Shown: in pieces, positions 1 to 41,626 of the stretch
How positions within the stretch are numbered: the stretch's first letter is position 1
Layout: every line of letters begins with the position of its first letter
From: Stramenopiles sp. TOSAG23-2
Lineage: Eukaryota; Sar
Assembly: GCA_900128395.1 (NCBI GenBank)
Contig: LT649301.1
Coordinates: 1 to 41,626, forward strand
DNA length: 41,626 bases
Reading direction: 5' to 3'
The notes under the pieces: generated by a model
Told to the model about the DNA's origin: nothing
What the model saw: only the letters and a program-made list of their open reading frames with translations
Database searches by the model: none
Translations under genes and position numbers: made by a program

Positions 1-163
1 CATAGTTGTAATACGGGATTTGAAACATACGAAGTATATTTTATTATATATATATATTTAATATATACGGTATAATGAGAGTGTGTATAAAAACAATTTT
101 ACAAGAACGTGTATATGTTAGTTTCCTTCTTCCCTCGTACTTCGTGTGTAATATTCTTTTTTT
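1..163. other. left-edge non-coding stretch
   Basis: Short A+T-rich stretch beyond the 3' end of the coiled-coil gene. It contains (TA)n and two copies of a TACGAAGTA-like word (about 27-36 and, as GTACTTCGTG, 138-147) that recurs beside other 3' ends in the window. No coding signal is visible. Confidence 0.6.
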
Positions 164-1246
164 TTATTTTCCACCATATTTTCTATCAACACTTTTAATA
201 TGTTGAATTCTTGCCTTTCTTCCTTCCTCCCGACGTTGCCATTTATGTTCTGCTAATCTTGCATTTGCTGATTGTAATTTCATATCTTGTTCATGATATT
301 TTTGTTCTAAATCAGACAATCTACGCCTTGTTTCTTCCAATTCAACTTGTTTATTTTCTAATGCACCAACTGTAGTATCCAATTGTAACTGTGTAGTTTC
401 CCGTGCTTTCTTTGATTTTGCTGCAGCTAATACTGCTTCTTTTGCATGATCTTCAGCGGCTATAATTTGATTTTGCATAAGAGCAATATTTGCATTTGCA
501 GCGTCTGTTGTTGCTTGCTCTCTCTCTTCAGATGTTTCTACCTTTGCCTTCATTTCATCCCATCCTCCAGTTTTATCTTTTAGCTCTTGCAATGCATCTT
601 CAGCGCGTTTGTTGGAGGCATCTAAACGTATTTGAAAATCTTGTCGTTGCGCATCAAGTTCTTCCTCGCTTTGTTTCTTCATTTCCTTAATTTTTTCTTC
701 CAAACCATCTTTTACATGTTTCATATTTTCCAAGTCTAATTTAAGATCTTGATTTTCTCTAGAAGATTTTACCAAGGCACCATGCAATCGATCATCCGAT
801 TTTTTCCTTCTGTTTAATTCCTCGATAGATATCTTTAATTTTGCCCTTACTTCTACATTATCAACTCGTAAAGCTTCTGCTTCTTTTTTTGCAGCTTTTG
901 TAGTCTTTTTTAAATCTCTAACTTTGTCACATAATTCATTAATTAATTTTCGTAAATCAGAGACATCCCTATCATGCCTTTTCAACTTTTTATCCTTTTC
1001 TTCGTTAGAACTTCGCAATTGCTTACATTCAAGTTCCAATTGCCGACATCGCTCTATAAACCAAATAACACGAGAAGATGCTAATTGTGCAGCTGCGCGT
1101 TTACCATGACTTTGCCCAACAGTTCCAATATTTTTTGCGCGATATTCTGCTTCAAATGTTCTATATGAATGACCAAGTGGTGAAGAGCTCCATCCTATTT
1201 TTTGTTCATTGACATGACCACTACTGTACATACTAGATTGATCCAT
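164..1246 (-). CDS. coiled-coil protein of unknown function
   Basis: A 360-residue protein that I do not recognise. Residues 1-55 are Ser/Gly-rich and probably unstructured. From about residue 60 to the end it is almost continuous charged heptad-type helix rich in Lys, Glu, Ala, Gln and Leu, with no membrane segment, signal peptide or catalytic motif. The tail is basic and ends in GGK. The frame is intact from ATG at 1246 to TAA at 164, and the ATG has A at -3, so no intron is needed. A structural, cytoskeletal or basal-body role is plausible from composition alone but is not shown. The gene is divergent from the FxPxI-repeat gene, with about 670 bp between the starts. Confidence 0.8.
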   Translation of the reverse strand: MDQSSMYSSGHVNEQKIGWSSSPLGHSYRTFEAEYRAKNIGTVGQSHGKRAAAQLASSRVIWFIERCRQLELECKQLRSSNEEKDKKLKRHDRDVSDLRKLINELCDKVRDLKKTTKAAKKEAEALRVDNVEVRAKLKISIEELNRRKKSDDRLHGALVKSSRENQDLKLDLENMKHVKDGLEEKIKEMKKQSEEELDAQRQDFQIRLDASNKRAEDALQELKDKTGGWDEMKAKVETSEEREQATTDAANANIALMQNQIIAAEDHAKEAVLAAAKSKKARETTQLQLDTTVGALENKQVELEETRRRLSDLEQKYHEQDMKLQSANARLAEHKWQRREEGRKARIQHIKSVDRKYGGK

Positions 1247-1883
1247 TTCTTAAAAATGTAAGTGTTAATTATTATTTTTTACTTCTTAATTTAATAATAA
1301 TATGAATTGTAATCTATATATATATATATATATATATAGTATCTATATATGTAGAGAGATGGGTAGGTATATTGTATTTTTTTTAATTAATACCATACCA
1401 TATAAATATTATGCCATTTTTTTTGTTGTTGTTGATGATGAGGTTTTTTTGAAGTTGACATTTTTATTATAAATAAATTATTGATGAAAATGCCTCAAAT
1501 TGATTGCACCAGTGCTACTTTGATGCTACAGTCTTCTGTAAAACTATTAACGTTTCACATCACGTACCACGTAGTACCATCAGGTATACTTATTAAATAT
1601 GGATGCATAATATGTTATAATGGGGAATGATTTTGGTGATGATGGATTATTTCTTGGAAAAAAAGGATGATTATTAAAATATATATTTGACAAAGAATAA
1701 TGGATAGAGACATATAAAACGAGATAGATAAGATCATCAATAACTTGCATACAATTAACAGATAAGGACGAATCATATATCATACTTATATATAATAACC
1801 AGTTTAAAATCTTTTCTAATTGTGAATAGAACAAGAGGACGAGCGTGCCCCTGTATATATATATTTATATAATAGATAATTAT

Positions 1884-1919
<36 letters not shown>
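1247..1919. promoter_or_regulatory. divergent intergenic region
   Basis: About 670 bp between two divergently transcribed genes, so it should hold both promoters. It is A+T-rich with a (TA)n tract near 1315-1338 and a (TAA)n microsatellite at about 1885-1921 that runs into the start codon of the rightward gene. I see no further gene; the short frames here are low-complexity. Confidence 0.5.

Positions 1920-1921
<2 letters not shown>
1885..1921 (+). repeat. (TAA)n microsatellite abutting a start codon
   Basis: About twelve TAA units directly upstream of the ATG at 1920. The last repeat unit supplies the A and T of the start codon, so changes in repeat number alter the 5' leader but not the protein. 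Confidence 0.9.
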
Positions 1922-1922
<1 letters not shown>

Positions 1923-4430
1923 GCTTCGTTTGCAAACGTTACAAAAAACAATAATAAGAATAGCACAATTAGTTTCAATAAGAAACAACCAATTGTCAAA
2001 AGTGAAGCGGTGAAGATAGGCAAACCACAACTGATAATAACAGTTGAAATTGGTGATGGACGGGTTGGCGAGATACATTACTATGATCAAGATGAATATA
2101 AAGATCTTGCAACCAGATTTTGTAAAAGGTATAACTTACCGCCTGCTGTTATTGATGCTTTAACACAACATATATATAAAAATGTGAAAGCTTTGAAGGA
2201 AAAGAAGAAACAGCAAGAGATGTTTAACGACCTAGAAGAAGAAGTGAAAACAAACTTTGAAGAAAATACTAGAGCAAAATCTGCATTTAAATCGCAACAA
2301 AAACATAAATCCAAAAGTAGCAATACCACCAGTAGTAAGAATAGAAATGGTAATAGTAGCGATCGTAGCGGTGGTACAAGAAGTGATGGTGACGACAATA
2401 CAAGCGGTAGAAAAAGAAATATTAGGAAAAAGAAGAAAATTAAAAAGAGAAGGGTTGGAAAGAAAAAAGCTGTTAAAAAAAAGAAGAAAACAAAAGGGGA
2501 TGCGAAAGATGTTTATATGCGTTTGTATGAATCTGGCAAAGATACACAAAGTCGTCTAGACAAATCGGCTCAAGAGGCAAAAATATTAAGAGAAAAGCTT
2601 GGTGTAGACTATACTTTTCAACCAAATATAGATCCTAATCCATCCGGTTGGGAAAATGGTGAAGAAGAAATGAAAGATTATTTCAACAAAATGGGGTTAT
2701 CAGAAAAAGGTGTAAAAGGCAAAAGTAGCAGAAATAAACATAAAGATATACACGATCGATTATATACAGAAGGTTTGCATGAAGCACGTGCAAAATTGCA
2801 ACAAGCGAAAAAGGATTTAAATAAATTTAACGAGGAAAAGCCCAAAACGTGGAGTTGCCCACGCTGTTGTTTTATAAATAGTTACGACGATGCATATTGT
2901 CTAAATTTGGTTAAAAATGGTCGTAAACGTGTTCCAATTAATAAACGTGGAACAGAAGTGTGGCAAGACAATGGTGGATATTCTGATCGTAAAAATTTTT
3001 CAAAATATGGTGGTAGAAGCGGTGGACCAGTCGATGCAAGGCGTAAAGCAGTACAAAAACTTACATGGCAATGTTGCGGCTATGAACGTCCAGATGTCAT
3101 GTTCAAACCGAAGATAGGTAAAATGAGCAAAAACATGGTTCGAACTGATATTGGCTTCCAATACAACGTACATCGTCAGCAGCAAGGAGAAATAGAAGAC
3201 AAATCGTCTGTGTTTAAATCTTTATACAACCCAAAAGCGTTGTCCCGCAAAGTAATTGATTTAGCTCATTTACAGGAACAAAAAGAGATGAAAGAATGTA
3301 CTTTTAAACCAAATATTAGTAAAAAAAGTGTTGAAATCGTAGAAAGTAGAGTAGGTCGACGAAATTATTCTGGTTATTTAGCCACTTCGTCAAAGTATGA
3401 AGAGCTTTACAATGATGCTAGTAAACGTAGGATCCGGCGCGATCGAGATGTAAAAAGACAAATTTCACAATATACATTTAAGCCAAATATCGGTGTTAAT
3501 AAAAAGCGATATGCATCTAGTAATAATAATAACGCTGGAGAAAAAGGTAGAAATAGTAAGAATTCAAATCCAGATGATGGTGATTTTTATGAACGTTTAG
3601 AGAAAGCTGATAAAGCACGTGAAGAACATTTAAGACAACTACAAGAAGATATTGCTAAATACGATGAACGTACAGGACAAAAATTGTTTAAGCCGAAAGT
3701 TGGACGTGCACCACATTTTGCTAGAAATGCACAAGGATTGCCGATTCATGAATTTTTATTTGCATCAAGACATGAATATGAAGATAAAAAACGATTAATG
3801 AAATTGGAAAAAGAACTACATGTTGGCGCTATGAGAAATCGACAGTATATGTCAAAAGGATCCACCAAATTAATTGATAGTATGAAACAAAAACGTTTCA
3901 TGAATATATTTGCCTGTCTTTTGGAATCAACAAAAATAAATGATAGTAATGGTAAGACAAACGATAATAACACGACTGTATTGGATACATCTTTAGCTAG
4001 CACGGAATTACTTGATGATTTAGCGCAAGAAATATTGGAACCTGTATTAGCGCAATTAGACGGTGTACAATTGACATTTGATGATTTTTCTTCCATTATG
4101 GAGCAATTATTGGAAGACCATGAAAATGGCCCAATACATGCCATTTTGACAACACGAAAAAGCAAAGAAGATATATTAGCCGATGAATATAGACGTGTGC
4201 AAATGGAAGAAACATTTCAGCCTAAAATTAATCCTGTCTCGAAAGAATTAGCTGCTAGTCGTACCTCTAAAGAACCAATATATGAAGTATTAAGTAAAGA
4301 GGGAAAGAAACATAGATTAAATATAGAAGCAGAAAGAGAGCGATTAATTAATAAAGAATTGTCTGAGTGTACATTTCAACCAAAATTAATAAGTAAACAA
4401 ATCGATGAAAATGGTAGAGTTTATAGATAA
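1920..4430 (+). CDS. FxPxI-repeat protein with half zinc fingers, possibly ciliary/cytoskeletal
   Basis: An 836-residue basic protein starting at ATG 1920. The frame is open further upstream but holds only a GTG and a low-complexity (TAA)n-encoded tract. Near residues 40-85 is a compact module (VEIGDGRVGEI...YNLPPAVIDALTQHI). Seven copies of a motif [YC]TF[QK]P[KN][IL] lie near residues 232, 394, 461, 518, 589, 764 and 817, spaced irregularly through charged helical sequence. A Cys-rich piece WSCPRCCFINSYDDAYC (about 312-327) resembles a RanBP2 zinc finger lacking its last Cys, and a second half, WQCCGYERP, follows at about 383. Residues about 90-195 are Lys/Ser/Asn-rich. Comparable TFxP-repeat proteins occur in flagellated protists, from which I infer a cytoskeletal role. 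Function is unproven. Confidence 0.85.
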
Positions 4431-4766
4431 AAGGGTTTATTGTGTGTCGTGTGTAATATCTTGTATTTTTAAAAATAATATTTTTTTATATTTTTTAAAA
4501 TATTAATAATATATTAATTATTTTAAAATATTTATAAAAATTTTATATTTAAAAAAATATATCATAAAAAATATATATTATTATTTAAATACTCGTATAA
4601 AATAATTTAAAAATGCATAATATGATAACTTATCATATATTTTTTTATTTACTCATGATAATTTTCCTACTCTCCAGAAATATATATAACATTTATGTGG
4701 AAAATTTATACAGCTGCTACACTCTTCTCTACGTTTCTCTTTATCTCCTCTCTTTTTTTTTTATTT
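4431..4766. other. convergent intergenic region
   Basis: Very A+T-rich, 336 bp between two convergent genes and so made of two 3' flanks. It contains AAATACTCGTATAAAAT near 4588, an instance of the CTCGTA word common in such intervals here. A short frame (4613-4861, +) overlaps the dehydrogenase 3' end and is Leu/Ile/Phe-only translation of A+T-rich DNA, so I do not call it. Confidence 0.5.
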
Positions 4767-5816
4767 TTAATATGAAATTCCTGATAATTCTTCGCTTTGT
4801 TTCCATAACGCATCCAAATGTTTTTCTTCACACGTTTCCATTAATAATGTTGTTGGATTGAAACCAAGGTCACAGACTGAAAATGTCTCAACTATAGGTC
4901 TTCCAAATGATATAAATTTTGGTCCAATTAATTCACCTCCTTTTAAATCTTGATTTAATGCTGCAAATATTTGAGGATGTGCACCTAAATCAGCTGGTTG
5001 TGCAAATAAATTATTCAATGCAAAAATAACATATGGAAAAAATCCAAACATATTTGTATATCCACTTGCTCTGTGTTGCAACGAGGTGATAGACCAGCCA
5101 GGATGACAAATAGTGGCAATTGTATTTTTAAATTTTTGATTCAAGGACCATGTAAAATATCGATTTGCACGTTTACTGCAACCATAGCTATTTGATGGTT
5201 CATAATCTTCCTTTTTCGTAAATGCATACTTTTCAACAAATAAAGTATCACATCTATTGCTCATGATACTACTATGATTGATTACTCTTGCATTTTTTGT
5301 TTTTTCTAGCACTTCAAACAGTAGGCCAGTTAATGTGAAGTGCCCAAGATGATTTATAAAATGTTGTGCTTCAATGTTTCTTTCCGTCAAAGCTTTATAT
5401 GGAGTCATCATAATTGCTGCATTGTTAAATAAATAATTAAGTTGCGTATTTGATTCCAGAAATTCTTTTACGAAATGTCTTACGGACTTTAAATCACCTA
5501 AATCTATTTTCATGGGCACAACATTATTGCTTAAAATATTTGAGTTTGAAGATAAAATATCTTTTTGCGCTTTCAAACATTTTTGCCAATTCCTACATCC
5601 TAGTATTACTTTTGCACCAGCATCTGCTAATTGTCTAGCCGTTTCAAATCCTAGACCTGAATTAGCACCAGTCACAATAGCAACTTTTTTTGCAAGGTCA
5701 CCGAGATCATTCATATTTGATTGTTGAGATTCATATAATACAAGGGTTTTAATAGTGGCACTTATTATTAAAACGATAATTGTAATATTGCTTAAAGTTT
5801 TAGTAAAAAAGTTCAT
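4767..5816 (-). CDS. membrane-anchored short-chain dehydrogenase/reductase, retinol-dehydrogenase-like
   Basis: A 349-residue NAD(P)-dependent oxidoreductase of the SDR superfamily. Residues 6-28 form one hydrophobic helix, typical of ER-anchored retinol-dehydrogenase types. The Rossmann signature TGANSGLG is at 49-56, NNAA (usual NNAG) at 131-134, NHLGHF near 155-160, the catalytic Ser in HSS at 181-183, the catalytic YGCSK at 211-215 and HPG at 238-240, so every catalytic element is present. The order and the HLGHF block match the RDH11-14/WWOX-like branch; the substrate (retinoid, steroid, lipid aldehyde) cannot be read from sequence. The ATG at 5816 shares its A with the TAA of the small upstream frame on the same strand. 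The next in-frame Met (residue 35) would drop the anchor but keep the whole catalytic domain. Confidence 0.9.
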   Translation of the reverse strand: MNFFTKTLSNITIIVLIISATIKTLVLYESQQSNMNDLGDLAKKVAIVTGANSGLGFETARQLADAGAKVILGCRNWQKCLKAQKDILSSNSNILSNNVVPMKIDLGDLKSVRHFVKEFLESNTQLNYLFNNAAIMMTPYKALTERNIEAQHFINHLGHFTLTGLLFEVLEKTKNARVINHSSIMSNRCDTLFVEKYAFTKKEDYEPSNSYGCSKRANRYFTWSLNQKFKNTIATICHPGWSITSLQHRASGYTNMFGFFPYVIFALNNLFAQPADLGAHPQIFAALNQDLKGGELIGPKFISFGRPIVETFSVCDLGFNPTTLLMETCEEKHLDALWKQSEELSGISY

Positions 5817-5977
5817 TATCGATATCTTTTTTTTCTATTTTTATACCAAGTATCCTCTGCAAAACATAGAAATATTAAGATTGGTACTAATACAAATATT
5901 AAAATATTGATCCAGAAGTTCATATGTCCTCTTTTTCTTTGTTTCTCTCGATATATATGTGGAACATAGTCGTCCAT
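5816..5977 (-). CDS. 53-residue single-span membrane micro-protein
   Basis: A short frame read directly from the bases: ATG at 5977-5975, 53 codons, TAA at 5818-5816. The product starts MDDYVPHIYREKQRKRG, has one hydrophobic segment at residues 20-40 (FWINILIFVLVPILIFLCFA) and ends in a basic tail (KNRKKRYR). Its architecture is that of a type II or tail-like micro-protein: basic flank, one span, basic flank. Its stop codon overlaps the start of the dehydrogenase as TAATG, with the two frames offset. It could be a separate protein from a shared transcript, an upstream regulatory ORF, or the 5' part of a gene model that I cannot resolve. No homologue is recognised. Codon content looks like real coding sequence, but the frame is short. 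Confidence 0.5.
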   Translation of the reverse strand: MDDYVPHIYREKQRKRGHMNFWINILIFVLVPILIFLCFAEDTWYKNRKKRYR

Positions 5978-6036
5978 TATCTTTCTTTGTAAATCTACTA
6001 TAATATTATGTATTTTCAGGAAGAAATTCGTCGATC

Positions 6037-6085
<49 letters not shown>

Positions 6086-6489
6086 CAGCTATTAAAAGTA
6101 CTATGTATACAGTAGCTATAATATATAGTAGTATTGCCATGCCAGCTGGCCGCCAGATTGCCAGGATTGCCATTATTCTTGAAATTAACCTGCACACACC
6201 TGATGAGAGTGATGTGTTTCCGTGATGTGATCTGGGATTTAAGGGAATATTAATACCACCTTTGGAATACCTTTTCCTTGTTGGATTTTTAGGATATTTT
6301 TTAGATATTATTTATATCGAATTAGATTATATGTTATAAATAAATACGAGTTGTGTGTGCGTGTGTGTGTATTTATATATATATGCGTGTATACCTATTT
6401 ATTGATTTTATTTAATAATTTTCCAAAAAGAGATATACTACCTTCTTATTAATAACACTGAAAAATATATATAAAATAATATTATCATT
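5978..6489. promoter_or_regulatory. divergent intergenic region with long poly-T
   Basis: 512 bp between divergent genes. It contains a run of 43 T (6041-6083), a TACAGTA word at 6108-6114, a locally G+C-richer patch near 6138-6175 (GCCAGCTGGCCGCCAG) and a short (GT)n tract near 6353-6370. No gene is visible. Confidence 0.5.
6041..6083. repeat. poly-T homopolymer, 43 nt
   Basis: Unbroken T43 in a divergent intergenic region. Length is likely imprecise in any assembly. Confidence 0.9.
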
Positions 6490-7431
6490 ATGTCATCCTT
6501 TGCACAAGCTGGAAATGAAGCAGTGTATAATCAAATGTTGGGTATGTTACCAGTTAACCACGATGAAGCTTTAGAAGTTGCGTTACGACTTGTTAGATAT
6601 GTATATCATCAAAAAGCTAGAAGTAGCGAGACACAATATGAACGTATGATGCATTTAAATACGCAAAAAAATGAGGATCGTATGCGACGATTATTGGAAG
6701 AAAATGCAACATTAGTAAGAGAACGTGATGGTTTAGTGACTAAAACACAAAGTATGACTAGTGAGCTAGCAAAACTTGATGCTGTACGTAAAAATTTAGG
6801 TATAGCTATGAACCAACCAGCTCCTCCGAGAACAAGCACTGGTGCGCCATATATGACTGTAAACTCGTCATATGCTGGATTAAATTTAAGCAATGCATCT
6901 CCACACAGAAGCAATTTCACTACTGATTATGGTGGTGGTGGTGGTGGTGGTGGTGGTCTTAATATGAACAATAGTTTACGCGTGAACGATCTAAAAGGTG
7001 CAGGTGCAACAGCAATATCATCACCTGTCAGTCGACATTCTGATGTTATATCGGCAATTGATCGAAGCGTACAACAAACTGCTTCACGCCAACAATATAC
7101 CTCACCATCTAATAATAATAAAAAGAATTTATTCAATAATAGTAATAGCAACGGTAATACATTTGCTGGGAGTAAGAGTAGTGGAATTACAAATTCATCC
7201 ATTCGATCACCCTTACCAAAAAATAGCCCATCACTTGTTACTGGGAAAGCATTCTTTCGTGAATGTAGGTTACGTTTAAAGCCACCTGTATTTGATGCTT
7301 TTTTGGAAGTTGTGAAACAATTAAATCGTAATGAAATGAGTCGTGAACAAGCAGTTGAAAAAAGCAAAGAAGTGTTAGGTACAGATAATATGGAGCTAGT
7401 TGGTAGTTTTCGAACATTATTATTTGGTTAA
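6490..7431 (+). CDS. At4g15545-like conserved protein
   Basis: A 313-residue protein. Residues 1-55 form a helical module (EALEVALRLVRYVYHQKARS), then a coiled coil runs at about 55-100 (NEDRMRRLLEENATLVRERD). Residues 105-250 are low-complexity Ser/Asn/Gly with a Gly9 tract encoded by a (GGT)n repeat near 6930-6957. The last 62 residues (AFFRECRLRLKPPVFDAFL...LNRNEMSREQAVEKSKEVLG...LFG) match my memory of the C-terminal block of the plant protein annotated as uncharacterised At4g15545: a short helical domain ending in an acidic phosphorylation-like loop and a terminal Leu-rich motif. Function is not established in any lineage that I can name. Start is ATG 6490 with A at -3; no intron is needed. 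Confidence 0.8.
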   Translation: MSSFAQAGNEAVYNQMLGMLPVNHDEALEVALRLVRYVYHQKARSSETQYERMMHLNTQKNEDRMRRLLEENATLVRERDGLVTKTQSMTSELAKLDAVRKNLGIAMNQPAPPRTSTGAPYMTVNSSYAGLNLSNASPHRSNFTTDYGGGGGGGGGLNMNNSLRVNDLKGAGATAISSPVSRHSDVISAIDRSVQQTASRQQYTSPSNNNKKNLFNNSNSNGNTFAGSKSSGITNSSIRSPLPKNSPSLVTGKAFFRECRLRLKPPVFDAFLEVVKQLNRNEMSREQAVEKSKEVLGTDNMELVGSFRTLLFG

Positions 7432-7721
7432 ATTTGGATGATAAAGTTGGGAATATTCATATAAATCTGTGTGGACCGCTCTCCTATTACTCGTGCTGGA
7501 AGAGAGAGAGAGAGAGAGAGATGGGATTTTATTTTTTTTAATAAAAAAATAATATATACGTAAAAAACATTTTAATAGAGTTTGGAATAAAAATTTCATG
7601 TACACATGATGTAAAATATAATATACGAGACCAAAAGCACATATATATTAATATATATTGTGGAATTATCATCACATGCGCTTGTTTCTTTTTTTTTTCG
7701 TGTACACCGTGTCGATATATA
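7432..7721. other. convergent intergenic region with (AG)n
   Basis: 290 bp of two facing 3' flanks. It holds an (AG)n tract at about 7498-7520 and CTCGTG/TACGAG words near 7487 and 7624. No gene is seen. Confidence 0.5.
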
Positions 7722-8846
7722 TTAAAATAATGTATCAAATTCTTTTAAAATTTTCTTTGAAATCTTACTTGGAAATCTCACTAAAACAGTAACATGTAAA
7801 TCTCCATGCGTTGAACTTCCATACATCATGCCTTGCGCTTCATCTTTAATTGGCATGCCTTCGTTTTTAATTACAATAATATCATTATGTTCAGTTAATT
7901 TTCCTTCACGTTGTACTACAACAATGTGCGAATCGATATGCTTAATCTCACGACGAAAGCCTAATAATGCTTCTTTTAATGATATAGTTATTTTAGTTTT
8001 TAAATGAATCTGATCAAATCGTTCAAAACTACCATATGAATTCCCACTTCTCAATTCAAAGACAACATCACCATTATATGCATTTGGATGTCTATTGCCT
8101 TCCCCATCTAATCTAATTAGATCAAGATGTTTCATACCTTTTTTTACATTTACTGGTAAAGAAACATGATATTCGCAATAGCAGGTATGGTATAATCTAC
8201 CACTGAAAAAATCACGTTGTGTCTCTTTTTGCATCCTATGATTTTTACAGTCTCGACAATTATTGCAAGATGCGCATATTACTTGTCTTTCAATCGATAC
8301 TTTTTTATTTGGTATACCATTATACAATTCTTTCATTGTTACAGATAAATGATAAACACTATCTTTCACTTGTTGATTATGATGTTGATGTTGTTGATTA
8401 TATCCTCGTCTTCTACCACCACCACCACCGCCACCACCACCATCACTAGCACCACCATTAAATACATAATAAAATATCATTATAGCTCCAATTAAAAATA
8501 TAGCAAAAAATATAAATAGAAACCAAAAATCTTCTTCCTGCTCCTCAATACGTTGTCTTTTACGTTCTAATTTTCTTAGTTTTACAATATCATCCTCGTC
8601 GTCAATATCTTCATAACCTGATGATGATGACGACACAGCAGACGAACTGTCATCATTATCATCAGAATATTCCGCTAACATTTTTTTTGTGATCAAATCC
8701 AACTCTTCTTCATCCTCTAATTCTTTCATATTTCGTCTCTTTTTTACATTTTTTCTTTTTCGAATATTGTTTTGATTTTTAATTAATTGTTGTCTTGTTG
8801 GTGATGCAGATTTCTTCCTTCTTTTTTCTTTTTTCGATTTCACCAT
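7722..8846 (-). CDS. membrane-anchored DnaJ C-terminal-domain protein without J domain (ERdj3/DNAJB11-like)
   Basis: A 374-residue protein from ATG 8846; the frame opens slightly upstream but only at a GTG. Residues 1-40 are very basic, 45-105 acidic/Ser-rich then basic, and 107-130 form one transmembrane helix (FWFLFIFFAIFLIGAIMIFYYV). A Gly9/Arg/Gln/His linker follows. From about 164 to the end lies a DnaJ substrate-binding C-terminal domain: MKELYNGIPNKKVSIER, a reduced Cys cluster (CASCNNCRDC ... CYC) in place of four CxxCxGxG repeats, NGDVVFEL, TITISLKEALLGFRREI and a closing beta block (HGDLHVTVLVRFP). The LYNG/EALLGF landmarks and sparse Cys pattern match ERdj3/DNAJB11 and yeast Scj1 relatives. 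No J domain or HPD is present in this frame, or recognisable upstream. Inferred role: ER membrane-tethered client-holding module that cannot itself stimulate Hsp70. Confidence 0.85.
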   Translation of the reverse strand: MVKSKKEKRRKKSASPTRQQLIKNQNNIRKRKNVKKRRNMKELEDEEELDLITKKMLAEYSDDNDDSSSAVSSSSSGYEDIDDEDDIVKLRKLERKRQRIEEQEEDFWFLFIFFAIFLIGAIMIFYYVFNGGASDGGGGGGGGGRRRGYNQQHQHHNQQVKDSVYHLSVTMKELYNGIPNKKVSIERQVICASCNNCRDCKNHRMQKETQRDFFSGRLYHTCYCEYHVSLPVNVKKGMKHLDLIRLDGEGNRHPNAYNGDVVFELRSGNSYGSFERFDQIHLKTKITISLKEALLGFRREIKHIDSHIVVVQREGKLTEHNDIIVIKNEGMPIKDEAQGMMYGSSTHGDLHVTVLVRFPSKISKKILKEFDTLF

Positions 8847-9161
8847 TTTTACTATGTATTTCACCTCTTTTTATATTATGTACTTCACCTTTTATATATT
8901 ATCATGTATGACATATGCTAATGATGATACATCCTATAATGAATGAATCAATACATTTTATATTTAACCTGGTAATAAATTAAAATATATATATATCCCA
9001 GTAGTATTATAAAAATAATTAATAATACTACCAGGTATACTCTGGCAAGCGCAGAGTCCTTAAGCCAGCCAGGTATAATAAGTATAAAATACAGGTGCAT
9101 CAATATAAATAATCCTTAATCTTGGCATAGCTATTATACCTTAATCTTGATTCGTCTGTGA
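8847..9161. promoter_or_regulatory. intergenic region, possible unresolved exon
   Basis: 315 bp upstream of both the DnaJ_C gene (-) and the orphan rightward exon. Two copies of CCAGGTATA occur (near 9032 and 9068). A short rightward frame from ATG 8921 reaches CTG|GTAATA at 8971 and could be a first exon, but its phase does not fit the AG at 9176-9177, so I do not call it. Confidence 0.4.
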
Positions 9162-9425
9162 ACCATTGCATATGTAGATCCATTGGAAAAGAAAAAAGAG
9201 ACTAGTGATACATATGCTATACATGTCGAAGGTTACGATGTAAAAACTGGTAGGCATTATCATTGCGATGGTCTTGTCTCTAGCATTGAATTTAATAAGA
9301 AAAATGGCTCTCAAATTGCAATACAAAATTTATTACGTTCTAAATTACATTTTGAGAAACAAATTTCGACTATTGATTCATCGAATTTGTCAATTGGTGA
9401 TACGGATTGGGTTATGGTTTTGTAA
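9162..9425 (+). CDS. orphan 3' coding exon, start not found
   Basis: The frame is open from 9162 (preceded by TGA at 9159-9161) to TAA at 9423-9425 and has no ATG until the penultimate residues (WVMVL). From about 9178 it reads as convincing protein: LEKKKETSDTYAIHVEGYDV, then TGRHYHCDGLVSSIEFN, then an amphipathic helix, ending GDTDWVMVL. Codon choice matches neighbouring genes. An AG at 9176-9177 could be a splice acceptor, giving a phase-1 exon, but no CTAAC branch sequence is evident and no upstream exon of matching phase was found. It is therefore either the last exon of a spliced gene whose 5' part I cannot see, or the surviving 3' end of a decayed gene. The domain is not recognised. 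Confidence 0.45.
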   Translation, partial: TIAYVDPLEKKKETSDTYAIHVEGYDVKTGRHYHCDGLVSSIEFNKKNGSQIAIQNLLRSKLHFEKQISTIDSSNLSIGDTDWVMVL

Positions 9426-9771
9426 AATAAAAAGAAAGATATTTTTATTTTAAATATCTCAATATACATTTAAAAAGATTTTACGATAAATATAAAAATT
9501 TATATAAAGAAAAAAGAAAAAAGAAGAGAATATTTTTGTGGGATGAATGAACCATTGGAGCGCATGTGTGACGGGAATCTTGTGAGTGGTACGACATCAT
9601 AATTTTAAAAAAATATATAATAAAAAAGATCAATCTTTCTGAATAAATGAACACAGCAGGTGCAGTAGTATTTTTTAATTAAAAAATAAAAAAAAAAATA
9701 TAAAAAATATATTTTTTAATATTTCGTACGCGCCTATTACTACATGTAGAAAAAAGAATGCGTGCATTTTT
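9426..9771. other. convergent intergenic region
   Basis: 346 bp of facing 3' flanks, with A-rich and T-rich tracts near 9480-9530 and 9680-9720 and a TTCGTACGC word near 9724. No gene is seen. Confidence 0.5.
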
Positions 9772-10902
9772 TTAGGAAGATGATGGAAACGTTTCGACTC
9801 CATTGAGATTGCTAAATCTGCCTTTGTCACGAGGAAATACTACTGCATCATCTTCCCATGGCCAGCCACCAAATTGTGTACTTTGATAATCTGAAAAAGC
9901 TTGATAAATCTCTGCTTTTGTATTCATTACAAAAGGACCATGTTGAGCAACTGGTTCATTTATTGGCCTTCCTTGTAATATCAACAATAACATATCGTTC
10001 TCATTATTATCAATATCATCACCATTATTATTATCATCTAAATTTTTACATAATACATCCATTGATGCATCTAATGTTAAATGTCGATCGCCCTTTTTAT
10101 TAAATGTTTGACCATTACATTCCATCTTTGTGCCATTTATAAAATATAATGCCCGATTGATGGCTTTTCCATATTTTGCACTTGGGATTAAAACTGACTT
10201 GCCAGGCTTTAGCGTAATAGCAAAAATACCAACTTCATTTTCATTATTATTTGCCCAAGAATTTGGAGGAGGATCCAAAGCTGTTTCCTTCTCAAATTTC
10301 CCAGCCCATACTCTTATTTCAACACCACCATCTTCCTTGATTATTACAGGAATATCATTTGCCCAATGCATTTTAAACATCGGCTCGACCATTTTTTTCT
10401 TTGATTCTAAATTTAACCATATTTGAAAAAACTTGGTATAATTTGGTCTATCCTTATTTACCAGAGGAAAATTTTCACCGTGTACAATCCCAGATCCAGC
10501 TGTCATCCACTGTACATCACCTTCCCCATACCTTCCACTATTTTTTTTAGAGTCTGTATGATCAATTAATCCTTCCATAGTTGCTGTAATAGTTTCAAAA
10601 CCACGATGTGGATGTTGAGGAAATCCTGGTATCTTTTTTCCATGGTACATTCTGTAGTCACTGTTAAAATTAAAATCAGCACCATTTCCAACTTTTGGAG
10701 CTTCCATTTTTTCATTACCTGCTGGATATAAATCTCTGTGATAAACACAAAACAAAAAAGGATCAGGTGTCTTGAATGGGAAAGACAATTTCTCCGTTTT
10801 TATGATAGCATCTGGGGAACATGTTAAGTCAGTCATATCAGTATATGCAAGTATTATGTTGATTATTGAAAGGAATATGTAGGTTGGTATTGATATGTGC
10901 AT
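9772..10902 (-). CDS. pirin-family protein with N-terminal signal peptide
   Basis: A 376-residue cupin of the pirin family. The N-terminal cupin carries the pirin metal ligands: H97 and H99 in QHPHRGFETIT, and H141 and E143 in VQWMTAGSGIVHGE. All four are intact, so an Fe-binding site is predicted. A second, degenerate cupin lies at about 175-300. Pirins elsewhere are about 290 residues and act as quercetin dioxygenases or nuclear cofactors. This one is longer because of a hydrophobic leader (residues 3-19, IFLSIINIILAYT region) and an Asn/Asp-rich insert near 290-305 (DDNNNGDDIDNNEND). Start is ATG 10902 and stop TAA. The leader resembles a secretory signal peptide or anchor, which is unusual for pirins, usually cytosolic or nuclear. 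Family is certain; location is inferred. Confidence 0.93.
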   Translation of the reverse strand: MHISIPTYIFLSIINIILAYTDMTDLTCSPDAIIKTEKLSFPFKTPDPFLFCVYHRDLYPAGNEKMEAPKVGNGADFNFNSDYRMYHGKKIPGFPQHPHRGFETITATMEGLIDHTDSKKNSGRYGEGDVQWMTAGSGIVHGENFPLVNKDRPNYTKFFQIWLNLESKKKMVEPMFKMHWANDIPVIIKEDGGVEIRVWAGKFEKETALDPPPNSWANNNENEVGIFAITLKPGKSVLIPSAKYGKAINRALYFINGTKMECNGQTFNKKGDRHLTLDASMDVLCKNLDDNNNGDDIDNNENDMLLLILQGRPINEPVAQHGPFVMNTKAEIYQAFSDYQSTQFGGWPWEDDAVVFPRDKGRFSNLNGVETFPSSS

Positions 10903-11431
10903 AGTAATTTGTTACATACTGGCTGTAGTATATTCTTTTGTTGTTTGTATTTTATTTCTATATAATATTTTTTGAATTTTGTAATTTCATGCAACTGTGA
11001 AGCTATTACATATATATTATTGCACTAGCTATTAAAAAATTAGCACATTACAACAACAACAATGTGCAAAAAAAAACAAGGAAGTATTGCACTATATTAG
11101 CTGGTGAGGTGCGGGTAAAGAAAAGTCTAGGACCTAGATTAAGGTGCGGGCTAGCCTGGCTAGACATTTTAATGCTGTGTCCATAATATGTACGTATACT
11201 GCCCACTACTTTTCTTCTTTTCTTTTCTTTTGTTGTTCAGTTTAAAAGTTGTTTTGTTGATGATGAGGAGTGCGCGGCTGGTTTTTGAGGATGTGGTATT
11301 CGTCTGTTCGTAGAAGCAATAAATACACAAATAGAAATGAGTGATCCCTCAATCAAAACTCTACAAATTGGAACACTTTCTTTCATATATACCTAATAGA
11401 GATTGTAAATCCTCTCATTAATAATAACATT
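10903..11431. promoter_or_regulatory. divergent intergenic region
   Basis: 529 bp with both genes pointing away. Near 11107-11150 a palindrome TCTAGG-A-CCTAGA (11126-11138) is bracketed by two direct copies of AGGTGCGGG (11107-11115 and 11142-11150). A similar AAAGTCTA..GGACCTAGA string occurs at 32751-32770. A possible cis-element or transposon footprint; no gene is seen. Confidence 0.45.
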
Positions 11432-11788
11432 ATGAACAATCGTGACAATGAACAAGATCAGACGCTCCCTAAAAGACGAGGTCAATTTTTGATTTTCTTT
11501 GGAGTTTTAATTGGTGTTTTTTACATGTTAACATGCCCAGATTCTGAAGTATTTAATAATGTCTTACTTTTATGTTCTCCTTCTTTCTTCCTCTTGTATA
11601 ATATTCATGTGCAACATACAGAGTACGATGCATGGTGGACAAACTGGGCATTACATAAGTTTCTATCTTTAGTTTTTGTATTTATTTTTGGTTTTCGTTT
11701 AATATATGGTGGTTCACAAAGACATGATTTGCTTGGGCTTGGGATATATTTATATGTATATCATGCTACGGGTGATGTGGAACTATAA
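11432..11788 (+). CDS. small multi-span membrane protein
   Basis: A 118-residue protein from ATG 11432 (A at -3) to TAA. The first 17 residues are polar and basic (TLPKRRG just before the membrane). Hydrophobic segments lie at about 18-34, 43-60, 75-92 and, more weakly, 100-111, with Trp/His/Tyr-rich loops (TEYDAWWTNWALHK). The positive-inside rule puts the N-terminus in the cytosol. The family is not recognised; size and topology resemble small ER or mitochondrial membrane proteins. It is divergent from the pirin gene and convergent with the large gene at 11947, with 158 bp between the two 3' ends. Confidence 0.7.
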   Translation: MNNRDNEQDQTLPKRRGQFLIFFGVLIGVFYMLTCPDSEVFNNVLLLCSPSFFLLYNIHVQHTEYDAWWTNWALHKFLSLVFVFIFGFRLIYGGSQRHDLLGLGIYLYVYHATGDVEL

Positions 11789-11946
11789 AAAAAAGTTAAA
11801 AAGTATATTATATATTATACGTTCGTATGTCCTTTGTTGGCATACACGTCGTACAAATATAATAAAAAATATTTATAAAAAAAATGTAAAATAAAGATTA
11901 AATCTATGCGTATGTAGATCAATTTTTTCCCCCTTATATCTCTGCT

Positions 11947-14900
11947 CTACAAGTCTGCATACCGACCACTAACGCTACTCCCTTCATGTTCCATCTTTTC
12001 AACTGCAACTTCATCAATATCAATTTTTTTCGCTTCTACTTTTGCTTTTAAATCTTTGTACTTTTTTTTCCAAAATTTATATTTATCTATCATTCTAGAT
12101 GTCCTAGATCGCTCCTTCGCTAATAAATTTGTATATTTTTGTATAGCAACTCCTGTGTGTTTTAACAACGTTTGATCCATATGACTTGCAACGGTTATAT
12201 CACGATGAATTTGTATTTGACCAGACGGATCTTTTTCATTATTCAGATTTTGCCTAGCTTCAAATCCCTGTAACAAACGATTTTTTCGTACTTCACATTT
12301 ACAATCAATATGAATCTTGTAATTTTCAATATTACGGAAAGATTCGCCACAAAATTTACATACCATGCCAGACCTTATACGAAATTTTACTTTAGTCAGA
12401 TCAGCCCATTCAGATACGCCATGATAATATAAAACATGATGTATACCGCGTACATACCGTAAAACATATGCAGTATTCCATGCTTTATGAGATTGTGAAT
12501 ATATCTCTACATGTTTACCGACTAGATAATTTTCTTCATCGTCAAAAAGATCTTCGACATCGGCAAATTCGTAATCTGAATCTGTTTCATTGGGTATGGT
12601 ACCATCTTGAAATATACCAGTCTCAATAGCTGGTTGTTTCATTGCATTTGCTTCTTCTTCTATTTCAAATAATGGTATTTGGTTCTTTATTTTATAATAT
12701 GTTTGCTTATTATCGTTTTTATTAGTATTATTATTTGTATCATCAATTTCCATTGGCATCATCATTTTAACATTATTATTATTAGTATTATTATTATTGG
12801 AAACGAAGTTTTGGTTGTTAATATTACTACTGGTAGTTGTGGTCACTTCATCGTTCGTTAAATCAAAAACTGTACTATTTTTTTGTAGTTTTCTATTTAT
12901 GAAATTATTTGAAGTATTAACACTATCGCTTTTATGTCCTATTGTTTCAAGTGAACTAGTCATATTTTCATATTCTGCTTCGGGTAACTGGAATACAGTA
13001 TGCCTTTTCTTATTCAAAGTTCGTTGATGATATAAGTTAATTTCTCTTAACAATTTTTTCTTTCGACTTTCGAGATCCATTGATTTATTTGTATTAACAT
13101 TATTACCAGCTAGAATTTGTTTCTCTTGGATTGTGTTATTCTTGTTGTTGTTATTATTATCATTATTATCACTATTATTGTTATTATTATTATTACTACT
13201 ACTACTACTACTACTGCCGATATTGGCACCAGCGGTACTATTTCCATCAATATTGGTATCAACATTATCTGACTTCCCATCTTCAAATAATGACAGTTCA
13301 TTTGATGTTTGAATAGAATTTTTCAATTGTTTCAATAGAGATGCAAAGTACAAATTTGATGGTTCATAATCCACTAAATATTTTGCTTGCTTAATTACTG
13401 TTGTTAACATGGTATTTTTGACAGATATAGGAGTAGTAAAAACTTCAGGCCATTTACCAGTATCTGTATCAATATTTTTACAATAATCTTTCCATCTTGG
13501 ATCAACTTTAAAACGGATGCGAAATTTTCTGTCGCCATGATTTGATGATAATGAAGTTATTCGTAGTCGAATTTTCATGACACCACCGAAAAATACCAAC
13601 ATGCTTGGCAACGCTCCAGCTTCTGAACGATCATCAACAATTTCCAAACCAGCATCACCTGCTTGTAAATCAACTTTCTCCATCGTATCTGCATAGACAA
13701 GCGTCGCCATTCCAGGTATCATTTCGCTTTGCCCGTTTGCATATAGTTTGTTCGAATTTACATCCATTAAATGTACTTCTAAATCAACACCATGGTATCT
13801 ACCATATATATCATTTACAAACACGTCGGATGGAAAGTCTCTTTCTATGTATAATTTCAAGCAATTCAAGCCTAATTGATTTTCCCCGTCATACCGATAT
13901 TTACGAAGCACTTTACGTTGGTATTTCAACATGTCGAGATGATCATAACTAGGACAAGAACAATTTGCATGTGGTGTGTTTAAAATCCTTCTACACAATT
14001 CTAGTTCATCTAAATAATAGATTGATTGCCTTTTCTCCTCATAGATTACATAATACATTTTCTTAATCGCTTTTTTCTCAGTAAGAACTAATTGAGTTTT
14101 CAATACACGTGCAGGACTTTGCTCTTCGCCAAACGTAATTCCAACCATGGTGGAGCCTAAAGGTTCAACTTGTAAGCGATTTGCACTTGCATAAAGATAT
14201 GCTGCTGACCAAAATTCAGTGGTACCATCCAACAATTGAATTTCAAAGATCAAACCATGGCTTTGAAATGCTTCTTTGCATGACATCAAGATGTTCTCCG
14301 GGTCTTTATTCCAATCGTATTGAAAATGTTGTCCCTTTGAATTTTTTGGCATTGGTCCATTGAAAACTAAATTCTTATCTGGGTATAGAAAAATATCTTT
14401 ATCTTTGTACATTATCTTGTCCGTTTGCCGAAAAATATTGACAATTTTTCCACGACGTAACTTGACGCTCTCCAATTTATATTTTTGCATTGCGCTTTTG
14501 ATATTGGTAAACCTATAATCTTCTTTGCATTTACCAGGCATTTCCTTGCATTTGCATGGATTATAAAGACATGGAGTATAAAAACATTCCTGCACGTAGA
14601 TACCAATATTTAACTTTCGCAATAATTCAATATAGCGGCTGTACACTAAACGCATAAATGTATTGACTGATGTTTGAACATCTAATGGTGCGTACGATTT
14701 ACAAGCATATTCCAACGGCTTTTTGTTAAATAAAAATTGTTTGAAAAAATCTTTTGAAAAAATATCTACTGGCATTGATAAATTAGCACGTATTTGTTGG
14801 ATGCCAATGTAAACAGGTTTTTTAAACGTATGGGTTAGATTCATGTCATTCGTACGGTTCTGCTCATCGTCATCCACGAAAGTCCATCCTTCTGACTTTA

Positions 14901-15726
14901 ATTCTTCTTTCAATGCATGTACCATCTGATTCCTTATATATTTGGGTGGAATAATAGGCTTACGTTGATGATATGGACATTCCGTTACTGCCCATCGACA
15001 ATAACCACCTGCTCGAATTTTCGCACAACATAATCGTAAACGACCAAATTGCAAACCTTGTAAACAATTCAATTCCTTTTCAAATTTATACCTCATGACT
15101 TGTTGCACTTGTTCTTCTTGAATCAATTTAGTAACAACTCCTAGCTTCTTTGTTGCATTATTGTTTTCAGCAGTTTCGCATTTTTCATTGGCGTTACCAT
15201 AATTCCTATCGTTGTTGTTGTTATTATCCATGAACTTATTTCGTTTATTTCCATATTGGATTGATTTTTCATCCGTTCTTGTTCTTTTCTGTGTTTTACT
15301 TATTTGGTCCTTAACAGATTCAAATTCAGAGGATAATTTATCCATTGTTTCAATCTTCAGATTCATTTCTTTTAGCTTCAATAATTTCAATTTAACCCTA
15401 TTGGCAGGATCTATTTCATCACTTAAAGCACGAGGGATAATTTGATTACCAAAATTTTCCACTTCTACCATACGTTCATCTTCTGCATCATTATATTCTT
15501 CAATATTTATTATTGACGGTTTATTATCATCAATCACCCTTGTCGTAGTTGTTGTCGTAGTAGTACTCGTGGTTGTTGCTAAATCACCTGCAGCTGTTGT
15601 AGTCATATCTACTTTATTATCATTATTATTTTCATTGTTGTTGTTGCTCTGGTTATTATTATTATTATCGTTATTACTATTATTTGATTGTACGTTTGGT
15701 TCACCAGAAGAATTATTCATATTCAT
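11947..15726 (-). CDS. large Tudor-like/zinc-finger protein, possible chromatin or transcription factor
   Basis: A 1259-residue protein ending in TAG. Residues 1-70 and about 860-890 are Asn/Thr/Ser-rich low complexity. A Cys/His cluster near 225-255 (CCAKIRAGGYC...TECPYH) resembles small DNA-binding zinc modules. A second Cys-rich patch, CFYTPCLYNPCKCKEMPGKC, sits near 377-396. Residues 630-770 are a beta-rich block (VDLEVHLMD, LEIVDD, MKIRLRITSL, FRIRFKVDP) reminiscent of Ig-like folds of transcription factors, without a firm match. Near 1065-1115 is a Tudor-like barrel (YLVGKHVEIYSQ...WNTAYVLRYV...YYHGVSEW), then a CxxC...H...C finger (CKFCGESFRNIENYKIH) at about 1122-1145 and a coiled coil at 1202-1242. 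The combination suggests a chromatin-reading or regulatory protein; I know no named homologue. The frame is complete without introns. Confidence 0.8.
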   Translation of the reverse strand: MNMNNSSGEPNVQSNNSNNDNNNNNQSNNNNENNNDNKVDMTTTAAGDLATTTSTTTTTTTTRVIDDNKPSIINIEEYNDAEDERMVEVENFGNQIIPRALSDEIDPANRVKLKLLKLKEMNLKIETMDKLSSEFESVKDQISKTQKRTRTDEKSIQYGNKRNKFMDNNNNNDRNYGNANEKCETAENNNATKKLGVVTKLIQEEQVQQVMRYKFEKELNCLQGLQFGRLRLCCAKIRAGGYCRWAVTECPYHQRKPIIPPKYIRNQMVHALKEELKSEGWTFVDDDEQNRTNDMNLTHTFKKPVYIGIQQIRANLSMPVDIFSKDFFKQFLFNKKPLEYACKSYAPLDVQTSVNTFMRLVYSRYIELLRKLNIGIYVQECFYTPCLYNPCKCKEMPGKCKEDYRFTNIKSAMQKYKLESVKLRRGKIVNIFRQTDKIMYKDKDIFLYPDKNLVFNGPMPKNSKGQHFQYDWNKDPENILMSCKEAFQSHGLIFEIQLLDGTTEFWSAAYLYASANRLQVEPLGSTMVGITFGEEQSPARVLKTQLVLTEKKAIKKMYYVIYEEKRQSIYYLDELELCRRILNTPHANCSCPSYDHLDMLKYQRKVLRKYRYDGENQLGLNCLKLYIERDFPSDVFVNDIYGRYHGVDLEVHLMDVNSNKLYANGQSEMIPGMATLVYADTMEKVDLQAGDAGLEIVDDRSEAGALPSMLVFFGGVMKIRLRITSLSSNHGDRKFRIRFKVDPRWKDYCKNIDTDTGKWPEVFTTPISVKNTMLTTVIKQAKYLVDYEPSNLYFASLLKQLKNSIQTSNELSLFEDGKSDNVDTNIDGNSTAGANIGSSSSSSSNNNNNNNSDNNDNNNNNKNNTIQEKQILAGNNVNTNKSMDLESRKKKLLREINLYHQRTLNKKRHTVFQLPEAEYENMTSSLETIGHKSDSVNTSNNFINRKLQKNSTVFDLTNDEVTTTTSSNINNQNFVSNNNNTNNNNVKMMMPMEIDDTNNNTNKNDNKQTYYKIKNQIPLFEIEEEANAMKQPAIETGIFQDGTIPNETDSDYEFADVEDLFDDEENYLVGKHVEIYSQSHKAWNTAYVLRYVRGIHHVLYYHGVSEWADLTKVKFRIRSGMVCKFCGESFRNIENYKIHIDCKCEVRKNRLLQGFEARQNLNNEKDPSGQIQIHRDITVASHMDQTLLKHTGVAIQKYTNLLAKERSRTSRMIDKYKFWKKKYKDLKAKVEAKKIDIDEVAVEKMEHEGSSVSGRYADL

Positions 15727-15818
15727 AATATATTAATACTAGTACTAGTATACTCTTTGTACCTAAATTCAAGGGAAGGTATATAATTTACAATACTTGT
15801 ATCTATAACAAGAAAGTT

Positions 15819-15851
<33 letters not shown>

Positions 15852-16613
15852 AATTTTAGATATATACAAAACGAAAATTTTGCTTTACTTAGTTATTTTC
15901 TTATAAGTTGAGTTTGCAAATTATCTTAAGTTGCTTTTGTTCTATCTATCTATCTATCTATCTATGTAGTACATTTGTCTGAACATACATTCTGTAACAC
16001 GATATACCATGTAATCATTCAATATGTGTGGCCTGTACTGTATAATGATAGACGTGGTTGTTACTAAGTTTTTACACAGGCTTACGTATTATAATCGATG
16101 CTATTCCAATGCTACATGAAATTGTATATTTACCTCGTATAATCTCTTCACCAAATAGAGGCCGGTACACTACATAGCATAGCAACATACAACATATAAC
16201 ATAGTCGGAACACAAGAAAGGAGAGCTAATAGCAACATACGTGCATACCACCAGTACAGTAGTAGTAGACTAGCCCAGCTAGCTAGCCCGCTAGCAGCTG
16301 CTAACTATTTTTACCTATACTAATTATTCTAAAATTATTTATTTTGTCCTGCTGCAACGTGCCAACGTGCCAACCAGCATTAGCACATTATTCATGCAAC
16401 AACTATAATATTGATCGAAGAATCTTATAAAAAATACAATGATAGGCATAAGATTGGTAAAAAAGAGACACACAGATTGAAAAGATATAGATATTATAGA
16501 TTATATAAATAATATATAAAAAGACGTGTGTGTGTGTGTGTGTGTGTGTGTTTGTGTTTGTGTGTAAATAGTAACAAAAAGAGGGAGAAGCACAGAGTTG
16601 GAAAAATAATAAT
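15727..16613. promoter_or_regulatory. long divergent intergenic region
   Basis: 887 bp between divergent genes. It contains a (TA)n tract near 15834-15850, (TATC)n at about 15941-15965, TACTGTA at 16036-16042 and TACAGTA at 16255-16261, a GCTAGC-rich patch near 16270-16300, and (GT)n at about 16526-16550 just upstream of the rightward gene. No gene or RNA structure is recognised. Confidence 0.5.
16526..16564. repeat. (GT)n microsatellite
   Basis: A perfect GT run followed by imperfect TTTGTG units, about 50 bp upstream of the glutaredoxin-like start codon, so likely in its promoter or leader. Confidence 0.9.
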
Positions 16614-16970
16614 ATGGCAGAATCAGCAAAAGAAAATAATGATGAGAAAAAAGTAATATCAGTGATAGGTTATAAGTCCTGTGGCTATTATCACTCTGCT
16701 TGCAATGTTGCAAATCAATATGGTAAGAAAAATAATATTAGAGTAGTTTGTAAAGCATGGGATAGAGGGCAGTACAAGCAATGGCTATCACAACAGCAAA
16801 ATAGTGGTAATGTCGATAGATTTCATACTACATCTCCCGCAACATTTTTTGGTGATGTATTTAGCGAGGGAGATAAAACAGAATTTATTGGTGGTTGTGA
16901 TGAGCTTACTGATTATGTAAGAAAACAAGGTAATGGCAATAGTAGTGGTGGCGGGTGTCAAATTTTGTAA
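16614..16970 (+). CDS. glutaredoxin-like protein with C-terminal CaaX prenylation motif
   Basis: A 118-residue protein with a glutaredoxin/thioredoxin-like layout: strand VISVIGY (14-20), active-site-like C23-G-Y-Y26 followed by HSAC, helix, strand NIRVVCKAW, a cis-Pro motif TTSPATFF (72-79; glutaredoxins usually have TVP), then FIGGCDELTDYVRK (91-104), which matches the glutaredoxin GG-C/D-D/E-L glutathione-binding block. The CPYC or CGFS active site is replaced by CGYY, leaving one active-site Cys, so monothiol-type chemistry or iron-sulfur/glutathione binding rather than dithiol exchange is predicted. The tail is a Gly/Ser/Asn linker ending CQIL, a textbook CaaX box; X = Leu favours geranylgeranylation. 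A lipid-anchored glutaredoxin on a cytosolic membrane face is inferred. Start is ATG 16614, stop TAA. Confidence 0.75.
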   Translation: MAESAKENNDEKKVISVIGYKSCGYYHSACNVANQYGKKNNIRVVCKAWDRGQYKQWLSQQQNSGNVDRFHTTSPATFFGDVFSEGDKTEFIGGCDELTDYVRKQGNGNSSGGGCQIL

Positions 16971-17313
16971 AATCATTATATATATTAATATATATATATA
17001 ATATGCGTGTTATGTGTAACTAAAAGAAGGTGCACAATAATATAAAATTTAGACTCTTTATATATATACGCTCGTACGAATATAACGAGTCGTAATATAT
17101 GAGTAAGAGAACATTTTATATATATATACAGTTCTTGACCGCACCTATATATATATATTTATATGATATATATATAATACGAGTACGAAGTAATATATAC
17201 ACACGTACGATCGTATAATATATATGATACTCGTAATATGTATACTTCGTATATACTTCGTATATTATATGATATATATATTATGAGACACACACTTCTT
17301 TTTTGACAAAAAA
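16971..17313. other. convergent intergenic region rich in TACGAGT/ACTCGTA words
   Basis: 343 bp of facing 3' flanks. It is made of TA repeats punctuated by CTCGTACGAAT, ACGAGTCGTAAT, ATACGAGTACGAAGT, CACACGTACGATCGT and ACTCGTAATATG. The string ATACTTCGTATA is present twice near 17239-17262. No gene is seen. Inverted pairs could form hairpins in both transcripts. Confidence 0.55.
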
Positions 17314-20300
17314 TTAAAATGTTGCAAAACTATTGCTACGGTAATACTCTTGAATATGCATTGGTGGTGTGTCAGCATTTGTGCTTCTCCATTGCAAAGC
17401 TTTTACCAACATGACACCACATTTTATATTAGTTATCAAACCGACACCAAAATCTACAGCTGTTCTACGGATCAAATAACCATCAGAAACAGTCTCTGTG
17501 CGGAAACCATCTGGAATATTGATTACAAGTTCAATTTTGCCATCAGACAAATATTGAATAGAGTTTGGCTTCGCTTTACTAGAAGGTTTATGAAGTGTCG
17601 TTATTTCGACACCATGTGATCTTAAATATTCAGCAGTACCCGTTGTCCCAAACAAATTGTAATTCAAACCTTGTAAAATACTAGCACATTCACGAAATGC
17701 TTCTTTAGCTTTCTGAGGGCCCAAAGATAGGAAAACATTCCTTGATTTGCTTGGCAATTTAAATTTAGTCGACAACAATGCAAGTAAATAAGCTTCATAT
17801 CGATTTGAGCCAAAGCAAGCAACCTCACCAGTCGATGACATTTCAACACCTAACGTTGGATCAGCACCTTGTAACCTTGTAAATGAAAATTGAGGTGCTT
17901 TGATGCCAACATAATCCAAATCCAAAAGATTAAATTGCAATCTTTTTGCTGGCAATCCTGCCATGACTCGTGTTGCTAAACTAATCAAGTTAACATTAAA
18001 GGTTTTTGAAGCAAAAGGGAATGTTCTTGAAGATCTTAAATTGCATTCAATTACCTTGACAAAATTATCCCTTGCCATATATTGTATGTTGAATGGTCCA
18101 GAGATATGAAGGCCTTGTGCAATTTTAGCACTAATAGCCTTAATTTGACGAATGGTTTCAACATATAAACCTTGTGCTGGTAAAATCAACGTTGCGTCGC
18201 CTGAATGTACACCGGCATTTTCAATATGTTCTGATATTGCATAATTTAAAATTTCACCATTCTTTGCAACACCATCAAATTCAACCTCTTTGGCATTTAA
18301 AATAAACTTCGACACAACAATTGGACCTTCCAAAGCAGTTGCGGATACCTGTTCCAAAAAATTTGAAAGCTCCGTCCAGGATGATGCAACGCGCATGGCA
18401 GCTCCGGATAGAACAAAACTAGGGCGCACCAAGACTGGATAACCCATTTTATCGCATGCTGCTTTCATTTTTTCTTTGCTTGATCCACTAAATTCAATCC
18501 ACTTTGGCTGATCAACACCTAAGCGATCAAGCAACGCAGAAAATTTATGCCTGTCTTCAGCCTGATCAATCATTTCTGGCGCAGTACCTAATATATTAAC
18601 GCCTTGGCGATGCAATGGCAATGCAAGGTTATTAGCAATTTGGCCACCAACAGAGACAATAACTCCTTGTGATACTTCACGTTCGTATATGTCCAACACA
18701 CGTTCACATGACAACTCTTCGAAGTACAATCGATCACTTTCATCGTAATCGGTGCTCACAGTTTCTGGGTTGTAATTAACAACAATGGCTTTGAAGCCAC
18801 TTTTACGAAGTTGGCGAACACAGCTTACAGCGCACCAATCAAACTCTACACTGCTACCGATGCAATAAGGCCCACAACCTAATACCATAATACCTTGTGC
18901 ATCGAATTCAATATCATCTTCACTACCGGAATACGTCATGTATAAGTAATTTGTCTGAGCCGGATATTCAGCTGCTAGCGTATCAATTTGTTTAACACAT
19001 GGTTTGACGTCCATCGACAAACGTTTTCTCCGAACAATAAGTTCCGACGTATTGCACCGGGAAGCAATTTGTATATCGGAGAAACCATGTTGTTTTAACG
19101 ACAAGATTTGCGGCCTGGAGAACGAATTGATATCTTTGGATGCAACTAATGCCCTTTTTAGCTCATCAACATTCATCAATTTAGATAAAAACCATCTGTC
19201 GATTTTCGTTAATTGATGCACGCGATCTACTGTGTAGCCTCTTTCCATGGCCTCTGCAACTGCAAATACACGTTCATAATCTGGATTTTTAAGTTGATTA
19301 TCCAGTTCTGCATCTGAAATTTCTCTTAAACGTGGAATTGATTCAAAACCAGCAATACTTGGTGATGTCATACGCATGGCTTTTTGGAAGGTTTCCTCGA
19401 AACTACGACCAATGGCCATAACTTCACCAACACTTTTCATACTACTTCCGACACTATTCGAAACTCTGTTGAATTTTTTTAAATCGAAACGAGGGATTTT
19501 TACAACACAATAATCTAACGATGGTTCGAAGCAAGCAGTTGTCGTTTTCGTTACACTATTGCGTAGCGTAACCAAATCGACACCAAGCGCTAATTTTGCA
19601 GCAACGTATGCCAATGGATACCCAGTCGCTTTTGATGCTAATGCACTAGAACGCGACAATCTTGCATTTACTTCAATGACACAATATCTCTCACTTTCTG
19701 GATGCAATGCATATTGTATATTACATTCACCGATTACCCCTAAATGTCTTACAACTTTAATAGCTGCTTTGCGCAATTTGAAATATTCTTGATTGGATAA
19801 TGTTTGCGATGGAGCAACAACGATGGAGTCACCAGTATGTATACCAAGCGGATCAAAATTTTCCATATTACAAACGGTAATACAATTATCACGACAGTCT
19901 CTAACCACTTCGTATTCAACTTCTTTCCATCCTCGCAAATCTTGATCTACTAAAATTTGTGGAGATGCTGCAAATGCTTTATTTGCTAAGTCGATTAATT
20001 CTTTTTCATTATCTGCAAAACCAGATCCTAAACCACCGAGTGCAAAAGCTGCACGGACTAGAACTGGATAGCCAATTTTATTGGCTGCATCTACAGCTTC
20101 TTTAACATTTGTTGCACTGTAGCTTAGTGCAGCACTTTCACCAACCGTCTGTAAACGTTTTGCAAACTCCTCTCTATCTTCAGTTGCCATAATTGCTGGA
20201 ATTGGAGTACCTAACACTTGTACATTGTATTTTTTCAAAACACCTGCTTCATGCAATTCTACACCAACATTCAATGCAGTTTGCCCACCCATAGATAAAA

Positions 20301-21789
20301 TGATACTATCAGGCCTTTCCTTCTCAATGATTTTCACACACATTTCCATGGTAACCGGTTGAAAATATACTTTATCAGCCATTCCCATTGACGTTTGCAC
20401 AGTAGCAATATTTGGATTGATTAAAATGACTTCTTTTCCTTCCTCCTTCAAAGCTTTAATAGCTTGGGAACCACTGTAATCAAATTCTCCAGCTTGCCCG
20501 ATTGATAAACCACCAGAGCCAAGCAATAAAATTTTTGATACTTGTGGTCTATTGTACATCAATGGATCAATCAATTGAACATTATCAACCGTATTTCTCA
20601 CATTTTTCAAGAATGTTTCGAACAAAAATGCCGTATCTGTTGGGCCACCACATGCTTCCGGGTGGAATTGTACACTGAATATTTTCTTGTACGCATGGGT
20701 AATGCCCTCGTTACTCATATCATTTGCATTGATGAAAAGTGTATTCCAACCATCTGGCAACGAATCGCTATCAACCGCATAACCATGATTTTGTGGTGTA
20801 ATGTAGCAACGACCTGTACGCAAATCGACACATGGCTGGTTCATACTACGATTACCATATTTCATTTTATACGTTTTTGCACCTGCAGCTAATGCTAAAA
20901 TTTGATTTCCAAGGCAAATTCCAAAAATTGGTTTGTCTTGGCCATCAATGGCCCAACGTATGCTTTCTACACATTTTTCTGCCATGGTTGGATCCCCAGG
21001 TCCATTACTAATGAAAATTCCATCATATGTAATATTGCTTGGATTGCTCTTTAAATCATAATCATACGGCACGACATGAACATCCACACCTTGATTTACT
21101 AAATATCTTATGATATTAAATTTAATACCACAATCAAACGCAATAATTGTTTTATCCCCATTTTTACCATAAACTTTAGGTTCTTTCAACGATACCTCAG
21201 CAACTAAATTTTCCTTATTAGGATCTTTGATTTCGCAATCGCCATCCTCAAATACAATCTTTCCAAGCATAGAACCTTTCTCTCTGATTTTTTTGGTCAG
21301 TCTCCGAGTATCTAAACCAAATAAAGCTGGCACATTGTGTTCTTTTAACCATTCAGATAATGAACGTGTTGCGTTCCAATGACTATGTACTTGACTATAG
21401 TCAGAAACGATTAATCCGGACACATGGATATTATTCGATTCAAAATGCGCTGGCAAACCGATATCATCCTTTTCGTCTCCTGGTACACCATAATTACCGA
21501 CCAAAGGATACGTAAGAATCAATATTTGTTTGCGATAACTAGGATCAGTTAATGCTTCTGGATATCCAACCATACCAGTATTGAAAACAATCTCACCACT
21601 TTTTGGAAGATTAGCACCAAAGGAATAACCTTCAAAAGCATCACCATCTTCAAATACTAATTTCCCAGGCTTGAATTTTGACATATCAAAACACGCTGTT
21701 GCTGATTGAGCAGTTATTTGCCTCCTTTTCCTTTTGCTTTCTCCATTACCATTTGCTGATCCATTGCCGACTACACGTTTATTCATCAT
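17314..21789 (-). CDS. carbamoyl-phosphate synthase II, fused glutaminase and synthetase
   Basis: A 1491-residue enzyme making carbamoyl phosphate from glutamine, bicarbonate and two ATP for pyrimidines or arginine. The small-subunit part (about 38-400) has a GATase with nucleophile C292 in FGICLGNQ and H376/E378 in VQFHPEA, so it uses glutamine and differs from vertebrate CPS1, which lost this Cys. Two ATP-grasp synthetase halves follow, starting [20 protein letters not shown] near 418 and [20 protein letters not shown] in the second half. A C-terminal MGS-like allosteric domain begins near [14 protein letters not shown] and contains [13 protein letters not shown]. The chain ends there, with no dihydroorotase or aspartate transcarbamoylase. 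The N-terminus (residues 1-33, KRKRRQ) is basic but not a clear mitochondrial leader. Start is ATG 21789, with a second ATG at 21786. Confidence 0.97.
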   Translation of the reverse strand: [1491 protein letters not shown]

Positions 21790-22482
21790 TTGTTTTTTTT
21801 TTTTTGATTTTTGTTTTTGTTCTAAAATGAAAGAATTTTAGAAAATAATAATAATTACTAAATAATGTTTGACTTACTAAACAATGTTTTCGAACTAGGT
21901 TATGTATCTATGTATATATATTATGCTATACGTTACACCGGAATAAAAAAAAAGTAGAAGAGGATTGGTAATACAATGATCATCGATGTATATATCTACA
22001 CAGTGACATAAATATATATTCACAATATATATGAAAATTCTATTCATCTTTATTATTATTGTATGCCAATTGGCCACCACCATATATGATGTGTGGTTAT
22101 GAATTATATTTGAGATGATTCAGCAATCAAAATGTGCAATATAATAGCAAATGAGTCCTATCTCCATGCTATAGCTCCGCCCTCCACAATTTCAAATATA
22201 TTATTAAATTTCAAATATTAATACATCATGCACCATGTAAATAGTGTTGGACTATACATAAATTATCAAACAAGTACGACGCTGCTGTGGAGGGAGAGAA
22301 GATGTGATGTGCTGATGATGGGATGATGGGCTTGACAGTTAGAAAAAATGAATTTGTTAATCCTCCGGTGTACATACTTACCCCCCCCCCCCATGCAGAT
22401 AGAAATACATTCAACATAAAATATACACACAAACACAACACTTCCCCAAACCTGAACCCAACTTCATTTTGAAAATATAATC
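21790..22482. promoter_or_regulatory. divergent intergenic region with poly-C
   Basis: 693 bp between the divergent CPSase and calcyphosin-like genes. It contains a T10 run next to the CPSase start, a C12 homopolymer at 22381-22392 (rare in this A+T-rich sequence) and repeated GATGATGGGATGATGGG near 22313-22330. No gene is seen. Confidence 0.5.
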
Positions 22483-24141
22483 ATGGCATCTCTTGCAGAT
22501 TTTGAAAAGTTAAGAGTTGGTCTCATTCAAAAAATTGCTTCTGCAGATACACCGGAAAAAATATCAGCATTATTAGCACAAATGAACAATATTCCAACTG
22601 CTGATAATAATAATGATACAAACGATAATGGTAGTAGCAAAGATGATAGCAACAACGACAATGCTGACGAAACAAAAACAATTGAAATCAAGGAAGAGGA
22701 TACCAAAGAAATTATTGCTGCACGTCAATATTTACAAAGTGTAGGTCCATATGGTATGTATAAATTTCAAACGTCTTTCGGATTTGTAAGCACCAACAAT
22801 AATAGTGATAATAATAATAATAATAATAATGATAATAATAGCGATAGTATATCACGCAGTGATTTTTTATCTATAAACACTGATATCCCTTCCAATATCT
22901 TTAACGATCTGGCAAATGTACTTTTTACAGGAAATGATTCAATACTTGTGAAAGATATTTTATTGAAAATAATTGGTAATTTTAATGCAACACGGCAAAA
23001 TATGTGCTCAGCAACTTTCACTTCCTTTGATAGAATCGATAAGAAAAAAGATAAAAATTATGCTTCGTTAGCCTCTATTTTAACAAAGTTCTCTCCGTAC
23101 AATCATCCACTAGTTAAATCTGGTGTGAAAAACGTGGATGTTGTTGCACAAGAATTTTTTGATACGTTTACTATTGAACCAGAGAACAATGGTTCTGTAA
23201 GTTCCGAAGAGTGGGAAAGGTATGTAATGAATCAAAGTTTATTTATCGATAACGATGCAAGCTTTGAACTTTTTTTGCGCAGAACATGGCAAATGAGTGG
23301 AACGTTCCATTTAAACAAAATTTTAGTTACGGGAGAATCATCAAGTCTTTCCACACCAGATCAAAGGAGCAAAGGTAGGAAGTTGATGACGGACAAACAT
23401 GGGGAAATATATGGTGGAACATTTTCCATATCATCCGATTCTAAAGCGACACCAATATCACCAAAAGGGAAGAAAACATTTGTACAAGAACACAAAGATA
23501 GAAATATTGGCTCACATATGAAAGGTGCAGCAGCAATGTCTATGGAAGAAGTTTCACCATCTGGTAGAAAAGTTCATCAAGATCACAATGTATCGCAATT
23601 CAAAGGTATGACACCAAATGAAGGAAGTGAAGTTCCACGTGCTAGTCGTAAATTGATAAATACGGATAAGGATACACTGTCAGGTAGTGGTGTTGATCCA
23701 GGGGAATTGAATTTAAAAATTGGATTACGAAAAATAAGCAAGAAAAATCATTTTGATGGTAGCTCCGTTGGCGTAGCGTCGAATCATGAAGGGGAGGTAT
23801 CTGGTAGAGGTTTAAAACGGCTGCCAGTATCCAATGAATCTCATTTTAAAAGCGGACACGTGGCGGAAGATGATGTCGAACCAGCACGTGGTTTAAAACG
23901 TATTGTTGTTGCAAACAATATGGATAATGCCGGGTTATCAAATTCCGAGAGAAAGGTAGTTAGGAAAAGGCAAAATAAAACCATGGAAAGCAATAAGCCA
24001 TATTATTGGGATGACTCCAATAAAAAAACTGGCGACAATAGTAAGAAAGATAATGATTTTACGCAAAGTATATCCGGTCGTAGAAAAGGTGGGATGAAAA
24101 AAATTACACCTGGTGGCAATTCACAGATTATATTTGGATAA
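22483..24141 (+). CDS. degenerate calcyphosin-like protein with C-terminal GRK-type repeats
   Basis: A 552-residue protein. Residues about 78-272 follow the calcyphosin (CAPS/CAPSL) layout: GPYGMYKFQTSFGF, then a region corresponding to FRKLDKTGDG (TSFDRIDKKKDK), a loop corresponding to NAKHHP (SPYNHPLVKSG), and the last EF-hand with NNGSVSSEEW followed by SLFIDNDASFELFLRRTWQM, very like calcyphosin SASIDND..FELMMRNAW. Canonical Ca-binding Asp residues are mostly lost in every loop, so Ca binding is doubtful. Two Asn/Asp-rich inserts lie at 41-62 and 104-122. From about 295 onward comes a tail of loose repeats of roughly 30-45 residues: G+[KR] followed by D.H or N.SH (GRKLMTDKHGE, GRKVHQDHN, SRKLINTDKD, GLKRLPVSNESH). 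Calcyphosins in protists are often flagellar; that role is inferred. Confidence 0.8.
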   Translation: MASLADFEKLRVGLIQKIASADTPEKISALLAQMNNIPTADNNNDTNDNGSSKDDSNNDNADETKTIEIKEEDTKEIIAARQYLQSVGPYGMYKFQTSFGFVSTNNNSDNNNNNNNDNNSDSISRSDFLSINTDIPSNIFNDLANVLFTGNDSILVKDILLKIIGNFNATRQNMCSATFTSFDRIDKKKDKNYASLASILTKFSPYNHPLVKSGVKNVDVVAQEFFDTFTIEPENNGSVSSEEWERYVMNQSLFIDNDASFELFLRRTWQMSGTFHLNKILVTGESSSLSTPDQRSKGRKLMTDKHGEIYGGTFSISSDSKATPISPKGKKTFVQEHKDRNIGSHMKGAAAMSMEEVSPSGRKVHQDHNVSQFKGMTPNEGSEVPRASRKLINTDKDTLSGSGVDPGELNLKIGLRKISKKNHFDGSSVGVASNHEGEVSGRGLKRLPVSNESHFKSGHVAEDDVEPARGLKRIVVANNMDNAGLSNSERKVVRKRQNKTMESNKPYYWDDSNKKTGDNSKKDNDFTQSISGRRKGGMKKITPGGNSQIIFG

Positions 24142-24279
24142 AAATAATATATATATAGATCGACATTACACTGACCATAAAAACTCAACCATACTGGCAT
24201 ACACCGTATATCTTCGTTTTACTGTTCACATATTATATGATAATATTATGATACGCTCGTAATATATATATATATATCA
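24142..24279. other. short convergent intergenic region
   Basis: 138 bp between facing 3' ends, with a CGCTCGTAATATATAT stretch near 24254. No gene is seen. Confidence 0.5.
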
Positions 24280-27200
24280 TCATGGTTTACTCAATTGAAA
24301 CATTGGCGATCTTTGGCTTCGCTGTTGCATTTTTCGTGCACTTCCACTGGAACTAGCACTGCTACTACTGCTACTGTTCATGCTACTCATGCTACTATTT
24401 TGACTGCTATTTTGGCTACTAAATGAATCTTCAATTTGATTTTTGTTCTTCTTCTTCTTTTTTTTCTTGTTCTTACTTTTTCGTCTGATATCTGAAGGGG
24501 AACGTGATTTACGCCTTTTCGTTCCAGGGGATTTAAATTTAGAAAATTTGCCATTTTTTCCACCTTTCAAATTTTCGAAGAAACTTTCATTCAGCAATGG
24601 CTGAAGTTGATCCGGGCCTTTCATGAAAAGGTAGACAGGTAAACGTGGTTCGCCACCACTACCACCAAAGTAATTGGCTTTATTCGATTTTCTTTTCTTC
24701 TTCAATTCAAAAAGTAATAATTCAGCAATCAATCTCGTATGTTGAGTTTTACCATAATTAGCCGTAGATTGATCAATAGTGTTTAAAATTTGAAGAAGGT
24801 AATCGAAATTTTCAAAGCCATTCTGTTTAAATGGCTTCATCATAAATGCTACTGCACGACGTTTGATGGTATACTTTTCATCATCTAATGTTGCTGTATG
24901 GTTTCCAAGTAAATAGATTGCATATGCAATAAGGGACTCATGGCGGTATAAATCGCGTAATACTTGCTGAGCATGTGTCTTGGCTCGCTGATCACGTATA
25001 CCATTTGTCTTTCGCATGGTTCCTTTGTATATTCTTTTAGCGATAGACATGATTTGACTAAGTTGGTCTTGACCATCATCTCGAATAATTTTATCACTTA
25101 CAAGGCTGCGCAAAACAATTAACGAACCCCATTTTGAATAGTTTCGAATTTTTTCTTGAGATAGCAATTTGACCAGACGCATGCAAAATTTCTCACAAAT
25201 ATCATCGTCATTATCTCGTGCTAAAATGCCTACATAATTCCAAGAGCGCACATCGATGAAATTTTCCAAATATTTATCACATGCTATTTTCAAAAAAGCA
25301 CATCCTGCCGCTAAACGTACATTGTCATCCGTACTATCTCGTACAAAACGTCGCAATGTGTTTATAATCGAATATGCTTCTTCTTGTAATTTCACTGCAT
25401 CACCACTATCACGGGATTTGTATGGTGAATTGATCAGTTTATTACACAACCATTTAATCGAGCTTACTTGGACGGCGCTTTGCAAATTTGGTTGAATAGA
25501 TTTTTTATTTTTACCAGGTCTTGGAGTGCAATCATTTGCAACAAATGTATTAATTTTTTCGCGATATTTTGATTTAAATGCATTTTGTGGTAATGCTTCT
25601 AAACATGTCGCCAAGGACATTAATACGGCATCTAAATACATGTTCCTTACAGATAACTTTTCATCAGATGTTAAATCTTTTAAAATGGTTCCCCAAAATT
25701 TCAATCTTGCCTTTAAGTTTTCATTGTTTTCAGCATCGTCATTCTCGTTTTTTTTCAACGATGTTCCTTGAACTACAGCAAGTATACGTATAGCATATTT
25801 TGCATGTTTTGTACCACCTGCATTGGAGCAATAACCTAAAAGGCACTTTTGTACGTCGCTAGTCATACACTTTGATAAAACATTTGAATCAATAGCATTT
25901 ATCAATTTTGAAATGGTACGTAAACTAGCTTCAGCGACGTAAACATTTTTGGAGGACATCATCAAAGCCATATTTGGCACGCAATATGATATTAAAGTTG
26001 GTTGCTCCGTATCAATGGACAACAACGAGATTAATTTCAAAACACTTGTTACTTTGCCTATGTCATTGTCATCATAGCATAACTTAGCAATCTTCGATAT
26101 TTCACCAATCGAACTTTCATTGTGAAAAACAAATTTAGTCGTTAACATACGATGAAAATTGTAAAAATATTTGCTAAGTTTTGCAGCACTGCTGTTGGTT
26201 TTACTAGAACTGTTATTGTTACTGCTTTTATCGCTTTTGCTTTTTTTACCAATTAAGCTTTTTGCAAGATATTGCTTGAATTTATCAGTTGATTTCGAGA
26301 AATCGCACCCGCTGACGCTTCTAGGATCACATATTTTGGACAAAATTTTAAATATTTTTTCATCGCTTTTATTAAATAGCATTTGATAAAAGCCTTTGCC
26401 AATTTTTTCATTAGGTAAATATTGCGATAAAATGTTCAAATTTTGATCCAACAAACGTTTCGAACGCTGCCTTGCATTTTCGATATTTTGATTCGTTGCA
26501 TTTGCAGATGTTGATGTAGTCGTCGTTGTACTTGTCATTCCTGTCAATGCTTTTGCATTTATTTTCTTCAATTTTTCACGGGCTGAAATGCATTGTGTAA
26601 AATTCGATCGAAATTTCACGAGGCGTGAAATGCCTTTTTCCAACCATTTTTTTTGGCTATCATCCAATGATCTGTAGCAGCTAACAAAAATTTGTGCTCT
26701 GACTTGTTGCGATGCTTGTTTTGGCAATATTTTCTCATTGAACATTCGATACGCGACATTTTGCATTTGTTTGTTGTCATTTTGACCAAAGCAGGATATG
26801 ATTGCACCTGGTATATTACAAAGCCTTTCTCTTGTTTCTACAGGAAATGCTATAAATAAAGACGACGTACCTAATGTTGGATCCCAATCATCAGGCCATT
26901 GAGAGCTAATGTATCTTTCAAAGATACGGGATAAGCCAATGATAGCACTATTTGCAATGTCGAATTTTTTATCATCTTTCCGTGTCATTAACTTACGATA
27001 AACACTAATTGGCAATAATTCAACATTATTAATAGCAATTGTACAAATATTATCTACTGCAGTTAATCGTACCTCTGCAGCTTGATCTTCTAACTTTTCA
27101 GTAATTCGAGCAAGAAGCTCACTGCGCAATTCTGGGACGGTATGTTGAATTTGTGTACAGCTTTTTATCATTTCAATACGTACTTTAGTAGATTTATCTA

Positions 27201-28296
27201 AAAATCTTTGCATGAACAATTGAAACGTTTTATCATGAGATTTTGATAAAATTTTTGATTCGCTAAACATTTTCCCTAACAAGGCAACGCATTGAACGCG
27301 TTTTTCTTCATCTTCAATACGCAAATGCGTATTTAAATTGCCCATAATATTAAATATATAATCTTCGGGAGAGTCTTTAGTGGACCCTAAAAGATGTAGC
27401 TCATATATTATTGGATATAAGTACGTTTTGATTTCGCTGTTTGAATAATCTTTACGCTCTGTTAACATATCATTTATGAAGTCACATATTGAATTTATAA
27501 AATTTCTTCCACAGAATAATATAAGTTCCCGGACCAGTTTATACGATGGTGGTGGAGGACGAATTGTTATCACTTCGCCTGCCATGTTACGATCCACTAC
27601 GCTAGTTTCACCTCGTAACTCAGGTATTAAAGGTCGCAATAGAACTTCCAAAAGGTTTTCCGGAACACCACGGTCTTCCATTTCAAATATACAAGTAACT
27701 AGAATATCACCTAACAATTCAAACACGTTTTTGTCTGTTTGGGTATTAGCTGTGTTCAACGATGTGGTGAATAAATCCAATAGCATTTCGTCATCTTCGT
27801 CTTGATCATCATCGTCATCATCATCTAAATCCATTTTATCACTACTACGTTTGTGATCTTTAACTTGCACAAGTGCATCAATTAAAGTTACACAAGTACT
27901 ATTTTCTGACAGACTTCGTAACATTGCTACTCGTTGATGAAACATAGCATCTTTTGTATTTTCCAGCTCCTTCAATTCTTGAACAAATAGTCGAAATATG
28001 GAGATAACTTCATCGCTTGAGAACGGGTGCGTTGGCAAACAATGACGGAAAACTTCGCATAGAATACATGCTACCAATACACGTATTTCTTTCATTTTAT
28101 GTTGTAACATCTTTTTTCTAGTCAATAAGGACAAGGTATTTTTCATTTCTGGTAAGGCACCAGTTGCTTTTGATTTTTGCAATGTTTGATATAATTTTCT
28201 TAAATGTCCGTGCAATTTTGTGGAATTAAATTTTGAATAGTCAATACGACATATTGACGTAAATTCAGAATCCCTTTTCGTTCCTGGTGATGACAT
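24280..28296 (-). CDS. PDS5: sister-chromatid cohesion protein PDS5 homologue
   Basis: A 1338-residue HEAT-repeat protein ending in TGA. The N-terminal block KEIRVLVACILCEVFRHCLP (69-88), the next PFSSDEVISIFRLFVQELKELENTK and, after an acidic insert (DLDDDDDDDQDEDDE, about 157-171), LLEVLLRPLIPELRGE follow human PDS5A/B in order. HEAT-type helices continue to about residue 1190. The last 120 residues are Lys/Ser-rich with a poly-Lys tract and SSSSSASSS, matching the basic unstructured tail of PDS5 proteins. PDS5 binds the cohesin kleisin, recruits WAPL and supports acetylation of SMC3, so it should act in the nucleus at replication and mitosis. Human PDS5A/B are about 1340-1450 residues, so the length fits. 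Start is ATG 28296 with A at -3, and no intron is required. Confidence 0.88.
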   Translation of the reverse strand: MSSPGTKRDSEFTSICRIDYSKFNSTKLHGHLRKLYQTLQKSKATGALPEMKNTLSLLTRKKMLQHKMKEIRVLVACILCEVFRHCLPTHPFSSDEVISIFRLFVQELKELENTKDAMFHQRVAMLRSLSENSTCVTLIDALVQVKDHKRSSDKMDLDDDDDDDQDEDDEMLLDLFTTSLNTANTQTDKNVFELLGDILVTCIFEMEDRGVPENLLEVLLRPLIPELRGETSVVDRNMAGEVITIRPPPPSYKLVRELILFCGRNFINSICDFINDMLTERKDYSNSEIKTYLYPIIYELHLLGSTKDSPEDYIFNIMGNLNTHLRIEDEEKRVQCVALLGKMFSESKILSKSHDKTFQLFMQRFLDKSTKVRIEMIKSCTQIQHTVPELRSELLARITEKLEDQAAEVRLTAVDNICTIAINNVELLPISVYRKLMTRKDDKKFDIANSAIIGLSRIFERYISSQWPDDWDPTLGTSSLFIAFPVETRERLCNIPGAIISCFGQNDNKQMQNVAYRMFNEKILPKQASQQVRAQIFVSCYRSLDDSQKKWLEKGISRLVKFRSNFTQCISAREKLKKINAKALTGMTSTTTTTSTSANATNQNIENARQRSKRLLDQNLNILSQYLPNEKIGKGFYQMLFNKSDEKIFKILSKICDPRSVSGCDFSKSTDKFKQYLAKSLIGKKSKSDKSSNNNSSSKTNSSAAKLSKYFYNFHRMLTTKFVFHNESSIGEISKIAKLCYDDNDIGKVTSVLKLISLLSIDTEQPTLISYCVPNMALMMSSKNVYVAEASLRTISKLINAIDSNVLSKCMTSDVQKCLLGYCSNAGGTKHAKYAIRILAVVQGTSLKKNENDDAENNENLKARLKFWGTILKDLTSDEKLSVRNMYLDAVLMSLATCLEALPQNAFKSKYREKINTFVANDCTPRPGKNKKSIQPNLQSAVQVSSIKWLCNKLINSPYKSRDSGDAVKLQEEAYSIINTLRRFVRDSTDDNVRLAAGCAFLKIACDKYLENFIDVRSWNYVGILARDNDDDICEKFCMRLVKLLSQEKIRNYSKWGSLIVLRSLVSDKIIRDDGQDQLSQIMSIAKRIYKGTMRKTNGIRDQRAKTHAQQVLRDLYRHESLIAYAIYLLGNHTATLDDEKYTIKRRAVAFMMKPFKQNGFENFDYLLQILNTIDQSTANYGKTQHTRLIAELLLFELKKKRKSNKANYFGGSGGEPRLPVYLFMKGPDQLQPLLNESFFENLKGGKNGKFSKFKSPGTKRRKSRSPSDIRRKSKNKKKKKKKNKNQIEDSFSSQNSSQNSSMSSMNSSSSSSASSSGSARKMQQRSQRSPMFQLSKP

Positions 28297-28826
28297 GTTT
28301 ATATTTGGAGGTCGTTCAATATTTTGTTTAATATTATATTGTATAAATATACACTAGTATTAATAATAAAAGTCTGTCAATATATATGTATTCAATATAA
28401 TAATTAACGATATGTTTATGTAATGATAGATTTATGTATTGAAATATATCTATATATATATACACGTATATATATATATATATATGTTAATATATATATA
28501 TTGAACAGGTTCTTAATATATATACTATTCACTTTTTTGTACAAAAACAATAAATCTAAGTAGTTTTTTAAAACAATACCAGGTATAGTGTGTACATGTT
28601 AATGTATAATCCATTTATAAGTAGTTCTTTTTGCTAATTTGCACATTTTTTGGCGGGAGTTCCCTGTCCTGTCCTATGCTAAACTCAATTCAATAAAAAT
28701 AAAACTTTACAGTAACTATGTCTATGCTATTCAGTCGCAACACTGTGTGCCTGTTATATAAACCTTAAAATAATATTTGCACATCATTTGTAATAATAAT
28801 TTCGAAATAATAGTTTCATCAAATGT
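28297..28826. promoter_or_regulatory. PDS5 upstream region with E2F-like site
   Basis: 530 bp upstream of PDS5 and beyond the 3' end of the next leftward gene. It holds (TA)n tracts near 28446-28485, ACATGTTAATGTA near 28595, an E2F-like TTTTTTGGCGGGA at 28646-28658 and TACAGTA at 28708-28714. No gene is seen. Confidence 0.5.
28646..28658. promoter_or_regulatory. E2F/DP-like site upstream of PDS5
   Basis: TTTTTTGGCGGGA matches the E2F/DP core TTTSSCGC/GGCGGGAA, about 350 bp upstream of the PDS5 start. E2F control of cohesion genes in S phase is established in animals and plants; use here is inferred from one match. Confidence 0.35.
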
Positions 28827-29039
28827 TTAAATTTGTTCATCTAGCCAATCCAATTCATCCTCCTCCGTCGTTGATGCCGCCAGTGGTTTTACATCAATTT
28901 CAATTGTATCATCATTTGCAACATCATCTTTGCTTGCCATTTTCACTCTTTTTTTAATCTCATTTGATTTTTTACCATATAATGAATCAATTTCAGTAGC
29001 ATCATTTAATAATTTATTTTTTAATAGCGATGGCATCAT
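28827..29039 (-). CDS. small acidic protein of unknown function
   Basis: A 70-residue frame from ATG 29039 to TAA at 28827. It starts MMPSLLKNKLLNDATEIDSL, has a basic middle (KKSNEIKKRVK) and ends acidic (TTEEDELDWLDEQI). Codon use looks like real coding sequence, with no low complexity. The frame stays open 38 codons further upstream, but there it is purely antisense to the crystallin gene, with unlikely Cys/His/Leu composition, so I prefer the ATG at 29039 or 29036. An internal ATG at 28940 would give a 37-residue acidic peptide. Its start overlaps the start of the rightward gene by 10 bp. The family is not recognised, and a spliced upstream exon cannot be excluded. Confidence 0.5.
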   Translation of the reverse strand: MMPSLLKNKLLNDATEIDSLYGKKSNEIKKRVKMASKDDVANDDTIEIDVKPLAASTTEEDELDWLDEQI

Positions 29040-29662
29040 TTTATAATGATGTAAGCAGTTCAATAAATGATAGGACATCAAGTGTAGTTGTACCAAGTGG
29101 TTGCAAAGTGGAAGTGTTTGAGCATTATAACTACAGAGGAAGAAAAGCAACATTGAAAGCTGGAACGTACAGATATTCTCAATTCAGACGATTGTTTCCA
29201 AATGATCGATTAAGCAGTTTGAAAGTATCTGATGATGCACCAACTCCACCAAAACCATCTCCGTGCGTAGGATGCGAGAAAGAAGTCGCAACGTTGAAAA
29301 CCCATTTGAAAACATCTCAAACTGCAAATACTCAAATGAAAATTAAGTCCGCGCAAAAAGATAAATTGATGAAATCACAGGCAGATCAATTTGCAAAGAA
29401 AGAAGCTTCATTAAAAGCATCATCAGAGCAAAAGGATAAAATGGTGAAATCACAAGCTGATCAATTGAAGGAAAAAGATGAAATGATGAAAACACAAGCT
29501 GATAAATTTGCAAAGAAAGAAGTGAAGATACATGCAGATTACAAACAAGAAATGCAAGATATGCGCGCAAAAGCGGGGTTCACAATTGCATCTATTGATA
29601 AAGAGAGAAGTGAACTTAAACAACAACTGGAACCACAACGCCGATTAGTAAGAAGATTGTAA
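29030..29662 (+). CDS. beta/gamma-crystallin domain protein with coiled-coil repeats
   Basis: A 210-residue protein from ATG 29030; TAG at 28997 closes the frame upstream with no other ATG. Residues about 12-67 form a single beta/gamma-crystallin domain of the microbial type: an entry NDRTSS (13-18), VPSGCKVEVFEHYNYRGR with the Tyr/Gly-type Greek-key corner, then FPNDRLSSLKV (56-66), which matches the (N/D)(N/D)xx(S/T)S calcium-binding clamp. A Pro-rich linker with CVGC follows (72-83), then a charged coiled coil to the end, built of about three 30-residue repeats of KDK(L/M)(M/V)KSQADQ(F/L). Ca2+ binding by the domain is predicted; the coiled coil suggests oligomerisation. There is no signal peptide. 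The crystallin call is firm; the cellular role is unknown. Confidence 0.85.
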   Translation: MASFYNDVSSSINDRTSSVVVPSGCKVEVFEHYNYRGRKATLKAGTYRYSQFRRLFPNDRLSSLKVSDDAPTPPKPSPCVGCEKEVATLKTHLKTSQTANTQMKIKSAQKDKLMKSQADQFAKKEASLKASSEQKDKMVKSQADQLKEKDEMMKTQADKFAKKEVKIHADYKQEMQDMRAKAGFTIASIDKERSELKQQLEPQRRLVRRL

Positions 29663-30049
29663 AAGTTTATCGAGGTTCCAATTTAAAAAAACTATACGTA
29701 TATATACAAAAAAATAAAAATTTAAAAATATCATACCACAGAGAGACGCAATGCGAGCGTGTGTGTATTTACATTAATGTTAGGTTACGATTACCTGTGT
29801 GGCAATTATAAAAAGAGAGAAATAAATTTACTGTGTACCGAGAGACAACAGAGCGTGTGTGCACAATTTTTTTAAAACATTACGACACGAAAATATATAA
29901 TATAAAAAAATAAAAGAAAAAAAAATAAAAAACAAAAAAACATTTTATAAAAACACCATATATTTTTTTCCCAGTATTCGTAATATTATACCTGGTACTC
30001 GTAACATATTTTTATTTTCAAATATTGAATATATTGTACGTATTCAAAT
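29663..30049. other. convergent intergenic region
   Basis: 387 bp of facing 3' flanks, with A-rich tracts near 29900-29945 and ATTCGTAATATTATACC and TGGTACTCGTAACAT near 29977-30010. Two near-copies of a GAGAGACGC/GAGAGACAAC..GCGTGTGTG block occur near 29741-29765 and 29840-29862. No gene is seen. Confidence 0.5.
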
Positions 30050-30347
30050 TTAATCACTATCAGACAATGCAACAACATTAACATCATGAAAACTTGTATT
30101 ATTGACATTATTATCCTCTAAAGATGAATAATCTAACATATCATCTGAGTAATCTAACATATCATCTGAGTTGGACTTGTTTTGATCATCATTGTATCCA
30201 CCACCATATTGTCGTTCGTTATAGTTAATTTTCTTGCTGCTATTTGAATAAAAAGCATCATTTGCTTGCTTTTGTTGTGATTTGTTATACACCTTGCTAT
30301 TGTTATTTTTACCATCAGAAGTGTTAAAGAAATAATTTGAAAAATAC
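30050..30347 (-). other. probable frameshifted C-terminus of the ankyrin-like gene
   Basis: The leftward frame open from 30347 to TAA at 30050 encodes a plausible continuation (SNYFFNTSDGKNNNSKVYN, then YSDDMLDYSDDMLDY and SFHDVNVVALSDSD), rich in Asn/Ser/Asp like the tails of neighbouring proteins. In the same bases, the frame of the 718-residue protein changes character after VKIPSIF into hydrophobic, Thr/Ile/Met-rich text. The two frames meet at an A5 run (30341-30345), where one extra base would join them. I therefore treat this as the true tail, displaced by a one-base indel that is either real or an assembly error. A separate 80-residue gene starting within it is less likely. Confidence 0.5.
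30129..30170. repeat. 21-bp tandem repeat, two copies
   Basis: TAATCTAACATATCATCTGAG occurs twice head to tail. In the 30050-30347 frame it encodes a repeated DDMLDYS heptapeptide, keeping frame (21 bp = 7 codons), which supports that frame being translated. Confidence 0.85.
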
Positions 30348-32310
30348 TAGGAATTTTAACTTTTGTATCCTTTCCATCATTTTTACTCTTTCCGTAATAT
30401 TTACTATCAGTGATGTAATATTCAATTGGTGTCAATAAATGTTCATTATCTTCTTTGTATTGTTGTGGTTCGCTAAAAAATATTTTTTCATCATCATAAG
30501 CAGCAGCACCATTGTAATTATTATTATTACGACTGTTTTTAATATCATTATATGATTGAAAATATTTACTTGCTTGATATTCATTTGCTTTTAAAAAAAG
30601 TAAATTACATTCATAATATACAAGGATGTCTTTTTTTGATATTTTATCTTTACTTGTTTCATTTGCCCCATTATCATTTTCTTCTGCTTCATCATTCCTG
30701 TTGTCATAATATACAAGGATGTCTTTTTTTGATATTTTATCTTTACTTGTTTCATTTGCATCTATGATACATTTACGAACATAGCTACTTATCACTCCAC
30801 CACTAATATCATAATCTTTATTTTTTACTATTTCGTCTTCATGTTGAGATGCAATATGCTCCAAATGTTCTGTCAAAAAAAAAATACGTAATGAATGAAA
30901 TATAAAAGTGTCATTTGCAATATCGTTTATCTTTTGGCTGCCCATCTTTTTTAAACCTTTCATGCCAACATTTCCACCTTGGTCATTGAATTGAAAATGG
31001 TGATAATGAAATGCCATTGACATATAAGCTTGATAATAAGTATGTATTAATTCAATTTTATTAACTGTCAACAAGTTACTCAATTCGTCGATTTCGTTTA
31101 CTATAATCTCAATATCATCACTATGTTCCCTTTCAAATATTTTATACATATACATGTTTTCTGCTAACGCTTTCTTATTATCAAAAAGTATTAGCTTGCT
31201 ATTTTCATCAAGAAATTCAAAGGACACATGTGGTTTTTCTATCACTTGATTGTTAAGATTATTTTTATTCCAAAGGATTGAATCTTGTAGAAATTCATCT
31301 CCTTCTAGGTCACTCAATTTCAATTCACCTAAGGTCTCAAGTACACTACTTGACCTAGCCCTGGATCTACTTCTTGCTTGTAACGAACCACTGCTAAACC
31401 GCCGTGATAATCTCTTGCCAAATGTAGTTTTTTTTGTATCTTTTCCCTCCAATCGTATACAAACTTTCCATGGATCCCATGGTCTTTTCAATAACTCAAT
31501 CTTTGATTCAGGATGTGTAGTATAATAAATTTGGCAATAATCACCAAAGCTTTTCCATATACCTTTTTCGCCATCATCTTTATCCAAATTACTAGCAGTA
31601 CTATGGATATGTTCAATAACATGTCTCTTCGACTGGTCTCTTAAAGAACTTTTACCACCTTGGACAATCCTTCTCGCTATCGCTTTGATTATGAAACTAC
31701 ATTCTTTTTCCATTTTATTACTTTTTAAGTAATTAAATATATTTTGATTGTTTTTATCTTCACGTTTTATAGATACGCCTAGTGTAAATAATGTTATTAA
31801 AATCTTTTGCCTCACTTCCATGTCTTCCTTTGTGTTATTGATGATATTTTCCGGTGCGAATAAATAAAATATTGGTGTTTTGCCGTTTATATCACTTTCA
31901 TCGCTCAAATCTGACCAGCCTCCTAAGGAAAATAATAAATCAAGCGTTTTTGGATACGCTTTTTTACAGGCAAGGTGAACTGGAAATTCTTCAATTGTAC
32001 TATTATCAATATCTTCAGTAATTTTTGATCTTCTTATTTTTCTAGCTAAGTCAGACGAAGTAATCAAAGGCTCTACCAATTTTTTACATTCTTCAACCGA
32101 TGCGTCATCAGAATTTGCATTTTTAATCTTATTATACAATCGTTTAAATAATTTCTTTGCTTCTTCAATTTGCAAGTTTAAAACATACCTTGAAGAAGAT
32201 TGGTGGCGAACAAGCGAGTGGCGGGATGAGGAAGAAGAGGTTGATGATTCTTGAGTTGTTTCAAATAAATTAATTTCATTTACATCAATATCTTCTTCAT
32301 TTTTTGACAT
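30154..32310 (-). CDS. ankyrin-like protein with in-frame internal duplication, tail frameshifted
   Basis: A 718-residue open frame from ATG 32310 (A at -3). Residues 1-42 are Ser-rich; about 45-95 is helical. Residues about 108-215 look ankyrin-like (EEFPVHLACKKAYPKTLDLL, NGKTPIFYLF, LITLFTLGVSIKRED). A basic Ser/Arg tract, SGSLQARSRSRARSSS, is near 310-325. A long helical region follows. The segment ANETSKDKISKKDILVYY then appears twice, 31 residues apart, because of a 93-bp duplication (30612-30759). It continues ECNLLFLKANEYQASKYF. After VKIPSIF (near 30350) the frame loses coding character; the better continuation is the 30050-30347 frame. The same 96 bp occurs, inverted, at the right edge of the window in a different gene. 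Function unknown; ankyrin repeats suggest protein binding. Confidence 0.7.
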   Translation of the reverse strand: MSKNEEDIDVNEINLFETTQESSTSSSSSRHSLVRHQSSSRYVLNLQIEEAKKLFKRLYNKIKNANSDDASVEECKKLVEPLITSSDLARKIRRSKITEDIDNSTIEEFPVHLACKKAYPKTLDLLFSLGGWSDLSDESDINGKTPIFYLFAPENIINNTKEDMEVRQKILITLFTLGVSIKREDKNNQNIFNYLKSNKMEKECSFIIKAIARRIVQGGKSSLRDQSKRHVIEHIHSTASNLDKDDGEKGIWKSFGDYCQIYYTTHPESKIELLKRPWDPWKVCIRLEGKDTKKTTFGKRLSRRFSSGSLQARSRSRARSSSVLETLGELKLSDLEGDEFLQDSILWNKNNLNNQVIEKPHVSFEFLDENSKLILFDNKKALAENMYMYKIFEREHSDDIEIIVNEIDELSNLLTVNKIELIHTYYQAYMSMAFHYHHFQFNDQGGNVGMKGLKKMGSQKINDIANDTFIFHSLRIFFLTEHLEHIASQHEDEIVKNKDYDISGGVISSYVRKCIIDANETSKDKISKKDILVYYDNRNDEAEENDNGANETSKDKISKKDILVYYECNLLFLKANEYQASKYFQSYNDIKNSRNNNNYNGAAAYDDEKIFFSEPQQYKEDNEHLLTPIEYYITDSKYYGKSKNDGKDTKVKIPSIFQIISLTLLMVKITIARCITNHNKSKQMMLFIQIAARKLTITNDNMVVDTMMIKTSPTQMIC
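30612..30759. repeat. 55-bp perfect direct repeat, 93-bp period
   Basis: The 55 bases at 30612-30666 recur exactly at 30705-30759. On the coding (minus) strand each encodes ANETSKDKISKKDILVYY. The 38-bp spacer encodes DNRNDEAEENDNG. The 93-bp period is a multiple of three, so the gene stays in frame. Confidence 0.95.
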
Positions 32311-32880
32311 TATTTTTGTTTTTTTAAAATAATTATATGGAATAATAACTAGTATAATGAGGACACATTAATCCAATTATCTAATCAATTTAGTTATGTT
32401 GATATATCTATCTATGTTGTAGATTTATTTTTTCCTAGACGGAGTACGGAGTCCATATTTCTATTTCTTATCTTTCCTACCCTTCTTCTTGCTTTACCTT
32501 CATTTTGGTGGTGCACTGGTGTGGTGGGTGGTGGTTTTTTTGGTTGGTGGTTTGAAGGCTGGGTTTTGTAAAGACACTAGTGTAGATTTAGTACCGATAT
32601 ATCTTTATTAAGTGCTACAGAGTAACAGGGTAGCTAGTAATAATATGAAATAGCATGCAGCATGCATATTCAAAGATCCTCGTAATTGCATCAAGTACAT
32701 ACCAAGTACTATACTATTATTATAACATTTTTTAGATAATGTAACACTTAAAAGTCTATTAGGACCTAGACGACTACCAGATAACACTGCTGGAACACAC
32801 ACAGATACAGTACAATATATACTTTTCCTTTACTTTTTCCTTTTTTTTTTTTCTTTTCTTTTCTTCATTTTGTTCCAATT
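32311..32880. promoter_or_regulatory. intergenic region upstream of ankyrin-like gene
   Basis: 570 bp between two leftward genes: the 3' flank of the carrier and the promoter side of the ankyrin-like gene. It includes GTGGTGGGTGGTGG near 32518-32533, AAAGTCTATTAGGACCTAGA at 32751-32770 (similar to 11122-11138) and TACAGTA at 32806-32812. The short leftward frame 32608-32802 has no coding character and is not called. Confidence 0.5.
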
Positions 32881-34287
32881 TTAACCTACACGCTTTTGCC
32901 ATTGCTCTTGCAAACTTTTCCATAAGATACTAAACAACATACCTTGTACACCATTTGCCATGATACGTGTTTGCAATCCTCTACCAAATAAACCCATTGG
33001 TCCATCTTTCTTTAAAATGTCTTTGGCTGCTTCTGAATAAGATATTTCAGTCGCATATGTTTGTTTTGTTGTTTTCAATACACGAATAGAATTTGAACAT
33101 GTATCACTAACAGCTGATGCAGTGAAACCACAAATAGCATTTCTTCCAAACTTTTTAAATGTTTCTTCATATTTTGGCAACATTTCCTAGATATGATTGA
33201 TATTGTATTAATGTTAGAAAGATTTTATTATTTTTTTTAAAGAAAAGTTAGAAAGGAGAGAGAAAGGTTTATACTATATATATGTATAAATGTTACCTAC
33301 ATCCATAAAATTATATGTTGCAAACCATGGGAAATGACCCACATAAGTTGCACCAAAGGAACCCATTGCACCTTGGTATAATACACGAGGGCCACCCTTT
33401 GCCATTTTTGCTCTTAATTGCTTCAATCCATTTGAACCTTCTACTTGCATCGTCGTTTTCAAGGTATCAATTGGCATTAAATTAATGCGCCAAAGTGCAG
33501 CTGCACCACTAGCACACATTGTTTTAGCAAGAACTGGCCAATCTTTCGTATTATCATTTGCAGCTAATAATGCCAACATGCCAGCATTTGCAGCCGTATC
33601 ACCAAATCGTGATAATGGCCCTTGAAATAATGCTGGTCCAACACCTTTGTAAAATCTCCCTATTCCACCTTCTTTATACAATGCCCTTAATGCTTCCCCA
33701 GTGGTGCTACCATGGCGATATTGATAATTCATCGTCGTTCTCATCCACATTAAAGAACCAACTTGTAAAAACATAGCTGCTGCACCTGGGATACCACCAC
33801 CCAATGCACGCATACCAGCCGCTTTTAAGACTTCTCCCATTGATTTTTTCTCACCAGACTTCTTCACATGTTTTTTGTCATTATGATGGTCTTCTTCTGG
33901 CAAATGATGATCAATATGTAAATTGTCTAGAATATCACGACAATGGGCTTTGTGCTCAATCGAGTTGATTAATCTATCAAACTCTTCTTGATCCATAACG
34001 TCTGAACCCATCAAAACACCAAGTGATAAAAAAGATGCTTCTCCATCATCTTCATATGTACCAAGTAACACAGGATGAGATTTCACGAACTTGTTAAATT
34101 CATCTGGAGTAATTTTACCATCATGATTTCTATCAATTGTATTCATCAATTTTTCCACGTGGGCATTACCTAACGTGACCCCAGCATCTTTTAAAGCACT
34201 TTGTAACTCGTTTTGTGAGATAGAACCATCATTATTTCGGTCAAATTTTTTAAACGCTTTATCAATAATTTCGTCTTGTGAAGGCAT
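32881..34287 (-). CDS. EF-hand / mitochondrial carrier family protein, two exons
   Basis: Spliced gene: exon 1 34287-33301, intron 33300-33187, exon 2 33186-32881, giving 430 residues. Splicing joins ...YNFMD to EMLPKYEETF in phase 0; without it, the frame stops within eight codons. Residues 1-75 carry two intact EF-hands, with loops DRNNDGSISQNE (16-27) and DRNHDGKITPDE (51-62). A His-rich linker (near 125-140) precedes three mitochondrial-carrier-like repeats from about 155. Repeat 2 has the family signature PIDTLKTTMQ; the matching positions in repeats 1 and 3 (LQVGSLMWMRTT, VSDTCSNSIRVLKTT) lack the signature Pro, so this is a divergent carrier. The EF-hand plus carrier layout recalls Ca2+-regulated carriers (SCaMC/aralar types), but the degenerate signatures leave substrate and even transport activity open. 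Confidence 0.88.
33187..33300 (-). other. spliceosomal intron (114 nt)
   Basis: Donor GTAGGT follows GAT; acceptor ATCTAG precedes GAA ATG. A TCTAAC branch-point-like sequence lies at 33213-33218, about 26-31 nt from the acceptor. Removal restores the carrier frame in phase 0 across a conserved region. Confidence 0.85.
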
Positions 34288-36244
34288 TTTGAATGATTAT
34301 TATAGAAAGAAGTATTTGTCTATCTTCTACTTTTTTCCTAGGATTATATTTACGTATTATTAAATAGTAATCAGATTCGTAACGATAAACTTGTAGAAGC
34401 GCAACGGAGATGATAATGATCTAATCAAATTGTGTTTGTTTTCTTTTAACTTTTTCTTTATTGTTTTTGCAAAAGTGTGCCGAGATATCTCGGTGTGCCT
34501 CGCTGGTCCCGTTGTTTAATAATTTTCCCTTTTCTTGATGATATCTTTCTTCAACACAAAACAACATAGCAATAGCATGTACACATTAACATGTCATAAC
34601 ACTGATACAGTATTTTAATTTAAGCTTTTGTCGTCCATATCGATATGAGTATCTTCTTATTCTTGAAATACGAAAAGGTGCAAAGGGATTTATTTTTTTG
34701 GATTTGTTTTGTGTTAGTGTTGCTAGTGCTGTACCGTTGTACCGCTTATTATTGAACTTACAGTAGTATAATACACTGTACTGTATGTGTTTCCGTACTG
34801 TTTTAACTATAATACCGTAGTTTTGTTTTTGTCCTTAATATGTTATGGTATGATGTTGTTACAGTATGTGATGGATACTGTATGTAGCCAGATAGCAATC
34901 TCTGGTGTCCAGAGTAAGATAGCATGCTGGGCATGCTGGGCTGGCATGCTGGCATGCTGGCATGATGATTCAAAAAAAAAATTTGTTGTACAACCCCACA
35001 TAACCTAAACTACTAAAACCCCGAATTCCCTGCCCTGATGTGTAGTAGGGGTTTCAAAGGAAATAAATTAAAGGAAATAAATTATATAAAAAATAAGGAA
35101 TAATGTTTATCTTAGAATATATTATATATGTACAAGTTTTTATAGTGTTATTTTATGTCATATGTCTATTTTATTATAAGGGTACAGTGTATACATCAAA
35201 GGGTAGGTAAAGATTAATTAACTTCTGTAACTAGTCTTTTTTCCTATCAAAATGTTGTTAAGTAGGATTTCCGGACGCTGAGTACCTGTGTAGGCGTAAA
35301 CGATTTTCAGAAATTTTTAAAAAGGTGGCCATTTTTTTTTAATTTTTTTAAAAAAAACTTGCAAAAAGGTGGCCGAATTTTGTTAACCGTCTACATAGTA
35401 TGATGACGGTATTGTAAGAAGTATGGAAATGTTGGATTTGCGATTGTCGTAAATCTTCCGATATAGCTTTGTGTTTTAGTGGAAGATTTTGGGTATAAGT
35501 TAAAGTGACTATTATGTGGTTGTTAACACTGTATTTATTTTTAGCACGTATATAGCATTCCATGATGTAAAGGCATGGAAATTCAGTCGCCTGATGCGGT
35601 TTAGCAAGCAATAGGCAATAGGCTTGTGAACGTAGGAAATGGAACCATTATTAATATTCTACCGAGTATAACAATCTATATCATATTTCGGTAGACAAAA
35701 TAGTAATAGAGGTGAGAGGTGAGAGATCTCTGGAGGTGAGTGAGGAGAGAATTTTTTATCCCATTTCTTTGATTTTTTAAAAACTTACTTGAACACTACA
35801 AATATGAATAACCTATCAATATATATCCTATCTAAAATATACTTAGACACTACAATACTTTAAAAATTAACTCAATATGTGTGTGTAGTAGGATAAATCG
35901 ACGAAAAAGCATGTGTTTTCTTCGACACAAATAGAACAACTGATAAATCCAGGAAATCGAAAATAAAATAAAGAAATGAAATGTGCAAAATCTCTCCCAG
36001 CTGTCAAAATTTAGGTGGAATTTTCATTTCAGCTCTTAAATTCCTCCTTAAATTTACTGATCAAGCAAATTATACTTTTAACATAAATTTGGGCAGGGGT
36101 CCTCGCCTTCCACGGCGTTTGTAACTAATAAAATATTTGATAATAATTGATAAGAATATACATATTAGTAATAATAGTAGACGCATTAATCATAGATATA
36201 TATCCTTTACAGGTATAAAAAAGTATAAAAAGAACATTATTACA
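34288..36244. other. 2-kb gene-free stretch
   Basis: The longest interval without a called gene. Its left part is the upstream region of the EF-hand carrier and holds five TACAGTA/TACTGTA words (34606, 34759, 34779, 34860, 34876) and a GCATGCTGG repeat (34922-34964). Around 35240-35640 the composition is less A+T-biased, with AAAAAGGTGGCC twice (35319-35330 and 35363-35374) and an 87-residue leftward frame (35348-35611) that I cannot assign. The right part (35690-36130) has GAGGTGAGAGG repeats near 35709-35745. No tRNA fold or convincing exon is seen. It may hold regulatory DNA, an ncRNA or a decayed mobile element. Confidence 0.4.
34922..34964. repeat. GCATGCTGG short tandem repeat
   Basis: Five near-perfect GCATGCTGG units with variable GG/GGCT spacers. 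This G+C-rich minisatellite lies inside the gene-free stretch. Confidence 0.85.
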
Positions 36245-36339
36245 ATGATGATTACAACAATATTTACAATAATTTCAATATTTTTAATTAGTGGCGCAAT
36301 GGCATATGGTCGTAAGTTCATTCCTTTCTCTTTCTCTCT

Positions 36340-36374
<35 letters not shown>

Positions 36375-36661
36375 CATTTTAAAGGTTTAACTAACAATAT
36401 ATACGTAATATAGCTGGTAATCCACCACCATGGTGGTTGGTACATTTAGGGGAAATGTTGGCAGTTTTTGTCATGCTTGTATTAGGAAGCATGTTAGCAT
36501 TTATTGTTTATACGGAACAGCAAGAAGCAAAAGAAAGAGAAGAGAAATACAAACGCAGAAAGAAAAATGATGATGATGACTCGGACTCGGACGACGATGG
36601 CAATAATAATAAGAATAGTAGAAGAAGACGGGATGCTGGTTCTAAAACCAATCCAATGTAA
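36245..36661 (+). CDS. small spliced membrane protein with signal-like leader
   Basis: Spliced gene: exon 1 36245-36311, intron 36312-36413, exon 2 36414-36661, giving 104 residues with a phase-1 junction that forms a Pro codon. The product begins with a hydrophobic leader (MMITTIFTIISIFLISGAMA, residues 1-20) compatible with signal-peptidase cleavage, then YGPGNPPPWWLVHLG, a transmembrane helix (about residues 36-53, MLAVFVMLVLGSMLAFIVYT) and a charged tail: KEREEKYKRRKK, an Asp/Ser-rich acidic run, RRRR and NPM at the end. Predicted topology: short extracytoplasmic or lumenal Pro/Trp segment, one span, cytosolic charged tail (type I). The family is not recognised. Without the intron, exon 2 has no sensible start; a second ATG at 36248 is also usable. 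Confidence 0.75.
36312..36413 (+). other. spliceosomal intron (102 nt)
   Basis: Canonical donor GTAAGT at 36312 and acceptor TAG at 36411-36413, with an ACTAAC branch-point sequence at 36390-36395, about 18 nt from the acceptor. It contains a (TA)n tract. Removal joins leader and membrane exons in phase 1. Confidence 0.85.
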
Positions 36662-37188
36662 TATTTTAAAATATTATATATATAATGTGTGCGTGCAATA
36701 AAAAGCTCTTTTTATGAACAACACTGAAAAATCCATATTGATTGTGCTATTTTGTTTTCAATATGTTGATTTATCGTTCAACAAAAGTATAGTATGTAGT
36801 AGTATATACGTACGAGAATATTATAAAGGTCATATCATATAATATATGATATATCATTTTTAAATATAAAATAATTTTTGTTAAATACTGATATTTACTC
36901 GTGTTTTAAATACTGATAATAATAATTTAATATGCATCATATATAAAAAATTCTCTTATTTATAATTTAATATATGCATATACGTACGACTTATATTTGC
37001 ATTTTATAAAAATATTTATATACTCGTATTATATTTAAATTAAAAATAGTTACGTATTTTTGATATTTTATTTTTTACTAAATGATACGAATACGAATAC
37101 GAATATTTGTTTTTTTTATTTTTTTATAATCTCGCTCTCAATTTTTATAAAAACACTCCTATGCATAGATCCCATCTGTTGCCATCAA
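36662..37188. other. convergent intergenic region
   Basis: 527 bp of facing 3' flanks, extremely A+T-rich. It carries many CGTA/ACGA words: GTACGAGAATATT near 36811, ACTCGTG near 36898, TACGTACGAC near 36981, ATACTCGTATTAT near 37020 and three ACGAAT units at 37086-37102. No gene is seen. Confidence 0.5.
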
Positions 37189-40100
37189 TCAAGCCTGCCC
37201 TAAATCATTCGCACTACTGGTAAATGTTCCATTGTAATCCAATCTCATTTTTAAACTTGGACTAATACCAGATAATACTAGAAATAAATAATTACTATGC
37301 CGTGTATATTCTGAATCGATTTTAGCAATGTCAATTTGTTTCACTTTAGTTAAATCTTTTTCATTTTCTTCTACTAAATTGCACAATGCAACGCATAGTC
37401 GAAAAACACTATCTAATGTTCGTCTTATAGTTTTTGCATCTAAAAAACATTGGCGTCTAATGGAGGAAACAAATCTTGAATGTGCTTTTTTTAAGGAATC
37501 ATAATCACGAACTTGTGATAATTGCTTTTGTAATATATGCCATTGTACTTCTAGTACATCTACATGTAAAAAATATTGCAATGCATTCACTAAAAATAAC
37601 ATCCTTGACCGCAAATGTGATAATCGAATATATACTTTATTCACACTTAAATTACCAGTCCCTCGAATATTTGCAGCACGATACATCAATGTTGCCCAAC
37701 ATTCTTGCAATGAGGCACTGACACGTTTAATAGTAAATAGAAAACGAAACATATCGTTGTACTTTGCAAAATCAGTCTGCGAGATAACTAATTGCAATGG
37801 CCATGGTATATCATATGTCAATTGCAATTTTGTCCAAGCATCAAAAGATGAATCTTTTCTTAATATTGATTCAAAATTCCAACTAGATATTTGTACTTGA
37901 TTATTTGCATTCAATCGATTTGATATGGTTCCAATACCAACCCATGCTTGGCCTCCATCACTGCTATTACTTAACGTAAGTGTTTCCGATACATCCAAGT
38001 TACATGTTATAACCGGATTAACAGTAAATGGAATTTTTAATTTTGGTATCTTGTTGCTTGTATCACCTTCGTCCTTTGATGACATTGCAAAAGCTAAATA
38101 TACTAAGCATTTCATATTATTGTTGTTATTGTTGTTGTTGTCATTAATATTAATATCGTATGGATTTGCATCATATTTATAAACAACACGCATTGTAACA
38201 TCAACCATAGTTACATTATTTTTTTTTGAATCGTCATCTTTATCAAAAATGTCAATAATTGTATCAGCTAGTATATTAGAACTTTGCTCCTCATTAGTTA
38301 TATCATATGTAGACATTAATGCTGAAGTTGGTCTTTTGCTTTTAATTTGTACACTTATACGATTATTATCAACTAGTGTGACTTGAAAGCTAATTGAATT
38401 TGGTATATCATCTACAGGTAAACTGTGCAAAGCACCAAGTTGTGCATTATGTAAGACAAAGCAAAACCCACATTTCTTTTTTGATGATGCATAGCCACTA
38501 CTATCATTATTAAATGTAGTTGTTTCGTTGCTAGTATGAATCCTACCAGTAATAGTACTAGCATAACCAAATTCCACAACTTTTGCTTCACGATATACAA
38601 TTCCACCTCCCACACTACTAACATTGTAATGATCGTTAATATTATTATTCTCACCAATACGACGACTGGATCTAGATGGAATAATATCATTCGATAATGA
38701 TGACCTTGAAAAGCCACCTACAACACCAGGGATGCCACTAGTATTACTACTAGATGACAATGACGATGGGCAATTTAAATATATTGTTCCGCTACTTTTA
38801 TCATACGTTGAAGATTCATTCAGTATAATATTTTCATTCGTTTCAGGTTGGAAATTCGTTATTATAAACGATGGAGCATATAAACGAAATGATAGATTAT
38901 TGTATGCTAAATTAGATAATAAATCTAATTTTGATCCTGCATGCCTTAATGGGCCAGAATTAATATCTTGCGTGGCAAATGCAGATGGTGGTTTTTTGAA
39001 CATATCAACACATTCATCAATTATACATTGGAAAAATTCACCTTTACTTAGCAAGAAATAATCTTTCGCAGCTTGTAAATGTTCATTTAGCAATGAATCT
39101 TTGATTAACAAATCATACAATTGACAGCTAACTGCATTATGTACAATATTTATTTCCAATTCTAAAATCGACATACTAAAATCAATTTCTGGATTTAATA
39201 ATTTCGTCACTGTATCTTTTATTTTTCTCATCGGTCCTTCCGTACCATCTAATAATTTATTTAAGCGTTGTTTACTTGGTGAATCGCGATCACGATTGAT
39301 TATTTTGCGAAATTCATTTAATAATTTTACTACTTTACCAATAAATAAAACTTTTTCTGCAATTTCATACGATACATATGATGTTGGTACTCTATCTAAA
39401 CGTAATATAAATTGTAAATTCCATGCTCGTTCTGCACTAAATGCATCTACGTATTGTTTATTTTGTCGCAACGATGATGACGATGTATGCTGTTGTTGAT
39501 TTTGTGATCGTTGCGCTCTTTGACTATATTGGTTGTGATTATATTTATTGTTATTATTTCCATTATTTTTATTACTAATGCTCATATGTTCCATATCACG
39601 TTCTAATATGAAAAAATCATTATATCGATCATTAATCAAACCTTCCGATACCCATGATATTAATTGTCTATAAAATGTACGTTCAACAGACAACAATACA
39701 AATTTTAAATATGGCTTCAATGCAGGTGCACACACCTTGCACTTTTCATGCAAGCAATTTAACAATTCACCCCCACACAAACTCAAACTTTCGCATTCAA
39801 ACAATATGTCAAAGAAATATTTAAATAATGTTTTATAAGATGCAAACGAATGCCGCAAATGTGCTATAGTTAAATGGCTTTTCATTGATACACTTAATAT
39901 TTGTTTTTCAACTTTAGCTATTTCCATAGTATACTCATCAGCAATTTTTTTCATCGCTGTACACATGACTCGAACATACGAGCTTTTCGGTCGATTTAAT
40001 TGATTATCAATCAAAGAAGACAAGCGCTTGTAACGGAATCCAACATCTACTAAATCTTCTAACTCTTCTCTTTCAGATGGTCCAATAAAATCAACAAACT

Positions 40101-40239
40101 CAGCAACTTTAAAACCGTATGCTTTGTCACCATTGTTATTATTATTTTGAACATTACTCATACTGGTACTACCATATTCTTTCTCCACAAATATATTCCC
40201 AGTATTCCCGGTCAACGCAATTAATACTTCATGCAACAT
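37189..40239 (-). CDS. TUBGCP4: gamma-tubulin complex component 4 with inserted L-type-lectin-like domain
   Basis: A 1016-residue protein ending in TGA. It opens MLHEVLIALTGNTGNIF, the start typical of GCP4, and continues with GRIP1 elements: LTIAHLRHSFASYKTLFKYF, ERTFYRQLISWVSEGLI, RVPTSYVSYEIAEKVLFIGK (all before about residue 310) and DYFLLSKGEFFQCIIDECVD near 390. GRIP2 follows after about 795: LTYDIPWPLQLVISQTDFAKYNDMF, IKRVSASLQECWATLM, VNALQYFLHVDVLEVQW and LRLDYNG near the C-terminus. Human GCP4 is about 667 residues. The extra mass between about 450 and 790 matches the strand order of an L-type-lectin/ConA-like sandwich: ITNFQPETNENIILN, CGFCFVLHNA, DDIPNSISFQV, then LDVSETLTLS...AWVGIGTIS...ISSWNFES. 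GCP4 builds the gamma-tubulin ring that nucleates microtubules at centrosomes or basal bodies. Confidence 0.92.
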   Translation of the reverse strand: MLHEVLIALTGNTGNIFVEKEYGSTSMSNVQNNNNNGDKAYGFKVAEFVDFIGPSEREELEDLVDVGFRYKRLSSLIDNQLNRPKSSYVRVMCTAMKKIADEYTMEIAKVEKQILSVSMKSHLTIAHLRHSFASYKTLFKYFFDILFECESLSLCGGELLNCLHEKCKVCAPALKPYLKFVLLSVERTFYRQLISWVSEGLINDRYNDFFILERDMEHMSISNKNNGNNNNKYNHNQYSQRAQRSQNQQQHTSSSSLRQNKQYVDAFSAERAWNLQFILRLDRVPTSYVSYEIAEKVLFIGKVVKLLNEFRKIINRDRDSPSKQRLNKLLDGTEGPMRKIKDTVTKLLNPEIDFSMSILELEINIVHNAVSCQLYDLLIKDSLLNEHLQAAKDYFLLSKGEFFQCIIDECVDMFKKPPSAFATQDINSGPLRHAGSKLDLLSNLAYNNLSFRLYAPSFIITNFQPETNENIILNESSTYDKSSGTIYLNCPSSLSSSSNTSGIPGVVGGFSRSSLSNDIIPSRSSRRIGENNNINDHYNVSSVGGGIVYREAKVVEFGYASTITGRIHTSNETTTFNNDSSGYASSKKKCGFCFVLHNAQLGALHSLPVDDIPNSISFQVTLVDNNRISVQIKSKRPTSALMSTYDITNEEQSSNILADTIIDIFDKDDDSKKNNVTMVDVTMRVVYKYDANPYDININDNNNNNNNNMKCLVYLAFAMSSKDEGDTSNKIPKLKIPFTVNPVITCNLDVSETLTLSNSSDGGQAWVGIGTISNRLNANNQVQISSWNFESILRKDSSFDAWTKLQLTYDIPWPLQLVISQTDFAKYNDMFRFLFTIKRVSASLQECWATLMYRAANIRGTGNLSVNKVYIRLSHLRSRMLFLVNALQYFLHVDVLEVQWHILQKQLSQVRDYDSLKKAHSRFVSSIRRQCFLDAKTIRRTLDSVFRLCVALCNLVEENEKDLTKVKQIDIAKIDSEYTRHSNYLFLVLSGISPSLKMRLDYNGTFTSSANDLGQA

Positions 40240-40811
40240 TGTTTCTTTTGTATCTATTATGTATCATATATGTATCACACACACGCACGCGCGCACACAC
40301 ACACACACGTATAACGCATACACACACAATCAATAAAGTACAATTTATAATAATAAATGCATCAAAATTTTCTTATAAATCAAAATTCAAAAAAAAAAAA
40401 AAAAAAAAAAAAAAACAGTAGTAGTTTCAAAATTATAAACACTGAAAAATAAAAGCAAATAAATGTTGTGTAATATTTATACCACTGTTGATTTTCTGTT
40501 TTTTTATTTATCCAAAAATTTTTTTAAAAAAAAAAAATAAAAAAAAAAAAAAAAAAAAAAAAAAATGTGTATCCTGTACTGTAGTGGTATAATAAGCACA
40601 TAATATAGCCTATGTGAGCCTGGATTGCACGAAATAGCACGATGTACATGTGCACATCATTATAATCTAAAAATCCGGAAGAATATTAAAACATTAAAAT
40701 ATCTACAGCAGAATATCTACAGAATTAATAAATAATAATGTAGTTAGTGAAAAGAGATATGTTAATGTATTTTGTACAAGAACAGAATCAATCGAATCAT
40801 ATATTTTCGTA

Positions 40812-40847
<36 letters not shown>

Positions 40848-40881
40848 TGTATCATAATAGTAAATAAAGAAATAAAAGAGA
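40240..40881. promoter_or_regulatory. divergent intergenic region, microsatellite-rich
   Basis: 642 bp between divergent genes. It includes (CA)n at about 40276-40308, an A27 run at 40389-40415, A-rich tracts at about 40526-40565, TACTGTA at 40577-40583 and (GT)n at about 40812-40839. No gene is seen. Confidence 0.5.
40389..40415. repeat. poly-A homopolymer, 27 nt
   Basis: Unbroken A27 upstream of the GCP4 start; a second, interrupted A tract follows at 40526-40565. Confidence 0.9.
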
Positions 40882-41626
40882 ATGAATGGTATAGTGAAAT
40901 ATTCATCTGTGCATGTAAAGATACAGCATGATGAAATTTTTAAGTTTATAATTAAAACAGGGTTACAAAATATATTTGAATTTATCAAATATATTGATTT
41001 TGAAAATAAAAAAGCATCAACTGCACAGTTAGAACAACAAATCGTATTTAATTTTTTCCCACATATTGAAAAGTTTCGAAATAATGTTGAAAAAATACAA
41101 GATTTAATGGTTGAAATGGATATTCCTGTACAAATATTATCTAATAAAAATCAAATATCTACGCTAGAAGGTATAAAAGATTATTTGACTGATACAAAAG
41201 GTCGAAATATTTTCTTATCCGAATGTATTGACCTCAGTAATAACGTGCTTGCTGAAACTCGCAATATACGAAATATTCTCTCTGACGATAAAAATATTCA
41301 CAGCAAGAAAACCGAAGAGGAAAAATCAATTAATGAAAAATGCGTACGTCGGTTATTGTCAATAAAACATGATCTTTCTATGTGGAAATTTGTGATTCAT
41401 GTTTTATCGTTAATAAATTTATCTGCATCAGCTTTTACACCAATTAATGAAAAAAAGAAAGATAATAAAAATAATTCCACTACTAGCAACAGTAGCAGTA
41501 ATAATAATGGTAGTAATTTTAGTAGTAGCAATGACAACAGGAATGATGAAGCAGAAGAAAATGATAATGGGGCAAATGAAACAAGTAAAGATAAAATATC
41601 AAAAAAAGACATCCTTGTATATTATG
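40882..41626 (+). CDS. partial gene of unknown function running off the right edge
   Basis: Open from ATG 40882 to the last base (248 codons plus one base, no stop), so the 3' end is missing. The first 180 residues are a well-formed helical protein (HDEIFKFIIKTGLQNIFEF, FFPHIEKFRNNVEKIQDLM, LSECIDLSNNVLAETRNIRN, CVRRLLSIKHDLSMWKFVIH) that I do not recognise. A Ser/Asn low-complexity stretch follows (STTSNSSSNNNGSN), and the visible end is NRNDEAEENDNG then ANETSKDKISKKDILVYY. That last part is base-for-base identical to part of the ankyrin-like gene, so the protein probably shares the segment ECNLLFLKANEYQAS that follows there. A possible paralogue or gene-conversion partner of that gene's 3' half. 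Confidence 0.75.
   Translation, partial: MNGIVKYSSVHVKIQHDEIFKFIIKTGLQNIFEFIKYIDFENKKASTAQLEQQIVFNFFPHIEKFRNNVEKIQDLMVEMDIPVQILSNKNQISTLEGIKDYLTDTKGRNIFLSECIDLSNNVLAETRNIRNILSDDKNIHSKKTEEEKSINEKCVRRLLSIKHDLSMWKFVIHVLSLINLSASAFTPINEKKKDNKNNSTTSNSSSNNNGSNFSSSNDNRNDEAEENDNGANETSKDKISKKDILVYY
41531..41626 (+). repeat. 96-bp inverted copy of 30612-30707 at the window end
   Basis: These 96 bases are identical to the reverse complement of 30612-30707, and the window stops exactly at the end of the match. The base before the match differs (A here, T there). Confidence 0.95.

Follow-up and report, generated by a model that had tools for sequence, protein, structure and literature searches.

A predicted L-type-lectin-like beta sandwich in the gamma-tubulin complex component 4 of a stramenopile

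The window analysed here, a stretch of 41,626 nucleotides from Stramenopiles sp. TOSAG23-2, is one contig (C68) of a 17.45-Mb assembly with 793 contigs. On its minus strand, positions 37189..40239 form a single open frame, from the ATG to the stop codon included, which encodes a protein of 1016 amino acids. The Pfam family GCP_N_terminal (GRIP1) matches residues 2-380 (39100..40236, minus strand) at an E-value of 1.7e-38. The family GCP_C_terminal is matched in two pieces: profile positions 1-38 at residues 384-421 (38977..39090, minus strand) and profile positions 82-307 at residues 792-1004 (37228..37866, minus strand; 4e-48), the latter being the remainder of GRIP2 with the gamma-tubulin-binding part. 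Besides these two GCP families, no further Pfam family was matched in this protein up to an E-value of 10. In the comparison with solved structures GCP4 chains were found best (4e-59), far ahead of the best non-GCP4 chain, a GCP3 (9.6e-23), and the model of the full-length protein matches chains of the gamma-tubulin ring, including the GCP4 crystal structure 3rip. With animal GCP4 (PDB 3rip and 6v69 chain I) the protein shares the two-part GRIP architecture, and the best match extends over both halves. The initial annotation had named this frame a GCP4 with both GRIP halves; Pfam and the best structure match agree, and the gene is a real GCP4 ortholog.

The two pieces of GRIP2 are separated by an insert of residues 430-795 (37855..38952, minus strand), which follows directly on the first GCP_C_terminal piece. 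In structure alignments, residue 395 of GCP4 corresponds to window residue 429, where the alignment stops, and residues 443-444 correspond to window residue 796, where it restarts. Therefore, about 366 residues replace about 48 of animal GCP4. A large block between the GRIP halves had been proposed before, and the sequence strings quoted for it all fall within residues 443-794. Read in frame, the insert has a mean codon score of 0.157 and its flanks have 0.205 and 0.114; all of the other five frames score negative. Two related proteins, P0002 and P0003, are 34% and 28% identical to the window protein within the insert; outside of it, their identity is 43-45% over the first 429 residues and 54% over the last 220. 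A further one, P0001 (45 member sequences), is 99% identical, differing at 8 of the 1016 residues. The insert is coding and conserved in relatives. An intron or an assembly artefact, missing from the mature protein, is a practically negligible explanation in view of the open frame, the coding scores, the conservation at the protein level in P0002 and P0003 and the presence of the same insert in P0001; a splice donor of the GTRWG type, the only type searched for, was not found near the start of the insert (residues 425-475).

P0001, P0002 (983 amino acids) and P0003 (945 amino acids) were found in a first protein search with five matches, which also comprised the lancelet TUBGCP4 (P0004) and a fly GCP3-like protein (P0005). 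Residues 360-945 of P0003 as query yielded P0006 (1072 amino acids), and residues 752-870 of P0002, a query that includes no more of the insert than its last few residues, yielded P0007 (1215 amino acids). Both are GCP4 proteins by their best PDB match, and at the insertion point of the window protein they contain about 350 to 480 residues. Thus, the same insertion point carries a large insert in all five relatives P0001, P0002, P0003, P0006 and P0007, a small sample from protein searches limited by exact words. Scans of viral and prokaryote contigs revealed no relative. A profile of the other three inserts matched P0006 with 3.3 bits (E 0.9), with at least one shuffled sequence scoring higher among the matches listed, where P0007 was absent. 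In the lancelet protein no clear counterpart of the insert was recognised when the alignment was judged by eye, and the earlier statement that animal GCP4 has no such domain holds for the solved animal chains and for this one protein. P0004 (997 amino acids) has several hundred extra residues of its own inside the GRIP1 part, at a different place from the window insert, possibly by fusion of gene models. As an internal control, the GCP3 of the same genome (G000:C5:28043-30049, L002; 1.6e-141) shows an unbroken PF04130 match and a short linker at the place of the insert.

AlphaFold models of the insert are all-beta, at a pLDDT of 54.1 in the full-length model and 47.9 in the model of the insert. 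P0006 and P0007 were excluded from the latter because MAFFT placed both poorly; P0006 was included in the alignment for the full-length protein. The predicted strands number 12-13, and a set of 13 spans residue 457 to residue 791. Low pLDDT would also be expected if the insert were a low-complexity expansion, largely disordered and lacking a defined fold, and the window copy does have serine- and asparagine-rich stretches (14% S and 12% N in the insert), with a low-complexity loop at about residues 485-545. However, the strand-like blocks are conserved in P0002 and P0003, whose inserts have no asparagine runs, and together with the predicted strands this makes a disordered expansion very unlikely.

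For the all-beta region, about residues 450-791 (37867..38892, minus strand), the low-confidence model and the comparisons with lectins point to an L-type-lectin-like sandwich. For the insert, Foldseek gave no match at E <= 0.001, and its top rows were mostly spike proteins with a TM-score of about 0.2. In a second structural comparison, L-type lectins filled 43 of the 50 rows listed, at Z-scores of 5.0-5.8; all Z-scores were below 8, a range in which, as the tool warns, a match can reflect a common arrangement. The structure prediction thus partly supports the lectin-like sandwich proposed in the initial annotation, as regards the all-beta character and the prevalence of lectins among the rows listed, but at low confidence and with a null result from Foldseek.

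A direct assignment to the legume-lectin or ConA-like families by profile search, as had been envisaged, failed. None of the lectin families Lectin_legB, Lectin_L-type_dom and Lectin_leg-like was matched up to an E-value of 10 in the window GCP4, P0002, P0003, P0006 or P0007, and a profile of the insert had no match among PDB sequences. For a comparison independent of structural models, a profile of bacterial L-type lectins was used. A typed generic consensus with a score of 292 bits against PF00139 served to find plasmid-borne lectins of environmental bacteria, and three of these together with the consensus led to 80 loci in prokaryote genomes; 80 of 83 loci were used for the profile. The insert family was represented by a profile of three sequences. 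Aligned profile to profile, the N-terminal strands and the strand before the ADG loop are in register, and the HN strand, the AWVG strand and the final SW-F strand are paired as well. The posterior sum of this alignment is 95.1, compared with 77.8 for the best of 200 column shuffles and 48.7 for the reversed alignment, so that it was reached by none of the 200 shuffles; the local score was reached by 1 and the global score by 53 of them. The probability given by HHalign itself is 3.8% for the insert family, 0.88% for P0006 and 0.55% for P0007.

Taken singly, the inserts differ in this test: the number of shuffles (out of 100 each) that reached the real score was 6 for P0002, 11 for P0003, 1 for P0006 and 0 for P0007. 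The window insert alone is not significant, with 60.8 for the real and 61.9 for the reversed sequence and 9 of 100 shuffles reaching it. Six sequences taken from the window as controls, some of them beta-rich by family, gave z-values of -0.89 to 0.28 (60 shuffles each). The lectin landmarks co-register along the whole domain in P0006 and in the middle part only in P0007. With HMMER, the bacterial lectin profile scored the inserts at -2.0 to 4.3 bits; out of 300 shuffles each, the real score was reached by 2 for the window, 2 for P0001, 80 for P0002, 20 for P0003, 26 for P0006 and 0 for P0007, and the reversed inserts of P0002 and P0003 outscore the real ones. At the sequence level the results are mixed: the posterior sum of the insert family and the single tests of P0006 and P0007 point to a lectin-like sandwich, but the global score of the family and the window insert taken alone do not.

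Another beta-rich domain, for instance a galectin-like, a CBM66-like or an unrelated sandwich, whose lectin likeness would be just a common arrangement, seems unlikely. Besides the share of L-type lectins among the structural rows, the profile test independent of models argues against it, a test in which L-type lectins were the only sandwich family profiled. Compared with L-type lectins (legume PF00139, ERGIC-53-like PF03388 and bacterial ones), the insert appears to agree in strand order, landmarks and an unpermuted N-terminus, as judged from the low-confidence model and the profile alignment, and differs in having no significant Pfam match and in its place inside a ring protein that is expected to be cytosolic. 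On the basis of these sequence comparisons and models we consider an L-type-lectin-like sandwich, with moderate support, to be probably the fold of the insert. Such an insert would be present in three separated groups of GCP4, with decreasing certainty from the window protein with P0001, P0002 and P0003 over P0006 to P0007.

L-type lectins carry metal and sugar signatures, and the insert lacks them. VEFDT-like, ADG-like and NHxGI-like signatures were found in none of the six inserts examined. Two of the patterns were checked on the 80 bacterial lectins, where the VEFDT-like pattern occurs in 78 and the ADG-like pattern in 79. Usual binding of sugar and metal by the insert is therefore unlikely, judging from these motifs, which is in line with the initial annotation, where sugar binding was held to be improbable. 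That the insert works as a cytosolic lectin and binds sugar, for which the resemblance in fold alone speaks, is highly improbable in the face of six inserts without signatures, although an atypical site is conceivable. The genome encodes a lectin of the secretory type, a single PF03388 gene which retains the DGL motif, and no match to PF00139 was found in it. A recent copy of this PF03388 lectin was rejected as source of the insert, as the best BLAST E-value was 6.0 and no kinship was detectable.

Since the sandwich has neither metal nor sugar signatures, it would most likely be a protein-binding platform. In the mechanism we propose, the short linker before the gamma-tubulin-binding GRIP2 bundle of GCP4 would be replaced by an L-type-lectin-like (ConA-like) sandwich, which could serve as such a platform on the GCP4 spoke and might brace neighbouring spokes or dock the ring to a microtubule-organising site. 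In other spoke proteins, insertions take part in contacts between spokes, and by this analogy the insert is most likely a protein-contact module; a docking role would be a reasonable inference. Our best explanation, held with moderate confidence, is a GCP4 spoke that makes protein contacts through a degenerate L-type-lectin-like sandwich.

Insertions in the MID domain are described for GCP5 and GCP6 and, according to the available part of the report, are missing from human GCP4 (PMC7280788). Like the window insert, they lie in the middle part of the spoke protein. The GCP5 insertion 567-608 contacts GCP6 and is given, in the accessible text, as a helix-turn-helix (PMC12094035), unlike the sandwich predicted here. 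In GCP6, only about 99 residues lie between the counterparts of window residues 369 and 800, and its large insertion is therefore located elsewhere; the alignment ranges rule out the GCP6 insertion site for the window insert. In Candida Spc98, an insertion in GRIP2 (Asn626-Leu656) bridges to Spc97, and upon its deletion spokes splay in 51% of the particles, as stated in the available part of the paper (PMC7658347). It is likewise found in a spoke protein, but comprises about 30 residues, is not a folded sandwich and, from the alignment ranges, probably lies deeper in GRIP2 than the window insert. A survey of diatoms lists GCP4 proteins with 272 to 733 residues, many of the sequences being called fragments, and makes no mention of such a GCP4 domain in its accessible part (PMC10454807). 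In a search of the literature on gamma-tubulin or GCP4 together with lectin-type or beta-sandwich domains, which covered subscription papers thinly, no such report was among the matches listed.

The solved gamma-tubulin ring structures that were matched come from vertebrates and yeasts, and GCP4 has no comparable folded domain there. The lectin fold is best known from secreted proteins. If our reading is true, a lectin-fold module conserved at a constant position in protist GCP4 would mean that spoke subunits can bear folded docking domains, and that the lectin fold has been reused as an intracellular interaction domain; the insert would also offer a direct handle on ring anchoring in cells far from animals. 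A more far-reaching version, which we regard as doubtful, holds that the module has long belonged to the ring and was passed on vertically in several deep protist lineages, that animals kept just a short linker of it, and that it is a dedicated receptor by which the ring is anchored at basal bodies or adjacent spokes are locked together. Two matches to the SAS-6 N-terminal domain lie on different contigs of the assembly (G000:C624:10388-10906 and G000:C469:6957-7286). As SAS-6 is encoded, centrioles or basal bodies are likely in this organism, as far as gene content can tell. GCP2, GCP5 and GCP6 were not found in the assembly, where GCP3 is the only GCP besides the window GCP4. Since GCP2 is missing too, the assembly may be incomplete, and this perhaps accounts for the lack of all three. 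No match to a light-harvesting protein was obtained.

Some observations concern the remainder of the window. The minus strand at 17314-21789 encodes a carbamoyl-phosphate synthase of 1491 residues to which glutamine amidotransferase and MGS domains are fused; an ATCase or DHOase domain was not reported for it. Open frames 1259, 552 and 718 amino acids long are located at 11947-15726 (minus strand), 22483-24141 (plus strand) and 30154-32310 (minus strand), respectively; they match no Pfam family at E <= 0.001, and up to 0.1 the matches are weak or none. At 29030-29662 on the plus strand, a frame of 210 residues has a beta/gamma-crystallin match at 4.3e-6.
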